A stretch of 64,000 bases of DNA from Candidatus Poribacteria bacterium (GTDB taxonomy: Bacteria > Poribacteria > WGA-4E > WGA-3G). The notes under the pieces are model-generated. The model was not told where the DNA came from. It searched no databases and saw only the letters and a program-made list of their open reading frames with translations. Of this stretch, positions 1-64,000 are shown piece by piece. The position numbers and the translations under genes were made by a program. The number at the start of each line of letters is the position of its first letter. The first letter of the stretch is position 1. The stretch is taken from assembly GCA_022821965.1 (NCBI GenBank), contig JAJECN010000015.1, positions 118,785 to 182,784 on the forward strand. The letters run 5' to 3'.

Positions 1-46
1 CGAAGTCTGCTGATGTTGTCACAGAGGCTGTCTCGGGGAGTGATCT

Positions 47-508
47 GTGAATTTTGCCGATGCTGTTGGGCGTACGCCCGAAATTGCCGAATGCCTGAAA
101 AATGGGTTACAGGCATTAAAGCGACAAGATAGAAATCAAATAAGATGCAACGCATCGCGCGACCTAAAAGGTAGTGTTGATATAGACACTTGTCTCAGAG
201 AGCGTTATCCGACTGAACCTCGATGGGATTATGTATTTGGCTATAAAGATCGGGTCTATTACATAGAAATCCATCCGGCGGGGAGCACTGGCGAAGTGAA
301 AAGAATTGTAGCGAAATTAGAGTGGTTAAAGCAGTGGCGTAAACTTTCTGCGCCAAGCCTTGAAGATTTGGAGGGTCAGAGTACCTATCATTGGATTTCT
401 ACCGGAAAAACTGCTTCAAGCGTGAAAAAGGGTAAATATCTTCAGATATTGGCACAAAATGGTATCCGTGGGCCAGATGCTGTGCTAAATGCAGATGCTG
501 TCCCATAA
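47..508 (+). CDS. Conserved hypothetical protein, small soluble
   Basis: A 153-residue soluble protein starting at GTG 47, supported by a GGGGAG ribosome site at 35-40. It has no signal peptide or membrane segment. From memory, the N-terminal block (MNFADAVGRTPEIAECLKNG), the middle block with SVDIDTC and RWDYVFGY, and the block YYIEIHPA then KLEWLKQW resemble a family of uncharacterised proteins found in cyanobacteria and other bacteria. The acidic residues in RWDY and YIEIH with a following lysine are loosely reminiscent of a PD-(D/E)xK nuclease core, but I cannot establish this. It is the first gene in the window and its upstream context is not visible. The following Gfo/Idh gene starts 56 bases later. 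Confidence 0.75.
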   Translation: MNFADAVGRTPEIAECLKNGLQALKRQDRNQIRCNASRDLKGSVDIDTCLRERYPTEPRWDYVFGYKDRVYYIEIHPAGSTGEVKRIVAKLEWLKQWRKLSAPSLEDLEGQSTYHWISTGKTASSVKKGKYLQILAQNGIRGPDAVLNADAVP

Positions 509-564
509 ACATATCACTGTCAAAACTCTTCTCATTTAACACAACTCTCTTGGAGGGAAACAAG

Positions 565-1671
565 ATGACAACATATCGAGCAGGTGTAATCGGTTTAGGA
601 CGTATGGGCAGCACCTTCGACGATGAAATCACGCAAGGCGGATCAATTTTCTTACCCTATTGCCACGGTCCAACTTACCGCGCTGCACCGAATGTGGAGC
701 TGGCTGCGGGTGCCGATCTACACACCGAACAGGGAGCGATTTTCGGCGAGCGGTGGGGATTGGGGTCAGAGCATATCTACAGCGATTACCGTGAAATGCT
801 GGAGAAGGAAAATCTGGACATCGTCAGTGTCTGCACGACAGCACGCATCCGGTCTACTATCGTGCAAGATGTGGCGCGTTCGAGTGTCAGGGCAATCTGG
901 GCAGAAAAGCCGATTGCGCTCAGTCTCGCTGAGGCGGATGAGATGGTGGATACCTGCCGAGCAGAAGGGGTTGCATTGGCGATCAATTGTGCGCGACGCT
1001 GGAACCCTTTCTTTAGTGAAGCCCGGAAACTCATTGACGAGGGCGAAATCGGTGATGTGCTTCAGGTGACAGTCTATGCACAGTGTGGACTTTCGCATAA
1101 CGGCAGCCACGCCATTGATATTCTGCGATACATGGCAGGTGGGAATGTAGAGTGGGTTTTCGGTGAGATGCAATCCGATGAAGCCGCTGCGGGTGAAAGT
1201 GACCTGCAGGGAAACGGCTATCTCGTTTTTGATAACGGAGTTCGTGCGTATCTCCGCAGCACGTCGTGTGGTGCAGCACCTTGGGAGGTTGATGTCATCG
1301 GCACGACCGGTCGTATCCGTTCTGTCAACAATGCCGAAACGTTTGAATTGATTCGTGTGATCCCGGGTGGACGGCGTGGACGCGGTGTGCCTGCGCAGTG
1401 TCCATTCCCGATCCCCGTGCGAATGCAAGGCATGGGCATCACAATCGTTGAGGACCTCATTAACGCCATTGAGAACGGAACCTCTCCGAAATGTTCAGGT
1501 GAAGACGGACGTGCCGCGTTAGAGGTAGCTGTCGCACTCCGAGAATCGCATCGCCGTGGTGGTGTAAAAGTGGAACTACCGATTGAAGATCGGAACCTAC
1601 GGATTCTTTCCTCAGAGATCCAGGGTGACGACACGCCCGCCCGAATTCGACGATTACAGGCGAATCGGTAG
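565..1671 (+). CDS. Gfo/Idh/MocA family oxidoreductase
   Basis: NAD(P)-dependent sugar or polyol dehydrogenase of the Gfo/Idh/MocA family, 368 residues. The N-terminus carries the Rossmann glycine motif VIGLGRMGS; the family lysine motif reads AEKPIAL near residue 115, where the lysine is the usual catalytic residue. The C-terminal half is the alpha/beta substrate-binding domain. I chose ATG 565 rather than the in-frame TTG at 550 because GGAGGG at 552-557 sits at proper spacing upstream of 565. It is followed by a PhyH dioxygenase 88 bases downstream on the same strand, a pairing that suggests joint catabolism of an unknown substrate. The substrate cannot be told from sequence. Confidence 0.9.
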   Translation: MTTYRAGVIGLGRMGSTFDDEITQGGSIFLPYCHGPTYRAAPNVELAAGADLHTEQGAIFGERWGLGSEHIYSDYREMLEKENLDIVSVCTTARIRSTIVQDVARSSVRAIWAEKPIALSLAEADEMVDTCRAEGVALAINCARRWNPFFSEARKLIDEGEIGDVLQVTVYAQCGLSHNGSHAIDILRYMAGGNVEWVFGEMQSDEAAAGESDLQGNGYLVFDNGVRAYLRSTSCGAAPWEVDVIGTTGRIRSVNNAETFELIRVIPGGRRGRGVPAQCPFPIPVRMQGMGITIVEDLINAIENGTSPKCSGEDGRAALEVAVALRESHRRGGVKVELPIEDRNLRILSSEIQGDDTPARIRRLQANR

Positions 1672-1759
1672 CAGTTGCAGATGCGCTGCAAAACCCCAAA
1701 ACAGTGAACCCATGGACTGCTGTAGGAGCGGTCTAAAGAATCGAGGCGAGGAAAATTAC

Positions 1760-2578
1760 ATGAAGCCAGAAGATTATGCGTTTTTTAAAGAAAATGGCTA
1801 CGTCTCGCTCGGTAAGATTCTGAGCGATGCCGAGGTTGCGCATTTTGTTCATAGTTTTGATCGGGACCGCACTGAAGTTGAAGATCACTGGTATCGTATT
1901 GGACATTACCAGACCGTGAATTGCGATGCCCTTCTGACTTCACCTGAATTCGACGATGTGATTCGGCATCCGATCGTCATGGATTGCCTACACACACTGA
2001 TGGGCAATGCCCCTTGCTTTTCAGAAGTCTGCATCCGACACATGGCACCGTACGATGGTGAACTGAATCGCGGCTGGCATCGGGATGGTCCGAGACATTG
2101 GCTTGAACATCCATTGCGCATCGGGTTCATGCAGTTGATGCTGTATCTGACCGATGTTGATGAAACGACGCACTGTTTCTCGTTATCACCGGAATCGGTG
2201 GACGCTGAGATTCTCGAAACAGACGAGCAGTTGGCGCATGGTGGAATTGTCGATTTGTACGGTCCCGCCGGGACAGCGATACTCTTCAACATCGGTGTTT
2301 TACACACTGCTACGACCCGTCCTACTCAGGCAGAACGCAAGACGGTGCAAGTCTATTACGGGCATCCGAACCGTCGGTACTTAAGCGAGGATTCGATCAT
2401 ACCTGTCGAACTTTGGCGAGATCATCCTGATCCTGAGGCGCGCGCCTTTTATAGTGTATTCAACGACAAGACGCGCGACTATCTCGAACACACAGCTTCA
2501 ACCGGTGAACTGTCGTTTGAAGACACTTTGGCACTTCTTCGCGAACTGGATGTCAAACACCGAAAGCGGCCGGCGTGA
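1760..2578 (+). CDS. Phytanoyl-CoA dioxygenase (PhyH) family protein 1
   Basis: Non-haem Fe(II)/2-oxoglutarate oxygenase of the PhyH superfamily, 272 residues. The metal triad is complete: His107 and Asp109 in GWHRDG and His182 in VLHTA; Arg193 is the likely 2-oxoglutarate anchor. I chose ATG 1760 with the purine-rich leader GAGGCGAGGAAAA. The longer reading frame from 1583 overlaps the upstream oxidoreductase and its extra residues do not look like coding sequence. It lies downstream of the Gfo/Idh gene and converges with the PmoA-family gene. Family members hydroxylate many small molecules, so the phytanoyl name should not be taken as the substrate. Confidence 0.88.
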   Translation: MKPEDYAFFKENGYVSLGKILSDAEVAHFVHSFDRDRTEVEDHWYRIGHYQTVNCDALLTSPEFDDVIRHPIVMDCLHTLMGNAPCFSEVCIRHMAPYDGELNRGWHRDGPRHWLEHPLRIGFMQLMLYLTDVDETTHCFSLSPESVDAEILETDEQLAHGGIVDLYGPAGTAILFNIGVLHTATTRPTQAERKTVQVYYGHPNRRYLSEDSIIPVELWRDHPDPEARAFYSVFNDKTRDYLEHTASTGELSFEDTLALLRELDVKHRKRPA

Positions 2579-2619
2579 ATTGGCGAAGGTCTGCTTGTTG
2601 CTGTTATTGCCTACAGTTC

Positions 2620-3756
2620 TCAGTCCTTCAAAACTTCCGCCTGCACCGGATTTATGTAGCACTGATAATGCCGTTCGACATCTGCCTCCGGCGTAATACC
2701 TTCGTGGACATAAACCCCAAATCGCAAGCGGAAACGGTCACCTTCCAATTCATCAGGCGGATGGTGGAGGATGCTCATCTGTTCCGGTACAGCGATTTCC
2801 CCGAAAAAGCCCGGATGTTCAGCGTTTTCTGGGTGATCAAACAGGGCGATACCGTCCACGCCATCTCCCACTGTGCCGCCTAAATCGCACCACCGCGCGC
2901 GTTGATGATGCACCGCTGTCCTGCCAATCTGTCCTTCAGAATTTTCAACGTGCCCTTTCTCTGGGATACCCATTGACGGATTCAAACGCGCAACACAGAG
3001 AAATTGCCGATCACCGATATCCAGTGGCGGTGTTGTTTCGTGCGTAATTTCCAGAAATCGCCGCGTATCCTCCGCATACCATACCCGCGCGGTCCGCGTC
3101 TCTGTCATGATAACTTCACCATCTCCCTTGACATGGATCAGGTCTTCGACAAATTCAGCGTAAACGTTCCCTTCAGTGATTCGGACAAAGCGTTGGTGCA
3201 ACATTTTCCCGCAGGGACCATAAGGTGGCTCATCCCAATCAGACCAGATATTCGCAGACCCACCTTCACCGTGCCCTCCGTAGGCGAGGTAAAGTCCTGT
3301 GTGATGCGGATGGTCGCCACCGCCAGCCCCGCGGACCACAGTTCCATGATTCGCATTGATGGGCCAAAAGTAAGGTTTCCAGACACCAAGAAAGTTGTAT
3401 CGTGCGAATACAGCGTCATCGGCAGAAATGAGCAGATGCGCGGGTTTCTGTTCGATTTGATAACGGACTTTGGGGGACGGCTCGTTGATCTGTCGGATCG
3501 CGTAATGTGCTGATGTCCCCGCCGGAAGTTCGCCTGTCTGCCATGCAAGCTCGCGTAGCGTCGGCTCGAATTGACAGGGGACATCCTCACCGGAGACCTG
3601 ACCGTCTGCATCAGTTATGGACATCGCAAGTGCTGAAGTTCCTTCTTGCCAATCGGGAAAGTAACGTTTCGGCTTGAAACGCAAGCGGACGAGGTCATTC
3701 TGTCGATTGACCGAACCCGCCTCAATTTTGATGATTACACTTCGATTTTGTGTCAA
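2620..3756 (-). CDS. PmoA-family (DUF6807-like) protein
   Basis: 378-residue protein of the family that Pfam named methane oxygenase PmoA (also DUF6807), a misnomer: these proteins are not methane monooxygenase and are generally found in carbohydrate-utilisation regions. Supporting blocks are HPHHTGLYLAYGGHGEGG, SDWDEPPYGPCGKM and the late blocks GIALFDHPENAEHPG and RFRLRFGVYVHEG. The start is TTG 3756, preceded by AGGAG at 3768-3764 with a 7-base spacer. It lies downstream of a PhyH gene on the same strand (118 bases apart). No signal peptide is visible. The function is unknown; a beta-sandwich sugar-related role is plausible by family context only. Confidence 0.82.
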   Translation of the reverse strand: MTQNRSVIIKIEAGSVNRQNDLVRLRFKPKRYFPDWQEGTSALAMSITDADGQVSGEDVPCQFEPTLRELAWQTGELPAGTSAHYAIRQINEPSPKVRYQIEQKPAHLLISADDAVFARYNFLGVWKPYFWPINANHGTVVRGAGGGDHPHHTGLYLAYGGHGEGGSANIWSDWDEPPYGPCGKMLHQRFVRITEGNVYAEFVEDLIHVKGDGEVIMTETRTARVWYAEDTRRFLEITHETTPPLDIGDRQFLCVARLNPSMGIPEKGHVENSEGQIGRTAVHHQRARWCDLGGTVGDGVDGIALFDHPENAEHPGFFGEIAVPEQMSILHHPPDELEGDRFRLRFGVYVHEGITPEADVERHYQCYINPVQAEVLKD

Positions 3757-3874
3757 TGATTAACTCCTGTTCGCTTCACGATGAAGTTGTTCAATCTGCC
3801 GGCGTAAGTCGCATACCTCTTGTGCGACGGACACATCTGATTGACGCAAGTCGTTTGAAAATTATTTTATGTTT

Positions 3875-5095
3875 CTACCAGCTCTGAATAAAGTCTTCCA
3901 CCTCGAAATTCGCTGGCATGTCTGTTAATTGATAGCGCATCACACGGGATGTTCTGTCCGGAACAGACCGGGCAATCTCTGTCTCGATTTTCTCGTATAG
4001 CGTTGAGAACCGTTGCCAGATACTTTCGGCATCTTCGGCGGAAAAACGACGGGCGAAATCCTCATAGAGATGGAAGTTGAGTCGATGTGCGGAGATTTCC
4101 GCGATGCGCTCTTCAATGGGAAGTTTACTGACTTCAGGGTCTTTGAGTTTGCGAACCTTGACCGCTAACTTTGAGAGGAATACGACTGCGACCATGCGTT
4201 CCTCTTCGCCGGGGTGCAACTTCGCCAACCCATCTTGAAAACCGTCAGCGTCCTTGTTACAGATGGCGTGAAAGGTGGTCTCAATCACATCGGATTGCTG
4301 CTGGTGAAGTTGGAAAAAATGTTCAAATCGGGTGCGAGCCTCAGCCGGAAGGTACTGGGTGAATTCCAGATTCCAATAAAAATGATCAACGATTGGATAC
4401 GAATCCCCACCGAAAGCGCGATAGCCAAGGTGAACAGTCCGTCGCAATTTTGTGCTATAGTTGCTGCCCCAATGCAAACCCATGTGGCTATAGACAACCC
4501 CATCGCCTGCTGAAAGTTTAATCGGGATCCCGCCGGGCATCGGTTCCTGTGCGCGGGTCAATAGATGTTGATGCTCCTCTGGCGTGTTTGGACGGCAATA
4601 ACTCCTTGGCACGAGCCAGAACACGCTATCGTCATAAAGCGGTATATTCCATTGGACATAGCCTGGTCCGTTTTTAACATAATCCATCTGCATCCCTTTG
4701 AGGGGTGCTTGTCCTGTTGGATCAATGTCACGATGCCAACTGGCGGGACCGTGGTCTTGCACCGGATTACACATCAGTGCCATCAGTGTGATCGCCGCTT
4801 CGGGTGCCCTCATGAGTTGCTGGCTCACACCGAGCGTGTTCTCATGCAGGCAGAATTCGATGGTGTTGGTAGTTGCTGCGTCAACGACCTCATCAAAAAA
4901 TACTCTCGGTTGTGCACTCGTTGTCCAAACGCCACCCGGCTTTTCGTCCGGTTTTCGTTCCCGTGCCCAGACCTTTTTTTGCTTCTCAACGAGGGTTTCA
5001 AAACTCGTCCTCAGCCCTTCCAACTGATCGGGCGGGACAACCTGTCGTAGCACGATATAGCCATCATCAATAAGTTGTTGTGGATCTACTTTCAT
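3875..5095 (-). CDS. Phytanoyl-CoA dioxygenase (PhyH) family protein 2, long form
   Basis: A 406-residue PhyH-type Fe(II)/2-oxoglutarate oxygenase. The triad is His121 and Asp123 in SWHRDID and His208 in LHWGSN; Arg218/219 is the probable 2-oxoglutarate anchor. About 130 extra C-terminal residues beyond the usual 270-300 form a helical extension rich in charged residues (from about residue 245 on). A 29-codon frame lies between its stop and the PmoA-family start, so the two genes are probably co-transcribed. The gene downstream of the secreted LamG protein shares its strand, 11 bases apart. The substrate is unknown. Confidence 0.87.
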   Translation of the reverse strand: MKVDPQQLIDDGYIVLRQVVPPDQLEGLRTSFETLVEKQKKVWARERKPDEKPGGVWTTSAQPRVFFDEVVDAATTNTIEFCLHENTLGVSQQLMRAPEAAITLMALMCNPVQDHGPASWHRDIDPTGQAPLKGMQMDYVKNGPGYVQWNIPLYDDSVFWLVPRSYCRPNTPEEHQHLLTRAQEPMPGGIPIKLSAGDGVVYSHMGLHWGSNYSTKLRRTVHLGYRAFGGDSYPIVDHFYWNLEFTQYLPAEARTRFEHFFQLHQQQSDVIETTFHAICNKDADGFQDGLAKLHPGEEERMVAVVFLSKLAVKVRKLKDPEVSKLPIEERIAEISAHRLNFHLYEDFARRFSAEDAESIWQRFSTLYEKIETEIARSVPDRTSRVMRYQLTDMPANFEVEDFIQSW

Positions 5096-5106
5096 GATCT
5101 GTTTCC

Positions 5107-5910
5107 TTAAGGATGAGATTGCGCGGCTTTAATCCGCCCCCAGGTAAGACTTAATTTCCCGGTGGGCTGGACAGCTAAGCCCTGTGACGCAAAGTTCTGC
5201 TTGATTTCTTCAAGTGCCAGCACTTTCTTATAGATGCGCACTTCGTCTACCGCACCTATCAAGTACCCATCGGTATTGCCATCTTGAGCGATGTACCAGT
5301 TCGTTTCACCGCCGCCTATGTCGCCGGACATTGACTCATCCTCTTTGACGAGAACGCCATCGACATACATTTTTGCGTTATCGTCTTCGCGTGTCGCCAC
5401 CACATGGTGCCATTTGCCATCGGCGTAATCTTCATCGGTTATCCATGCTTTTCTGACGTTGTTGGCTTGTTCGGTATAGTATCGAAGCTGCCCGGTGTTC
5501 TGATTAAAACCGAGCCGGAAGAAATGATCGAAGAAATTCGTTTTATTTGTCAGGATGTACTGCCAACCGACACGACTGTCAGGGGTTTTCAAAAACCAGG
5601 CTTCATACGACGCTGGATTCTCCCCGATTTTGAAAATGCTCGGCAGTTCCACACAATCCGGTTGTCCGCCAAAATCAAGCGCGTCTCCGAGATGACCCTC
5701 AATGGATTTCGGTTCACCGACGACTGTTCCATCCTTACCGCCGACGACATCTTTGACCGTATCGCCAGCGATGTCGTCTTTATCGAGTGTGTAATAACTC
5801 ACTAAGCCGTCTGTAACGACTTGCGCTTTCACCCTGATAATTAAGATGAAAGTACAGAGGAGGATAAAGCCTGTTTGAGTGGCTCGCCAATTTAAACGTT
5901 TCGGTTTCAT
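5107..5910 (-). CDS. Secreted LamG-domain protein with C-terminal WG motif
   Basis: Secreted concanavalin-like (LamG) protein, 267 residues. The signal peptide is a Lys/Arg-rich start, then hydrophobic GFILLCTFILIIRV and a likely cut near KAQ. The LamG jelly roll covers about residues 30-245, with typical strands GLVSYYTLD, GDALDFGG, KWHHVVATRE, KMYVDGVLV and GAVDEVRIYKKVL. The tail reads GKLSLTWGRIK, the same C-terminal motif seen in four other secreted proteins in the window. I chose ATG 5910, since the in-frame ATG at 5922 forms part of its GGAGG ribosome site. LamG domains usually bind glycans or proteins. It is 11 bases upstream of PhyH 2 on the same strand. Confidence 0.85.
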   Translation of the reverse strand: MKPKRLNWRATQTGFILLCTFILIIRVKAQVVTDGLVSYYTLDKDDIAGDTVKDVVGGKDGTVVGEPKSIEGHLGDALDFGGQPDCVELPSIFKIGENPASYEAWFLKTPDSRVGWQYILTNKTNFFDHFFRLGFNQNTGQLRYYTEQANNVRKAWITDEDYADGKWHHVVATREDDNAKMYVDGVLVKEDESMSGDIGGGETNWYIAQDGNTDGYLIGAVDEVRIYKKVLALEEIKQNFASQGLAVQPTGKLSLTWGRIKAAQSHP

Positions 5911-6082
5911 GATTGCCTCCATCTTCAGTTCGGGTTAAAATCCAAAGGGTCTGGTTAAATAGTGATGTGAAAAATTAGCAGATACCCTCTGAATCACGCT
6001 TATCACATTTCAATTGTTGCCATGATAGCAAATTTGACCAAGATTATCAATAAAAGAATCAAACTGATACCATAAATTCCAG

Positions 6083-6111
6083 TTGACAATAGTTCAATTG
6101 CGCCGTATAGT
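6083..6111 (+). promoter_or_regulatory. Sigma-70-like promoter for the hydrolase/PhyH unit
   Basis: TTGACA at 6083-6088 and TATAGT at 6106-6111 with a 17-base spacer, about 110 bases before the hydrolase start. It sits in the AT-rich divergent region 5911-6221 between the LamG gene (minus) and the hydrolase (plus). I see no gene in the rest of that gap. Confidence 0.6.
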
Positions 6112-6221
6112 TACACCAAGTTCAGTCTGTCTATCCGATGGAATTATGAATTCAAAATTTGGGGTGGTGTTAAACCGTATAAACCACTTTCGCTGCGATT
6201 AAGTGTTAGACAAGGTGAGGA

Positions 6222-7112
6222 ATGTCCCAAGAAGAGATACTTCAGATTAATGATATTCGGCTTTGGACGGCTATTCAAGGTGAAGGGATACCGATGGTGC
6301 TTTGCCACGGAGGTCCCGGTGGTTATGATTATCTTGCTCCTGTTGCCGATATGACTTCTGATTTATGTCAAGTAGTCCGATACGACCAACGTGGAAGTGG
6401 ACGTTCACAACCTGTAGGTCCTTACGATGTATCCACATTTGTCAATGATTTAGAAGGATTGAGAAAACATTTCAATTTTGAACGTTGGATTGTTGGGGGT
6501 CATTCGTGGGGAGCGGGACTTGCTTTGGCTTATGCAGTCAGATTTCCAGCGCGGACGATAGCCGTTCTTCACATTGCAGGCACAGGTATTGATCCGCGAT
6601 GGCACGAGGAGTATCGCAAAAATCGGTTAACTGCACTGAGCGAATCAGAGCGTGAAGAATATCAACGTCTGCGCGCACAAAGAGAACAGGCTGAAGGTGC
6701 TGATGGGGAACAGATATTAGACAGACTTCGCACTTTGAGCGGAAAAACGGACGTATTTGACCCAAATCGAGTTGACGATCTTCCAAGTTTTGATGAATAT
6801 CCTGTGAGCAATGAAGCGAACGAAAAAGTCGGCGCGGACTGGAAGAGGTACACCGCAGATCCAAAATTTCAGCAATCCGTTTACAGTTTGCCTATGCCAG
6901 TTCTTTTTCTTCATGGAGCCTGTGATCCTCGTCCGAGTCCCTTTATAGAAACACTCGCCGCTAAACTACCTCGTGGTACGTTTGCATCGATTCCCGAATC
7001 AGGACACTATCCTTGGATAGAAAAGCCCGATGAAGTGAAGGCAGCACTTCGACAGTTTGTCGTAGATTATGCAATTACCGATACAGTAAGACAAGGTTTA
7101 GGGAAAAAATGA
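6222..7112 (+). CDS. Alpha/beta hydrolase, proline-iminopeptidase-like
   Basis: 296-residue serine hydrolase of the alpha/beta fold. The oxyanion motif HGGPGG lies at about residues 29-34 and the nucleophile elbow GGHSWGAG at about 90-97. The acid is probably the Asp in HGACDPRPSP and the base the His in ESGHYPWIEKP. HGGPG plus GHSWG with an intervening YDQRGSGRS is the pattern of proline iminopeptidases and related hydrolases. The lid region (about 130-190) is charged. A good promoter lies upstream and GGTGAGG precedes the ATG. Two PhyH genes follow at a 55-base gap, so it probably acts in the same small-molecule pathway; an ester or peptide substrate cannot be told from sequence. Confidence 0.88.
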   Translation: MSQEEILQINDIRLWTAIQGEGIPMVLCHGGPGGYDYLAPVADMTSDLCQVVRYDQRGSGRSQPVGPYDVSTFVNDLEGLRKHFNFERWIVGGHSWGAGLALAYAVRFPARTIAVLHIAGTGIDPRWHEEYRKNRLTALSESEREEYQRLRAQREQAEGADGEQILDRLRTLSGKTDVFDPNRVDDLPSFDEYPVSNEANEKVGADWKRYTADPKFQQSVYSLPMPVLFLHGACDPRPSPFIETLAAKLPRGTFASIPESGHYPWIEKPDEVKAALRQFVVDYAITDTVRQGLGKK

Positions 7113-7167
7113 AACACTATAGGTGGATACACTACCAATTTGTGTTTGATTTGGAATAGGAGACAGT

Positions 7168-8040
7168 ATGCTAATTCGCGGTGAAGACAGTGCTATTGAT
7201 CTCCCTTCTACACTAACGGAAGAGGAGAAATGGCACTATGATTTATTTGGCTATCTCGTGCTTCGGCAGGTGATTTCACCAGTAGAGGTAGGACGGATGC
7301 TTGAGATAGCAAACGGATGGTTTGCACACCCTGAAACCGTGCCTGAACCGGTGAATGTCACCCAAGATGAATACAGCGGCGTGTTGAACAATGTTCAGTA
7401 CGGTGATCGGATTTTCGAGCGGTTATCCCTCAATGAAAAAGTGATGCGGATTGTGATGGGTCTGATGTGGAATCGCCCAAGGCTCTTCAACTGTGCTCTC
7501 GTTTTACAGAGGCAACGTCCTATCTCTGAGAATGAGAAAGAGAGACTTCACCGCGATACCAGCGGTTTTGACTTCCCCGATGGATTCCACAATCCACACA
7601 ACGACTACCAAGCTAGGAGCGGACAGATCTATAGTAATTACGTCAACACCGCTATAACACTCGTCGATGTGCCGAAGGACAACGGCTTTATGTGCATCCC
7701 CGGCACACATAAATCACAAATTAAACTGCCGACGACGATTGATATTGACAACGAATGGGCACCCGCCATTACTTTTGAATTAAAGGCGGGAGATTGCCTT
7801 ATTTTCTCGTCTCGACTGATGCACGGCGCAAAATTTTGGAAGGTTGATTATCCACGCCGAGTCGTCTTCAATCGGTATCAATTCAGTTTCTACTTCAACG
7901 AAAACTATAACCTACCCATAGAAGTACACCGCCACTGCATTTCTGACGATCAATACGAGTTGGAGTCGGTCCAACGCAGCGAAAAGGGGTTCGCCAAACG
8001 GATCCTCGAAAAGATCGAAAAGGGAGAAGAGCTATGCTAA
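7168..8040 (+). CDS. PhyH family oxygenase 3 (canonical H-R-D)
   Basis: A 290-residue PhyH-type oxygenase with a complete metal triad: His128 and Asp130 in LHRDTSG, and His219 in LMHGAKFW; Arg230/231 follows at the expected distance for 2-oxoglutarate. A GGAGACAGT ribosome site precedes ATG 7168. Its last codons overlap the start of the next gene in ATGCTAA (8034-8040), which implies translational coupling. It aligns along its length with the next protein through EEKWHYDLFGYLVLR, NGFMCIPGTHKS and YPRRVV, so the two are tandem paralogues. The coupled pair may act together or form a heteromer (inference). Confidence 0.88.
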   Translation: MLIRGEDSAIDLPSTLTEEEKWHYDLFGYLVLRQVISPVEVGRMLEIANGWFAHPETVPEPVNVTQDEYSGVLNNVQYGDRIFERLSLNEKVMRIVMGLMWNRPRLFNCALVLQRQRPISENEKERLHRDTSGFDFPDGFHNPHNDYQARSGQIYSNYVNTAITLVDVPKDNGFMCIPGTHKSQIKLPTTIDIDNEWAPAITFELKAGDCLIFSSRLMHGAKFWKVDYPRRVVFNRYQFSFYFNENYNLPIEVHRHCISDDQYELESVQRSEKGFAKRILEKIEKGEELC

Positions 8041-8852
8041 CGCAAGAAGAGAAGTGGTACCTTGATCTACTCGGCTATTTTGTTGTGCGCGACGCTGTGC
8101 CAGAAGCGGATGTTGAGCTGATGAAAGCACAGATGTTTGCGTGGTACGAATGGGATGAGGCAGATTTCAAGCACCCCATGCGAATCAACGCGCCAGAGGG
8201 AAAGCCGTGGTGGGTCTATAACATGCATTACGGTCATGAAGCGTTCCAACGGCTCATCTTGAACCCAGAAATCCTGCGCGTCGCAACGGCATTGACGGGG
8301 AACTATCCGCGGGTTTTCGATGTCGTCGCGAATATCTGCTATCCCAATGCAGACGGTTTGGAACTACACGGCGGGCATAAAGGCTGGTTTAGAAGTCCAC
8401 ACCATCAATACCAAGTCGCCAACGATGAAATCTTCGCAAGTTTCTTCAATCTCTCGGTTTCGTTAGTCGATGTGCCACCCGGCAACGGGTTTGCCTGCAT
8501 TCCCGGAAGCCACAAATCCAACTTCCAGTATCCCGAGCACATCACAATGGACGATCCACCACCGATGGTCCACAATATCCCAGTAAACGCTGGCGACTTC
8601 ATCGTGTTTCTGCCGAACACGCGACACGCTGGGAGACGATGGAATCATGAGGCTTATCCCCGAATGACGGTGTTCTTACGCTGGGTCTATGCGAAGCAGT
8701 TTCATCACGCCGACTCGTCCCGGTGGCTTCCGTTTGATGCCCATAAGGACGAAATCCCAGAAGCACTTCACGAACTTGAGAGCCGCGACCACGGACAACG
8801 GAAGGCGTTGAATGAACGCATAGACCCGTTCAAAGTGGATATTCCTGAATAA
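8034..8852 (+). CDS. PhyH family protein 4 with H-G-G in place of H-x-D
   Basis: A 272-residue PhyH-fold protein whose start overlaps the preceding paralogue by 7 bases. Alignment with that paralogue places LELHGGHKGW (His112, Gly113, Gly114) over its LHRDTSGF, so the iron-binding aspartate is replaced by glycine. The distal His198 (TRHAGRR) and Arg210 (YPRMTV) are kept, as are NGFACIPGSHKS and the helix EEKWYLDLLGYFVVRD. Loss of this Asp is the known hallmark of Fe(II)/2-oxoglutarate halogenases (HxA or HxG), where chloride fills the site. It could equally be a non-catalytic partner of the coupled enzyme. The halogenase idea is inference. Confidence 0.85.
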   Translation: MLTQEEKWYLDLLGYFVVRDAVPEADVELMKAQMFAWYEWDEADFKHPMRINAPEGKPWWVYNMHYGHEAFQRLILNPEILRVATALTGNYPRVFDVVANICYPNADGLELHGGHKGWFRSPHHQYQVANDEIFASFFNLSVSLVDVPPGNGFACIPGSHKSNFQYPEHITMDDPPPMVHNIPVNAGDFIVFLPNTRHAGRRWNHEAYPRMTVFLRWVYAKQFHHADSSRWLPFDAHKDEIPEALHELESRDHGQRKALNERIDPFKVDIPE

Positions 8853-8894
8853 TAGACGACGGGGATACCAACCAGACATAATCGTTAAAAGATG

Positions 8895-8923
8895 TTGACA
8901 TGAAGCAAAAAAATTGATAGGAT
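8895..8923 (+). promoter_or_regulatory. Sigma-70-like promoter upstream of the NuoEF-like gene
   Basis: TTGACA at 8895-8900 and TAGGAT at 8918-8923, spacer 17 bases, about 45 bases before ATG 8967. It suggests the NuoEF/MFS pair is transcribed separately from the PhyH unit. Confidence 0.5.
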
Positions 8924-8966
8924 TCATAAAGAAATTATTCTTTTTCTCATAACATTGGAGAGATGA

Positions 8967-10598
8967 ATGGCAGCCCCGACGAATCGAGAAGTGATTGCCC
9001 AGTGGCGTGATGAACCCGCGCCATTGCTGTCATTGCTACACGCCTTCCACGACCGAGACGGGTTTATTTCAGAGGCAGTCCTTCGCGACATCGCAGTCGG
9101 ACTTCGGATCCCGCTCGCTGAGCTTTTTGGCACCGTAACCTTTTACCACCATTTTGCGCGTGAGGCTCCAGGACAGGACGCACCGCGCGTCTGTACCGGA
9201 CCTGTTTGCCGGTTGCAAGGCGGACTGGAAATCCTTGAGTCACTCAAAGCCGAAGGCGCGACCGAAATGCCTTGTGCTGGAAGGTGCGACGATTGCGTCC
9301 CTGTGCTGAGAGGACATCAGGTATTCGTTGGGAAGCAAGTGGACTCCCTCTCTGTACAACCCTCCCCTCTACCCCCACCATACCCCGGCGATGGCGAAGA
9401 ATGTATCTTCGCCGAAATTCGCGAACCCGGACGCAATACACTAACAGGCTACCGACGTACCGGTGGCTATGAAGCGTTGACGCGCGCGGTAACAACACTT
9501 GCACCAACAGATGTAATTGAGACGCTCAAGGAGAGTCAACTCGCAGGTCGGGGTGGGGCCGGATTTCCAACAGGCATGAAGTGGGAATCGGTTTTGAATG
9601 CTCCAGGTGAACCGAAAACGATCGTCTGCAACGCAGATGAGGGTGAACCGGGCTGTTTCAAAGATCGGGTTATCCTCGACTATGCCCCACACGCTGCGAT
9701 TGAAGGAATGGTGCTTGCCGCCTACGCGACAGGCGCGACACGCGGCTTTATCTATCTTCGCTATGAGTATCCAGAAACCTTAAAGATACTTGAACAGGCA
9801 CTTGCGGAAGCAGAAAAAGCGGGATTACTCGGTGATGCTATCCTCGGTAAGGATTTTAACTTTCATATCTATATCCGACGCGGGGCAGGGGCTTACGTCT
9901 GCGGCGAGGAGGGATCGCTATTGAACAGTCTGGAAGGGAAGCATCCGTTTCCAAGGAACCGTCCGCCTTACCCAGTGACACATGGGTTTGAGAACCTACC
10001 CACTGCTGTGAACAACGTGGAGACGCTCGCCGCCGCTGTGCAAATTATACGGCACGGCGCAGCATGGTATAGGAATCTCAGCTGTGATGAAAACTTGGCA
10101 GGCACAAAGATTATTAGCCTCTCTGGCGATGTTCAGAAACCAGGGAATTACGAGGTCCCGTTCGGACTTCCCTTGAAGACGCTTCTTTATGAGTGGGCAG
10201 GTGGGGCACCGGACGGACGCGTAATTCAAGCAATTACGACAGCAGGGTTATCAGGTGGGTTTATCGCTGCAGCTGACTTTGACATTACTATTGATGAACC
10301 GAGTTTTCAAAAGGTGGGTGCGATGCTTGGGGCGGCGGGAATCATGGTTTTCGATGACACGCGAGATATGCTCGATGTCGCCCGCAATGCGATGGAATTT
10401 TTTGCGGAGGAATCTTGCGGGAAATGTTTTCCCTGTCGTATCGGGACACATCGATTGACGGAGCTTTTGTCCGCGCCGTTGGACCCGAATTCGGAAGCAC
10501 TCATCTCGGAAATTGGAGCCGTCATGAGAGCAACGAGTGCTTGCGGACTCGGCACCGCTGCACCAAATATTACAGACAGTCTGATACGCTACTTTTAA
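8967..10598 (+). CDS. NuoE-NuoF fusion, NADH-binding flavoprotein subunit
   Basis: 543 residues. Residues 1-120 are a NuoE-type thioredoxin-like [2Fe-2S] domain with Cys76, Cys81, Cys103 and Cys107 (C-x4-C and C-x3-C). Residues from about 150 form a NuoF-type domain: FMN motif GRGGAGFPTGMKW, NAD-site region NADEGEPGCFKDR, GAGAYVCGEEGSLLNSLEG, and the [4Fe-4S] ligands SCGKCFPCRIGT plus a later Cys. Such fusions serve as the diaphorase subunit of NAD-dependent formate dehydrogenases, [FeFe]/[NiFe] hydrogenases or electron-bifurcating complexes. No NuoG, formate dehydrogenase alpha or hydrogenase subunit is nearby, so its partner is unknown. The next gene starts 6 bases later. Confidence 0.9.
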   Translation: MAAPTNREVIAQWRDEPAPLLSLLHAFHDRDGFISEAVLRDIAVGLRIPLAELFGTVTFYHHFAREAPGQDAPRVCTGPVCRLQGGLEILESLKAEGATEMPCAGRCDDCVPVLRGHQVFVGKQVDSLSVQPSPLPPPYPGDGEECIFAEIREPGRNTLTGYRRTGGYEALTRAVTTLAPTDVIETLKESQLAGRGGAGFPTGMKWESVLNAPGEPKTIVCNADEGEPGCFKDRVILDYAPHAAIEGMVLAAYATGATRGFIYLRYEYPETLKILEQALAEAEKAGLLGDAILGKDFNFHIYIRRGAGAYVCGEEGSLLNSLEGKHPFPRNRPPYPVTHGFENLPTAVNNVETLAAAVQIIRHGAAWYRNLSCDENLAGTKIISLSGDVQKPGNYEVPFGLPLKTLLYEWAGGAPDGRVIQAITTAGLSGGFIAAADFDITIDEPSFQKVGAMLGAAGIMVFDDTRDMLDVARNAMEFFAEESCGKCFPCRIGTHRLTELLSAPLDPNSEALISEIGAVMRATSACGLGTAAPNITDSLIRYF

Positions 10599-10604
10599 CA
10601 AAGC

Positions 10605-11780
10605 ATGTGGACTCGCGGATTTATTCTTCTCTGCGCCATTGTATTTGTTGTCGGGTTGGTAACAGGACCCGTCCAGATGCTATTTCCGGTCTATGCGGAG
10701 ACGATTTTAGAAGAGACTGCCCTGTTCGCAGCGTTGTTACGTGCTTTGCCTATCGGACTCGGTGGTATTTCAGCACTGATCGGCGGAACACTCAGTGATC
10801 GATTCGGACGGAAACCGACGATACTCATTGGGGTGACAGGCGCGGTCGTCGTAGGCGCGCTTTTCACGACAGAAACGCCGTTATTTATCTGGGGTATCCT
10901 CTGCTACGAAGGCATCGCATCCGGGTTCAAAACTGCGGGTGGACAAACCTACCTCATCAGTGCTGTGCCATCAGACCGATTGGGGTTGGCGACGGGACTG
11001 TACTTTATCAACATGACTGTTGGAGGTGCAGTCGGGAGTGCCATCGCAGGCGAGGTCATAGATCGTATCGACTATAGGGTTTTCGGGATCGGTGCGATCA
11101 TTCTATCCGGCGTGTTGTTTGTGGGGGCATGCCTCTTTTTGCCCCGGTTGATGCAGCGGTCTTCCAATAGGCGGCGGGAACAAGGTGGGATATGGAAATC
11201 AGCCCTTAATATTGAAGCGTATCTAAACCTGAGTCGGCGGCGGAACATGCAGATGCTGATCGGTTTACGAGTTTTCCCGACGTATTATTGGGGCTCTGTG
11301 AACCTACTGATGCCGATCTTGATCGCGCGCATCGCTGGCGTTAAAGCGACAGGTTATTACGGCGCGGTGAGTCTACTGTTCGCTTTCGGGTGCCAATTGG
11401 CTGTCGGTAGAATATGCGATAGGATTGGACATCGCGCGCCTGCGCTCGTGGCGAACGTAATCGTTACACTCCTCGCTTTTGGCGTGGCGTTCTTTCACGA
11501 CTCATTAATTGCCCTGGAAGTTTTCGGGGTCCTCGGTGCAGGTGCAGCGTGGTCCCTTTCGACAACGATTCCGAGGTTTATCAATGAATTTACCGAACCC
11601 CACGAGAAAGGGCATGGGGTTGGTCTCACGCACTTGGCGTGGAGTAGCGGATTTCTTCTCGGTTACGTCGCAAGCGGCTTTCTGATGAATATCTCTGTTC
11701 AAGTTCCATTTATTGTCGCAGGAATTTCTCTGATTTTTTCAACAGGTATTGCCTATAGGCTTTGGTCTTCTAACAATTAG
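10605..11780 (+). CDS. Major facilitator superfamily transporter
   Basis: 391-residue integral membrane protein with about 12 hydrophobic segments and the MFS loop motif GGTLSDRFGRKPT between TM2 and TM3; the related GRICDRIGHR lies in the second half. It looks like a DHA1-type drug/metabolite antiporter; the substrate is unknown. ATG 10605 lies 6 bases after the NuoEF-like stop, so the two are probably co-transcribed, an odd combination for an electron-transfer protein. The N-terminus (TRGFILLCAIVFVVGLVTG) is itself the first membrane segment. Confidence 0.88.
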   Translation: MWTRGFILLCAIVFVVGLVTGPVQMLFPVYAETILEETALFAALLRALPIGLGGISALIGGTLSDRFGRKPTILIGVTGAVVVGALFTTETPLFIWGILCYEGIASGFKTAGGQTYLISAVPSDRLGLATGLYFINMTVGGAVGSAIAGEVIDRIDYRVFGIGAIILSGVLFVGACLFLPRLMQRSSNRRREQGGIWKSALNIEAYLNLSRRRNMQMLIGLRVFPTYYWGSVNLLMPILIARIAGVKATGYYGAVSLLFAFGCQLAVGRICDRIGHRAPALVANVIVTLLAFGVAFFHDSLIALEVFGVLGAGAAWSLSTTIPRFINEFTEPHEKGHGVGLTHLAWSSGFLLGYVASGFLMNISVQVPFIVAGISLIFSTGIAYRLWSSNN

Positions 11781-11851
11781 GTCTTCGCTCCGTTTTCGTT
11801 TAGTTTGTGCCTTTTGCAAGGCAGATTACCACTTACTCTCATAAATCACGA

Positions 11852-11904
11852 GGTGCGCTTTATGTGCGCGCACCGTATCACAAAAACCGCGGTTGAAAGC
11901 CGCG
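11852..11904. repeat. Pair of short palindromes (REP-like)
   Basis: Two hairpins lie between the MFS gene and the next gene: GGTGCGC at 11852-11858 pairing with GCGCACC at 11868-11874, and CGCGG at 11888-11892 pairing with CCGCG at 11900-11904 around TTGAAAG. The second resembles the palindrome at 53507-53527, whose centre is also a GGTT..GAAA..CC turn. Read on the minus strand the second hairpin is followed by TTTTT, but no minus-strand gene ends here. Confidence 0.5.
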
Positions 11905-11928
11905 ACTACAAAACGAAGGAAAGCATAA

Positions 11929-12455
11929 TGGTTATTGCAGAACTTGATTTAGAAAATGCAGAACATCTTAAACTTACGGATGCCCAGTGGCGTTTTGGCG
12001 AGGGGCTTGTCCCGGGTGAACCGAACGGGGGCTTGGTCGATCGGTTGGAAGAAGTGTCTGCCCGTCTCGCTGACTATGATGACTCAGGGTGGCCTGTTTG
12101 TGAGGATATCCAAGAAATTATTTTATCCGGACTCTGTTTCGGCTGGTATCGGATTACCGTGACACTTCCAGAGGAAGTTGATGGCGTTTCGATCGCCGGT
12201 TCACAGGTGTGGTTCCATACATGTATTGACGACTACGGCGAAGTCTGGGTTGATGGCGAAATCGACTTGGCTTTTGGAGAGTCGGGACGTGGTGCCGCCT
12301 CCGGCTTCAACACCCCCCAACGCGTCGTTGTTACGGAAAGCGCGGAACCGGGTGCGAAACATGTCCTCGCGTGTTTGGCGATCAACGGTCCTCTTGCCAG
12401 ACCGGGTGGCGGTATCTTCCTCCGTTTCGCGAAATTGGAGTTTGAACGGGAGTAG
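11929..12455 (+). CDS. Galactose-binding-like beta-sandwich protein, stand-alone
   Basis: 175 residues from ATG 11929, preceded by AAGGAAAGC. The longer frame from 11805 runs through the palindromes and is unlikely to be coding. The pattern WYRITVTLPEEV, then FHTCIDDYGEVWVDGE, GFNTPQRVVV, HVLACLAINGP and GIFLRFAKLEFE matches a glycoside-hydrolase-2-like sugar-binding/galactose-binding jelly roll; I recall this module fused to SMP-30/gluconolactonase domains in related genomes. Here it stands alone without a catalytic partner or signal peptide. Likely role: carbohydrate binding, by inference. Confidence 0.7.
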
Positions 12456-12593
12456 AGAAAAATTAAAAAAGCGGAAAGTTGTAAGGTGTCGCTAAAGTGG
12501 ACTAAAGTTAGATTGTGACATCGAACATAACTTGTAGAACTTTAGAACACTTGCAAACTTGTCAACTTTTCGCTTCTTTTCGGAAGAAAACCA

Positions 12594-13280
12594 GTGTCTA
12601 AAAAAGCGGTCGTCTTACTGAGTGGCGGCTTAGATTCAACAACAACCCTCGCTATTGCGCGCGATGAAGGTTATGACACCTACGCCATGGGTTTTCAGTA
12701 TGGTCAACGACACACGGTGGAGTTACAGTGTGCAAAAAACGTCGCAAAGGTAATGGGTGTGAAACGGTATATAATCGTTGACATCGACCTTCGTACCTTT
12801 GGAAAATCCGCATTGACTGCAGATATTGAAGTTCCAAAGAACCGTTCTGATACGGAAATGGAGGGTGGCATACCGATAACTTACGTCCCAGCCCGAAACA
12901 CGATTTTTCTCTCCTACGCACTCGCTTATGCTGAAACCCTCGGCGCGGATACTATTTTTATCGGTGCTAACGCTATTGATTACAGTGGCTATCCAGATTG
13001 TCGTCCTGAATATATAGATGCCTATCAAACGATGGCAAATCTTGCCACACAAGCCGGTGTTGAAGGGAAAACAAAGTTGAAAATTCGCGCACCGCTTATT
13101 GATAAAACGAAGGCGGAGATCATCCAAATCGGCACAGCACTCGGTGTTGACTATAGTCTCACCTTAAGTTGCTACGATCCTGACACAGAGGGCAGGGCAT
13201 GTGGGGGTTGTGATAGCTGCTTGCTCCGAAAGAAAGGCTTTAAAGAGGCAGGCATCCCCGATCCGACGCGCTACATCTAA
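12594..13280 (+). CDS. queC: 7-cyano-7-deazaguanine synthase QueC
   Basis: Converts 7-carboxy-7-deazaguanine with ammonia and ATP to preQ0 in queuosine synthesis, in the cytoplasm. 228 residues. The PP-loop ATP motif is [10 protein letters not shown] (residues 8-17); [11 protein letters not shown] and [17 protein letters not shown] are QueC signatures. The zinc site is Cys193, Cys203, Cys206, Cys209. GTG 12594 is preceded by CGGAAG. No queD, queE or queF is in the window. I looked at the 138-base leader for a preQ1 riboswitch and saw no convincing one. The stop codon overlaps the next start in TAATG. Confidence 0.95.
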
Positions 13281-14008
13281 TGGGAAACGCGCAAAAAATT
13301 ATGATAAAGGCAGTTTTCTTTGATTTTTACCAGACGTTGGGCGTTTGGGGGCAATCACTTAGACCCAGACTCCAAAAAATCACAGACCGGTATGCGTGTG
13401 AAATTGATTGGGAACGCTATGACACGGCACGCGGGAACCTCTATGCGGATGCGTCAGGTTCTGATCCTACCACGCACTCACTTCTTGGAACGATGCAAGA
13501 GATCATTGATAGTTATTGTGAGTTTGTCCGAGAACTCGGCGTACGAGAACATGTAGAACAGGTGACGTGGGAACTGCTCCAATCCGAACACTCGCTCTTT
13601 GCTGCAAGTGCCGCTACCCTCTACGATGACACTGTCCCGACGCTTAAATATTTGCGAGATGCTGGCTTCAAGTTAGCGATAGTTTCCAATTGGGATACAC
13701 CCTTGAACCCGCTTACCGAAAGGCTCGGCATTGCACACTATTTTGATATAATCGTCGCCTCACACGATACACGCGTCCGCTCCGCAAAGCCGGATCCATA
13801 CATCTTCAACTATACGCTCGCAGCTGTCGGCGTTTCGGCAGAGGAAACCGTCCATGTTGGCGATACCTACGAAGCGGATATCATCGGCGCAAAAAACGTA
13901 GGCATTCGTCCAATACTCATCGACCGAGATGGCACCCAAACCGGCAGATGGAATGAGACAATCCGAAGCCTATCTGAATTACCCGAACTGCTTTCTGGTC
14001 GCGACTAA
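13280..14008 (+). CDS. HAD superfamily hydrolase, copy 1 (D-x-Y motif)
   Basis: 242-residue HAD hydrolase, subfamily IA. Motif I is FFDFYQTL (nucleophile Asp, with Tyr at the +2 position), motif II VSNWD, motif III RSAKPDP, motif IV HVGDTYEADIIGA. The cap lies at about residues 20-100. Tyr at +2 is the pattern of L-2-haloacid dehalogenases, whereas phosphatases normally have Asp there. The start could be ATG 13280, overlapping the queC stop (TAATG), or ATG 13301 closer to motif I. A close paralogue follows at 14133. The substrate is unknown. Confidence 0.85.
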   Translation: MGNAQKIMIKAVFFDFYQTLGVWGQSLRPRLQKITDRYACEIDWERYDTARGNLYADASGSDPTTHSLLGTMQEIIDSYCEFVRELGVREHVEQVTWELLQSEHSLFAASAATLYDDTVPTLKYLRDAGFKLAIVSNWDTPLNPLTERLGIAHYFDIIVASHDTRVRSAKPDPYIFNYTLAAVGVSAEETVHVGDTYEADIIGAKNVGIRPILIDRDGTQTGRWNETIRSLSELPELLSGRD

Positions 14009-14132
14009 TGTTTCACACAGAACCTGTAGCCTGCAACAACGGCGCAGGGTTTTTGCTTGGGTGTTTCTTCAGATTTCGGAAACGCACGGAAAAATCTTAA
14101 CGCCGTCGCTCCCCCGCAAGGAAAATTAAAAA

Positions 14133-14840
14133 TTGGTAAAAGCTGTTTTCTTTGATTTTTACAAGACCCTGTTTGTTCACGAAGAACAATCGTTTGAAAG
14201 GAGCCTACGGAAAATCGCAGCGCGGTATGGCGTTGAAATCAATTGGGAACGCTTTGAAACAGCGATGGAACGCCTCTTTGTCAGTACATCGGCATCCGCT
14301 CCTACTGCCGATTATTCTCTGCTGGAATCGTCGATAACCGTGATGATGCGAGAATGCGAATTTATAAGAGAAGTCGGGATTGGGAATCATGTAGAACAGA
14401 TTGCGTGGGAACTGTTACAATTTGCTGGACATCCGTTTTTTGCAGCGAACAGTACTATACTTTACGATGATGTCGTTCCGACGCTTCAGCATCTGCGGGA
14501 CGCAGGTTTCAAGTTAGCGATAGTTTCCAATTGGGATACACCCTTGGACCCGCTCACCGAACGGTTGGGGATCGCCGACTATTTTGATGCTATCGTTGCC
14601 TCTCATGATGCACGCGTCCGATCTGAGAAACCGGATCCGCCTATCTTCAACTATACACTCGCAGCGGTTGGTGTTTCGGCGGCGGAAGTTGTGCATGTCG
14701 GGGATACATACGCAGCGGACATCGTCGGGGCACAAGGTGTAGGGATTCGTCCCATATTGCTTGACCGAGACGGCACACAGACTGGCAGATGGGAAGAGAC
14801 AATTCAGAGTTTATCTGAACTGCCGGAACTACTTGCTTAG
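14133..14840 (+). CDS. HAD superfamily hydrolase, copy 2 (D-x-Y motif)
   Basis: 235-residue paralogue of the preceding HAD protein, with motif I FFDFYKTL, motif II VSNWD, motif III RSEKPDP and motif IV HVGDTYAADIVGA. It starts at TTG 14133 behind the leader CGCAAGGAAAATTAAAAA, a leader recurring before several genes here. A stretch of nearly 40 bases around motif II is identical in DNA between the copies (near 13668-13706 and 14508-14546), pointing to recent duplication or gene conversion. It converges with the WD40 gene 8 bases downstream. The cap is more diverged than the core, so the two copies may differ in substrate. Confidence 0.85.
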   Translation: MVKAVFFDFYKTLFVHEEQSFERSLRKIAARYGVEINWERFETAMERLFVSTSASAPTADYSLLESSITVMMRECEFIREVGIGNHVEQIAWELLQFAGHPFFAANSTILYDDVVPTLQHLRDAGFKLAIVSNWDTPLDPLTERLGIADYFDAIVASHDARVRSEKPDPPIFNYTLAAVGVSAAEVVHVGDTYAADIVGAQGVGIRPILLDRDGTQTGRWEETIQSLSELPELLA

Positions 14841-14848
14841 TTACCAGT

Positions 14849-16939
14849 TCAATGTGTGTCAATAGATGAGAGATAAGGCTTCATATCCCATAACAGAATG
14901 GTCCCGTCAAAACTTGCACTCGCTAAAAGTGTACTGTCCGGTGAAAAGGCAAGCGACTGAATATCGGTCGGATGGCTCCAGAAGGTGGCGATGTTTTCGC
15001 CGGTGGTGACATCCCACAAACGGATGGATACTTTATCAGTGTTTAACCACGATGCGCCTGAAACCAAATACCGTCCACACGGAGAAAAGGTTAACACTTC
15101 AGCTCTCCCGCATCCGAATGGCAAACATATCACCATACGGATCTCATAAGTTGTAGTATCCCACAACCGAATTTGCCCCAGTACATCGCCCGCAATCAGG
15201 GTGCCATCGGGCGAAAATGCAATTGCTTTTGGGGTACGCTTATCCACCAAACCTTTCTCCAGATGTCGGAGTATCCTCTGAATTTGGTGATCGTCGCCTT
15301 TATATTTAGTAGCATCTCGGGGTCGGTTTGAGGAGAGTTCAGCGATTTGTTCACCGTTCTCAATATCCCATAACTGAGCTTTTTCTGCTGTTTCATGTGC
15401 ACTTACAAGGTGCTTTCCGTCAGGTGAAAAGGCGATTGACCAGATCCAATCCGTCTCTTCCGTAAACATTTGAAGTTCATAGTCGTGTTCGACATTCCAG
15501 ATGCCTAAAGCACCGTTAACATCCGCGCTTACCAATAGATCGCCTTTTGGGGAGAAGGCAACGGCAGAGAGCGACGCTTGATGTCCAGCACGTTCAATCG
15601 GTGGTGCTTCTGGTTCTTCGAGATTCCACACTCTTACAATCTTATCCGAAGAGGTGGCTGCCAATTTGTTGCCACAGGGTGAAAAGTCGATGGAACGGAT
15701 CCCCCTAAGACCTTCACACCTGAATATTGTTTGCAGTTCCAATTCCTGAGCGTCCCGTAAATGAATCTCACCTGACCAATACCCCACAGCCAGCGTCTGC
15801 CCATCCGGCGAGAATTTTACCGAACCGCACACAGAATAGTGGTCCCGGATAGCAGGCGGTTGAGGCGCGGGATCCCCGATGTTCCAAGTTTGAAATGTGT
15901 CTGGACCGCCAATAACTAACTGCGAGCCCGTCTGTGAAAAATGGAATCTCCAAATAATCTCTTTATGCGTTAAGGTCGCTACCTTTCTGTTACGTTCCAC
16001 CTCCCAAACGGTAATAGTCGTTCCAGAAGTTGTCGCAGCAAGCAAAACACCCTCAGCTGAATAGGTGTAGTCCACCGATTTTGTCGCCTCTGGCATTGAT
16101 GTGATAATAGGTTGTGGGTCTTTAGTGGTAAGTTTATCAACTTCCCACTTGTGGAGACCGCCATCCCAATCCACCGAGGTTAGGAACTCACCGCACGGTG
16201 AGAAAAGCAGGTAAATCACTATAGCCGAATGTCCGGTGAGATGAGCACGACGTTCACCTGTTTCGATATCCCAGACTGAAAAGGTGTTTTCGGGGGTTGC
16301 ACCTATGAGGCTCTTTCCATCTGGAGAAAAGGCAAGGGGAATGACAGGAGGCCGATAGCGGGGCGGCTGTAGTTCTTCGTCAACAGTGAACTTTGCGACC
16401 TGTTCGCCGGTTTTGAGGTGCCAGACGTAAACGGCATCGTATTTTCCACCAGAGGAGGCTAAGCATTGCCCATCGGGTGAAAAAACGAGAACGGAAGCCC
16501 GATCAAATCGACCCATCCGTTGCTTTTCCATAAGGCAACGGTGGTTTTGCACATCCCAAATTTTAACCCCACCATCCGAATTGCCGGTGACAAACAGCGC
16601 GCCATCCGATGAAAATTTAAGGGCGGAGAGCATCCCGCGTTCTGTTTCCCATAGTGCGCCGGGCTTCATCGTGGCAAGTTCATACCACCAGAGTCCAATC
16701 TTTGTTCCGACAGCAAGATATTTTCCGTCTGGGGAAAATGCAAGCGGACCTACTATCCCGCGTCCTAATCGGGCAATCGCCTCTTCTGGTAGTGCCCAGG
16801 TGGTGACATCCGTATTATTTATGCCTGTTTCTTGGAGAACTGTCTGTGGATTTCGATTTTGCACTGTATAGTTCTGGTAGTTTATATCAGTTGATAAGCT
16901 TCCAGAAAAGCGTCTCTGGAAATTCCAGCCTGCGTACAA
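14849..16939 (-). CDS. WD40 beta-propeller protein, 14 repeats, no signal peptide
   Basis: About 690 residues made almost wholly of WD40 repeats. I count 14 FSPDG-type turns (LAFSPDG, LKFSSDG, LVFSPDG and so on), enough for two seven-bladed propellers. The first propeller follows the motif WALPEEAIARLG, shared with the WD40 protein at 60707-62617 (WHLPEGAIARLG), but unlike that one there is no signal peptide. The frame begins inside the 3' end of hicA; ATG 16939 overlaps it by 58 bases, and GTG 16864 is a possible alternative start. It is probably a scaffold for protein interactions. A lost or displaced N-terminus is possible. Confidence 0.82.
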   Translation of the reverse strand: MYAGWNFQRRFSGSLSTDINYQNYTVQNRNPQTVLQETGINNTDVTTWALPEEAIARLGRGIVGPLAFSPDGKYLAVGTKIGLWWYELATMKPGALWETERGMLSALKFSSDGALFVTGNSDGGVKIWDVQNHRCLMEKQRMGRFDRASVLVFSPDGQCLASSGGKYDAVYVWHLKTGEQVAKFTVDEELQPPRYRPPVIPLAFSPDGKSLIGATPENTFSVWDIETGERRAHLTGHSAIVIYLLFSPCGEFLTSVDWDGGLHKWEVDKLTTKDPQPIITSMPEATKSVDYTYSAEGVLLAATTSGTTITVWEVERNRKVATLTHKEIIWRFHFSQTGSQLVIGGPDTFQTWNIGDPAPQPPAIRDHYSVCGSVKFSPDGQTLAVGYWSGEIHLRDAQELELQTIFRCEGLRGIRSIDFSPCGNKLAATSSDKIVRVWNLEEPEAPPIERAGHQASLSAVAFSPKGDLLVSADVNGALGIWNVEHDYELQMFTEETDWIWSIAFSPDGKHLVSAHETAEKAQLWDIENGEQIAELSSNRPRDATKYKGDDHQIQRILRHLEKGLVDKRTPKAIAFSPDGTLIAGDVLGQIRLWDTTTYEIRMVICLPFGCGRAEVLTFSPCGRYLVSGASWLNTDKVSIRLWDVTTGENIATFWSHPTDIQSLAFSPDSTLLASASFDGTILLWDMKPYLSSIDTH

Positions 16940-17121
16940 ATTCGGCGCAAAGTTGAGCCTTTAATGCGCCGATGATTCGGCAAAACCAATACACTTCGAC
17001 TACCATCCGGATTTTCACGTGCCATACAAATATGATTCCGTTCCCGAATTATACGGTATCCCAATCGCTCTAACGCACGAATAACTCTGTTTTTGGGGGC
17101 ATCTGTTGGAAAACGCGGCAT
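16882..17121 (-). CDS. hicA: HicA family mRNA interferase toxin
   Basis: 79-residue HicA-type toxin with a dsRNA-binding-like fold. The family pattern is visible: ALERLGYRIIRERNHICMA with the catalytic His in RNHI, then a PDGSRSVLVLPNHRRI hairpin and the C-terminal helix GSTLRRICTQAGISRDAF. Known members cleave mRNA until bound by HicB. It begins 3 bases after the hicB stop, so antitoxin is translated first. Its 3' end is overlapped by the WD40 reading frame. It looks intact. Confidence 0.88.
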   Translation of the reverse strand: MPRFPTDAPKNRVIRALERLGYRIIRERNHICMARENPDGSRSVLVLPNHRRIKGSTLRRICTQAGISRDAFLEAYQLI

Positions 17122-17124
17122 TAA

Positions 17125-17343
17125 TCAGATACTCACTTCAGTTACAAAAACATCCAAGGCAGGTTCCTCAATTTCGAGTTCTTCTTTTCCAAAAGTCTCA
17201 ATATAAAACCGAATCGCAGAGGTTACATCCGTAACACTTTCTTCATAGGTATTGCCTTGTCCTATGACAACACCTTTCAATCCAAGTGGGTAGGCAACAT
17301 AGCCATCGGTATGTTTTTCAACGATAATCTTGAACGGTTGCAT
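17125..17343 (-). CDS. hicB: HicB family antitoxin, short form
   Basis: 72-residue HicB-type antitoxin with the partial RNase-H fold pattern IIVEKHTDGYVAYPLGLKGVVIGQGNTYEESVTDVTSAIRFY broken by the usual acidic C-terminus. It has no ribbon-helix-helix or helix-turn-helix DNA-binding tail, so autoregulation by this protein is doubtful. GAAGGAGCGC precedes ATG 17343. It lies just downstream of larA on the same strand and directly upstream of hicA. Confidence 0.86.
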   Translation of the reverse strand: MQPFKIIVEKHTDGYVAYPLGLKGVVIGQGNTYEESVTDVTSAIRFYIETFGKEELEIEEPALDVFVTEVSI

Positions 17344-17373
17344 CTTGCGCTCCTTCTTTCTATGAAAGTTTAT

Positions 17374-18651
17374 TTACTCACGGAATCGCGAGCACAGTGC
17401 CCACAACCCTTGTCCGGGTTCGCTGATATAGAAAAAACCACCTTCGTTGAACCCATCGACAAGCGTTTCGGGGTTGTATTCAGCGAGCACTTCGTTGACA
17501 GGTGCCCACTCGTAGCCGACGGATTCGATTTCGGATTGCGTGAGATGTTCTGTCGCATAAGTGACCCTGAAACGTCCCTCGGTACTACCGTGAATCAAGT
17601 GTGCAGCTGCGGAAAGGTTCTCTTGCAACTCAGGGTTTTCTGAGACCGCGTTGAGCGTCGCGGGTGTGCCACGGTAGCCGTATTTTCGGATGAGTCGGTC
17701 GATTTCAGCGTCCTCACCGAATTCTCGGAGTCCGGGTGCGATGATAATCAACTCGCCGTCGTCTGCCATCGCCATCCGTGTACGATAGATCGCCTTGTTA
17801 CCGAGCCACGTACTTTTAAACTCCCGCGGATCCAAATAGACGACTACTTTCAATAGCGGTTCATCTAAGAAGGTCATATTAACGGCTCTGCTCAATTCTG
17901 CAGCGGTTTCAAAGGTTTGGGCATCGTCGCCGACATAAAGACCGCGCATCACGCGTTCTCCAGAAGCATCGGCATCCATAACGCTCATAACATACAGAAT
18001 GCCGAGTTGTTTTAGGTAGTTTGCATGCGCGTAATTCAACACTCTTCTGACAGAGGTATCCGTGCGTCCCATCAGGCGTTCCATACCGTCTACAGCACCG
18101 AGGAAATGCGATTTGTTAATCATCTCAACGCCCCCTGCACCGACAAGAATGTTTTTAAATCCGTTGGCGATACCGATAACTTCGTGTGGAATCACCTGTC
18201 CGACGGAGATGATGAGTTCATATTTCCCCTCTACAAGACGGCGATTTACAGCGACAGGGATGCTATAATCAAGTTTGCCGCCCGAAACCTCCTGCACGAC
18301 TTCAGATGGCACTTCACCGAAGTGGTATAGTCCCGTCCGCCAGTTGTGGACGTGATATGTCGCCTTTGGCAAATCGCCGTACATCTCGGCAATCTGTTCC
18401 TCGGTCATTGGTGCATGCGTGCCGATAGCGGGGAGGATGTCAAAGGTGGTACCGTTTGCCGCTTCCCACAATTCATAAAGGATTTGGGTGAGTTCGCCAG
18501 CGTTTGAGTGGAGTCGGGTTATATCCGGCGGAATTACTAAGATCTTCTTTGGAATACCACCTAACTTGAGGAGTGCCTCGTGCAGTAAGGCGCGTTTTTC
18601 TTCGGATGCGATGACGGTGTCTTTTCCACCGTGGGCAATATACGTTGACAT
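17374..18651 (-). CDS. larA: LarA-type nickel-dependent lactate racemase family protein
   Basis: DUF2088/LarA family, about 425 residues. Motifs include VIPPDITRLHS, PAIGTHAPMTEEQ with the conserved His, YHVHNW, and SVGQVIPHEVIGIANGFKNILVGAGG. LarA racemises lactate with a nickel-pincer cofactor, but the family includes many 2-hydroxyacid racemases/epimerases, and neither larB, larC nor larE is in this window. I chose ATG 18651 behind CGCAAGGGAAATTAAAAAT rather than 18699, as 18651 has the better leader and the extra residues look non-coding. The Ldh-type dehydrogenase elsewhere in the window could act on related acids (inference). Confidence 0.87.
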   Translation of the reverse strand: MSTYIAHGGKDTVIASEEKRALLHEALLKLGGIPKKILVIPPDITRLHSNAGELTQILYELWEAANGTTFDILPAIGTHAPMTEEQIAEMYGDLPKATYHVHNWRTGLYHFGEVPSEVVQEVSGGKLDYSIPVAVNRRLVEGKYELIISVGQVIPHEVIGIANGFKNILVGAGGVEMINKSHFLGAVDGMERLMGRTDTSVRRVLNYAHANYLKQLGILYVMSVMDADASGERVMRGLYVGDDAQTFETAAELSRAVNMTFLDEPLLKVVVYLDPREFKSTWLGNKAIYRTRMAMADDGELIIIAPGLREFGEDAEIDRLIRKYGYRGTPATLNAVSENPELQENLSAAAHLIHGSTEGRFRVTYATEHLTQSEIESVGYEWAPVNEVLAEYNPETLVDGFNEGGFFYISEPGQGLWALCSRFRE

Positions 18652-18788
18652 ATTTTTAATTTCCCTTGCGATTCGCTGAGGTGAATCGGGTGATAACATC
18701 CGGATAGAAGGAGGAAAGAACTATCCTATGTGAGGGAACTTCCTTCCGACCTTCCAACCTTCCACGCATTTCCTTAGCACGCCTACCT

Positions 18789-19568
18789 TTAATAGGCATC
18801 TTTAATCGCGCTCCATGTCGTGCTTAACTTATCCTGCGGTTCAACGGGTAAAACCAAATCCTCAACGGCATCACCGACAAAAATGTTATCAAGATAGACG
18901 AGCCCATAGTGCCCGAACTTGCCCGTCTTGAAATTTCCATCTTTACCTTCCGTCGCTGGATCGACTTTGTCAAATGGGGTTTTGTCGTCCCGTTCTTTCA
19001 ACTTGAAGGTAAATTCATCACCAGAGAGGACCAGTTGTGCACGATACCAGATTTCGGGTTTATTTTCCACCATCCCGGCTTTGACCTGTGCCCAACCCCC
19101 TTGGCGTTTGTAGAAGTGGTAATCTCTACCACCTTGCCTTCGATCGCTTAAGTAAAACTTCTCGCCATCCTGAAAGCGGAAGACAACACCCATATAGAAA
19201 TCATCGGGGAACATCATATCCCATTCAGCGACGTAATCGTCCCAGCCTGCGTCACCGAAGACATAGATAGAGCCGCCGACATCGTGCCGTGATGCATTAG
19301 ATGCCTTGTCGGTAGTCAACAGAACTTTATTACTTGCCTTTTTCGGATCAGCAACGACTTTCGCTGTTGTGCTGCCGTCGTGTCCGACCTCCCATTTGCT
19401 GGGTTCGCTTCCGATCTTATCTTTCTCAAAGTCGTCGTGAAACAATAGCACTGCCGAGGTCTGCATCGTTATACCGAAGCATAGCAAAGGCACGACAATT
19501 CTAAGAGCAAGTTTCGCCTTTTGAAAAACTTGGGTGCATTGGAAAAGAGATAAATATCTGAAAAGCAT
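18789..19568 (-). CDS. Secreted jelly-roll protein with C-terminal W motif
   Basis: 259 residues from ATG 19568, preceded by CAGGAGGAGAAA. The N-terminus has a long hydrophobic stretch (LRIVVPLLCFGITMQTSAVLLF) acting as signal peptide. The rest, with FHDDFEKDKIG, DYVAEWDMMFPDDFYMGVVFRF, KPEIWYRAQLVLSGDEFTFKL and FGHYGLVYLDNIFVGD, is a concanavalin-like sandwich resembling DUF1080/LamG-type domains. The end reads DKLSTTWSAIKDAY, matching the C-terminal motif of the LamG proteins at 5107, 48437, 54466 and 55465. The ligand is unknown. It is followed downstream by larA. Confidence 0.8.
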   Translation of the reverse strand: MLFRYLSLFQCTQVFQKAKLALRIVVPLLCFGITMQTSAVLLFHDDFEKDKIGSEPSKWEVGHDGSTTAKVVADPKKASNKVLLTTDKASNASRHDVGGSIYVFGDAGWDDYVAEWDMMFPDDFYMGVVFRFQDGEKFYLSDRRQGGRDYHFYKRQGGWAQVKAGMVENKPEIWYRAQLVLSGDEFTFKLKERDDKTPFDKVDPATEGKDGNFKTGKFGHYGLVYLDNIFVGDAVEDLVLPVEPQDKLSTTWSAIKDAY

Positions 19569-19644
19569 TTTCTCCTCCTGATTGAAGTGGAGCGAGGTTT
19601 GAAGCCCTTTCCGTAACAAGTGGGGACCCTTAACGGCAAAAAAG

Positions 19645-20397
19645 TTACTGTGCCACGACGTTATTTTTCAGAACGCCGATCCCCTCAATCTCAATCTCAA
19701 CGACATCGCCGGCTTTCAGTGCGCTCGTTGTACCGGGGGTGCCGGTAAAGATTGCATCTCCTGGTTCAAGGGTTATTGCCTGTGAGATGAAGCTTACAAC
19801 CGACGTCACTGGGAAGATAAGGTCTGCGGTCGTTTGCTTCTGAATGACTTCGCCGTTAATGCGGGTTTCCAATTGGGCATCGGTATAGTCAACGTCCGTA
19901 GCGATGACGGGACCGATGGGGCCAAAGGTATCGGATGCTTTGGCGCGCCACCACTGCATGTCGTTGCTCTGCCACGTGCGTGCGCTGACATCGTTGCCGC
20001 AGGTTACACCCAGAATGTTGGCAGCAGCTTCTTCCGGTGTCGCTTTCCGAGTCCGTTCCTTCATTATGACGACGAGTTCACCCTCTGCGTGGACTTCATC
20101 ATCGCCATCAGGTAGTTCAATGTTGCCCTCTGGGTCGTTGATACAGGAAGGCGTTTTGATGAAGATTTCAGGATTCTCTGGTTCTGGAGCACCGTCTAAA
20201 TGGCTCCGATAATTCAAACCGACAGCCAACACCTTTGTTGGTGTTGTCGGTGCGAGAAGCTTGACCTCTGCTAACGCGACGGTCTCACCTGTCTCGCTAT
20301 GTTCACCGAACGGGCATCCCGATAGCACGCTCAGATTCTCTCCTGAGACGATGCCATAACCGATTGTTCCATTTAATTCATATCGTGCTAACTTCAT
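19645..20397 (-). CDS. Fumarylacetoacetate hydrolase (FAH) family protein
   Basis: 250-residue FAH-family enzyme, the group that hydrolyses or isomerises acylpyruvates and related beta-diketo acids in aromatic and sugar catabolism. Signatures are VGLNYRSHLDGA, IFIKTPSCI, HAEGELVVIM and GVTCGNDVSAR, the metal-binding acidic residues being in AEGEL and the later VSARTWQ region; the C-terminal GDAIFTGTPGTTSALKAGDVVEIEIEGIG is typical. It begins at ATG 20397 with an AAAAGGAGACTACT ribosome site. Neighbours (secreted jelly-roll protein, larA) do not define the pathway. Confidence 0.9.
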   Translation of the reverse strand: MKLARYELNGTIGYGIVSGENLSVLSGCPFGEHSETGETVALAEVKLLAPTTPTKVLAVGLNYRSHLDGAPEPENPEIFIKTPSCINDPEGNIELPDGDDEVHAEGELVVIMKERTRKATPEEAAANILGVTCGNDVSARTWQSNDMQWWRAKASDTFGPIGPVIATDVDYTDAQLETRINGEVIQKQTTADLIFPVTSVVSFISQAITLEPGDAIFTGTPGTTSALKAGDVVEIEIEGIGVLKNNVVAQ

Positions 20398-20417
20398 AGT
20401 AGTCTCCTTTTTTATAA

Positions 20418-20515
20418 GTTGTCAGTCGTCAGCAGTCAGTAGATGCTTGTGGCGGTTACACTATTTTTTGCCCTGAATATCTCTTGACTGATAGCCGATA
20501 ACTGATGGCTATTAT
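20418..20515. repeat. TATCAG-type intergenic repeat, copy A
   Basis: About 100 bases with left arm GTTGTCAGTCGTCAGCAGTC, a centre CTTGTGGCGGTTACA, and an inverted right arm CTGATAGCCGATAACTGATG. Related copies lie at 21730, 26983 and 38910. It occupies the gap between FAH-family gene and argC. The remainder of 20516-20684 holds a promoter and a second CAGCCATCAGCAG string. Confidence 0.7.
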
Positions 20516-20606
20516 ACCGTGTATACGGTGGTCTGTCAATTGATTTCTTTGGAATGGCTGTCGGTTTCCATCAGCCATCAGCAGTGTCTGTATGTTTCAT
20601 CCTAAT

Positions 20607-20635
20607 TTGACATTACCCTCGAAATGTGCTAAAAT
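20607..20635 (+). promoter_or_regulatory. Sigma-70-like promoter for argC
   Basis: TTGACA at 20607-20612 and TAAAAT at 20630-20635, spacer 17 bases, about 50 bases before the argC ATG. I saw no convincing ArgR box. Confidence 0.62.
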
Positions 20636-20684
20636 TCCTGCATGATTTGTAGTCTCGAAATAAAAAATACATGGTGAGTTTTAA

Positions 20685-21728
20685 ATGATAAAGATTGGAA
20701 TCGTTGGGGCATCTGGATATAGCGGCAGCGAATTGTTACGTTTCTTGGTTAACCACCCAGGTGAATTACAGGTGGCACTCTGCACATCCGAAACCTACGC
20801 AGGGCAGTGTATTGAGAGTGTCCTTCCGAATCTCCGCGGGTTTCTATCTGCCAAATTTGAACCTTTAGACCTTGATTCCCTGAAAGAAAGAGTAGATGCC
20901 GTTGTCCTCGCCGTTCCGCACAAAGTGGCAATGTCGTTCGCTCCAAAAATTTTGAAGCAAGGCTTACGCGTCGTGGATTTCAGTGCAGACTATCGACTTG
21001 AGGATGCCGAAACATACCAGGCGTGGTACCATACTGAACATACAAGCTCAGAATTAATGCCGCAAGCGATATATGGGTTGCCGGAACGGTATCGTGCCAA
21101 GATTCGGGATGCCCAACTTGTAGCGAATCCGGGGTGTTATCCAACAAGTGCTATACTTGCAGCGATGCCGTTAGTTGCTCAAGGGGTTGTGGAATTAGAT
21201 TCCATCATTGTTGATTCAAAGTCAGGTATCTCTGGTGCTGGTCCGAAGCCGAGTGAAAATACACACTATGCGAATCGAGAGTCTAACGTTGTCGCCTATA
21301 ACATCGGTGTACATCGACATACGCCGGAGATTGAACAGGAATTGGGGGCTGTTGCTTCGGAACCGATTCGCGTGACATTCACACCACACCTTGTCCCGAT
21401 GACACGGGGAATTCTCAGTACCGTTTATATGCGCCTCACAGAAGAGATGTCCACTCAAGAAGCCCTCAGCATATACGCAGGCTTTTACGAGAACGAGCCG
21501 TTTGTTCGGGTGCTTCCGTCGGATACATACCCGGAGACAAAGGCAGTGCTCGGTAGTAATTATTGCGATGTTGGACTTGAAGTTGATACGCGGACCCGCC
21601 GCATCATCGCAATGGCAGCGATTGATAACCTCGGTAAAGGTGCCGCAGGAGCGGTCGTGCAGAATCTCAATCTGATGTTCGGCTTCAATGAAACCGATGG
21701 GCTGAAGGTGCCGGGGATGATGCCTTAA
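20685..21728 (+). CDS. argC: N-acetyl-gamma-glutamyl-phosphate reductase ArgC
   Basis: NADPH-dependent reduction of N-acetylglutamyl phosphate to the semialdehyde in arginine synthesis, cytoplasmic. 347 residues. The Rossmann motif is GIVGASGYSGSELLRFL; catalytic Cys151 lies in VANPGCYPTSA; the substrate region has KSGISGAGPKPSENTHYANRESNVVAYNIGVHRHTPEI. It starts at ATG 20685. No other arg gene is adjacent, so argC is separated from argJBD, as in some other bacteria. lpxB follows after a palindromic repeat. Confidence 0.95.
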   Translation: MIKIGIVGASGYSGSELLRFLVNHPGELQVALCTSETYAGQCIESVLPNLRGFLSAKFEPLDLDSLKERVDAVVLAVPHKVAMSFAPKILKQGLRVVDFSADYRLEDAETYQAWYHTEHTSSELMPQAIYGLPERYRAKIRDAQLVANPGCYPTSAILAAMPLVAQGVVELDSIIVDSKSGISGAGPKPSENTHYANRESNVVAYNIGVHRHTPEIEQELGAVASEPIRVTFTPHLVPMTRGILSTVYMRLTEEMSTQEALSIYAGFYENEPFVRVLPSDTYPETKAVLGSNYCDVGLEVDTRTRRIIAMAAIDNLGKGAAGAVVQNLNLMFGFNETDGLKVPGMMP

Positions 21729-21729
21729 T

Positions 21730-21827
21730 AGTTATCAGTTATCGGTGATCAGTTTTCAGTTAAGAGAAGTTCTGTAGCGGTTACCTGTAAAGCAACTGCT
21801 ACAAACTGAAGACTCTGAAAACTGAAA
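21730..21827. repeat. TATCAG-type intergenic repeat, copy B
   Basis: Immediately after the argC stop: GTTATCAGTTATCGGTGATC, then nested inverted repeats TCAGTTTTCAG with CTGAAAACTGA (11 bp) and TGTAGCGGTT with AACTGCTACA (9 of 10). The nested hairpin could also slow or end transcription of argC. Same family as copies A, C and D. Confidence 0.7.
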
Positions 21828-21889
21828 GATTTTCGCAGAAAAACCGCCTTGCTCTCACTACAGAGTATGATAACTATCCGGAGATTATT

Positions 21890-23059
21890 GTGCCAAAAGT
21901 TATGATTGTTGCTGGAGAACCTTCCGGTGACCTACACGCCTCTCAGGTTGCACACCAACTCAAGGCACGCTGTCCCGATATAACGTTGTTTGGCATGGGC
22001 GGTGACCGGATGGAAAAGGCATCCGTGGAACTCGACTTTCACATCCGAGACTCCGCTGTTATGGGGTTTGCCGATGTTATCACTGTTCTGCCGATGTTCC
22101 TACGAAAACAGGCGTATTTGAAACGGCGTATCCGCGCGGAACGTCCCGACGCACTCCTTCTCGTTGACTTTGCTGAGTTTAACATGCCGTTAGCCAAGTT
22201 TGCGCAGAGACAGGGTGTTCCAGTCGTCTATTACATTCCCCCGAAAGCGTGGGCGTGGCGTGCAAGCCGGGCACAGAAACTGGCGAAGTGGGCAAACGTT
22301 GTCGCAGCCATCTTCCCCTTTGAAGCAGAATTTTACCGAAACGCGGGAGCGAATACCGAGTTTGTTGGACATCCGCTCGTCGATTTTGCGCAAACCTCGT
22401 TTGATACACACACCGCACGCGAACATCTCAACTTATGTGAAATAGAGGGTCCCGTCATCGGATTGATGCCGGGAAGTCGTCGGTCTGAGATCCACCACAT
22501 CTTCCCGATTATGCTGGAAGCCGCTGCGAACATCGCCAAGGTCTATCCAGATGCACAGTGGATTCTCCCGTTAGCCCCAGGAATCCCACGCAAACTCATT
22601 GCGAAGTACCAACATGAGCTAAAAGCGGAGCTTCTACCCATCAAAATTGTGGAAGACGCAACGTATCCCGCAATGCGAGCATCGACGCTGCTGTTGGTTA
22701 CCTCCGGCACAGCGACACTTGAGGCAGCATGCATCGGGACACCGATGATTATCCTCTTTCGAACAACACCGCTTAACTGGCACATCGTCAAAGCGTTGAC
22801 CCCGTTAGAACGGAGTGGACTTCCTAACCTCATTGCTGGACGTGACATTGTCCCAGAACTGCTACAGACAGGACTGACCCCATCTGCCTTGACGGAACTG
22901 TCTCTTGATTTCCTGCAGAATCCACAGAAACGGGAATCACAGCGCGAGGCACTTCAAGCCGTTTATGCGCAACTCGGCACGACGGGTGCCGCTGAACGCA
23001 TCGCCGAATTGGTATTAGAATTTCCTAATGGTTCACCAAACCTAAAGACAGACCGTTAG
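21890..23059 (+). CDS. lpxB: Lipid-A-disaccharide synthase LpxB
   Basis: Glycosyltransferase family 19, joining UDP-2,3-diacylglucosamine and lipid X in lipid A synthesis at the inner membrane face. 389 residues. Signatures: AGEPSGDLHASQV (residues 7-19), GMGGDRM, FAEFNMPLAKFA, YYIPPKAWAWR, LPGSR-type GLMPGSRRSEI and TSGTATLEAACIGTPMII. It starts at GTG 21890 behind GGAGATT. lpxK follows on the same strand; the pair shows an outer membrane with lipid A. No other lpx gene is in the window. Confidence 0.95.
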   Translation: MPKVMIVAGEPSGDLHASQVAHQLKARCPDITLFGMGGDRMEKASVELDFHIRDSAVMGFADVITVLPMFLRKQAYLKRRIRAERPDALLLVDFAEFNMPLAKFAQRQGVPVVYYIPPKAWAWRASRAQKLAKWANVVAAIFPFEAEFYRNAGANTEFVGHPLVDFAQTSFDTHTAREHLNLCEIEGPVIGLMPGSRRSEIHHIFPIMLEAAANIAKVYPDAQWILPLAPGIPRKLIAKYQHELKAELLPIKIVEDATYPAMRASTLLLVTSGTATLEAACIGTPMIILFRTTPLNWHIVKALTPLERSGLPNLIAGRDIVPELLQTGLTPSALTELSLDFLQNPQKRESQREALQAVYAQLGTTGAAERIAELVLEFPNGSPNLKTDR

Positions 23060-23229
23060 TGCAATAAAGGGCTTTGATAAGGATCCGCACACGCCATTAT
23101 TGCATGCTGCGAGTAAGGGTTGGGTAACCCACCCCTATGCATAAGCGCAACCAACGGGCGCGCTGGATATACGGCAAGAAACGTTGTTTTTACGATTCAC
23201 CTAACCGAACCGCAAGGAAAATTAAAAAA

Positions 23230-24390
23230 ATGAAATTGGTACCTGTTCTTAATCTTGCCTTGCTACAGAAAAGACTTCTTGCCAGCCCCGGACGTTTCTT
23301 ATTAATTCCGTTTAGTTGGCTCTATGCTGCAGGCGTTTCAGTCCGCAACCGGCTTTATGCAATCGGCGTGTTTAAAGCGCGCAGCCTACCGTGTCGAGTC
23401 ATCAGTGTCGGTAATATCGTTGTCGGTGGAACGGGTAAAACGCCCGCTGTCATCACCATTGCAAAACACCTTCAAAAAGAAGGGAAGCGCGTCGCTATTC
23501 TATTACGGGGGTATAAACGTCATGCGCGTGAAAAGATGACAATTGTCTCGGATGGGAAAAAAGTGTGCGCTTCTCCCGCGGAAGGCGGTGACGAAGCGCA
23601 CATGATGGCGCGACACCTCAGCGATATTCCGATTATTGCAGATAAATGCCGCTATTTGGCAGGGCAGATTGCGTTTGAACGCTTTAATGTAGATGTCTTG
23701 CTTTTAGATGACGGATTTCAACACCGGCAGCTTGCACGTGATATTGATATTCTCACTGTTCCCGCAACACACCCTTTTGGCAATCCAAAGGGATTGCTAC
23801 CCGTGGGAACCTTACGCGAACCCCCCTCTGCTCTCCAACGCGCAGACCTCATCCTACTAACACATACAGACATACCTAATGTCTCTTTAGAGGCTAAAGA
23901 AGCAGTGAAGCAGTTGGCACCGAGCGCCTTAATCTTGGAGAGTGTCCACCAACCAACACATCTCTATCCTTTAGCATCTGAAGACAGCGAAAGGAATATA
24001 AACGTCCACACCGATATAAAGGCACTCAAAGGAAAACGGCTCCTCGCGGTTTGTGGGATTGGAAACCCAGATGCGTTTGTCGCAACGCTCATGCGGTGTT
24101 ACCCAGAAAACGTTGAATTATTGGCGTTTCCTGATCATCACGTCTATACAGAAGCAGACAGGCGACAGATACATGCTGCATTTCAAACATCGGCCGCGGA
24201 TCTGATTGTCACAACGCAAAAGGATGAGCAGAAATTGGTAGGGCTTTTTGGCAGCGTTGGCGAACCCAAAGTTACCGATGCGGGTGAGGACGTGGAAAAC
24301 CCGCTTCCATCAGCTTTCGTCTTGGCAATCTCGTTGGTCATTACGGAAAACAGCGAACAATTCACCGATGTGCTGTTATCTTCACACTAA
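23230..24390 (+). CDS. lpxK: Tetraacyldisaccharide 4'-kinase LpxK
   Basis: Phosphorylates the 4' position of the lipid A disaccharide at the inner membrane. 386 residues. The N-terminus has an amphipathic/hydrophobic anchor (FLLIPFSWLYAAGVSVRNRLY), then VGNIVVGGTGKTPAVITIA with the P-loop, LLRGYKR, GGDEAHMMARHL, LLDDGFQHRQLARDIDI and FPDHHVYTE. I chose ATG 23230 behind CGCAAGGAAAATTAAAAAA; the frame to 23137 upstream is not needed. Its last 4 bases overlap the end of the convergent 857-residue gene. The 170-base gap after lpxB contains a GGGTTGGGTAACCCACCCC palindrome near 23119. Confidence 0.94.
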   Translation: MKLVPVLNLALLQKRLLASPGRFLLIPFSWLYAAGVSVRNRLYAIGVFKARSLPCRVISVGNIVVGGTGKTPAVITIAKHLQKEGKRVAILLRGYKRHAREKMTIVSDGKKVCASPAEGGDEAHMMARHLSDIPIIADKCRYLAGQIAFERFNVDVLLLDDGFQHRQLARDIDILTVPATHPFGNPKGLLPVGTLREPPSALQRADLILLTHTDIPNVSLEAKEAVKQLAPSALILESVHQPTHLYPLASEDSERNINVHTDIKALKGKRLLAVCGIGNPDAFVATLMRCYPENVELLAFPDHHVYTEADRRQIHAAFQTSAADLIVTTQKDEQKLVGLFGSVGEPKVTDAGEDVENPLPSAFVLAISLVITENSEQFTDVLLSSH

Positions 24391-26960
24391 GCGTTAAGTT
24401 GCGGTTTTCTAATAACCCTGTGTTGCCGGTCCAGCCATCTGACAGAGAAATGGAGCAAGTTTTCCATCATCTTATCATTGACTCGCACATCTGCCTCAGT
24501 TTCATTCTTCAAACTGGTAACGATGTAGAGTCCTTTCTGGAAGGGAAGGAGTAGCAGGGCGGATGCGTCTTCAAATTCACCGTTCGCAAGACCTGCAGCA
24601 GCTGTGTTCGTCTTGGCGAGAGATGTCCATTTTCCAAGTGGATCCAACCACATATCATCGAGTCGAACAAACGGATGATCCATCGCATCCAGATCACTAT
24701 GATGTCCATTAAGAGGATTAGGATGCTGGAAGATGCGTGAGCGTTTGCCTTTCGATGTAGGGAAGAGTTCAGAAGTCTCGTCACATTCAATGCCGGTGAG
24801 GGGTTCTGGAATCCAACCAGCGCCGCGACGCTGTTTGGCACTCGTTTTGATGTCTTGCCCTGAGACGATGGCGACTCCGCCTTGGCTGACGAAGTTTTTA
24901 ATCCGATGCTCGGTGTTTATGTTCAAGCGATAGCCAGATTTGTAAATTTCACCATTGCCGATCCATAAAATGTCGGTCTTTGGGAGCCGATCGGTTTTCT
25001 GCAAATCCTGGACCTCACTGTAAATTATATGGTGATCTCGAACATATTCAAAACGTTCAAGCACCGGAAATTCGACCGTGGATGTGTTCCCCGTCAGTGC
25101 CATAAGTTTGAGCGGCATCGCCATCTGCACCTCCGAACGCTTGGCGCTGGAAGTCTTGGAACGCCCATTCCTCGATTTCCAAAGCTGCCCATTAAAAGTA
25201 GCGTTTATACCGCTCAAAATTCGATTCTGTATTCGTTTTCGGGTGCGTGCGCGCTGTTCTGCTGTGTTTGGTTTACGTGGCTTCGGATAAACGAGCGATG
25301 CCAACGCCTCGTGCCGGACTGGATCCTTGTGTATCTGTTCAACGAGGGAAGCGTGCGCTGTAAGCTTGGTGCGGTTTAGCGGCAGGAGTCTCTTGTAGAT
25401 TGGGAATCCACGGCGGAATTTGTTATCGAAACGGCGAAACGCGTTTTCAACGTCCCATCGTCTACTATAACTCCCATCAATTGTCTTCAAATCAATCCGT
25501 TCTTCGTTGACATTCGTCACATATCCGTGAACAACGTTGATACCGTGAATCGCGTTGCCTTCCTTATCGGCGATAGCGATATCCTCGGTGTTACTCATGT
25601 CTAAAATTGTGTCAGTCAAGCCACTTAAACTAAAGAGTTCTGGTTGATATTTCTCCGCACTTTCGACAATCGTACAACATGCTCGTGGAAAGACAATATC
25701 GGCGTCGCGGAAAGAGAGAAAATCGAGCCTAATTTTTTTATAATTTCTTATCGTAAGTCTCTCTCGCGTTGCAACGCGCTCAAATGGAGCGATGTTATGT
25801 TTAGCGACAGGTTGGATTGGAAGTTTTTGAACGCTAAAGGCATTGATATGGTATTTAAATTCAAAGTTCTTTCCCCATTGCGGGGCATCCTCAAAAAGCG
25901 TGACATGTCCAAGCCGAATCTGGTAAGGCGTATTGTTTTCAAAAATAAGAGAATAGCCATCTTCATCGTTGCCTTCTGCTCGAACCCGTAAGCCGCGGTC
26001 ATCGCGACGATTGAGTTTCGGAATTTCCTTGGCAAACTCGTGTTCATAGCTCCATTGATCTCTGTAACCGTTGTTGTCCTTATCTTTCACGTCCATCAAT
26101 GCGATATGATCTTTATTATAGTCTTTGAGGATAGCAGTGTATTCAGTATTATGTTCATTTTCACCGGAACGAAACCGAACTCGGACTTTAATGCGGGTGC
26201 CGACCAAGCGTTCAATCAAACGTTCATACGTTTCCTGTTCCTTCATGTGTTCGGTGGATTCTTCCAACCTATCGAGTCCAGTTATATCTCCGCCTTTTTG
26301 ATCTACTGCTGTTTGGTATATTTCATTGTACCGTTGAAACTGCCCACCGACACTTCTCTTAACACTTTGGAACACCATGCTGACAGCACTCATTGAGGCT
26401 TCTCTGAGAGCAACGAACATATTTCGGATTTTCCGTCCCATTTTGTAGATAACAGGTGGGTGGTAGACCCGTTCAAGTTCCCAAGCGCGTTCCCGCAGTT
26501 CCCGCTCGTTCATCGCATCATGGTAGCGGATGTATGCGACAATTTGCTCCCTACGTTCTTCATTTGTGAAGATATAACTCGGGGCATGCCCGCGCTGTCG
26601 GGATTCCTCGGAGATAATTTCCATGCCTGTGATTTCGAGTCGCATCGTGCCTCGATAGCGTCTGCTATCCTTCATCTGAAAGACGACGTATTTGTTAAGA
26701 AGTGTCTTCAGAAGTTTGTCTTTTTGGAAAAGTCTAAGGAGATAGAAAAAGGCACTGAAAATGAAAAGAATTAAGATCACCGCACCGTAAAGGCGTACTT
26801 GCGGCCAAATGCTCCGCGTCCCTTCCGCAACCGTTTCGGTGAGTGTATCGTCTTGACCAAACGCTGTGGACAAAAACGTAAACGACAGGAAAATAGCGGT
26901 CGGCGTATAAATTCGGAAGTGGTGCCCTAAAAGATGTGCTATCCGTGTATTTTTAAACAT
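24387..26960 (-). CDS. Large membrane protein of unknown family with ThuA/GATase-like C-terminus
   Basis: 857 residues, not a family I can name. Residues 1-35 look like a signal peptide ending AFGQ; a second hydrophobic segment (YGAVILILFIFSAFFYLLRLF, about 57-77) anchors it. Next comes a charged region with a possible Sm-like or PilZ-like strand set (LNKYVVFQMKDSRRYRGTMRLEI), two similar sandwich-like segments (about 250-345 with ILKDYNKDHIALMDVKDKD, about 465-540 with HGYVTNVNEERIDLKTIDG) and a basic linker. The last 230 residues (TDILWIGNGEIYKSGYRLN, IKNFVSQGGVAIVSGQDI, FQKGLYIVTSLKNE) resemble a ThuA-like/glutamine-amidotransferase fold without an obvious catalytic Cys. Membrane-associated regulator or sensor is a guess. 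Confidence 0.8.
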   Translation of the reverse strand: MFKNTRIAHLLGHHFRIYTPTAIFLSFTFLSTAFGQDDTLTETVAEGTRSIWPQVRLYGAVILILFIFSAFFYLLRLFQKDKLLKTLLNKYVVFQMKDSRRYRGTMRLEITGMEIISEESRQRGHAPSYIFTNEERREQIVAYIRYHDAMNERELRERAWELERVYHPPVIYKMGRKIRNMFVALREASMSAVSMVFQSVKRSVGGQFQRYNEIYQTAVDQKGGDITGLDRLEESTEHMKEQETYERLIERLVGTRIKVRVRFRSGENEHNTEYTAILKDYNKDHIALMDVKDKDNNGYRDQWSYEHEFAKEIPKLNRRDDRGLRVRAEGNDEDGYSLIFENNTPYQIRLGHVTLFEDAPQWGKNFEFKYHINAFSVQKLPIQPVAKHNIAPFERVATRERLTIRNYKKIRLDFLSFRDADIVFPRACCTIVESAEKYQPELFSLSGLTDTILDMSNTEDIAIADKEGNAIHGINVVHGYVTNVNEERIDLKTIDGSYSRRWDVENAFRRFDNKFRRGFPIYKRLLPLNRTKLTAHASLVEQIHKDPVRHEALASLVYPKPRKPNTAEQRARTRKRIQNRILSGINATFNGQLWKSRNGRSKTSSAKRSEVQMAMPLKLMALTGNTSTVEFPVLERFEYVRDHHIIYSEVQDLQKTDRLPKTDILWIGNGEIYKSGYRLNINTEHRIKNFVSQGGVAIVSGQDIKTSAKQRRGAGWIPEPLTGIECDETSELFPTSKGKRSRIFQHPNPLNGHHSDLDAMDHPFVRLDDMWLDPLGKWTSLAKTNTAAAGLANGEFEDASALLLLPFQKGLYIVTSLKNETEADVRVNDKMMENLLHFSVRWLDRQHRVIRKPQLNA

Positions 26961-26982
26961 CTGTTAATTCTCCTTTCATATT

Positions 26983-27072
26983 GGCTATCAGTCATCGGTT
27001 GTCAGCAGTCAGAAAAGAGATTATTAATTTCATTACAACGTTTTACTGAGTGCTAATATACCGATAACCATC
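26983..27072. repeat. TATCAG-type intergenic repeat, copy C
   Basis: GGCTATCAGTCATCGGTTGT followed by CAGCAGTCAG at the left and CTGAGTGCTAATATACCGAT at the right, lying between the TIM-barrel gene and the 857-residue membrane protein. It is the most degenerate of the four copies. Confidence 0.55.
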
Positions 27073-27082
27073 CGAAGAGAAG

Positions 27083-27943
27083 TTAGTAGATATTCACCCC
27101 GTTTTCGGCGGCAATTCGCCGGACGTTCGTATTCGCAAGCGGAATCTTCTCCGTGGGGAGATGTTCTATCAATCCGTAGCCATCCGGATAGAGTGCATCG
27201 AAACGTTTTAGTGCCACACCAAGTGCCAATTCACCCTCGCCGGGGACCTCTTCATTGAGGTGGAGTACCAAGCCGTTCTGAACGCTGATGTCTTTGATGT
27301 GTGCCATTGGTGCGACGGGACCCATCACGTCAAAAATGTGATTCAAACGATCTTCACTGTCATAAACCTGCCGGAGCGTCTGAAAATGGTTGACAAAATC
27401 CATAACAATACGAAGTCGCTCGGAACCGACCTGTTCCACGACTTCTCGACAGGTTTCCGGTGAATCCATAATAGAAACGGCATGTGTTTCCATAACAAGT
27501 GTCAATTCTTGCTGCTCGGCGTGTTCCGCAATCGGTTTCAAGGTCTCAATCAACCGCTCCATTGATACTGGAAGATAGTTATCCCGATGAGATGTCCAAG
27601 CCCCATCTGGATTGAGACTCCCCGGGCGAAACAGATAGTGAAGCGCACCGAGAGAGACAGCAGTTGCCATGCCGCGTTGAACACTTGCAATCGCGGCTTC
27701 TCGTACCGCGACATCTGGATGAAAGAGGCATTCCTCATAAGTAATCCCGAATTGGACAAGGTCAAGTTTCGCAGATTCTAACATTTCTGCGCAACGCGTG
27801 CAAGCGTCTTGTGGCACGGATGGAACCTCCGCGCTGCGGAAATGGAAACTCAAACCCGTAAATTCCAAAGCCTTAATGTTTTCGATCTCTTCTGATGTAA
27901 GTGTGCGGAAGTCACCGCAGAGTCCAACAACGCCAAGTCTCAT
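27083..27943 (-). CDS. Sugar phosphate isomerase/epimerase (AP endonuclease-2-like TIM barrel)
   Basis: 286-residue TIM barrel of the xylose-isomerase-like superfamily. The metal-binding set can be placed: Glu in LVMETHA, Asp in IVMDFVNH, His in MAHIKD and Glu in LIEHLP at the C-terminal ends of the strands. The family isomerises or epimerises sugars, inositols and related compounds with divalent metal. ATG 27943 begins 12 bases after the stop of the large cyclase/ATPase gene upstream on the same strand, so the two may be co-transcribed. Substrate unknown. Confidence 0.86.
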   Translation of the reverse strand: MRLGVVGLCGDFRTLTSEEIENIKALEFTGLSFHFRSAEVPSVPQDACTRCAEMLESAKLDLVQFGITYEECLFHPDVAVREAAIASVQRGMATAVSLGALHYLFRPGSLNPDGAWTSHRDNYLPVSMERLIETLKPIAEHAEQQELTLVMETHAVSIMDSPETCREVVEQVGSERLRIVMDFVNHFQTLRQVYDSEDRLNHIFDVMGPVAPMAHIKDISVQNGLVLHLNEEVPGEGELALGVALKRFDALYPDGYGLIEHLPTEKIPLANTNVRRIAAENGVNIY

Positions 27944-27955
27944 ATTTTTGCCCTT

Positions 27956-30900
27956 TTAAACGCGACTTTCTTCATCTGGTTTCGGAACAGGGGCAAAAGC
28001 CTCCAACTCCTTTAAGAGAGCTTTCGCACGCACAAGGTCCTTCGTATCAAAACCTTCTGAGAACCACGTATATATCGGTTTTAGTAAATTGTATGCGTCT
28101 TCACCACGGTTCTGCGTCCGCCATAATTCGCTTAAACTGAGTGCTGCTCGGAGTTCCCACGATTTCGCGTTTTGTTGTCGTGCGACTGCCAATGCTTCCT
28201 GAAAATGGGATTCGGCTTGTGCAACAGTTGATGCAGTGTTCTCCTTGCTAACAGCCTCAAGTTCCTCGGCAAGAATAAGACAAAGTTCGCCCTTCCGTCG
28301 TGCGAGTTCTGCAGCATAGGTACGTTCTCCGGTGCGCGTGGTGACACATAATGCGGAATCAAGTGTCTGTAAGGCTAAACTGTATTGCCCCGCCCGTTGA
28401 TATGCGTGTGCAAGGAGTGCGAGAAAAAGAGGCAGGAGTAGTTCACCCCTTGTCTCTTCCCAAGCAGCGATGCCTTTACGAATTATCGCGATGCCTTCTT
28501 CAAAGCAGTCTTGCTCTGCGCGTGCCCACCCCTTCATCACCGTTGCTGCGGCTTCCCATGCGGAAAATCCGTGTTCCTGACATATCTGTAGCATCTGTGT
28601 CGCAGCGGGCTCTACCTTCTCTACTTTGCCTTGATACTGATAAAGCACGGTTTTAAAATAAAGCGACACCGCCTTACTGAAAGGGTGATTCGTGTTCTTT
28701 CCTATTACCACCGCCGCATCAATCCGCTCTTCCGCTTGTGTCGGATAACCGAGGCACCATAAGAGTGGCGCGGAATAGGAAAGAAGCGTCATCCCAGGTT
28801 CCGCTACATAGTGAAGAAACGCTGGAACCGGATGGTGCTGCGGCTGATAACGTTCAATGCCTGCTTCCAAATGTGCTAAGGCACTGTTGAATTCACTTAG
28901 GTAGTAGAGGGTCGCACCGAGCGCGCGATATGCCTCAACTTCAAACGCTTGGTCTTCTGTGTGTTTGGCAATAGCGAGACAGGCTTCACCGAGTTCGCGT
29001 GCGGAGAGAAGCCGTCCGCGGACCAGTTGAGAGAGCCATAACCCGAACAGAACTGGGAAGCGGAAGTCTTTTATCCGATCCAGCAGAACATCCGATTCAT
29101 CTTCTGCATAGGTTTCTTCCGTTTTTTCAAGTATCTCAAGAAGTTCCCGCGCACGCGTATAGGCGGCTTCCACCTCTGGAGAGGCATATCCCTTGGTCGC
29201 AATCAGTGCTGTACCGAGTGTTGTTTGTAACTCTAACTCCCGCTGCTCGATGGCGATCTGTTGTTCTGGTGTGCTAACGTTAGTCGAAAGTGTTTCAAGT
29301 GCGGCAAGCCCCTGCATAATGTGACGAACACCCTCCACATTTGCGGAACGCTCTAAGGCACGGTGTGCTGCGCGATACCAATAGTCAGCAGCTTTTTCAA
29401 GCAGCCCGGCTTCGGTGTAATGATACGCAACGAGTTCTGGTTGGAAACCGTCTCCGTTCTGCAGTACCTCTGCGATCTGCTGATGATATTGCTGTCGTCT
29501 GCTTTTTAGCAGCGATTGATAAGCCGTCTCACGCAGAAGTGGATGCCTAAACGTATAGCGGAACTGATTGTCAACCATCTCATTGCGATTGAGAATGTAG
29601 GCGTTGACTAATTTATCCAATTCATCTTTCAGAGATGCGAAGTCGGTGAAAATATGATGTTCCAGATTGACACCGGACGCAATCTCATGAAGTAACTCGG
29701 CTGTCCACTCTCTGCCGAGCGTTGCACCGAGTTGGACGATTTCTTTTGAAGTACCGAGTTCATCAAGTCGTGCTGTCAGCAAGTCTTGTAGTGTTACAGG
29801 CACCTCCACTGTTTGAGGGTGTGGACTGGTCGTATCCAACGTATCAGAAGACAGTGCCAGCGCATCACTTTCAAGCATCATCTGTGTAAGTTCCTCAACG
29901 AACAGAGGTACCCCTTCGGTCATTTCAACGATCCGCGCCAATAGATTTGACGGCAGTGGTGTGTCGCCTGCGACGTGCTGAATCATTGTCTCCACCTGAG
30001 GAGGTGTGAGTGCCACCAACGGGAGTGCGTTCGCCCAGGTCGGTTGCAGAAGTTGCGCCAGAATTTCGCTATCCAATGCAGAATGTGTAAGGTTCCCGTC
30101 GGAAATTGTCTCTGAGTTTCCGTCTTCATCCGATTGTGCGCTTTGTTGAAAATGTCGTGTTTCAGAACGATAGGACAAAACTGTGAAAATTCGTGCGTTT
30201 TCGATCCGTGCGATTAAAAGTGTAAGAAATTCTATACTGGACGGATCGATCCAATGAAGGTCCTCTACGACAAAAAGTATCGGTTTCTGCTCCGACATCT
30301 TCAGCATCACTTGGACAAGCACTTCCAACGTCTGTTGCCGCCGTTGTCTACCTCCCCACCCTGATGGATATATGTCCTGTTCGACCGGTCTACCGTAAGG
30401 ACGAGCACCGATGCTAGTTTCTGTTTGTCGTTGGACCTCAAAAGGTATCTCCAATAATTCTGCAAGGAGGGGCAGCGTTTCCGGCATATCCGCTTGTGCC
30501 TCAGTATCCTGTCCGCTATAGTCACGCAACAAATTTTCGAGTTTTTCGAGTCTTGTCTCTGCAGTATCAGTGCTTATAAACTGCACGACGTGTTCTTGAA
30601 ACAGCGAAAGAATAGGATATAGTGGACTGTTCTGGTAATAGGGCGAGCACCTACCTTCTAAGGTAACCGCCTCCGAATGCTGATCGACATACGCCTGAAT
30701 CATCTGTACACATCGCGACTTTCCGATCCCGGCTTCACCCTCAATAAGAAGGGCTTGCCCTTTCGCTTCAAGTGCTTGTGCCCAACCTTCTTTGAGGCGT
30801 TCAACCTCGCGTTCGCGTCCGATAAACGGTGTCAATCCACTCTCGCTGGCAATGTCCAACCGGCTCTGTGCGGGAATTTCACCTAACACCTGATAGATGT

Positions 30901-31567
30901 TCACGGGCTGCGAAATACCGCGGAGCACAGAGGCACCGAGCGCATCGCACTTAAAAAAACCCTCAACCAATTGATGTGTTGTATCACCAATCACAACGCT
31001 GTTCGGGGTCGCCAGTTTTTCCATCCTCGCCGCCACATTCGGCGTTTTTCCTACGATGTCAATTGCTTCCGGAACTTCCTGTCCTGAGATATGCCAGACG
31101 ACGACGCGTCCTGTGTCGATGCTGATCCGGACTTTAATTTCTGCGCTAAAAGTGGTGTGGAGATATGGATTCAGTGTTTCTATAGCGGCGATAATACCTA
31201 ATGCAGCTCTCACAGCACGGTGTGCGGCATCTTCGTGTGCAATTGGATAGCCGAAATAGACGAGGATACCGTCACCAAAGTAGCGCGCAATATGCCCGTT
31301 TTGTGCTAAAACCACCTCCATGACACACGTCCGATACACCTCTAAAAGATTTCGGAGTTCTTCGGGATCCAATTTTTCCGTGAATGCGGTGGAATCCACA
31401 ATATCACAGAAAAGGACTGTTAACTGGCGGCGTTCTGCCCCATGTGGCATGTTTACTGTTGGAGCTTGACGCGAATATGGCGGATCAGCGAGGGACGTGC
31501 CACATTCACCGCAAAATTTGAACGACGGATTCAAAAACCCACAATTTGGGCAGCGTTTGTGATGCAT
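27956..31567 (-). CDS. Class III adenylate/guanylate cyclase with STAND ATPase and TPR domains
   Basis: 1203 residues. Residues 1-25 form a zinc ribbon (Cys6, Cys9, Cys19, Cys22). Residues 45-230 are a class III cyclase: LFCDIVDST with metal Asp55, YFGDGILVYFG with Asp99. From about 250 is a STAND/AAA ATPase with P-loop LIEGEAGIGKS and Walker B ILFVVEDLHWIDPSS. The C-terminal 500 residues are helical TPR-like repeats ending in a coiled tail. Similar proteins make cAMP or cGMP in response to an unknown signal relayed by the STAND/TPR part. There is no membrane segment. A Crp-like regulator lies 3.7 kb upstream on the same strand, a possible cAMP receiver (inference). Confidence 0.92.
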   Translation of the reverse strand: MHHKRCPNCGFLNPSFKFCGECGTSLADPPYSRQAPTVNMPHGAERRQLTVLFCDIVDSTAFTEKLDPEELRNLLEVYRTCVMEVVLAQNGHIARYFGDGILVYFGYPIAHEDAAHRAVRAALGIIAAIETLNPYLHTTFSAEIKVRISIDTGRVVVWHISGQEVPEAIDIVGKTPNVAARMEKLATPNSVVIGDTTHQLVEGFFKCDALGASVLRGISQPVNIYQVLGEIPAQSRLDIASESGLTPFIGREREVERLKEGWAQALEAKGQALLIEGEAGIGKSRCVQMIQAYVDQHSEAVTLEGRCSPYYQNSPLYPILSLFQEHVVQFISTDTAETRLEKLENLLRDYSGQDTEAQADMPETLPLLAELLEIPFEVQRQTETSIGARPYGRPVEQDIYPSGWGGRQRRQQTLEVLVQVMLKMSEQKPILFVVEDLHWIDPSSIEFLTLLIARIENARIFTVLSYRSETRHFQQSAQSDEDGNSETISDGNLTHSALDSEILAQLLQPTWANALPLVALTPPQVETMIQHVAGDTPLPSNLLARIVEMTEGVPLFVEELTQMMLESDALALSSDTLDTTSPHPQTVEVPVTLQDLLTARLDELGTSKEIVQLGATLGREWTAELLHEIASGVNLEHHIFTDFASLKDELDKLVNAYILNRNEMVDNQFRYTFRHPLLRETAYQSLLKSRRQQYHQQIAEVLQNGDGFQPELVAYHYTEAGLLEKAADYWYRAAHRALERSANVEGVRHIMQGLAALETLSTNVSTPEQQIAIEQRELELQTTLGTALIATKGYASPEVEAAYTRARELLEILEKTEETYAEDESDVLLDRIKDFRFPVLFGLWLSQLVRGRLLSARELGEACLAIAKHTEDQAFEVEAYRALGATLYYLSEFNSALAHLEAGIERYQPQHHPVPAFLHYVAEPGMTLLSYSAPLLWCLGYPTQAEERIDAAVVIGKNTNHPFSKAVSLYFKTVLYQYQGKVEKVEPAATQMLQICQEHGFSAWEAAATVMKGWARAEQDCFEEGIAIIRKGIAAWEETRGELLLPLFLALLAHAYQRAGQYSLALQTLDSALCVTTRTGERTYAAELARRKGELCLILAEELEAVSKENTASTVAQAESHFQEALAVARQQNAKSWELRAALSLSELWRTQNRGEDAYNLLKPIYTWFSEGFDTKDLVRAKALLKELEAFAPVPKPDEESRV

Positions 31568-31602
31568 TTTTTAATTTATTGCTTCTGGGCTATAATTAAA
31601 AA

Positions 31603-32319
31603 TTACTTTCTGAATTGATTCAAATATTCTTCCAACTCATCATCCCGCGGATCTAACTTATACGCTTCCTGATAATAATCAAGGGCTTTGTCGGTTCTCC
31701 CCACCTTCATATAAAACGAACCGAGGTTACGATACGCAACACTGTGCGTCGGTTTCAGATCCAAAGCACGAATGTAGTGGTCGCGGGCTCGTAACAGGAA
31801 GACTTTCGTTTGCCCAATCAGAATACTCAACGTTGTTTCATTTTCCCAACGTTGCCTATAGACGGCTCCATCGAGTTGTTTTGCCTCTTCCTCAACTGCA
31901 TCGGCAACCGCGTCATCTCGTGTTTTGAGTATGATGACCCCTGACCCTGTTTTATCAATTGCGAGTTTGAGTTCTGCGATTGCTTGCTCAACAGACGCCT
32001 CTCTTAACTCCTTTTCCCATGAGGGCCAACTCGGTCCAGCGTATTTGAGTCCTTGCTCGTAGTAAACGGTACCGAGGTCATTATAGATCTCAGCGTTTTC
32101 CGGACGCATCTTTAACGCCGTGCTGTAGAGTTCAATGGCTTGTTGATGTTTCCCCGCGTTGAACGCGTCGGTGGCATGTGTGCGGATCTGTTTGAACTCT
32201 TCACTTTCCAAATTGACGGCGATTCCCAATTCTGCCTTGTCTCTGCCAAAGAAATACATACCACCAATTAGCAAGATAGCAAGGCAAACAGCGATAAGTG
32301 TTGGTAGTTGCAATTTCAT
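31603..32319 (-). CDS. Membrane-anchored tetratricopeptide repeat protein
   Basis: 238 residues. The N-terminal hydrophobic segment LIAVCLAILLIGGMYFFG (about 8-25) is an uncleaved anchor or signal. TPR units follow: FNAGKHQQAIELYSTALKMRPENAEIYNDLGTVYYEQG and, after a 75-residue insert, DHYIRALDLKPTHSVAYRNLGSFYMKVGRTDKALDYYQEAYKLDP. The leader GGGGAATAATTAAAAAA precedes ATG 32319. It sits between the cyclase and the HtrA-like protease on one strand. Probably a scaffold protein facing the periplasm; the partner is unknown. Confidence 0.82.
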   Translation of the reverse strand: MKLQLPTLIAVCLAILLIGGMYFFGRDKAELGIAVNLESEEFKQIRTHATDAFNAGKHQQAIELYSTALKMRPENAEIYNDLGTVYYEQGLKYAGPSWPSWEKELREASVEQAIAELKLAIDKTGSGVIILKTRDDAVADAVEEEAKQLDGAVYRQRWENETTLSILIGQTKVFLLRARDHYIRALDLKPTHSVAYRNLGSFYMKVGRTDKALDYYQEAYKLDPRDDELEEYLNQFRK

Positions 32320-32433
32320 TTTTTTAATTATTCCCCTGATGATTTATTCTGTAGTGTCTACCCCAACTCGGAGTACTCCAGGAACTGGTAAATTACGACA
32401 TCAAAACTTCTTAACTGACAACTATAAAAACAC

Positions 32434-33876
32434 TTATCTCCGTCGATTGTTTCTATTAAAAGTGACAGGGATGACACTATAAACGCCGTCTCGCTCAAAA
32501 TAGATTTCTGTCCTACTTTGGTCGCGGATATAATCATCCACAATTTTAAAAATTTCAAGCGAATGAATTCTGGTATCGTCAATTTGGTAAATGAAATCCC
32601 CACGTTTCAGTGCGTTCGTCAATCCACTGTCTTTTTCAATGTGTGTGACAATAACGCCGGGCTGCTGATATTTACGTGCCATCTCTTTGTCAGGCTGAGC
32701 AACTGTTAAACCCCATCCGGAGGGTGTGTAACTCCATTGTAGGGTTTTCAGTGTAAATTCAGTCTGCCGCTTTTTACCACGCCGAATAAACTCGCATTTT
32801 ATGGGTTGATTGAGCGGAAGCAAGCGCGTGAGGGCATCGAAATCTCCTTCGCTCTTTATCCGCTGTCCTGAGATGGCTACAATCACATCTCCGCGTTTAA
32901 TGCCTGCGTCAGCAACAGGACCCCGGTTCTCTATTTCTGATACCAAAACCCCGGTGTTGCGCGATATTGACAACTTCTCTGCCAATCCCTCAGTTATAGG
33001 CTGCGCCTCCACAGAAAGGTCGGGAGGGATGACGCTGCCGTACTCGGTAATCTGTTTAAGGACTCTTTTTGCTTTATTGACCGGAATGGCGAAACCGACA
33101 CCTTGTGAACCACCACTGGTTGAACGGATAACAGTATTTATACCGACGAGTTGCCCGTGTATGTTTACCAAGGCACCACCGCTGTTCCCCGGATTAATCG
33201 AGGCATCTGTCTGAATCAGATCCTCGTGATACCGGTTATCGACGGTGAGGGCGCGCTGTGTTGCACTCACAATGCCAACCGTGACCGTGGGTTGTGCGTT
33301 GCCGATGGATAGTCCAAAAGGATTTCCAATCGCGACGACCCATTCACCTATCAAAAGGGATTCTGAATCTCCCCACTGAATCTCTGGTAGAGAAACCTTG
33401 TCTGTGTCAACCTCCAGCAAGGCAAGATCTGAAAGGTAGTCGTATCCGACGACTTGTGCTGCAAATTCCCGCCCATCAGACAACGTGACAGTGATACTAT
33501 CTGCGTCCTCAATGACGTGGTGGTTTGTAAGGATATGCCCTTTTTTGTCAACGATGACCCCAGAACCGACTTCTCGAAGTGAACGCTGACGAGGATACGT
33601 AATGCCACCCCAAAACCACTCATCAAAAGAGGTTTGCTGCTCAACACTTCGGACAGCACTTATGTTGACAACTGCAGGACTCGCATCTTCCACTGCTGTG
33701 ACAATCGCAGTGCGTCGCGATACCGTAACTTCGTCCTGTGCAGCCGCCCGATTGAATTCTGCACTGTAGGCACGAAGACAAAACGCACCTACAAATATTG
33801 AGGCTATTAATAGCAGCAGGGCAATATGGCTATAGCGATAACGTGAATGTATCATAGTTGCTTTTAGTAATCTCAC
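32434..33876 (-). CDS. HtrA/DegP-like serine protease with PDZ domains
   Basis: 480 residues. An N-terminal signal/anchor (HIALLLLIASIFVGAFCLRAYS) is followed by a trypsin-like domain with catalytic His120 (TNHHV), Asp150 (YLSDLALLEVD) and Ser232 (NPGNSGGALVN). A PDZ domain covers about 290-370 (GVLVSEIENRGPVADAGIKRGDVIVAISG) and a second, degenerate one about 390-465 (GVIVTHIEKDSGLTNALKRGDFIYQID). Periplasmic quality-control proteases have this layout. The start is GTG 33876 or ATG 33855; neither has a strong ribosome site. It is downstream of the M28 peptidase. Confidence 0.92.
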   Translation of the reverse strand: MRLLKATMIHSRYRYSHIALLLLIASIFVGAFCLRAYSAEFNRAAAQDEVTVSRRTAIVTAVEDASPAVVNISAVRSVEQQTSFDEWFWGGITYPRQRSLREVGSGVIVDKKGHILTNHHVIEDADSITVTLSDGREFAAQVVGYDYLSDLALLEVDTDKVSLPEIQWGDSESLLIGEWVVAIGNPFGLSIGNAQPTVTVGIVSATQRALTVDNRYHEDLIQTDASINPGNSGGALVNIHGQLVGINTVIRSTSGGSQGVGFAIPVNKAKRVLKQITEYGSVIPPDLSVEAQPITEGLAEKLSISRNTGVLVSEIENRGPVADAGIKRGDVIVAISGQRIKSEGDFDALTRLLPLNQPIKCEFIRRGKKRQTEFTLKTLQWSYTPSGWGLTVAQPDKEMARKYQQPGVIVTHIEKDSGLTNALKRGDFIYQIDDTRIHSLEIFKIVDDYIRDQSRTEIYFERDGVYSVIPVTFNRNNRRR

Positions 33877-33896
33877 GAAAATCCAAAATTTACCTG

Positions 33897-35279
33897 CTAT
33901 CCACTTGTCAACTTGAGCGAGATCCGATACCCCTCCAATCCTGGATCCGTATCAACGATTTCTTGAACCGCCGCTGCGTCCCGTCGTTTCGCAGGAAAAT
34001 CGTCCGCGTTCGCACATCGGAGGATTACCCTTGCACCCGTTGCACTGGCAGCGCGTAGATTCGCTAATTCCACCTTGTCTAACGTATCATAAGCGGTATG
34101 ACCGAACCCTCTACCCGAGGGCGGAGAATCTGGGTCACCCATGTGGCTTGAGGGCACACCCTTGAGAAAAAATGGAAAATGGTCAGAGTAAGAATGCACC
34201 TTTTGTCCAACCGGCATTTCAGCATGCATCTGTTCGCGTGCCTCGTTAAAGAAAGGTCCCAATGCGTCCCAGTGATGAAGCACAATGCCTTTACGGCTCG
34301 CACCGCCTGCTGCATCCATATTGAGCATGAACCGAATGTTGTCTAATTCTGAGGCATGTGCATCGACATAACGAAACGCACCCGTAAGCCCGATTTCTTC
34401 CGTGCCAAAGGCGATAAACCGGACGGTGTGCTTGAGCGAATCAGCGGCATAGGTAGAGAGGACACGCGCCGCTTCTATGACGGACACCATCCCTGAAGCG
34501 GGATCGTGTGCACCTTGTGAGATATCGTGTCCATCGTAGTGACAGCCAACAACCACCATCTCTTCGCTGTTTTCGTGCCCCGGCAAATCTGCGACGACGT
34601 TCCATGAGGTGCGGGGTTCGTTGACATCGGTCGTCCGAAGTTTCAGTGTCACCTTCCCGTTTCCACGTGCCATCAATCGCGCCAAGAATTCGCCATCCTC
34701 CTTGCAAACGGATATACCGGGGATAGGCGCGGGTCTGTCGTTTTGAAGGCTTCCCGTCTCAGGACCGACACCGGGGTGTTCACTCACAAAAATGAAGCCA
34801 CTCGCTCCAGCGAGTACGGCGCGTTCAAATTTCTCCTTGCGATGTACCCATCTGCCGAGATCGGGCGGTGAGGCACTCTTCGCCATTACCAATTTACCCG
34901 TCGCGGTATCACCAAGCGCACTGTATTCAGGAGGACTTCCATATCCCGCAGAAACAAGTTCAGTGGTCATATCGCCAGCAGGGCAATACGGAAGCGAAAT
35001 GCAATGTAACGTTCGACGGATCGGTTCGATAACCTCGAGCGTCGCTGTGCCACGCGTCCAACCCGCATACGGATAATCCTCAAATCTAACGTTTTGGAGT
35101 CCATATCGTTTGAAACAATCTGCAATGAAGTTTGCCGCTTCACGTTCCTCAGGTGTTCCTGCGAATCGAGCGCCGTATTCATCACATAAGACTGTCAGAT
35201 TGTCCATCACTTCTTGTGAAGTATAGATGTCACCGACCATCTGCCGGTCGAGCTGCAAATAAGGGTTCTTCTTGCTCAT
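33897..35279 (-). CDS. M28 family zinc aminopeptidase with PA domain
   Basis: 460 residues from ATG 35279. The zinc ligands of the M28 family can be placed: His and Asp in CHYDGHDISQGAHDPASG, the catalytic Glu pair in FGTEEIGL, Asp in MLNMDAAGG and the late His in SYSDHFPF. A protease-associated insert (about 120-210, with AVLAGASGFIFVSEHPG) is present. The longer frame to 35399 is unnecessary. The start lies 50 bases inside the 3' end of the Crp-like gene, an unusually long overlap that suggests coupling. No signal peptide is seen, so it is probably cytoplasmic. Substrate is probably peptide N-termini. Confidence 0.88.
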   Translation of the reverse strand: MSKKNPYLQLDRQMVGDIYTSQEVMDNLTVLCDEYGARFAGTPEEREAANFIADCFKRYGLQNVRFEDYPYAGWTRGTATLEVIEPIRRTLHCISLPYCPAGDMTTELVSAGYGSPPEYSALGDTATGKLVMAKSASPPDLGRWVHRKEKFERAVLAGASGFIFVSEHPGVGPETGSLQNDRPAPIPGISVCKEDGEFLARLMARGNGKVTLKLRTTDVNEPRTSWNVVADLPGHENSEEMVVVGCHYDGHDISQGAHDPASGMVSVIEAARVLSTYAADSLKHTVRFIAFGTEEIGLTGAFRYVDAHASELDNIRFMLNMDAAGGASRKGIVLHHWDALGPFFNEAREQMHAEMPVGQKVHSYSDHFPFFLKGVPSSHMGDPDSPPSGRGFGHTAYDTLDKVELANLRAASATGARVILRCANADDFPAKRRDAAAVQEIVDTDPGLEGYRISLKLTSG

Positions 35280-36108
35280 AAGTTTGGGTATTCTCTTGAT
35301 TTTCGACGGTTTTGGGCGGTAGTGTTGCCATCCTTGCGTTGGCAATCTTTTTGAGTTGCCACGGGTCAAGTATCTGGATCCGCCGATACCGTTTCTCAAT
35401 TATTCCGTGTTGTTTAAACTGATTTAGAAGTGCTTCCATATTCTCAACCGAACTACCGATAAGTCGCGCCAACTTCCTTGTCGGAAGTTTACGTAACGTG
35501 CACTGAGAACCGTGCGTAGCATTCGCACGCCCCTGTTTTGGGGCATCGGCGCAGTTTTGTAGCAGAAGGGCGAGTCGAGATACAGGGCTTCGGAACGCGA
35601 TGTTTAGCAACGGATTTGTCATTCTCGGACGCGATTTTCGACACGAGGTCACGAGATTCAAATTACCTGATTTCCCTGAACTCCAGTTTAAATACCGCTT
35701 TACAAGACCACCAAGTGTTCCTTGTGGTGGCATCGCTAAATGCGGTTTCCGTTTCAAAAAGAACTGGAAGTTCTTCGCGGAGACAACCCCGACAGTCGCC
35801 TCTGTAAGCACCTCAGCGGTGACGTTCCGATGTGCCTCACTTTCCTCCCATTGAACCGCCCCAAAAATCTCGCCGGGTTCTAACACCTCTAAGGTGATAG
35901 CCTCACCTTCAGGCGGTGTTTCATAGATTTTGACGCGTCCCTCCTTCAGCAAGTAGACCCCTTCGGTAGAAATGGCATCTTCATGTTTCAACTGTTTGAA
36001 GGTCGTTATCCGTGCAAGCGCGTCTGCGTCGTCCTCAGCGAGATCGCGGAAGATGTCTATCTGTTTCACGCACCAGAATCGCTCTGGAATTTTTTGCTGT
36101 GTCACCAT
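35230..36108 (-). CDS. Crp/Fnr-like transcriptional regulator, extended
   Basis: 292 residues versus the usual 210-240. Residues 15-125 are a cyclic-nucleotide-binding-like beta barrel (FRDLAEDDADALARITTFKQLKHEDAI, VYLLKEGRVKIYETPPEGEAITLEVLEPGEIFGAV). The effector pocket lacks an obvious R-x-A-A-T cAMP signature (here VTAEVLTEATVGV). After a basic, poorly ordered 90-residue stretch comes a winged helix: LPTRKLARLIGSSVENMEALLNQFKQHGIIEKRYRRIQILD, then a tail. It is the first gene of a minus-strand run including the M28 peptidase, HtrA and the cyclase, with a promoter at 36205-36234. Whether it binds a cyclic nucleotide is open. Confidence 0.8.
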   Translation of the reverse strand: MVTQQKIPERFWCVKQIDIFRDLAEDDADALARITTFKQLKHEDAISTEGVYLLKEGRVKIYETPPEGEAITLEVLEPGEIFGAVQWEESEAHRNVTAEVLTEATVGVVSAKNFQFFLKRKPHLAMPPQGTLGGLVKRYLNWSSGKSGNLNLVTSCRKSRPRMTNPLLNIAFRSPVSRLALLLQNCADAPKQGRANATHGSQCTLRKLPTRKLARLIGSSVENMEALLNQFKQHGIIEKRYRRIQILDPWQLKKIANARMATLPPKTVENQENTQTYEQEEPLFAARPADGR

Positions 36109-36204
36109 ACTGTAGTCATCCCGTCAATTTCTGGTTAAACGTGTGTTCTTCTGGTGCTATGGACTACAACCACCCGCCAAAGGTTTCGGTTCTCTTTGTC
36201 CTTA

Positions 36205-36234
36205 ATTATACCAAATATATTACCGATAAAGCAA
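36205..36234 (-). promoter_or_regulatory. Sigma-70-like promoter for the Crp-like gene
   Basis: On the minus strand TTGCTT (36234-36229), spacer 18, TATAAT (36210-36205), about 100 bases before the ATG at 36108. Two imperfect GCGACAACTGGAAA-type strings lie in the same gap (36265-36357); otherwise nothing is seen in it. Confidence 0.58.
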
Positions 36235-36357
36235 GGAAAATATGGTTGGAAGTAAGGTATTTGGCTTTCAGTTGTCGCTTTCGCAAGCGCGTTTCGCACG
36301 TAGATGTTGTTGCCGGTGATGCCGATGTAGGTTTTATTTCCAGTTGTCGCTTCTGCG

Positions 36358-37068
36358 CTATTGTTTTCGGTCTGGCCAGAGATGGTTCATCGCCTTTAAA
36401 TAGGCACGTCTTTCTGCGTCGGTTAAGGGTTCCCCCAGTAGTATTTTCAGCATTAGTTCTGTATAGGTATGGACTTCTGGAATATCCCCAAACGTCTCAA
36501 TGAGTCCCTCGCGCTCGATTTCGACATATAACTCAGGGTCTTCCGTTCTGAGTTTATCCATATCGACTGATAAATGCCGCTTCGTTCTTTTCGCCCCTTC
36601 TAATGCTTCCTTTGTGCCTTCAAACGGCCAGAGGAATACTTTTGCTTCAAGATAGATGATCTGTCTCTCAACATAAGCGATGCTTTCTTTATCAAGGGGT
36701 GTCAGGACAACCCGACGCAAGGTATTCACATTAGGTTGATTCATCTCATACTCAATAACGGTGCGAACCTGTGGGATGTCTCCGAACTGTTTGAGGATTA
36801 GGGCGTGATGGTATTTTTCGCGTAAATCAAGGTCTTTTATTTCTAAAAAATCTGGTGGGATCTCCAGTTCCATCAGTTCTGCGACATACTCATCTGTCAG
36901 GACGATCCATGTCTCATCAAGGGTCTCATCAGCGGGGTTGGCAAGGATGTTCACCTCAGTTTCTGTTTCTGCGATCGGCTTTAGAATGTCTGCGTCTTCA
37001 GTATCTCCACAACTATAAAAAACAGAGAGGCAGAGGAGACTGATAAATAAAATAAAAATGCTTTTCAT
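36358..37068 (-). CDS. Predicted lipoprotein of unknown function
   Basis: 236 residues. The N-terminus MKSIFILFISLLCLSVFYSC is a type II signal with Cys20 in the lipobox, followed by an acidic GDTEDAD. The rest is helical and charged with repeated phrases FGDIPQVRTVIEYEM (about 128-142) and FGDIPEVHTYTELML (about 197-211), suggesting an internal duplication. Asp at +2/+3 after Cys could retain it at the inner membrane under Lol rules known from enterobacteria (inference). It lies downstream of the GT2 gene. Confidence 0.78.
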   Translation of the reverse strand: MKSIFILFISLLCLSVFYSCGDTEDADILKPIAETETEVNILANPADETLDETWIVLTDEYVAELMELEIPPDFLEIKDLDLREKYHHALILKQFGDIPQVRTVIEYEMNQPNVNTLRRVVLTPLDKESIAYVERQIIYLEAKVFLWPFEGTKEALEGAKRTKRHLSVDMDKLRTEDPELYVEIEREGLIETFGDIPEVHTYTELMLKILLGEPLTDAERRAYLKAMNHLWPDRKQ

Positions 37069-37089
37069 TGTGTGTTTCCTTCTATTGTC

Positions 37090-37845
37090 CTATGTCAAGA
37101 AACGGTGATAAAAAAGGGTGATGAGTATCTTATAGCCTGCCTTGAGGGTGCCGGTGAATGTGCCAGTGATTTTAGACGTACCGATCCGTTTGCGATAACG
37201 GACAGGTACTTCACACGCACGGATTTTCTGTTTCGCGGCTTTGAGTTGCATCTCGACCGTCCACCCGAAGGTTTTATCCTGCATGTTCAGACGCAGCAAT
37301 TCAACGTATCGGATCGCTCGAAAGGGACCCAAATCTGTATAGCGTACACCAAAGAAACGCCGTATCAGGAAACAGGCGAGCCAATTGCCGAATCGTGCTT
37401 GCGGTAACAACGCATCCCTTGCACCCCCCGCACTTCTCGCACCGATGACGAGAGAGGCTTTACCTTCAAGTATAGGGAACAGGAGGTGCGGCATATCTGC
37501 AGGATAGTCGCTATAGTCGCCATCAAGAAAGACCACGATATCCGGTGCTGCCGTCGCAAGCGCAGCGATCCCTGCGAGACAGGCGTATCCGTATCCCCGC
37601 CGCGGTTCAGACACAACCCTTGCCCCACGCTGTTGGGCAATTGCAGCGGTGTTGTCCGTACATCCGTTGTCAACAACGATAATTTCCTGCACTTTGGCTT
37701 CGATCTGTTCATCAAGCGTCCGCACAGTTTTCGGAATATCGGCGATAACTTTGCCAATGGCGTGCTCTTCATTAAGGACTGGAATAATAACAGAAACGGT
37801 CTGTATGGTGTCCTCCTTTCCCAAGAGCCTTGATCCGCTGTTCAA
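37090..37845 (-). CDS. Family 2 glycosyltransferase, dolichol-phosphate-sugar synthase type
   Basis: Inverting GT-A glycosyltransferase, about 240-250 residues. VSVIIPVLNEEHAIG starts the domain, then VDNGCTDNTAAIA and the metal motif FLDGDYSDYPAD; GARSAGG and the late KTFGWTVEMQLKAAKQKIRACEVPVRYRKRIGTSKI are typical of polyprenyl-phosphate sugar transferases. A strong GGAGG (37816-37812) lies inside the frame and is correctly spaced from an ATA codon at 37806, whereas the nearest standard start, TTG 37845, lacks a ribosome site. The true start is therefore uncertain. It follows the MoxR gene by 28 bases. Confidence 0.85.
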   Translation of the reverse strand: MNSGSRLLGKEDTIQTVSVIIPVLNEEHAIGKVIADIPKTVRTLDEQIEAKVQEIIVVDNGCTDNTAAIAQQRGARVVSEPRRGYGYACLAGIAALATAAPDIVVFLDGDYSDYPADMPHLLFPILEGKASLVIGARSAGGARDALLPQARFGNWLACFLIRRFFGVRYTDLGPFRAIRYVELLRLNMQDKTFGWTVEMQLKAAKQKIRACEVPVRYRKRIGTSKITGTFTGTLKAGYKILITLFYHRFLT

Positions 37846-37873
37846 GGGTATTGGGTGGTGGACTCAGAGAATT

Positions 37874-38881
37874 CTACAACTGCACAGCCGGTTCTTGAAC
37901 CGTGTCAAGTAAACGTTGGATGACGGTGTCGGAGTCAACGCCTTCAGCTTCCGCATGGAAATTGGTTAGGACACGGTGGCGTAGAACCGAAGGTGCGACA
38001 GACTTCACATCTTCACAAGAGGCGTTGTAGCGACCCCGTAAAATCGCGCGGGCTTTCGCACCTAAGATGAGATACTGTCCAGCACGGGGTCCTGCACCCC
38101 ATCGGACCCACTGCTGGATGAAATCGGGTGCATCCTCTTCTTTCGGACGCGTCGCACGCGCTATTTTTACAGCATATTGCACGACGTTGTCGGCGGCGGG
38201 TACACGCCTCACAATATTATGGAGTGCTACGATAGTGTGTCCAGAGAGCGTGGTTTCAAGTTCAGGTATCTCCGCGCCGGTCGTTGTTGAAACGATGTCT
38301 GTCTCTTCTACCTCTGTCGGATAATCTATGACAATTTTGAACATGAACCGGTCCAATTGCGCCTCTGGAAGTGGATATGTTCCCTCTTGCTCAATTGGAT
38401 TCTGTGTAGCGAGTACAAAGAAGGGGCGTTCCAATTGGTATTCATTACCGCCAGCGGTGACGTTATATTCTTGCATGGCTTCCAAGAGCGCAGCTTGCGT
38501 TTTCGGGGGTGTCCGGTTAATCTCATCGGCGAGGAGGATGTTCGCGAAAATCGGTCCCTGAATAAATCGGATCGTCCGATGTCCTGTTGTTCGTTCTTCC
38601 TCAAGCACATCGGTGCCGGTGATGTCGGCAGGCATCAGGTCTGGGGTGAACTGGATTCGCTTGAATTTTAAGTTCAGAATTTGCGCCAAAGTCCGAATTA
38701 TAAGGGTTTTGGCGAGTCCGGGTACCCCTTCTAACAAGCAGTGTCCTCCAGCAAAAAGTGCCATCAACATCTGATTGATAACTTCCTCTTGCCCAACTAT
38801 TACTTTTTTGAGTTGTGCCAAGATTAATTCTTGGCTTTCCATCAATTCTTCTATCGCTTGAACTTCTTCTGTTGCTGGCAT
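37874..38881 (-). CDS. MoxR family AAA+ ATPase
   Basis: 335-residue MoxR-type chaperone ATPase. Walker A is [11 protein letters not shown], Walker [24 protein letters not shown], sensor 1 [23 protein letters not shown]. These proteins usually sit beside DUF58 and von Willebrand-A genes and act in maturation of complexes; none of these is next door. Its neighbour upstream on the strand is the secreted caspase-like/transglutaminase protein, and MoxR plus transglutaminase clusters are common. ATG 38881 sits behind GGTAAACAATTAAAAG. The GT2 gene follows. Confidence 0.92.
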
Positions 38882-38909
38882 CTTTTAATTGTTTACCTCG
38901 CTGGGAATA

Positions 38910-39017
38910 GTAGTCAGTTATCAGTTGTCAGCGGTCAACCAGAGAACCTTGTGGCGATTATACAGGTTTGCATACCACATACTGAAAGCCGACAGCCGAT
39001 TGCTGATGGCTAATAAC
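38910..39017. repeat. TATCAG-type intergenic repeat, copy D
   Basis: Left arm AGTCAGTTATCAGTTGTCAG, centre CTTGTGGCGATTATAC, inverted right arm GACAGCCGATTGCTGATGGC followed by TAATAACT, abutting the stop codon of the gene at 39017. It shares the arms and centre with copy A at 20418. Confidence 0.7.
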
Positions 39018-41989
39018 TAATCTTGTGTCAATATGAACCGTTTCGGTCCCCGGTTTGAGGCGATTCTGACAACATCTTTGAGATGCAGGATGTCCTCCGG
39101 CTTGACGTTCGGAGTCAAGAAACGGATCGTTTGATTCATTTCGGCTTTGCGTTTGGATTGGGTGTAGCGGAGTTGGATTTCCGCGACTTCAGTCTTCAAT
39201 GTTTGCTCCTCAGGTACGGTGTTGATTCTAAAGGGTGCTTCAGTCCTGACGCTGACCTTGTCTTCAAGGGATAGTGCCTTACCAATAGCAGCGGGATATC
39301 TTCGGCGTTCCTCGCTCAACAATTCCGCGTACGGATGCTTAACAATCGGCAGCTCAAGCACGAATTGGCTACCGATCGCATACAAATATTCCTTACAGGA
39401 CCATGTGAGTTCAACCTTCAATTCACCTTGCAGCTCGGAAAGCCCGTGGACTTTGATATCCGTTACTTTGGTGCGGTCATCTAATTCCAATGCTTTGTGA
39501 AAAAATTCCATTTTCTCCTCGGCGGTCTCGAAGTGTGAGAGTTGACTCCGAAGTTTCATATTGAAACTGCCGGTGACCGTCAGTTCTTGGCGAACAGAGA
39601 CACTCATATCTTTTTTCACTTCTACATCGGTATGAACCCGCTTCAGATTCGAGGTCGCATCAAGGGACGGACTCTTCTGAAAGAGGTAAAGCCTATTCTC
39701 CATACCGTTGGATGCTGTATTGTCGCTTGATGCCTCATTTTCTGTTAGAAACCGTGGGTTGATGATGAGTGTCCATCTGTCCTGGTCCCCGGTAGGGAAA
39801 TCGCCAAAGGCACAGGTTTCTGCTGTTGGATCGAGCCAGATGAATTCATCGTCTTTGTCGCCTTCAACGGCAAGAATCATGTGATTGAAGTAGGCAAGAG
39901 AAGGCACCGCTTTGATCTCTGAGCCACCGTCCGGAAGGTGGGCGTTGACCCCCCGCGTATCACCAGCGGAAATGAGAACAGGATAGGAATTAATACCAGC
40001 AGATGAAAGCATCGTGGAGAGGAGGGTCGTTTTGTCCTTACAATCCCCCGCACTAATTTTCAGAACAAAGTCAGCTGGATACGGTTTAATCGCCCAAATT
40101 CCGAGTTCATAACCGAGATAGCGGATGTTCGTCGCGACATATTCGTAAAGTCGCTTCACCTTCTCCTTTCGGGACCAAGCACCTCGGAGCAGTTGTTTCG
40201 TCTTTTCCTCAATAGCAGGTGTAATGGTGTCCTGTTCCCGAATGAGTGTTGCATACCACGTCACGAGTTTGTCCCAAGAGTCAATTGAGGAGATACTAAT
40301 GCTGTAGGCGAGATCCTGCGGCGCGGGCATCAGGTATTCCTCTTTCAAGGGGGGAACGTCTTGAATTTCAAAAGTATAGGTGCGAATATAGTTATTTTCC
40401 GTAATTGCGGGTTCGATATCGAGAAAAGAGACGCTTGATTCCAAGCCTATGGGAGCCACCGGTGCCCCTGAAACCTGATAATAGAGATGTTTCTTCTTCG
40501 GGATATGTACGGTGAACCGATAGTATTGCACTGGCTGCGGTCCTTGGAAATAGACCTTGCGCCAGAACTCACCTCTCATGACATGTCCAATGTTGTTCGT
40601 CGAATAGGCATAGTCTATGATACAGCCGTCAGTAATTGCTGGGAGTGTGAAGTACATCAGACGGGCATCGACATCTAACCCCGCCTCCACAGCACTCGGT
40701 GGTGGGACATCCGCTATGATTTCGCTTAAATCGAGTTCAACATGTTTACCATCAGGGGTCAGCGTTCGGGCATGATGGATAGTGACATCGTCTTTCCCAC
40801 GCATATAGGGGATGCTGACTTCGGCAAGGTCTGCGCCGTTCTCATTAAAGATTTTGACAACACGTCGTGTGGAATAGATATAACGACTCTTTTCATCGAT
40901 GTCAACGTCAACGCCCTCCCAGAGAACGACAGCACCGTCCTCTGGATAATCCTCTTGAGAGGGTGCCATATCAACGGCTTCGCGGATTGTTTTCTCGTCT
41001 GCCTCGCTGATAAAATCGTAGGGTAGGGACGATCTACGATTCTCACCTTTTCGGGCTGCAACTGGCGGTTCTGGATGTTCGTGTTCATGCGCTTCAGGAG
41101 GTACAGCAGGCGACGCATCGGTGAGAACTTCAGATTCGGGCGCAGGTGGTGTACTTTCTAAGACAGAGCGGCGTGTCCCTAAGAATGTTTTCTCAGCGAG
41201 TGTGCCATCGTCCGTCCCCTCAAGCGATGTCTCAGGTGCAATTGTTAGGTTTCGGGTGGCGTTTCTATCGCCATTATCGTCAAGGTGGGGATGTTCGGAC
41301 TGAATGCTTCCGTCTTGCGTATACCACGCTTCTGTTTGCTCCTGTAGCAGTAGAAACGCTTCTAACACGGAGACATCGCCATCGCTGTTTGTATCGCTGT
41401 CGGCGGTGGAAAACGCATCAACAAAAACATCGCCAAAACCTGCCTGTAGCGAATAACCCTCATTCGGTGAGCTTGAGGTGATGATAATGCGTCCCGACTT
41501 ACTGAGCTGGGGCACAAGCCTACCGCTATAAGGAAAACCGAAGATTAAAATCTGATTCTCGGCGGGAACACTGTTGATGAGCGTTACATATTCCGCTTCA
41601 GTAATATCCCGCCCCATCAAATTAAACTTCGGAGCACCTCTGCCAGTACGAGAGGCGTGCCCAAGCATGAAGAGCAGGAACCGATCTGACGGTTGAAGGG
41701 TCTTAGTGAGTTGATCGAATGCTGCCAAAACTTGGTCGCGCTTTGATTCCGCGTCAACAAGTCCCTGTTTCTCCGAATCGCCCATATCCTCAAAGAGGAA
41801 AGTGATCTGCTCTGGCGTATAGCCGTATTCATCGGTGAGTAGTTCGTGGAACCGGGAGGTAGCACTCCAGAATGCATCGTAAAAGGACTTCTCGCCTGCA
41901 GCACCGCCGACGATGAGTACATAATCTGCTGCAAATGCTGTCGTAGAAATTAAACAAATAGTAAGAATGATAATTAGTGTCTGGCGCAT
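39017..41989 (-). CDS. Secreted caspase-like (inactive) / DUF3857 / transglutaminase fusion
   Basis: 990 residues from ATG 41989 (GGAGAAG before it), with signal peptide LIIILTICLISTTAFAAD. Residues 21-230 look like a clan CD caspase/legumain-like domain: His111 in LLFMLGHASRTG, but the position expected to hold the catalytic Cys, before S-G, reads IFGFPYSGRLV without Cys. The linker is acidic and proline-rich (about 245-330). Residues 345-540 are a DUF3857-like module. The transglutaminase core follows with Cys650 (SAGDCKDK), His703 (YFNHMIL) and Asp720 (WLDPT), a complete triad. A C-terminal beta domain ends it. Likely periplasmic or surface; substrate unknown. Confidence 0.85.
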   Translation of the reverse strand: MRQTLIIILTICLISTTAFAADYVLIVGGAAGEKSFYDAFWSATSRFHELLTDEYGYTPEQITFLFEDMGDSEKQGLVDAESKRDQVLAAFDQLTKTLQPSDRFLLFMLGHASRTGRGAPKFNLMGRDITEAEYVTLINSVPAENQILIFGFPYSGRLVPQLSKSGRIIITSSSPNEGYSLQAGFGDVFVDAFSTADSDTNSDGDVSVLEAFLLLQEQTEAWYTQDGSIQSEHPHLDDNGDRNATRNLTIAPETSLEGTDDGTLAEKTFLGTRRSVLESTPPAPESEVLTDASPAVPPEAHEHEHPEPPVAARKGENRRSSLPYDFISEADEKTIREAVDMAPSQEDYPEDGAVVLWEGVDVDIDEKSRYIYSTRRVVKIFNENGADLAEVSIPYMRGKDDVTIHHARTLTPDGKHVELDLSEIIADVPPPSAVEAGLDVDARLMYFTLPAITDGCIIDYAYSTNNIGHVMRGEFWRKVYFQGPQPVQYYRFTVHIPKKKHLYYQVSGAPVAPIGLESSVSFLDIEPAITENNYIRTYTFEIQDVPPLKEEYLMPAPQDLAYSISISSIDSWDKLVTWYATLIREQDTITPAIEEKTKQLLRGAWSRKEKVKRLYEYVATNIRYLGYELGIWAIKPYPADFVLKISAGDCKDKTTLLSTMLSSAGINSYPVLISAGDTRGVNAHLPDGGSEIKAVPSLAYFNHMILAVEGDKDDEFIWLDPTAETCAFGDFPTGDQDRWTLIINPRFLTENEASSDNTASNGMENRLYLFQKSPSLDATSNLKRVHTDVEVKKDMSVSVRQELTVTGSFNMKLRSQLSHFETAEEKMEFFHKALELDDRTKVTDIKVHGLSELQGELKVELTWSCKEYLYAIGSQFVLELPIVKHPYAELLSEERRRYPAAIGKALSLEDKVSVRTEAPFRINTVPEEQTLKTEVAEIQLRYTQSKRKAEMNQTIRFLTPNVKPEDILHLKDVVRIASNRGPKRFILTQD

Positions 41990-42025
41990 TTTCTTCTCCA
42001 TCAATACGTCTGCTGTCTGGAGCAG

Positions 42026-42526
42026 CTATGTATCGGTACTGGAAACCGTGTCTCTTGTGAAGGTGCCACTCTTACCACCTGTCTTCTTGACAAGCCTGAC
42101 ATCGCCGATAACCATCTCCTTGTCTACTGCCTTACACATATCGTAAACGGTCAGTGCCGCGACGGATACAGCGGTGAGTGCTTCCATCTCTACACCCGTA
42201 CGACCCACCGTCTGGACTTCTGCTTCAACCGTAACCTGTGGGGCATCATCTGCGATGGCGAGTTCAACACGTATCGAAGTCAATGCGAGCGGGTGGCACA
42301 GCGGGATGAGTTCACCGGTGCGCTTTGCCGCCATAATACCAGCAAGCCGCGCAACCTCTAAAACATCGCCCTTCTTCATCCCTTGCTCAGCAATCAACTG
42401 CAGTGTTTCAGGACGGGCGGTAATATGCCCACGAGCGATGGCAATCCGCAGCGTCTCCTCTTTGCCACCGACATTCACCATCCGTGTATTGCCTTTTTCG
42501 TCAAAGTGCGTGAGTTGTTCTTTCAT
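42026..42526 (-). CDS. moaC: Cyclic pyranopterin monophosphate synthase MoaC
   Basis: MoaC of molybdenum-cofactor synthesis, forming cPMP with MoaA. 166 residues, usual length. Signatures: [32 protein letters not shown], and the long [29 protein letters not shown] broken with the catalytic Lys/Asp set in DMCKAVDK, then [12 protein letters not shown]. It starts 5 bases after the kinase stop without a clear ribosome site of its own, so translational coupling is likely. No other moa gene is in the window. Confidence 0.94.
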
Positions 42527-42531
42527 TACTA

Positions 42532-44175
42532 TTATACCGGATTTTCTGCCATAATTTGTTCGTATTTTTCACGAAACCGCTGGAGATATTTCCCCTCGCC
42601 GTGATAGGCAGCGACATCTTCAGGGTGCGGTTGAATCGGTTCGCCGCGTTTCAAAACCGAAGCACTGAACACCTCAATGTCAAAAGATTCGGCTTCCGTG
42701 TCGGAATTTGCATCATAGAGTGCCTTGACCCCCGCAACAGCAGCACCGAGTGCTGCCCCGCCCTTTTCTACTGGGAGCGTCGGTCTATTCCAGATTCCGG
42801 CGACACGCCGCATGATTTCAGGACTATCTGTCGCGCCCCCCGTTACAAACAACGGAGCTTGTGTTTGCTTTGTGAAGACGGCGGAGTAAATATAAACCGC
42901 AGCGAGACTCGTCTCAATAATACCGGTATAATCTTCTGCTAATGTAGGTTGTGCTGTGGAATGGATCAATTCAAACGCACCAGAGACTGGGAAGGACTCG
43001 GTCTTCGGCTGCCAAAACGCCATAAATTCTCCGGGAGCAACAGACTGTAACGCTGCTTCCGCGGGCGCGTATTCCTCTTTCGCTAATCCATACTGACTTC
43101 GCACGGCATCCCATACCATCGCACCGTTCGTGCGGCATCCGAACATAAAGGGACGACTAATGCCATCATACATCGCGTTGGCAAATCCCTCTGGATCAAG
43201 CGTGTCTCCATCGGTTGACACCATGTTGACGAAACTCGTCCCGAGACTGAGCAAATCTCCAGCAACGGGCACTTTCGCTTGTGGGTTGTCACCGGAACCT
43301 GCTATCACTGCGCAGCGACCATCGAAACCGTATTTTTCTATGTAGTACGCAGCGAGGCTGCCGACAATGGAATCTGGACGTGCGAGTGCTGGCAATTTCG
43401 ACTGAAGTGCCCCTACACCACCGGGTAAGCCGTCCGCAGTTGCTGCTAACAGCGCATCATCCCACGTTTGGGTCCGGTAATTCATGAGCGACATCCCACA
43501 TCCGTTTCCATAATCGATAGGAACTTCGGCGTTACCCGTTAGCACTGCTGGGATAAAACTGCTAATCAACTGGACTTTTGCTGTCGCCGCATAGCATTCA
43601 GGAAACTGTTCACCGACACGGCGCACAACAGTACCTGTGAAGCGGAGCGGTGCATCCGAACCGGAGAGATTAATCATCTCTGCTTTGCCACCGACACCGT
43701 TTCGGACAGCCTCAGTTTGGGCTGAGGTATTCGCGGTCATCCAGATCGGGGCATTCGGGTACGCGAACGCCTTCTCCAGCAGGACTTGCAAGTCGCGTCC
43801 ATCCTCATCAAAGTTTTGAAAACTCGCAAGCTGCGCCAAAAGCGCATCTGCGTCACGGTTCAGATAGACATGTCCATGTTGCTGCCCTGATGTGTTGATG
43901 AGCAGAATATTCTCAAGTGACACGCCTGCCTCGCGTAGGTCAGCAAACATAGCATCAAGCGAGGCGAGATACATCAAGGGCGGCTGCTCGGCTTCGCCTT
44001 CATCGATCGGCGGTAAGATATAATCCTCTCCAATGCCGAATTGGTTGAGTCGGGCATCGGCGCGATAGTCAAGCGAATGCTCAAAACATTTTTCTGCTGT
44101 GTCTATGTCGATAACAACAGCAGATAGGCTCTGCGTGCTTGAATCTAAACCGAGCGCGAGTTTTTTTCTTGGCAC
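42532..44175 (-). CDS. FGGY family carbohydrate kinase (xylulokinase-like)
   Basis: 547-residue sugar kinase. The N-terminal phosphate motif is [28 protein letters not shown] is the FGGY substrate-region pattern typical of xylulokinases, followed by the C-terminal domain with [25 protein letters not shown] broken, and the signature [21 protein letters not shown]. It starts at GTG 44175 behind GGAGAAACTT. Phosphorylates a pentulose or related sugar; xylulose is the likely but unproven substrate. It lies between trxB and moaC, possibly one transcript with both. Confidence 0.9.
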
Positions 44176-44201
44176 AAGTTTCTCCTCTACATCCTTAGCG
44201 T

Positions 44202-45164
44202 TTAGTTCCCCGGATAGGCGCGGTTCTCCAATTCCGCGACGAATTTCTCGGCAGCGATAGCGGCTGCAGCACCCGCACCCGCAGCGGTGATTGCCTGACG
44301 GAACACGTGGTCATGCACATCGCCCGCGGCATAGACCCCATTTATATTTGTGCGCTGCATCTCATCCACAATAATATATCCCTGATCGTCTGTATGTATG
44401 ACATCTGTGAAGAGTTCTGTGTTCGGAATATGTCCAATAAAGATAAATACACCGTCAATCGGGAAAAGTTGCGTCTCACCGGTTTTAACATTCTTGAGGG
44501 TGGCACCTGTTACTTTTTCTGCATCGCCATTGATTTCTTCGACGACCGTGTCCCAGATGAACTTGATTTTGTCGTTTTTGAAGGCGCGTTCCTGCATAAT
44601 CTGGCTTGCACGGAGCTGATCCCGTCGATGGACGATGTAGACCTCGGAGGCGTATTTCGTCAAGAAGATACCTTCCTCCAATGCCGCATCGCCGCCACCA
44701 ACGACGACGAGCCGCTGATCTTGGAAGAAGAACCCGTCGCACGTTGCGCAATAAGAGACACCCCGTCCGCCATATTCCTCTTCACCCGAAATATCCAGCG
44801 TGCGCGGTGAGGCACCCGTGCAGATAATCACAGATTTCGCACGGTATTCTTTTTCGTAAGTGGTGACAGCAAACGGATGTTGCCAAAAGTCAACCGCCGT
44901 TACGGTATCAAATTTAACCTCAGTACCGAACCGCTCTGCCTGCTCTTGCATACCTTGTATAAAGACCCCCGCCTCGTTACCGAAGAAACCGGGGTAATTC
45001 TCCAAGTCAAGCGTCAAAGAGAGTTGTCCACCGAGTGCCTCTCCTGTAATCAGAATAGGTTCCAGCATTGCGCGAGATGTATAGACCCCCGCGGCAAACC
45101 CCGCAGTGCCACCGCCAATAATTACAATATTTCGATCTTCTATGTTGTTTGTATTAGTTTCCAT
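44202..45164 (-). CDS. trxB: Thioredoxin-disulfide reductase TrxB
   Basis: NADPH:thioredoxin reductase, 320 residues, cytoplasmic FAD protein. FAD motif VIIGGGTAGFAAGVYTSRA; redox pair Cys139-Ala-Thr-Cys142 in SYCATCDGFFF; NADPH motif VVVGGGDAALEEGIFLT; C-terminal NINGVYAAGDVHDHVFRQAITAAG-type FAD contact. Full length for the low-molecular-weight type. It lies 21 bases after the Ldh-type dehydrogenase stop. No thioredoxin gene is nearby. Confidence 0.95.
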   Translation of the reverse strand: METNTNNIEDRNIVIIGGGTAGFAAGVYTSRAMLEPILITGEALGGQLSLTLDLENYPGFFGNEAGVFIQGMQEQAERFGTEVKFDTVTAVDFWQHPFAVTTYEKEYRAKSVIICTGASPRTLDISGEEEYGGRGVSYCATCDGFFFQDQRLVVVGGGDAALEEGIFLTKYASEVYIVHRRDQLRASQIMQERAFKNDKIKFIWDTVVEEINGDAEKVTGATLKNVKTGETQLFPIDGVFIFIGHIPNTELFTDVIHTDDQGYIIVDEMQRTNINGVYAAGDVHDHVFRQAITAAGAGAAAAIAAEKFVAELENRAYPGN

Positions 45165-45184
45165 TCTGTTTTTTGATTCCTTAT

Positions 45185-46162
45185 TTAAAATGGAAGCGGA
45201 ATGCTAACGCGTTCAGCAACGCTTTTCAACTGTGCCTGATGTCCTTCGCCAACTGGGATGCCGATTTCAGCCCATTCCCGTTCGCGTTCCCATTCTAAAC
45301 CGCCGGGCAGATCCGCTCGGTCATAACCCGGTGCCGGTTGCATCTGTCGCGCATCGTGGATATGTTGGTCAATCTCCGCTTTATACTCGTCAATCGGTCG
45401 GAACCGGGAAATATCAATCGCTGCAATAAAAGCACCTTGATTGGCACCTTCCCAGATTGTTGGTGGATCCGGTGGCTTATCGAATAACCAGATGCCTGCC
45501 ATAAACCCGCCGAGTGCATGACTCACATGACTCAAACCCAACATCTTGAAGAACGCAGCGGGACTCTGTTCAAACGCCTGTTCCAACGGCAATTTAGCAT
45601 CAATACCCGTCGCCATATCGACGACTATAGGCGGCTGGTTGCCCGCCGGAATCGCAAAACTCATCGGCGACGCACCCGTTGCGGTGGCAATCGTACTCCC
45701 AGGTCCGTGTCGGAAACGGTGACAGGAGACCGCGAACCCGGCGCAATCCACTTCAAGCGCGAGCCGTGTATACTTGCCAGCACTCCCAAAGTGGAAGTGA
45801 TTCCGACTCGTTGCGGCACCCAGACCCATCTCTTTGGCTTTTTCGACCGCTGCCTTCGCAGCGTGATATGACGCAAAATGTCCCATACCACCATCGCCGT
45901 CATAGATCGCTGTCGTCGGGGATTCATCGATGCAGCGGACATTTGGACGTGGGTTTACTTTACCGTCAAGCATCATCCCTACATATCCGGGCGTTTGTTG
46001 TGTGCCATGGCTGAACACACCGCGCAGATCCGTGAGAACCAATAGGTGAGCGATATGAGCAGCATCCTCCTCCGAGGTCCCTGCCTTCTGGAAAGCCTCA
46101 CTGACGAAGCCGCGCATTGCATCTGGCATCACGCGGATAAATTCTTTCGGTACTACATTCAT
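45185..46162 (-). CDS. Ldh (malate/L-lactate/ureidoglycolate dehydrogenase) family oxidoreductase
   Basis: 325 residues of the NAD(P)-dependent Ldh family of type-2 malate/lactate dehydrogenases, unrelated to the classical Rossmann enzymes. Signatures: HIAHLLVLTDLRGVFSHG, GHFASYHAAKAAVEKAKEMGLGAATSRNHFHFGSAGKYTRLAL-like stretch with the conserved His, and GASPMSFAIPAG..PPIVVDMATG. Ser/His/Asp catalytic residues are in SHG, NHFHFG and VDMATG. ATG 46162 sits behind CGCAAGGAAAATAAAAA. It leads the trxB-kinase-moaC run. The actual 2-hydroxyacid is unknown; a link with the LarA-type racemase is possible. Confidence 0.88.
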   Translation of the reverse strand: MNVVPKEFIRVMPDAMRGFVSEAFQKAGTSEEDAAHIAHLLVLTDLRGVFSHGTQQTPGYVGMMLDGKVNPRPNVRCIDESPTTAIYDGDGGMGHFASYHAAKAAVEKAKEMGLGAATSRNHFHFGSAGKYTRLALEVDCAGFAVSCHRFRHGPGSTIATATGASPMSFAIPAGNQPPIVVDMATGIDAKLPLEQAFEQSPAAFFKMLGLSHVSHALGGFMAGIWLFDKPPDPPTIWEGANQGAFIAAIDISRFRPIDEYKAEIDQHIHDARQMQPAPGYDRADLPGGLEWEREREWAEIGIPVGEGHQAQLKSVAERVSIPLPF

Positions 46163-46257
46163 TTTTTATTTTCCTTGCGAAGAAACGACGTGAATTTGAA
46201 TCATTGATGTGCTTTCCTTCAACAAACCAATCACCTTATCTAACACTTTGCGAGTCA

Positions 46258-47070
46258 TTAAAAAGTGAAGCGCGGAATTCCATCAACAATCCGGTAGGAC
46301 TTTTCGCACGTTTTGCAGTGGAGACTGTGTTCTTCCCACAGAATCTCACCTTTACACTGTGGACAGACGAGAATATCTTGCAATGTTTTCGTCTGCCGAT
46401 TTTTACCTTTTCTCAAAAGCGATTTCGCACGGGAAACGATACCTCGCGGCACCGCGCTTTTAAGAAGCAGTACCCACTCGTTTTGAACATCATCATCTAA
46501 TGCAACAAGCCTATCAAGCGTATCGGGGCATTCCAAATCCAGTGCTGATTCATGGTCGAGAAGTATTTTATAGTTTATTTCATCTTCCCATTCGTATTGG
46601 ACCAAAAAGAGGTTATGATGCGTAATATGAAACCGTTTCCAATGCTTATCTGTTACCGCCAATCTGTGGAAGAGTTGCCCAAATTGGGAGTTCTTTTCAT
46701 TTTTCCGTAGCACTAAACAACCATCAACCAAGTTGACGACCCACTTGTGATAGTGCCACCCGTAGATCCGCTCACCTATTTCAGACGGCGTTTCAATGTA
46801 ACCGCGGCATGCGACACGCGTTAACTCAGAGATGAATCGGCTCGGATCTTCTACGTGTTCCAACACATGTGAGCAGATAACATAGTCGAACGTCCGATCT
46901 GCGAACGGAAGGAACTGTCCATCCGCTTCCACCATCGGACGGTCGGTAATGATTGCACCGCCGCGCTGTTCGTCGTCTCCTATGAATTTATCACACAAAA
47001 CATCTGAGCGTGCCTTCGGGTTGTGACCACTCCCTATCTCTAAGACAAAGTCGTTCGGACGAATGTTCAT
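46258..47070 (-). CDS. Class I methyltransferase with C-terminal Trm112-like zinc ribbon
   Basis: 270 residues. Residues 1-110: SAM-dependent domain with FVLEIGSGHNPKARSDV (motif I), RTFDYVICSHVLEHVEDP (motif IV). The region 110-220 is variable. Residues 225-270 (LQDILVCPQCKGEILWEEHSL then HCKTCEKSYRIVDGIPRF) form a Trm112-like zinc ribbon with four Cys. In other systems Trm112 is a separate activator of methyltransferases. Its ATG overlaps the stop of the upstream methyltransferase by 4 bases (47067-47070). Target unknown; cell-surface glycan or lipid modification is typical for such pairs (inference). Confidence 0.85.
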   Translation of the reverse strand: MNIRPNDFVLEIGSGHNPKARSDVLCDKFIGDDEQRGGAIITDRPMVEADGQFLPFADRTFDYVICSHVLEHVEDPSRFISELTRVACRGYIETPSEIGERIYGWHYHKWVVNLVDGCLVLRKNEKNSQFGQLFHRLAVTDKHWKRFHITHHNLFLVQYEWEDEINYKILLDHESALDLECPDTLDRLVALDDDVQNEWVLLLKSAVPRGIVSRAKSLLRKGKNRQTKTLQDILVCPQCKGEILWEEHSLHCKTCEKSYRIVDGIPRFTF

Positions 47071-47882
47071 TTTTCGACGACCATGGTGATATAAGGACTC
47101 AGGTACGGAAACGTTCCTGCGATGATCCTGCCCTTTATCCCAAATCCAACGGCTTTCTTAATGATCGTGAACCCGTGTGATCGGAAAAATTGAGCGAGAT
47201 CAATGGGGCTTGCATAGTAAGCACTGTCCGCATCGCCGCCGATAGCCTCCGCTTGTAGGTCGGGTTCGCGGTAAATGAAGTTCGGTGTTTTCGTCAAGAA
47301 CCGCTTCTGGACATAGAGCCTCCAGTTTCGTATAAACTGCTGGAGTGCTTGCTTCTTCGTTTCACCCCAGACAGGTCTACCGGGTTTGCCAGACATCAGG
47401 TTGAGCCAATCAAGCAGTGGGATTAAGGGCGAACAGAGATTGGGGCCAGAGGTCACAATTCTTCCACCTTTGCACACGACCCGCATCATTTCAGTTAATG
47501 CCGTCTCCACATCGGGGAGATGTTCAACCAACTCGTTTGAACAAATAATGTTGAAGGACTCGTCTTCAAATGGCAGCTCCATCACATCGCAAACCTGATA
47601 GCGGAGTCGCGGATTCTCCCACGCTTGAGCCTCTTCAAGAAAGAGTGATGAAATATCGGTCCCAACCACATCAAAGTCTGCCTGATTAAGCAGCCGCGCC
47701 GAGATACCGTTTCCGCACCCAAGGTCAAGCACTTTAGAATGAGGGGGCGCGTAACGGATCACCAGTTCTACGTAGTGTCGGAGATAGGCTTCGTCATGCG
47801 CAGCCAATAGCCCCTTATAGGTTTCCGATGTTTCGTAGAATTCGCGCATCCGTTGGCGAATCGACAATGACGTTTCAAGCAT
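47067..47882 (-). CDS. Class I SAM-dependent methyltransferase
   Basis: 271 residues, Methyltransf_11-like core: VLDLGCGNGISARLLNQADFDVVGTDIS (motif I and II), CDVMELPFEDESFNIICSNELVEHLPDVETAL (motifs III-IV) and GGRIVTSGPNL. The C-terminal 100 residues are specific to this protein and end in hydrophobic segments. It overlaps the next methyltransferase by ATGA, so both are co-translated. Small-molecule or lipid methylation is likely; ubiquinone/menaquinone methylation is not supported by context. Confidence 0.88.
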   Translation of the reverse strand: MLETSLSIRQRMREFYETSETYKGLLAAHDEAYLRHYVELVIRYAPPHSKVLDLGCGNGISARLLNQADFDVVGTDISSLFLEEAQAWENPRLRYQVCDVMELPFEDESFNIICSNELVEHLPDVETALTEMMRVVCKGGRIVTSGPNLCSPLIPLLDWLNLMSGKPGRPVWGETKKQALQQFIRNWRLYVQKRFLTKTPNFIYREPDLQAEAIGGDADSAYYASPIDLAQFFRSHGFTIIKKAVGFGIKGRIIAGTFPYLSPYITMVVEK

Positions 47883-47931
47883 ATTTATGCCATCAAAGGA
47901 GTCGGCACTCTCTATGTGCCGTCACATCAAA

Positions 47932-48333
47932 TTACGAGCGGAGTGTGTTCCAGGGTGCCTGATCGTAAACATCAATGAGTTGATACCCTTCCTCGCCTTT
48001 GCTGGGGCTTAGGGTAACAAACAACTTCGCGGACTCAGAGGAAACGTTGAAAGATGCGTGGACCATATCGGCGGGAATGAACACAGAGTCACCAGCGTTT
48101 AGCGTCTGTTTCTTATCTTCAAGCCACTGCTCCACACTGCCTTCTATAACGTAGATAACCTCTTCCTGATCAGGATGCTTGTGGAAATCGTGTCCATATC
48201 CGGGTGAGAGGCTAACTTCCATAGCGACGATGTCTTGCGCACCTGTACTCTCCGGACGACTGAGCCAACCGATTGTTCCCCACTCTAATTCGTCCCGTTC
48301 CACGTCCGCGGACGCAATAAATTTTCCATTCAT
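47932..48333 (-). CDS. Cupin-domain protein
   Basis: 133 residues from ATG 48333. One cupin: motif 1 GYGHDFHKHPDQEEVIYVIEG with metal His/His/Glu, motif 2 GDSVFIPADMVHASFNV with the final His. Single-domain cupins act as isomerases, dioxygenases or sensors. The longer frame to 48408 runs into the large hairpin between this gene and the LamG gene. I see no N-terminal signal. The substrate is unknown. Confidence 0.85.
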   Translation of the reverse strand: MNGKFIASADVERDELEWGTIGWLSRPESTGAQDIVAMEVSLSPGYGHDFHKHPDQEEVIYVIEGSVEQWLEDKKQTLNAGDSVFIPADMVHASFNVSSESAKLFVTLSPSKGEEGYQLIDVYDQAPWNTLRS

Positions 48334-48368
48334 GACCTTATAAGTTCTCCTTTTGCTTACAAACAGAT

Positions 48369-48427
48369 GTATGCGCGCTTGAACTTTGTGGGACTCGAAT
48401 ATCCACAAGCATCAGAAGCGCGCATAC
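48369..48427. terminator. Long stem-loop between LamG and cupin genes
   Basis: GTATGCGCGCTT at 48369-48380 pairs perfectly with AAGCGCGCATAC at 48416-48427 (12 bp), and inside it CTTTGTGG pairs with CCACAAG. It lies just after the LamG stop, so it could terminate or protect that transcript, though there is no clean U-run. A mobile palindrome is an alternative. Confidence 0.5.
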
Positions 48428-48436
48428 GGACGGTTT

Positions 48437-49213
48437 TTATCGTCGTGAGGTTTTCTTCAGCTGTCCCCAAGTCGTTGCGAGTTTTTGACGCGGATCAACG
48501 GCGAAAAGTTCAAAATAGCCGCTCTCCATCTGTTCAATGACCTCGTCCTCGTCAAGTGCTCGGTTCCAGATACGGACCTCATCAATGAGTCCCAAAAATT
48601 CACGATTGCCTTCGTGTGTTCTTCCGACAAGAACATCCGCTGTATCGGCTTTACCAGGGGGCGCGTTTTTGCCACCGAATTCACCAGCTGCTTCACCGTT
48701 CACCCAATACTTGTGAGTCGTACCGTCATCTACCTGTGCAACAACATGCACCCATTCGTTTAATGGAACCTTTTTGTTACAAACACTTCCACCACCGACA
48801 CTGAGGTGCAAACATTCACTCGGAAATTCGGTGTAGAAACTGTAGGAACGTGGACCGTTGCTTTTCGCTACGATGCCTTGCCACCGCTGCCCAGCAGGTC
48901 CTTGATGGCGTTCAGTGTTAATCCAAGCCATCACTGTTACGCTGTTGTCAACGGTGAGAATCTCGTGATGCGGCACGACAACCCAGTCGTCTTTGCCGTT
49001 GAGTTCCAATGCTTTACCGAATTTGCCTTCAACATGTTTTGGCTTACCAACCATTTCACCATGGTTCTCATACTTTGAATGGTCGATAGTGTTTTCACCG
49101 TCGAGTTCGTCAAAAGAGAAGTAGAGGATAAGCGAATCCTCCGGTTCGTTTGCCGCGTAGGCGAAAGATGCCGTAAACGCGATAAGTATTAGCATTACAA
49201 ATAGGCTTTTCAT
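48437..49213 (-). CDS. Secreted LamG-domain protein with C-terminal WG motif
   Basis: 258 residues. Signal peptide KSLFVMLILIAFTASFAYAA. LamG jelly roll over about 28-235: SLILYFSFDELDG, GKALELNGKDDWVVVPH, SVTVMAWINTE, NEWVHVVAQVDDGTTHKYWVNGE broken, GLIDEVRIWNRALDEDEV. It ends with VDPRQKLATTWGQLKK, the C-terminal motif shared with four other secreted proteins here. GGAGGAAAA precedes ATG 49213, and a TATAAT lies at 49261-49256 on this strand, 42 bases upstream, with a weak -35. Probably binds a glycan outside the cell; ligand unknown. Confidence 0.87.
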   Translation of the reverse strand: MKSLFVMLILIAFTASFAYAANEPEDSLILYFSFDELDGENTIDHSKYENHGEMVGKPKHVEGKFGKALELNGKDDWVVVPHHEILTVDNSVTVMAWINTERHQGPAGQRWQGIVAKSNGPRSYSFYTEFPSECLHLSVGGGSVCNKKVPLNEWVHVVAQVDDGTTHKYWVNGEAAGEFGGKNAPPGKADTADVLVGRTHEGNREFLGLIDEVRIWNRALDEDEVIEQMESGYFELFAVDPRQKLATTWGQLKKTSRR

Positions 49214-49361
49214 TTTTCCTCCATAAACACCTGCCTTAAGCAGACATCTTTGTTATTATAGTAAAACCCGTAATTACCTACACACCAACACAAGGGTGAG
49301 GATATTAGGGGAAGCACCCCACCCATATCATTATAGCATACGCCTGAAATTAATGCAATCT

Positions 49362-49656
49362 CTAAAAAATTACCCTCTCTTGTTCTGAAAGCAGCTTTTG
49401 CTGCATAAGGGCAATCAAGTCATTCATAAACTTCGGCAAAATCGGGGGTGCGCGCTGGTGTGTTTGAAGGAGGCGAGTGCAGCGTCAAATTTCGCTTGGT
49501 GCGTGCAGATATAGCCGAACCAATAGGGTGTATCCGCATTTGTTGAGCACCTCTGGACAACTTCCTTGGCGTGCTGTTCTGCTTGCAATAAATACCGAGA
49601 GTGTAAGGTGGGTGAATCCGTGAATCCTTTCCCGGACGGATTGCCTAACCAAATTA
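49362..49656 (-). pseudogene. Degraded TPR-type gene fragment
   Basis: Within the 440-base gap between the LamG and AhpD-like genes, a minus-strand frame without a start reads SRYLLQAEQHAKEVVQRC, then NADTPYWFGYICTHQAKF and DAALASFKHT before a stop at 49425. It resembles a TPR unit. Shifting frame continues it with PPILPKFMNDLIALMQQKL to a stop at 49362. The missing start and the frameshift suggest a gene remnant. The rest of the gap (49214-49361) holds a -10-like TATAAT and nothing else I recognise. Confidence 0.42.
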
Positions 49657-49974
49657 TGATTGTTTATCCACGACATCTTGAATCCAAGACAATGCCGCCA
49701 TACTGGAAGACCAGCCGATAGAAGTCACCGCGAGCAGTGCCACCTGTTGTAATTCCTCGCGCGTGATCCCTTCGCGTAGGGCACGCCGCACATGCGAGTG
49801 GACTGCGCCCTCAGACTTCGCACCGATAGCCAACGCGAGCTTGAGAAGCCGCACAGTTTTCGGTTCAAGGGGACCCGAAGTGCCGCACGCCTCGCCCAAT
49901 GCCTGATACGCCTTCCAGACTTCGGGATATTCTTCAATAACATCCTGAAGAAAATCGGGTAATTTATCTTGCAT
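49654..49974 (-). CDS. Carboxymuconolactone decarboxylase / AhpD-like protein
   Basis: 106-residue all-helical protein of the CMD/AhpD family: YPEVWKAYQALGEACGTSGPL, KTVRLLKLALAIGAKSEGAVHSHVRRALREGITREELQQVALLAV. The AhpD-type catalytic C-x-x-C is absent (here SEGAVHSH), leaving only the His, so thiol peroxidase activity is unlikely. AAAGGAGAGTTTTTA lies before the ATG. It follows tatA by 70 bases on the same strand. Confidence 0.85.
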   Translation of the reverse strand: MQDKLPDFLQDVIEEYPEVWKAYQALGEACGTSGPLEPKTVRLLKLALAIGAKSEGAVHSHVRRALREGITREELQQVALLAVTSIGWSSSMAALSWIQDVVDKQS

Positions 49975-50043
49975 TAAAAACTCTCCTTTTCCCTCTTACA
50001 ATCAATTTCCGAGTAAATCCACGGAACGTTGTTTAGGGTCTTA

Positions 50044-50253
50044 TTACCCAGTTTTTTCGTTTTGTGGTGTTTCTTTCTCTTGCTGTGCTGTAGTTTCCGT
50101 TTCCTCTGACTGTTCTTCATTGAGTCCGGACTTGAAGTTTGTGATGCTTCTGCCGAGACCGCGCGCCAATTCAGGAAGACGCTTCCCGCCAAATATGAGT
50201 AGCACAATAACCAATAGAATTACTAATTCCATGGGACCTGGGACGAATGACAT
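50044..50253 (-). CDS. tatA: Sec-independent translocase subunit TatA/E
   Basis: 69 residues from ATG 50253 behind ATGGAGGCAGAAAC. One N-terminal membrane helix ([16 protein letters not shown]), the hinge [13 protein letters not shown], an amphipathic helix [13 protein letters not shown] and a polar Glu/Gln/Thr tail: the TatA/E plan that forms the twin-arginine pore. The longer frame to 50337 adds no plausible sequence. A TATAAT at 50308-50303 lies upstream with a poor -35. TatB and TatC are not in the window. Confidence 0.92.
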
Positions 50254-50384
50254 GTTTCTGCCTCCATGTTTGTTCAACGTGATTAGCGTATTGCAAGCAT
50301 GCATTATAGATGTTAGCGTATATATTACCACATCCAAAAAAATATATCATAATAAAATTACCGAGAGTCCAAAATCAAATGCTG

Positions 50385-50413
50385 TTGACACAAAAGAAAA
50401 AATATGCTATAAT
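50385..50413 (+). promoter_or_regulatory. Perfect consensus sigma-70 promoter for serA
   Basis: TTGACA at 50385-50390, 17-base spacer, TATAAT at 50408-50413, a full consensus match. It gives serA a leader of about 65 bases in which I see no known riboswitch. Confidence 0.8.
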
Positions 50414-50485
50414 TTACGCGTAACTTGACGAGCAGAAAGGACTAAGGTATCGTTTTGGTGCGATAACGCTGGAGGAGCCTGAATT

Positions 50486-52072
50486 ATGAATAAGGTGCTG
50501 GTCAGCGACCAGTTGTCACAGCGAGGTTTAGATGTTTTGGAAGAGGGCGGCGATTTTGAGGTGGAAGTTGCCCTCAATCTCCCCCATGAAGAATTGCTGG
50601 ACCGAATCGCTGACTACAATGCCCTCCTTATCAGAAGCGCGACGAAAGTAACCGCGGATGTGATTGACAACGCGAAGCAGCTAAAAGTCATTGGGCGCGC
50701 CGGGGTTGGTGTGGATAACATTGATGTGCAAGCGGCAACGCGAAATGGTATCTTAGTCGTCAACACACCGACGGGCAACACGATCGCTGCGGCGGAACAC
50801 ACTATCGCCATGCTGTTAGGACTCGCACGCAACATAGTTCCTGCGGGGATTTCGCTCCGAAACAGAACGTGGAAGCGCAACGACTTCATCGGGGTTGAAC
50901 TATACGGTAAGGTTTTTGGTACCATCGGACTCGGACGGATCGGACGAGAGGTTGCACAACGCACACAGGCTTTTGGGATGCAAGTCATCGCCTACGACCC
51001 GTATATTTCAGCGAATGCAGCAGAAAAAATCGGCATCCGGATCGTTGACCGAGAGACACTCTTTCAGGAATCCGATTATATTTCCGTCCATACGCATCTC
51101 AACGCCGAAACATACCATAGTGTTGGTGAGGCGGAGTTTGCGCTCATGAAGCCGAGTTGTCGCCTGATTAACTGTGCCCGTGGTGGTATTATTGATGAAA
51201 ACGCCCTTTATCATGCCCTGAAAACGGGACAACTCGCCGGTGCTGCACTGGATGTCTTTGAAAGCGAACCCGCGACGGATACACCGCTGTTGGATTTAGA
51301 GAATGTGCTGGCGTTACCGCACCTTGGCGCATCGACATCGGAAGCACAGGATCACGTTGCTATTGAAGTCGCGCAGCAGGTGATAAATGCGCTCCGTGGA
51401 CAACCCGTCGCTAACGCCGTAAATCAACCGAAAATTGACCCAAGGACCCTCGATGTTTTGGGACCCTATCTGGAACTTGCCGAAAAGATTGGCAGTTTTC
51501 ACGCACAAATTGTCGAAGGTCAAATTTCCGCAATCAAAATCCACTACGGCGGCACCCTCTTTCAGGAAGAGGATGTCACACCGCTAACTGTAGCTGCACA
51601 GAAGGGGCTTCTGACACCGGTACTGACGGACGTTAACTACGTGAACGCACCTTTTCTGATTAAACAGCGTGGGATTTCTGTTACAGAAACAAAGAGCGAA
51701 GCAGAAGCAGATTTTGCCAACTCCATCGAAATTACAATTACAACCAATAAGGGAGATTCGGTGATTGAAGGCACCGCTTTCGGACGCAAAGACATCCGCA
51801 TTGTACGCATTGATCAACTTCATATAAACGTGAGACCCACTGGGTATATCCTCCTTATCTATAACAGCGACCAGCCCGGAATAATAGGGTTGATGGGAAC
51901 AATTCTCGGAGAGCACGGTATTAACATCGCGGATATGACAGTCGGACGTTCACGCTTGTGGGAACTCGCTGTGACACTTATCAACGTAGATACGCCTGTG
52001 CCTCGACACGTTCTGAAAACTATCGCTGAACAAAAGAAGATTGACTTTGTTAAGCAGGTCTTCCTTTCATAG
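50486..52072 (+). CDS. serA: D-3-phosphoglycerate dehydrogenase SerA, long form
   Basis: First step of serine synthesis, 3-phosphoglycerate to phosphohydroxypyruvate with NAD. 528 residues: substrate and Rossmann domains (about 1-310, with GTIGLGRIGREVAQRTQAFGMQV broken around GLGRIG, catalytic Arg in NCARGGII, Glu in FESEPA, His in LPHLGAST), an ASB intervening domain (about 320-450), and a C-terminal ACT domain (YILLIYNSDQPGIIGLMGTILGEHGINIADM) that in relatives senses serine. GGAGGA precedes ATG 50486. Downstream is an ATP-grasp-like gene 21 bases away, possibly co-transcribed. Confidence 0.96.
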   Translation: MNKVLVSDQLSQRGLDVLEEGGDFEVEVALNLPHEELLDRIADYNALLIRSATKVTADVIDNAKQLKVIGRAGVGVDNIDVQAATRNGILVVNTPTGNTIAAAEHTIAMLLGLARNIVPAGISLRNRTWKRNDFIGVELYGKVFGTIGLGRIGREVAQRTQAFGMQVIAYDPYISANAAEKIGIRIVDRETLFQESDYISVHTHLNAETYHSVGEAEFALMKPSCRLINCARGGIIDENALYHALKTGQLAGAALDVFESEPATDTPLLDLENVLALPHLGASTSEAQDHVAIEVAQQVINALRGQPVANAVNQPKIDPRTLDVLGPYLELAEKIGSFHAQIVEGQISAIKIHYGGTLFQEEDVTPLTVAAQKGLLTPVLTDVNYVNAPFLIKQRGISVTETKSEAEADFANSIEITITTNKGDSVIEGTAFGRKDIRIVRIDQLHINVRPTGYILLIYNSDQPGIIGLMGTILGEHGINIADMTVGRSRLWELAVTLINVDTPVPRHVLKTIAEQKKIDFVKQVFLS

Positions 52073-52093
52073 CAGCAAAGGAATAATTAAAAA

Positions 52094-53497
52094 TTGGACG
52101 CCAAAGCGAAATGTCTATTTATTAATGACGAAATTCCAAAGGCGAAGTTATTTGAAGCAGAGAAGCGGGATGTCCATCCCGATTGCAATACTTCTTGGCG
52201 TATCTCACCAGAACCCTTCTGGATTTCCGAGACAGACTTGAGATGGTTTGAGGAACTCGGTACACATCTTCTAAATTTCTATCGTGCTTGTAATTTACTC
52301 TATTCCCAAAGCGCACGCGGCATTCAACCCGCTTGGGTGGCTGAGTACTTGGAAATCGGTAAACCGGAACCCGTCATCCAATACGGACGGATGAACCGCT
52401 TTAAGAGCCAACTACCCGGTGTGCTGCGTCCCGACATCCTCCCTACCGGCGATGGCATGGCAATTACCGAGCTTGATTCAATTCCCGGATTTATCGGTGC
52501 AACAGGATGCCTCGCCAGACTCTATGCACAACTCGGCTATGCGATCATCGGTGGTAGCGACGGAATGGTGAACGGCTACGCGGATATGATCCGAAATTTG
52601 GCAAAGAAAGACAATCCGACACTCGCAATCGTTGTTTCAGATGAATCAGAAGACTATCGTGCGGAGATGATGTGGCTTGCCGATGCACTTTGCGAGGCAG
52701 GAGTAGAAACTCGCACCGTCAAACCGCACGAGGTAATTTTTACTGAAGATGGACTGCTCGTTGAGGGTGCTGAAGGTAAAGTGGCGGTTGATGTCATATA
52801 TCGTTTCTATGAATTGTTCGATCTGCCCAATATCCCAAAAGTGGAGTTAATGTTCTATAGTGCAAAGAAACGTAACGTCGTAATGACACCGCCGCCGAAA
52901 TCTTATCTCGAAGAAAAATTGTGCCTCGCGCTTTTCCATCATCCGACGCTCCAACCTTTTTGGAAACGTCATCTCGGAAAAAAAACCTATCCGTTCTTAC
53001 AAGAAGCAATTCCAGAAACTTGGGTTATCGATGCACGTCCGCTACCACCGCATGCTGTGATTCCCAACTTGGAGGTAGATGGAAACCCTGTAACGGATTG
53101 GCGGCAGCTCCGCACCGTGACACAGAAACAACGGGAGTTGGTTATCAAACCCTCGGGTTTTTCCGAACTCGCATGGGGGAGCCGCGGCGTAGCGATCGGA
53201 CACGATCTTCCTACAGAGGAATGGGAAGCCGTTATCGAAAACAGCCTTGAGAATTTCGAGAAAAACCCGTACGTTCTACAGAAGTTCCATACTGCTGAAC
53301 GGGTACGGATGCAGTATTATGATTTTGATGCCGGTGATGTCCAAGAGATGGCGTGCCGTCCACTTCTCCGTCCCTACTATTTCGTCGTTGGAGACACGGT
53401 CAAATTGGGCGGTATGCAAGCCGCAGTTTGTCCCGCCGACAAGAAAATTTTACACGGCATGGTAGATTCTATTATTGTGCCGTGCGCACAAAGTTAA
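52094..53497 (+). CDS. Uncharacterised protein resembling circularly permuted ATP-grasp enzymes
   Basis: 467 residues starting at TTG 52094 behind AAAGGAATAATTAAAAAT. I do not recognise a named enzyme. The segments GDGMAITELDSIPGFIGATGCLARLY, then AIVVSDESEDYRAEMMWLADAL with a Rossmann-like turn, KRNVVMTPPPKSYLEEKLCLAL and RELVIKPSGFSELAWGSRGV recall circularly permuted ATP-grasp or glutathionylspermidine-synthase-like ligases, with acidic and lysine residues that could bind ATP/Mg. No signal peptide. It follows serA by 21 bases, so a role in an amino-acid ligase or serine-derived pathway is conceivable (inference). Confidence 0.8.
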   Translation: MDAKAKCLFINDEIPKAKLFEAEKRDVHPDCNTSWRISPEPFWISETDLRWFEELGTHLLNFYRACNLLYSQSARGIQPAWVAEYLEIGKPEPVIQYGRMNRFKSQLPGVLRPDILPTGDGMAITELDSIPGFIGATGCLARLYAQLGYAIIGGSDGMVNGYADMIRNLAKKDNPTLAIVVSDESEDYRAEMMWLADALCEAGVETRTVKPHEVIFTEDGLLVEGAEGKVAVDVIYRFYELFDLPNIPKVELMFYSAKKRNVVMTPPPKSYLEEKLCLALFHHPTLQPFWKRHLGKKTYPFLQEAIPETWVIDARPLPPHAVIPNLEVDGNPVTDWRQLRTVTQKQRELVIKPSGFSELAWGSRGVAIGHDLPTEEWEAVIENSLENFEKNPYVLQKFHTAERVRMQYYDFDAGDVQEMACRPLLRPYYFVVGDTVKLGGMQAAVCPADKKILHGMVDSIIVPCAQS

Positions 53498-53506
53498 CCG
53501 AAGGTA

Positions 53507-53527
53507 GGTGCGGTTTGAAACCGCACC
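53507..53527. repeat. 21-bp perfect palindrome (REP-like)
   Basis: GGTGCGGTTT and AAACCGCACC around a single G, just after the ATP-grasp-like stop and before a PhyH gene. No U-run follows, so it is not a standard terminator. A related turn lies at 11888-11904. Confidence 0.6.
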
Positions 53528-53559
53528 GGATCCCATAAAATAAAGAAGGTAGTTTGACA

Positions 53560-54390
53560 ATGCAGTTAAGTGAGAAGCAGCTCGCGCAATTCCGAAACAA
53601 TGGATACCTTGCCATCGAAGGATTTTTCGATCCCGTTGAAGCAAAAGCACTTCGACTGGAATTGGAACGGATTTACAACACTGAACTCGAAAACGGAACT
53701 GGTATCAATTGTGCAGTGCAAGCGGATGGAACCAAGCGCGACAATGAAGGTGAACGACAAAACCTGCAGGTAATTCCGCTCAATAACCGCAGCGACTTAC
53801 ACAAAGCACTGCCCTTTCATCCGAAGGTTGTCTCCGCCGTCCAGCAACTCATCGGTGATGAATTCATGTTGGAGTTGGATCAGGCGTTCTGGAAACCGCC
53901 TAAGGTCGGTATCGGCACGAGTTGGCACCAAGACAACGCTTACTTCAGAATCGCAGACCCGTTGCGAGGGACTGCTATGTGGATCGCTATCCACGATGCA
54001 AACGTTGAGAACGGCTGTATGCACGTCATACCGGGCAGCCATCGTGAGAGTTACGAACACTATCGCGACCCGCTAAGCGACCACCATATTCGGTGCGATC
54101 CGCCTGAAGAACGTGCTGTCCCGATCGAATTGAAAGCAGGTGGTGTGCTCTTCTTCTGCTACGGCGTGGCACACTGCACCAAGTCGAACCTCACTGATAA
54201 AGAACGGGCAGGCGTAGCACTTCACTTCCTCCACAACGATTTCGGCGGTAAAGAACTCTGGGAACGGAACAACACAACCAAACCGATGCTCCGTGGTCCG
54301 CTTGCAACCGGTGGAGAGGCCGAATTCGGCGAGAAATTTGAAGGCAGATGGGAAGAGCTCATGAACAATATACTCGCATCCGATCTGTAG
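53560..54390 (+). CDS. PhyH family oxygenase 5
   Basis: 276-residue Fe(II)/2-oxoglutarate oxygenase from ATG 53560 (an in-frame TTG lies two codons earlier). Triad His123 and Asp125 in SWHQDNAYF, His205 in VAHCTKSN; Arg216 in ERAGVALHF is the 2-oxoglutarate anchor. The motif NGCMHVIPGSHRE is typical. It resembles ectoine-hydroxylase-like and other general PhyH proteins more than the long-form PhyH 2. A LamG gene follows. Substrate unknown. Confidence 0.88.
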   Translation: MQLSEKQLAQFRNNGYLAIEGFFDPVEAKALRLELERIYNTELENGTGINCAVQADGTKRDNEGERQNLQVIPLNNRSDLHKALPFHPKVVSAVQQLIGDEFMLELDQAFWKPPKVGIGTSWHQDNAYFRIADPLRGTAMWIAIHDANVENGCMHVIPGSHRESYEHYRDPLSDHHIRCDPPEERAVPIELKAGGVLFFCYGVAHCTKSNLTDKERAGVALHFLHNDFGGKELWERNNTTKPMLRGPLATGGEAEFGEKFEGRWEELMNNILASDL

Positions 54391-54465
54391 GCAAGCGACA
54401 CAAAAAACGTATTGAATTCTCCGTAGGTTCCTGGCAAAGTCAATCATTTTAAGAGGCTAAACAGA

Positions 54466-55314
54466 ATGAAACGGTCATTTCTCTGTTTCTTACTCATCGC
54501 TCTGACGTTTATCATAGCACGAGGACATACTGCAGCAGATTTTGTTGATGGCCTTGTCGTTTATTTTTCCTTTGACAACGTCAAAGGCAAGCAGATTCTT
54601 GATGAGTCCGGCAACGGACTTAATGCCGAAGTTATCAAAAACACCAAATTTGTCGAGGGCAAATATGGGAATGCCATTCGTATTACCCGTAAAACTGAAG
54701 ATTGCGTGAATGTCCCTGTCTCCGATGCCTTAGAAATCAGTGAGGAAATCACAATGATGGCATGGGTGTATCACGATGATTGGACGAAGAGTTCTTCTCA
54801 ATGGTTCGATAAAGGGACTCATAGCAGAGACTCCAATAAACTATACGGTATGGGTGTTTTTGATGTAAATAATCTTAACCTTGGCGCGTTCTTCAAAGAG
54901 AAGTCCCTTATCGCTACTATCTTAGGCGGTGAACGTAAGACAACCTTCGTAAGTAAGCATAAGATGAAAAATAGCACGTGGCATCACGTCGTCGGAACAT
55001 GTACGGACACCTCTGTAAAAATCTATCTTGATGGAGAAGCCATTCTTAATATCAATAGAGATACAGCTAGAGCTGGTTTTGGGCGTGTTAACTTCAATGG
55101 TGCCAATGACAAGGATTTGCGGGTTGGATGTGTCGAAAATAAACCTGAATACGCGTTTGAAGACGGTTCTATTGACGAAGTCGCGATATGGAATCGCGCC
55201 CTCAGTGGAACCGAAATCAGAGATGCTATGCGAGGCAATCTTCTCGCTGTTTCGCTAAAAGATAAGGCCGCTACGATATGGGGAAATATTAAACGGAAAG
55301 CATTTCAACCGTAG
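54466..55314 (+). CDS. Secreted LamG-domain protein with C-terminal WG motif (tandem copy 1)
   Basis: 282 residues. Signal peptide KRSFLCFLLIALTFIIARGHTA. LamG fold over about 30-260: GLVVYFSFDNVKGKQILDES, GNAIRITRKTEDCVNVPV, EEITMMAWVYHDDW, STWHHVVGTCTDTSVKIYLD, GSIDEVAIWNRALSGTEI. Tail: LKDKAATIWGNIKRK. The next gene is a close paralogue with the same strand order and the same FDNVKGK and CVNVP phrases, so this is a tandem duplication. It sits just downstream of a PhyH gene. Ligand unknown. Confidence 0.87.
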   Translation: MKRSFLCFLLIALTFIIARGHTAADFVDGLVVYFSFDNVKGKQILDESGNGLNAEVIKNTKFVEGKYGNAIRITRKTEDCVNVPVSDALEISEEITMMAWVYHDDWTKSSSQWFDKGTHSRDSNKLYGMGVFDVNNLNLGAFFKEKSLIATILGGERKTTFVSKHKMKNSTWHHVVGTCTDTSVKIYLDGEAILNINRDTARAGFGRVNFNGANDKDLRVGCVENKPEYAFEDGSIDEVAIWNRALSGTEIRDAMRGNLLAVSLKDKAATIWGNIKRKAFQP

Positions 55315-55366
55315 CGGAAGCGTTAGTATAGAAATCATACCTATTCGCATAGCGAAAGAAAACATA

Positions 55367-55395
55367 TTGCACGCTGCTCATTTTTATGATACAAT
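55367..55395 (+). promoter_or_regulatory. Sigma-70-like promoter for the second LamG gene
   Basis: TTGCAC at 55367-55372 and TACAAT at 55390-55395, 17-base spacer, 70 bases before ATG 55465. It lets the second tandem LamG gene be expressed separately from the first. Confidence 0.58.
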
Positions 55396-55464
55396 CTAAT
55401 TACTTCACAAATGAACGGATTTCTGTCTTCAATAGTAAAAGGACCCCATAGGAGGGAAACCGAA

Positions 55465-56253
55465 ATGAAACAGCTATTCAGTTACGCTGTGCTTATCGCG
55501 CTGATACTTATCTCAGCAGGATACGCTACGGCAGATCTCGCGGAAGGACTTGTCGTTTACTTCACATTTGACAATGTCAAAGGAAAGACGATTGTTGACG
55601 ATTCTGGCAACGGACTTGACGCGAACATCGTCGCTAATACCGAAATTGTGAAAGGCAAATATGGCGATGCGATTCGCATTACGAAAGAGGGACCAGATTG
55701 TGTCAATGTCCCAGCCGCCGATGAACTGAAGATCACCGGTGAGATCACGATGGCGGCTTGGATCAATCAGGACTCTTGGGGCACTGATGCGCAGTGGTTT
55801 GACAAAAACTGCCATAACGGAGGAGAGCATTCTTCCTACGGCATCGGTGCTTTCAATGGCGGTAAGAATTTTAATATGTTCTTGGGAACTGGTAATAGTA
55901 GACCGACCCTGAGCCAACCACATGCGCTGGAAGTGAAGAAATGGCAACACGTCGTTGGAACTTATGACGGGTCAACCATGAAAGTCTACGTTGACGGTGA
56001 ACTCGCAGCTGAAAAAGACGAGAAGTTTGATTTCAAGGGGACCAATGATCAGGACTTGCGGATCGGATGTTCCAAGGACCGCGCACGGTATACCTTTGAG
56101 AACGGTTCTATTGATGAAGCTGCAGTCTGGCGACGGGCACTCAGCGAAGACGAAATCAACGAAATAATGAACGAAGGGTTCCTTGCAGTTTCACCTCGCG
56201 ATAAAGCTGCAACCACGTGGGGCAGTATTAAATCGAGAAGTGCCGCTTACTAA
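55465..56253 (+). CDS. Secreted LamG-domain protein with C-terminal WG motif (tandem copy 2)
   Basis: 262 residues from ATG 55465, preceded by ATAGGAGGGAAACCGA. Signal peptide QLFSYAVLIALILISAGYATA. LamG fold with LVVYFTFDNVKGKTIVDDS, GDAIRITKEGPDCVNVPA, GEITMAAWINQDSW, KWQHVVGTYDGSTMKVYVDG and GSIDEAAVWRRALSEDEI. Tail: SPRDKAATTWGSIKSR, the shared C-terminal motif. Paralogue of the preceding protein. A hairpin terminator follows at 56279. Likely a surface or periplasmic binding protein. Confidence 0.88.
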   Translation: MKQLFSYAVLIALILISAGYATADLAEGLVVYFTFDNVKGKTIVDDSGNGLDANIVANTEIVKGKYGDAIRITKEGPDCVNVPAADELKITGEITMAAWINQDSWGTDAQWFDKNCHNGGEHSSYGIGAFNGGKNFNMFLGTGNSRPTLSQPHALEVKKWQHVVGTYDGSTMKVYVDGELAAEKDEKFDFKGTNDQDLRIGCSKDRARYTFENGSIDEAAVWRRALSEDEINEIMNEGFLAVSPRDKAATTWGSIKSRSAAY

Positions 56254-56278
56254 ATGCTGTCCGGCGCAAATATCCAAC

Positions 56279-56312
56279 GGCACAGGTGTTACTTAAGCAT
56301 CTGTGCCTTCTT
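56279..56312 (+). terminator. Hairpin terminator candidate after the LamG pair
   Basis: GGCACAGGTG (56279-56288) pairs with CATCTGTGCC (56298-56307), 9 of 10, loop of 9, followed by TTCTT. The U-run is weak. Confidence 0.55.
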
Positions 56313-56329
56313 AATATAAGGGCAGAAAT

Positions 56330-57409
56330 ATGACAAAAATCGGAATTGTTGGCATCGGATTTATGGGGATGATTCACTACTACGCTGTTCAGCGCATTAC
56401 GGGTGCCGAAGTGGTTGCTATCTGCACACGAGATCCAAAGAAACTTGCCGGAGATTGGACCGGCATCCAAGGTAATTTTGGACCCCGAGGCGGCATGGAG
56501 GATCTCTCAAACGTCCGAACATATAGTGAAATTGATGAACTCCTCGCCGACGAAGAGGTTGATCTCGTCGATATTTGCCTCCCGACACACCTGCACAAAC
56601 CGGTGAGTATGGTATCCCTTGAAGCCGGAAAACACACCCTCGTCGAAAAACCGATCTCTATCTCCATGGACGATGCGAACGAACTCGTCGAACTCGCAGA
56701 AAAAATAGGTGCGCAGCGGAAGGAAGCACTTGAAAGCCCTTGTTTCCTGATGGTCGCGCACGTGCTACCCTTCTTCGCCGAATACGCTTATGCGAAACGG
56801 ATCGTTGAAGAGGGAAAGTACGGTGAACTTCTCGGTGCGCATTTTAAACGCATTATTTCCAGACCGAGTTGGTCGAGGGATGTCGCCGATATTGAAAAGA
56901 GTGGCGGACCCGGCATCGACTTGCACATTCACGACACCCATTTCATTCAACTCCTCTGTGGTGTCCCCAATGCCGTATTCTCACAAGGTAAACTCGCTGG
57001 TGGCAACTATGTCGATTACCTAACAACCCAATACATCTACAACGACAAGGAGCTCTCTGTCAGTTGTTCGTCCGGGGCAGTTTCGCAACGTGGACGCGCT
57101 TTCTCGCACGGATTTGAGATTTACCTTGAAAAAGCCACGCTCCTCTATGACTTCTCAACATTAGCCGGTGAAGCATCTACCGCCGTACCGCTAACACTCT
57201 TAAACGACGAAGGCGAAGTCGAGCAAGTCGATTTAGGGGATGTCGATCCGATTGATGCCTTCGTGGGTGAACTGCAATACGCCATTGACGCGATTGATTG
57301 GGAAAACGAACCGACAGCACTCTCTGGGGTCGGTGCGCGGGACGCGCTCCTCCTCTGCTATAAAGAGGCAGAATCGGTCAAAACGGGTCAGGTCGTAGCG
57401 ATTCGTTAA
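56330..57409 (+). CDS. Gfo/Idh/MocA family oxidoreductase
   Basis: 359 residues. Rossmann motif IGIVGIGFMGMIHYYAV, family lysine in LVEKPISISMDDA, and GPGIDLHIHDTHFIQLLCG, the conserved D..H pair of sugar dehydrogenases. NAD(P)-dependent oxidation of a sugar, inositol or derivative. ATG 56330 lies close after the hairpin terminator, with AAGGGCAG before it. It shares the window with a second Gfo/Idh gene at 565; both are next to PhyH/LamG genes. Substrate unknown. Confidence 0.9.
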   Translation: MTKIGIVGIGFMGMIHYYAVQRITGAEVVAICTRDPKKLAGDWTGIQGNFGPRGGMEDLSNVRTYSEIDELLADEEVDLVDICLPTHLHKPVSMVSLEAGKHTLVEKPISISMDDANELVELAEKIGAQRKEALESPCFLMVAHVLPFFAEYAYAKRIVEEGKYGELLGAHFKRIISRPSWSRDVADIEKSGGPGIDLHIHDTHFIQLLCGVPNAVFSQGKLAGGNYVDYLTTQYIYNDKELSVSCSSGAVSQRGRAFSHGFEIYLEKATLLYDFSTLAGEASTAVPLTLLNDEGEVEQVDLGDVDPIDAFVGELQYAIDAIDWENEPTALSGVGARDALLLCYKEAESVKTGQVVAIR

Positions 57410-57442
57410 ACAGTTCGGTAATGCTTGTAGGAAGGGTGGAAG

Positions 57443-58732
57443 ATGGAAGGCGGCAGGCGTTGGAAGCAGAGAAGGGTTGATGGCGGGGAAGCAACGAAAG
57501 ATGAAGGAAAAGCCTTACCTCCTAATCTTCCAATCTTCCGGTCTTCCAATCTTTTCTATTCCATTAGCAATATCGGTGAACTCTATGTCCCCGCTGAATG
57601 TCGGGATGCCGTTTTCGCTCGCCCGCGCGTCAAACTGTTCGCACATCAGGACTTAAGGCACCTCAACCGCATCTTCACGCATATCCGGCACGGTGGTGTT
57701 GCCGTTGTGGAGGGAGAGTGGGAACAGATTACACAAGTGATGGACTATATCCAACGTCACAAACAGGATTTAGTCCAACAACCTGACCGAAACGCTAAAC
57801 GACGTGATCGGAGAGATTCGCATAGGAGATCCGCAAGCCACGCCCTGAAAGAAGCCTTAGCGAGACTCGTATGTTGGGCAGATGCGGACGGAATCTTACA
57901 GGTTGAACCGCCACCGGCACTACCCTATCTGTTGGAACTCGCTGGAGAACCAGCGGAAGCGAATGAGGGGAAACCCTTTCTCCTACCCGTAACAAAGATT
58001 CAACAAATTCAACAAGCATTGGCAGAAACCTACCCGATCCGTGCACTCAATGCATCCCTTATCGTTTCCGAGAACGTCCTCGCGCCGCGTTCACAGGAAA
58101 CGATTGAATGCTTCCAAGAGGCACTCCAGTTCGTCCGACAATCTAATCCCACTACGGTTGCCGACATCGGGTGTGGCAGTGGATGTTTGACCTTATTGGC
58201 GCAGCAGGAATTGGGTGAAGGGGTTGAATTGTATACGTCCGATCTACTCCCTGAAGCTGTCGCGACAACAAAAATAAACCTTCAACGACTCCTTCCAGAT
58301 TCAGACGCTGTCCGTGTCATGCCCGCCGGTGACCTATTTGATCCGTTTCCGCCGCTTCAATTTGATGTGATTATCTTCAATGCACCCTGGGTTGTTGCCC
58401 GCGTGCGCAACCGCGCCGAACTCGCCATCCACGATGAAAAACAGGAAACGCTGAAACGCTTTTTCGCGCAGGTCTCAAATTTCCTGAAACCTGACGGCAC
58501 AATTTTATTGGGTTACGCTGATGCCTCTGGTCCAAAGGCGATTGAGAATCTGGAGAAAATCATTGCAGAAGCCGATTTTAGCGTCGATACGGTCTTTAAA
58601 AGGCGGGTTGCGACGCATCGGTCAAAGCGGAAGTGGGAGCAGATTCGGGTGTCCGTTTTATACCGTGAAGTAAATAATCGTCTGGAAGAACGCTTTATAT
58701 CGCAACCTCACCCTAAAAGTCAAACTGGATGA
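57443..58732 (+). CDS. Class I methyltransferase, PrmC/HemK-like core
   Basis: Up to 429 residues. The catalytic core is in the second half: TVADIGCGSGCLTLLAQQEL (motif I, about residue 235), ELYTSDLLPEAVATTKINLQ, and FDVIIFNAPWVVARVR, where N-A-P-W replaces the N-P-P-Y of N-methylating PrmC and rRNA/protein methyltransferases. The first 45 codons run over a CTTCCAATCTTCC-type tandem repeat (57528-57555), resembling intergenic repeats near 18735, so the true start may be later, perhaps at a rare codon. The target could be RNA, protein or a small molecule. Its stop overlaps the next short frame in ATGA. Confidence 0.82.
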   Translation: MEGGRRWKQRRVDGGEATKDEGKALPPNLPIFRSSNLFYSISNIGELYVPAECRDAVFARPRVKLFAHQDLRHLNRIFTHIRHGGVAVVEGEWEQITQVMDYIQRHKQDLVQQPDRNAKRRDRRDSHRRSASHALKEALARLVCWADADGILQVEPPPALPYLLELAGEPAEANEGKPFLLPVTKIQQIQQALAETYPIRALNASLIVSENVLAPRSQETIECFQEALQFVRQSNPTTVADIGCGSGCLTLLAQQELGEGVELYTSDLLPEAVATTKINLQRLLPDSDAVRVMPAGDLFDPFPPLQFDVIIFNAPWVVARVRNRAELAIHDEKQETLKRFFAQVSNFLKPDGTILLGYADASGPKAIENLEKIIAEADFSVDTVFKRRVATHRSKRKWEQIRVSVLYREVNNRLEERFISQPHPKSQTG

Positions 58733-58878
58733 ACATTAGTTTGTGGCAAATGGAATCTCTTCGCGGAATGCACCAAATCGCGGAAAAGTTGCGGATTGCT
58801 CTCGATCCGAATCTACTTCGGTTTGCTGATCTGATTTCATCAAAATTCTCGGCGCAGCCCCTCACCTGTCAAGGCTGA
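58729..58878 (+). CDS. Small hypothetical protein, coupled to the methyltransferase
   Basis: 49 codons: ATG 58729 overlaps the methyltransferase stop as ATGA, and the frame ends with TGA 58878, 10 bases into the end of the opposite lipoprotein gene. The sequence begins MNISLWQMESLRGMHQIAEK and continues with a moderately amphipathic helix, then a short hydrophilic end. No signal or known motif. The overlap suggests coupling, but chance cannot be ruled out. Confidence 0.4.
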   Translation: MNISLWQMESLRGMHQIAEKLRIALDPNLLRFADLISSKFSAQPLTCQG

Positions 58879-59618
58879 GAAGGAGGACCACCCTCCTTTA
58901 TAACTGGATTCCGTATTTCTCGGAAGATCCCAAACATAATTTCTTCGTAATAAGATGGTTCCCCAAATGTGGACGAAGACAGGCCTTCTGAGTTCAGTTC
59001 ATGGTAAAAGTTGGAATCAATGTAAGCACAGATACCGTGCCAGTTTTTGAACTTATTCGTCTTTAGATCTACACGAGGTGAAATACGATTGCCTTCCAAA
59101 ACGGGACGCATTCGTATACTCTCAATATTATGAATATCCGAATTCCCAGCCGGGTACGTGTTAGTATAAGTTAGCGTCTCATCACTTTTCCAAAGTATCC
59201 CACCGTCTTTGAAAGTTGCAGTTGGCTCTCCGAGTACTTCAAGTAACTCTTGCTGGAAAAGACGGGTGGGATCCTTTAATGTCGCTGGGCTCGCTGTGAG
59301 GTATCCGGCACTCCGGAGTTGATTCTTCCGAAAACAGTAAACCAATAAGATAGGGAAATCGTTATGGCGATGTTTGAAAACGAGTGTGTTGCCATTATCA
59401 AAATGTATCCGTTTTCCTTGCTCTGCCAGCAGCACTGAAGCCTTTGAGGTGCCCCAGCGCACCTTACGAAAATGGTCCGTTTGTGGCGTGAGCAGTGCGG
59501 TTTGTAGATTTGCACAACCGTTTGCAAAGATAGTAAGGAGTAAAAGGAGAGGCACCGCGGCGCAGCCTTGTGCCAATTTTAGAGAAATCCAAGATTTTGT
59601 TGAGAAAACATGAAGCAT
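58869..59618 (-). CDS. Predicted lipoprotein of unknown function
   Basis: 249 residues. A long N-region is followed by hydrophobic AAVPLLLLLTIFANGC with the lipobox Cys35, so it is probably an outer- or inner-membrane lipoprotein. The body has alternating beta strands (TLVFKHRHNDFPILLVYCFR, LTYTNTYPAG) and no motif I can name. It is the last gene of the minus-strand envelope cluster 58869-63975. Confidence 0.75.
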   Translation of the reverse strand: MLHVFSTKSWISLKLAQGCAAVPLLLLLTIFANGCANLQTALLTPQTDHFRKVRWGTSKASVLLAEQGKRIHFDNGNTLVFKHRHNDFPILLVYCFRKNQLRSAGYLTASPATLKDPTRLFQQELLEVLGEPTATFKDGGILWKSDETLTYTNTYPAGNSDIHNIESIRMRPVLEGNRISPRVDLKTNKFKNWHGICAYIDSNFYHELNSEGLSSSTFGEPSYYEEIMFGIFREIRNPVIKEGGPPSQP

Positions 59619-59660
59619 TTGGTCCCTCCAATGGGAAAATCAATATTTGAGATATTTTAT

Positions 59661-59784
59661 ACTAAAGTTTGGACAATTTTTTCAAAAGTGAGTTGAATAT
59701 AAGAAATGGGTTCATCACATCTGTTGAAAGACATAACCCTTGAAAATTCAACGGACATGCAACACGAATTGTCCAAAGTTTAGT
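59661..59784. repeat. MITE-like element with 18-bp terminal inverted repeats
   Basis: ACTAAAGTTTGGACAATT (59661-59678) and its inverse AATTGTCCAAAGTTTAGT (59767-59784) match at 17 of 18 positions, enclosing 88 bases with no ORF. It fills the gap between the beta-barrel gene and the lipoprotein. A folded terminator is an alternative. Confidence 0.6.
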
Positions 59785-59785
59785 T

Positions 59786-60334
59786 TTAGTAGGCTAAGTA
59801 ATTAATAGAGATAAAGAATATTCTTGCTGACGCATCAGTGCGTATTTCGCCCAGTATGGATGCTGAACCCCAGATATAACGCGTTCCAGCTTCAATGCTC
59901 CAGTGTGGTTGAAACTCATAACCCCCACAGAAGCGGAGACCATAAAAATTACTATCATATTCTTCAAGGTCTAAGTCATAGGACCCAAAGCTACCGTCGA
60001 GATAAAAACCTGGGAGGATATTCGGGAGAAACACCATCGCCCCAAAATCCAGTGCATCTGTGCTGCCTGCGATGTAGGGTACTAAATTTTCCGAGGAGGC
60101 ATACCCCAACTTGCCTCGTAGGAATGTCCCTTGTATCTTAGATGTATCTTCAAAATCCAAAAGGGGGATACTGTATTGCACTGATCCTGTCGCATACCCC
60201 AATTCTGCCACTGCCCACAATCCTTCCCGTTTGTCATCCATAAATGTGTCTAAGAAGTTGGTCTGCTGTGCCAAGCTTTGTGTCGCTGGTAACAAGCAGA
60301 GCAAAACAAGTAGTAAAATGACTAAAGCTTTCAT
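59786..60334 (-). CDS. Small predicted outer-membrane beta-barrel protein
   Basis: 182 residues. Signal peptide ALVILLLVLLCLLPATQSLAQQ. The mature part alternates hydrophobic and polar residues with Gly and aromatic girdles (LWAVAELGYATGSVQYSIPLL, FLRGKLGYAS, GFYLDGSFGSYDLDL, FYGLRFCGGYEFQPHWSIEAGTRYIWG broken), ending FISINYLAY with a C-terminal aromatic residue, consistent with an eight-stranded OmpA/OmpX-like barrel. AAAGGAGAATTTCA precedes the ATG. Upstream is a WD40 protein and a lipoprotein in the same orientation. Function unknown. Confidence 0.75.
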   Translation of the reverse strand: MKALVILLLVLLCLLPATQSLAQQTNFLDTFMDDKREGLWAVAELGYATGSVQYSIPLLDFEDTSKIQGTFLRGKLGYASSENLVPYIAGSTDALDFGAMVFLPNILPGFYLDGSFGSYDLDLEEYDSNFYGLRFCGGYEFQPHWSIEAGTRYIWGSASILGEIRTDASARIFFISINYLAY

Positions 60335-60439
60335 TGAAATTCTCCTTTAAGTTTATGACCGGACATAGTGCCAAAATTAGGTATCTCCGAGTTTCCCTTC
60401 CATTTATAATAAAACCTACAATTAATTAGTCTGCACACC

Positions 60440-60664
60440 GTAGGTTGGGTTGAACGGATGCCTCCCAAAGATCGCCCATAGCCAATCCACTTTAGTGTCA
60501 AGGGTATCTCTGAACGTCCCAAAGCCCGAGAGAAACCCAACGATGTTTTCTCAAAGCAGTGGGTTTGTTGGGTTTCGCTCTCTATTTACAAAGTGAGTAT
60601 TAGCGAACAGCGGTTTCGGTAGCAATAGAAGGTACCTGAGTTTGGACCGCTCAACCCAACCTAC
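60440..60664. repeat. MITE-like composite palindromic repeat (GTAGGTTGGGTTGA family)
   Basis: GTAGGTTGGGTTGAACGG (60440-60457) and CCGCTCAACCCAACCTAC (60647-60664) are inverted repeats with one mismatch. Nested inside, GAGAGAAACCCAAC (60528-60541) pairs with GTTGGGTTTCGCTCTC (60567-60582). This phrase family is common in intergenic regions of cyanobacteria and related uncultured genomes (from memory). It fills most of the 370-base gap 60335-60706, where I see no gene. Confidence 0.7.
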
Positions 60665-60706
60665 AGACTTTGTGTGAAAACAGAGTCTCTCGTATCCATC
60701 TGCAAG

Positions 60707-62617
60707 TTATCGCCATTCTACGACAGGGTCAGTTGTCGGGGACAATTGCCATAGAAGGACGGTGCCGTCCCGACTTCCACTTGCGAGTATAGAGCCATCC
60801 GGACTGAACGCGACACTCTTAACCCAACCAGCGTAGTTGAGTGTGTCCGTTAATGTACCCGTTCTCACATCCCATAAACGGACGGTTTTGTCCCAACTTC
60901 CACTTGCGAATATAGAGCCATCCGGACTGAACGCGACACTCCAAACATCGCCGGTGTGTCCAGTGAACGTATTTCTTAGCGTCCCCGTTTTCACGTCCCA
61001 CAACCGCACGGTTTTATCCCGACTTCCACTTGCGAGTATGGAGCCATCCGGACTGAACGCGACACTCCAAACATCGCCGGTGTGTCCAGTGAAGGTATTT
61101 TTTAGCGTCCCCATTTTCATATCCCATAAACAGACAGTTTTATCCCGGCTTCCACTTGCAAGGGTAGTGCCATCCGGACTAAACACAATACTCTTAACCC
61201 AGCTGATGTGTCCGGTGAACGTGTCTATTAACGTGCCGGTTTTTGCGTCCCACAAACGGACAGTTTTGTCTTGGCTGCCACTTGCAAGGATAGCGCCATC
61301 CGAACTAAAGGCAACACTCTCAACCCAACCGTTGTGGTTGAGCGTGTTTATCAACGTGCCGATCTTTGAATCCCATACGTATGCTTTTCTTCCTGCGCCA
61401 CTGACGAGTGTCGTATTATTGGGACTAAAAGCGACACTATTGACCGATGCGGCGTACCCGGTGATTGTGTTTCTCAGCTCGCCGGTTTTTGCGTCCCACA
61501 AACGGACGGTTTTGTCCTGGCTGCCACTTGCGAGAGTTGCGCCGTCGGAACTAAATACGACACTCGTGGTTACGTCGTCCATAGGACGTTCGATAAGCGT
61601 ATCTCGCAACGTGCCGGTTTTTGCGTCCCACAAACGAACGGTTTTATCTTGGCTTGCACTCGCAAGCGTAAAATTACCCTCTGGGCTAAATACGACACTC
61701 CAGATGTGACTGGTGTGTCCGGTGAGCGTATCTCGTAACGTGCCAGCCTTCGCATTCCACAAACGAACAGTTTTGTCCCGGCTGCCACTCGCAAGTATGT
61801 AGCCATCCGAACTAAAGGCAACACTTTCAACCGAGTTAGTGTGTCCGGTGAGGGTGTTTGTTAGCGTGCCGGTTCTGGCATTCCATAAGCGCACCTCTCT
61901 CCAATTCCCACTTGCGAGTGTTCTGCCATCAGGGCTAAACGCCAGGCACCAGACATCCGCGGTGTGGGCAAGTGTGTTTTTCAACCTGCCGGTTCTCGGA
62001 TTCCATAAACGCAAAGCGTTGTCCTGACTTCCACTTGCGAGCGTTCTGCCATCAGGGCTAAATGCCAGGCACCAGACATCTCCTGCGTGATCAAGTGTAT
62101 ATTTTTTCTTGCCTGTTTGCTCATCTATGAAGTATATTTCTTTTTCAGTACTGCTCCTCACATTCCATAACCGTACGGTTTTGTCCCCGCTCCCACTTGC
62201 GAGCGTGAAACCATCCGGACTAAAGGCAACACTCCAGACATCACTCGTGTGTCCTGTGAGCGTATCTGTCAACGTACCCGTCCTCACGTTCCATAAACAC
62301 ACGGTATTGTCCCGGCTTCCACTTGCAAGCGTGAAACCATCAGAACTAAACGCTATACTTGTAACTGTGTCGGTGTGTCCGTCGAGCCTCCCCAATTTCG
62401 CACCGGTACGCGTATCATAAAGCAAAATTCCGTTGCTACCTGCCACCGCAAGTTGTCTGCCATCCGGAGTGTAAGCTGCCTTCTCTATTGTGTTTTCACC
62501 CAGGCGGGCGATAGCACCTTCAGGCAAGTGCCATTGTGGATAGTTCTGGGCAAAACCGTGCCAGAAGGACATAAGCGTTCCCAAAAGAACCACGAGAACA
62601 AAAAATTTGGCTTTCAT
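60707..62617 (-). CDS. Secreted WD40 protein, 14 repeats (two propellers)
   Basis: 636 residues. Signal peptide KFFVLVVLLGTLMSFWHGFAQ, then WHLPEGAIARLGEN. I count 14 repeats, of the form FSPDGxxLASGSxDKTVRLWDxxTGxLxxTLTGH, making two seven-bladed propellers. Repeats 11 and 12 share an identical run of over 50 bases at a 126-base period (60915 and 61041), a sign of recent repeat duplication. AAAGGAGAATCC lies before ATG 62617. It is followed upstream by a COG3014-like lipoprotein 20 bases away, so both act in the envelope. Binding partner unknown. Confidence 0.9.
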   Translation of the reverse strand: MKAKFFVLVVLLGTLMSFWHGFAQNYPQWHLPEGAIARLGENTIEKAAYTPDGRQLAVAGSNGILLYDTRTGAKLGRLDGHTDTVTSIAFSSDGFTLASGSRDNTVCLWNVRTGTLTDTLTGHTSDVWSVAFSPDGFTLASGSGDKTVRLWNVRSSTEKEIYFIDEQTGKKKYTLDHAGDVWCLAFSPDGRTLASGSQDNALRLWNPRTGRLKNTLAHTADVWCLAFSPDGRTLASGNWREVRLWNARTGTLTNTLTGHTNSVESVAFSSDGYILASGSRDKTVRLWNAKAGTLRDTLTGHTSHIWSVVFSPEGNFTLASASQDKTVRLWDAKTGTLRDTLIERPMDDVTTSVVFSSDGATLASGSQDKTVRLWDAKTGELRNTITGYAASVNSVAFSPNNTTLVSGAGRKAYVWDSKIGTLINTLNHNGWVESVAFSSDGAILASGSQDKTVRLWDAKTGTLIDTFTGHISWVKSIVFSPDGTTLASGSRDKTVCLWDMKMGTLKNTFTGHTGDVWSVAFSPDGSILASGSRDKTVRLWDVKTGTLRNTFTGHTGDVWSVAFSPDGSIFASGSWDKTVRLWDVRTGTLTDTLNYAGWVKSVAFSPDGSILASGSRDGTVLLWQLSPTTDPVVEWR

Positions 62618-62637
62618 GAAGGATTCTCCTTTGGCGT

Positions 62638-63975
62638 TTATTTGTAGGTTCGGTAATTCAAAAAGGTTGCCTGATTCGGATTAATTTTAACATCCGGAAC
62701 AGATGCTTGTTGGATCGTCTGCCCTTTCGCGTCTAAAAAGGAAAGTTTGAGTGTATGTGTGCCTTCGGGGAGCAACAGCCGCACCATAAAAATCTGGTTT
62801 GGAAGCGTTTGCCAAGCGCGTGTATCGGCTTGCTCCGTTACCACACCTGCAAGGTTTGCAAGAATCCCTAAGTTCTTATCTAACTTTTTTGCCCCGCGGA
62901 CTGCCAAGTATTTCGCTAAGGCACGGACCAAGGTTCGGACGAGGAGAATAGGACGTTGTGCGTTGAGGGTCTCTATTGCAATGTTTTCTACATCCGCTAC
63001 AAGTATCCCTTTTTGTTGCTTCTCTCCGACTGCCATTTCAATTCCGACGAAGTTGGGACGCAGAGACTTAATTGTGGGCATCGCAACGCGTAGGAGATAT
63101 GCCACTTCGACTTTTGGATAGGTTACGCCGTCACGTTTGGCAAGCGTGGGGGCAAACTTTTCAGCGTCCAATATATTGTCTGTTGTGAGGATTGGAAACA
63201 TCACGACCGCCTTATCTTTCGGAGGCACATACCCACTTTCGTAAAAGAAAATAAGTTCACCGGTATTCTTAGGACGCACGGGAGTCTCACCGTATTGCTT
63301 CCGATACCGCTCAAGCTCGTCCGAGAAGCCGAGTCTACGTGCCAATCGTACTAACGAATGCCCGATGTCATCTGGCACCGCTACACCGGTTTTCTCCGCG
63401 GCGTTTTGGTAGTATAGTGCCGCCTGCTTGTAAGAGATGTAGGCGGCATTCCACTCGCCGCCTGCCTCAAAGATCAGACCTGATAAGTATGCAAGAAACG
63501 GTGTTCCGAAGAGATCGGAGGTTTCGTCCTCACCCCTGAAATAGTTGATGAGTGCCGTGGCACGCCGACATTCCACTAACGCTCCCTCTAATTGATCTTG
63601 ATAGACATAGTTGAGTGCGCTATAATAGTAGTTCAAAAGTCGCTCATATTCGTTAGCGGAGTATGGACGCAATTTGTCGGAGGTGACCAGTGAACCTGCC
63701 TCTTTTGAAACACTTTTGGTATAGCGATCCTCAGCAATGTCTGTTGCTTGGTTGAACGCCGCGCTGCTTTCCCTAAGATGGTTGGCATAGTGGGCGACCA
63801 GTCCGAGTTCAAATAGGAAAGGGATATCTGGCTCCTTTGAAGCGTGTTTCTGAAGATAGTTATAGGCACTTTCTGGTTGTCCTTTCTCCAAGGGTTCTAC
63901 AACTTGTTGAAACTTATAGCCAGCGCACCCTATCATCAGAGAAATAATAAGCAGAAAAGGAAGTTTTTTGATCAT
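62638..63975 (-). CDS. COG3014-like TPR lipoprotein
   Basis: 445 residues. Lipobox LIISLMIGC with Cys17. The N-terminal half is TPR-like (ESAYNYLQKHASKEPDIPFLFELGLVAHYANHLRESS, YYYSALNYVYQDQLEGALVECRRAT). The C-terminal half, with NTGELIFFYESGYVPPKDKAVV, TLVRALAKYLAVRGAKKL and LPNQIFMVRLLLPEGTHTLKL, matches the COG3014 group of uncharacterised envelope proteins. Its end is 20 bases from the WD40 gene downstream. Only 25 bases of leader are visible. Probably outer-membrane associated; function unknown. Confidence 0.85.
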   Translation of the reverse strand: MIKKLPFLLIISLMIGCAGYKFQQVVEPLEKGQPESAYNYLQKHASKEPDIPFLFELGLVAHYANHLRESSAAFNQATDIAEDRYTKSVSKEAGSLVTSDKLRPYSANEYERLLNYYYSALNYVYQDQLEGALVECRRATALINYFRGEDETSDLFGTPFLAYLSGLIFEAGGEWNAAYISYKQAALYYQNAAEKTGVAVPDDIGHSLVRLARRLGFSDELERYRKQYGETPVRPKNTGELIFFYESGYVPPKDKAVVMFPILTTDNILDAEKFAPTLAKRDGVTYPKVEVAYLLRVAMPTIKSLRPNFVGIEMAVGEKQQKGILVADVENIAIETLNAQRPILLVRTLVRALAKYLAVRGAKKLDKNLGILANLAGVVTEQADTRAWQTLPNQIFMVRLLLPEGTHTLKLSFLDAKGQTIQQASVPDVKINPNQATFLNYRTYK

Positions 63976-64000
63976 TGGTCTCCCTGTATTTATAGTAGAA

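Follow-up and report, generated by a model that had tools for sequence, protein, structure and literature searches.

HygX, an Fe(II)/2-oxoglutarate (Fe/2OG) oxygenase of hygromycin B biosynthesis, is available as PDB entries 4xc9, 4xca, 4xcb and 4zpi, with iron (or nickel) and 2-oxoglutarate (2OG) named as bound in the entry titles, and a PNAS paper of 2015 reportedly linked its variant metal coordination to large substrates. An iron site of the type HxG...H is also present in human AspH, where a water molecule stays in the place of the carboxylate throughout catalysis and the enzyme hydroxylates without halogenating (PMC8252765, PMC13168262). In Fe/2OG halogenases, HxG or HxA is considered a hallmark and serves as a filter in genome mining (PMC11186838). 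Furthermore, the Fe/2OG paralogues TlxI and TlxJ form a heterodimer, in which the helper subunit TlxI has lost the Arg binding 2OG (PMC11880133). With respect to Poribacteria, a PhyH-family enzyme demethylating 2'-O-methyl nucleosides was described (PMC12709175), and their high number of PhyH genes is already known (PMC3909097); the part of the latter article that was available makes no mention of the carboxylate-free clade or of the HGG/HRD gene pair analysed below.

The HGG gene and its upstream paralogue

The DNA analysed, hereafter called the window, is a stretch of 64,000 nucleotides. It originates from a member of Candidatus Poribacteria, which are bacterial symbionts of sponges. The open reading frame at positions 8034-8852 encodes the HGG protein, whose translation contains GLELHGGHKGWFRSPHHQY and matches the PhyH profile PF05721 with 34.2 bits (cut-off 22). 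Features of the gene and of the paralogue preceding it are as follows:

7168..8040, + strand: coupled PhyH paralogue with canonical H-R-D, 290 aa (Pfam PhyH, 61.8 bits; directly upstream in all orthologous loci)
7549..7557, + strand: codons of the partner's iron motif H128-R129-D130 (invariant in 22 orthologues)
8022..8029, + strand: GGGAGAAG, Shine-Dalgarno-like site for the HGG gene, located inside the partner gene (from the sequence; similar site in loci L050 and L073-L076)
8034..8040, + strand: stop/start overlap ATGCTAA of 7 nt, with the HGG start over the HRD stop (from the sequence)
8034..8852, + strand: predicted PhyH-fold Fe/2OG oxygenase with H-G-G replacing H-x-D, 272 aa (Pfam PhyH, AlphaFold2, HygX as best fold match)
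8352..8354, + strand: codon of D107, candidate alternative ligand (only acidic residue tracking the carboxylate-free clades)
8367..8375, + strand: codons of H112-G113-G114, i.e., the first iron His and the Gly at the usual Asp place (alignments; invariant in 29 orthologues)
8625..8627, + strand: codon of H198, distal iron His (invariant in alignments and orthologues)
8661..8663, + strand: codon of R210, expected to bind the 2OG carboxylate (invariant in alignments and orthologues)

The canonical HxD...H triad is absent from the HGG protein, which has HGG...H. Alignment with the upstream paralogue places LHGGHKGW opposite LHRDTSGF; H112 (CAC, 8367-8369), H198 and R210, which we take to be the 2OG-carboxylate ligand from established knowledge of the fold, are common to both proteins, and only the Asp differs, with G114 (GGG, 8373-8375) in its place. 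Even in an alignment of 22 sequences including very distant PhyH proteins, H112, P157, G187, H198 and R210, and only these, stayed invariant, and the register is therefore regarded as correct, with no shift hiding another His-x-Asp site. The initial annotation, which had proposed that Gly114 replaces the iron-binding Asp while His112, His198 and Arg210 are retained, is thus borne out by both alignments. No other acidic residue clearly replaces the third ligand, D107 being the sole candidate.

Full-length orthologues at at least 90% identity were found in 33 of 38 genomes of the same genus, and one further genome carries a piece. The family's three remaining genera yielded none, and three genomes of another family within the same order encode an orthologue at approximately 75% identity. 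LHGGHKGW is kept in all distinct copies examined, namely 30 out of 30 same-genus sequences and the copies from the three genomes of the other family, so that the missing Asp is due neither to chance nor to an assembly error. Moreover, the median dN/dS of 0.041 (median dS 1.07) indicates strong purifying selection on the orthologues. Both G113 and G114 are the same in all 29 sequences compared, despite varying third codon bases, and with dN/dS so low the Gly residues are held by selection.

The HRD gene lies directly upstream of the HGG gene in all 30 same-genus loci analysed and also in the loci of the distant family, whose remaining neighbours differ strongly. The 7-nt overlap was kept in every case inspected, taking the form GTGTTGA, GTGTTAA or GTGCTGA (GTG starts) in distant lineages, where it is likewise preceded by a GGAGA-like site. 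Conservation of overlap geometry and adjacency across two families with different flanks points to translational coupling of the two genes and a joint function of their products. A Poribacteria-type pair with Poribacteria-like flanks was also observed on contig PBTO01000139.1 (L074), titled Gammaproteobacteria, which probably represents a misnamed or mis-binned MAG contig.

Relatives of the HGG protein and the carboxylate-free clade

Of the proteins with a solved structure, HygX is closest to the HGG protein both in the profile search and in predicted fold. The AlphaFold2 model, calculated from a diverse alignment, reached a pLDDT of 82.7 and a pTM of 0.87, with lower pLDDT values (58-68) around the HGG segment. 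When this model was compared with the PDB by means of Foldseek, HygX occupied ranks 1-2 (E 9e-14 and 6e-13, TM approximately 0.65), and HygX chains accounted for most of rows 1-23; further matches among the best 50 were SnoN/SnoK, proline hydroxylase, human PhyH, MysH and fungal oxygenases. In the profile search, HygX was matched at 3e-15, followed by EctD (1e-9), SnoN (2e-8), PhyH (3e-6) and SyrB2 (2e-4). Single-sequence searches with the relatives L010 and L110 also recovered HygX, at 4.6e-6 and 8e-15, respectively.

In one 5.7-Mb genome, approximately 134 PhyH-domain matches were counted, compared with 1 of 14 control genomes showing any match. The census of 138 PhyH domain rows, among which a few genes occur twice, comprised 107 rows with H-x-D...H...R, 11 with HxG, 6 with HxA, 2 with HxS, 1 with HxN and a few others. 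PhyH genes within the window include those at 1766-2578, 3875-5095, 7168-8852 and 53560-54387, and a DUF6807 (PF14100) protein is encoded at 2620-3756 on the minus strand, near several of them.

In a family tree built without the iron-ligand columns, all 20 HxG, HxA, HxS and HxN domains of the genome form one clade together with HygX, separated from the HxD proteins with a support of 99/98, or 96/86 after long branches were dropped and a full HygX homologue was added; HygX is placed in this clade without a fixed position inside it. Since all 20 domains belong to the HygX clade, the HGG type is, on the basis of these trees, old. The HGG protein itself combines membership in this clade with HxG as first ligand, the distal His and the 2OG Arg. 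The question raised by the initial annotation, whether the HGG clade is old and conserved, is accordingly answered in the affirmative, given that the motif is kept in all orthologues.

The carboxylate-free sequences include two sister clades, B (FHGG) and C (FHAA/FHAS/FHGS), and two HRD clades were distinguished, namely E, representing the partner, and D, a separate paralogue. Paralogues with H-C-A, in one case H-C-N, several of them in tandem, belong to the same carboxylate-free clade (L009, L013, L018, L019, L006), and an H-A-A/H-A-S/H-G-S clade with a shortened loop is conserved across Poribacteria families (L003 and L121-L129). Four viral-contig scans yielded no further relatives. A plasmid search using the HGG protein of the window as query gave no match, and its relatives, used as queries, retrieved a Streptomyces homologue of HygX and a Cupriavidus protein with HHG. 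Within the clade, two-His sites occur naturally in many versions (HGG, HAA, HAS, HGS, HCA, HCN) beside HRD relatives.

Regarding the direction of change, the HRD proteins form one group inside the carboxylate-free clade (100/98 in the first tree, 95/95 in the second) and have the HGG protein of the window as their sister (97/90 and 85/89), with clades B and C outside. Parsimony requires 3 changes if the Asp may be re-gained versus 13 losses if re-gain is forbidden, and a two-state model assigned a probability of approximately 0.98 to a common ancestor of HGG and HRD proteins without Asp. A tree in which HRD branches first in the 25-member subgroup was not rejected (p-AU 0.25-0.28), and re-gain is therefore favoured rather than proven. 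On these trees, in which sampling outside Poribacteria is thin, the Asp of the partner was probably re-gained. Because the HRD clade nests within the carboxylate-free clade, the initial annotation, which implied that the Asp was lost relative to the partner, probably had the direction the wrong way round. If so, the partner lineage would represent a natural reversal of a metal-ligand loss.

A single Asp loss in all other sequences, with the Asp retained in HRD, was also considered; the corresponding topology, in which the carboxylate-free rows form one clade excluding HRD, was rejected (p-AU 1.5e-47). Furthermore, an H-A-D protein nested among HGG proteins was noticed (L014:1480-2262), possibly reflecting a second, independent re-gain of the Asp.

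Proposed function and competing readings

It appears rather probable that the HGG protein is a competent two-His Fe/2OG oxygenase of a HygX-like subfamily, co-translated with its canonical HRD paralogue. Iron would be held by H112 and H198 alone and 2OG would be bound via R210, whereas the site opened by Gly114 may be filled by water, as in human AspH, or by a group of the substrate. The protein would accordingly belong to an old carboxylate-free PhyH subfamily with HygX as its solved representative, and we infer that it is active and performs hydroxylation-type chemistry. Since the genes are presumably co-translated, it is probable that the HGG and HRD proteins share a substrate, on which they work either as a heteromer or one after the other.

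A sugar or glycoside is a plausible candidate for this substrate, guessed from gene context. The clade B FHGG gene (L110-L115) is flanked by an FGGY sugar kinase gene on one side and a Methyltransf_16 gene on the other, and several genomes also have a sulfatase close by; in L073, the pair is located behind a GH32 enzyme, and the HygX homologue of Streptomyces sp. SAT1 is encoded among glycosyltransferase, epimerase and aminotransferase genes. In the window, no carbohydrate gene adjoins the pair, and no biosynthetic cluster was found around it.

A further possibility, which we hold only tentatively, is that the two proteins are the obligate parts of one oxygenase: the old open two-His site persists in one subunit, the carboxylate has been re-acquired in the other, and both serve one substrate, with cyclisation or halide transfer, rather than hydroxylation, as a possible outcome at the open site. 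In that case, one operon would hold both versions of the iron site.

Considerably less probable than the two-His oxygenase is a role of the HGG protein as a non-catalytic helper that completes the substrate pocket of the HRD enzyme or stabilises it, in the manner of TlxI for TlxJ. The strict gene coupling would fit such a role, there is precedent for Fe/2OG paralogue pairs that include a helper subunit, and TlxIJ was itself recovered in the fold search. However, TlxI lacks the 2OG-binding Arg, whereas the HGG protein shows no active-site loss beyond the Asp. Moreover, the carboxylate-free relatives of clades B and C retain His, His and Arg and adjoin no HRD gene in the loci examined. A single PhyH domain observed in the genome is clearly dead, namely the N-terminal half of L008, and it has lost both His residues and the Arg. 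Because these residues and Gly114 are invariant in the HGG protein, unlike in the dead L008 domain, the non-catalytic partner suggested by the initial annotation is the less likely assignment. The L008 protein itself (L008:448-2190, 580 aa) consists of two fused PhyH domains, with V-G-G, Q and K in the N-terminal and H-D-G in the C-terminal one, and resembles a built-in dead/live pair.

It is unlikely that the HGG protein is a halogenase, in which chloride would sit on the iron beside Gly114 and be passed to a substrate radical as in SyrB2, WelO5 and BesD. Such a function was proposed in the initial annotation from the HxG motif, which is permissive for it, and it would agree with the invariance of Gly114 and with the setting, as halides are abundant in sea water and sponge tissue. 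However, HygX, SnoN and EctD/PhyH-type oxygenases are nearest by sequence and fold, halogenases are absent from the best 50 Foldseek matches in the PDB, and SyrB2 was matched in the profile search over its C-terminal part only. The chlorinating-enzyme model TIGR01762 (NCBIfam, SyrB2 type) gave no match to the HGG protein at E<=1, and its score for the HRD partner was 16.6 bits at a cut-off of 226. Furthermore, the site is occupied by Ser, Asn or Cys-Ala in sister clades. A two-His 2OG oxygenase is favoured because AspH has HxG without halogenation and the chlorinating-enzyme model fails to match; HxG alone does not mean halogenase. The grouping of approximately 20 carboxylate-free PhyH domains of one genome with the oxygenase HygX advises caution in using HxG/HxA as a halogenase flag, and, in the HygX-like clade, the question of what makes an open iron site hydroxylate or halogenate becomes directly testable.

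Very improbable is a conventional 2-His-1-carboxylate enzyme with D107 as third ligand. In its favour, D occupies this column in clade A (29/29) and clade C (8/8), with D/E in B, and is mostly missing from the HRD clades. However, D107 lies five residues before H112 (the canonical ligand follows the His by two), is not clearly conserved across the wider HxG clade, and is not known to serve as a metal ligand in any relative.

Comparison with described systems

The preferred two-His oxygenase can be set against four described systems. Fe/2OG halogenases (SyrB2, WelO5, BesD, AdaV) share the HxA/HxG two-His motif with the HGG protein, but differ by the missing TIGR01762 match, their position outside the best 50 folds and the much weaker profile score of SyrB2. 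Human AspH likewise has a two-His iron site with HxG; it is not a member of the PhyH family and acts on EGF-like domains, so that the likeness is limited to the site.

HygX shares with the HGG protein the PhyH fold, the identical L-H-G-G, the distal His, the Arg and the clade. Its identity to the HGG protein is only approximately 18-20% and its substrate is of the hygromycin type, and the reaction therefore need not be common to both. The HygX-type locus L243 differs from the pair in being part of an aminoglycoside gene cluster and in having no HRD twin within the stretch examined. TlxI and TlxJ, finally, resemble the HGG and HRD proteins as two Fe/2OG paralogues encoded by neighbouring genes and needed together, but this system is fungal, and the 2OG Arg absent from TlxI is kept in the HGG protein.
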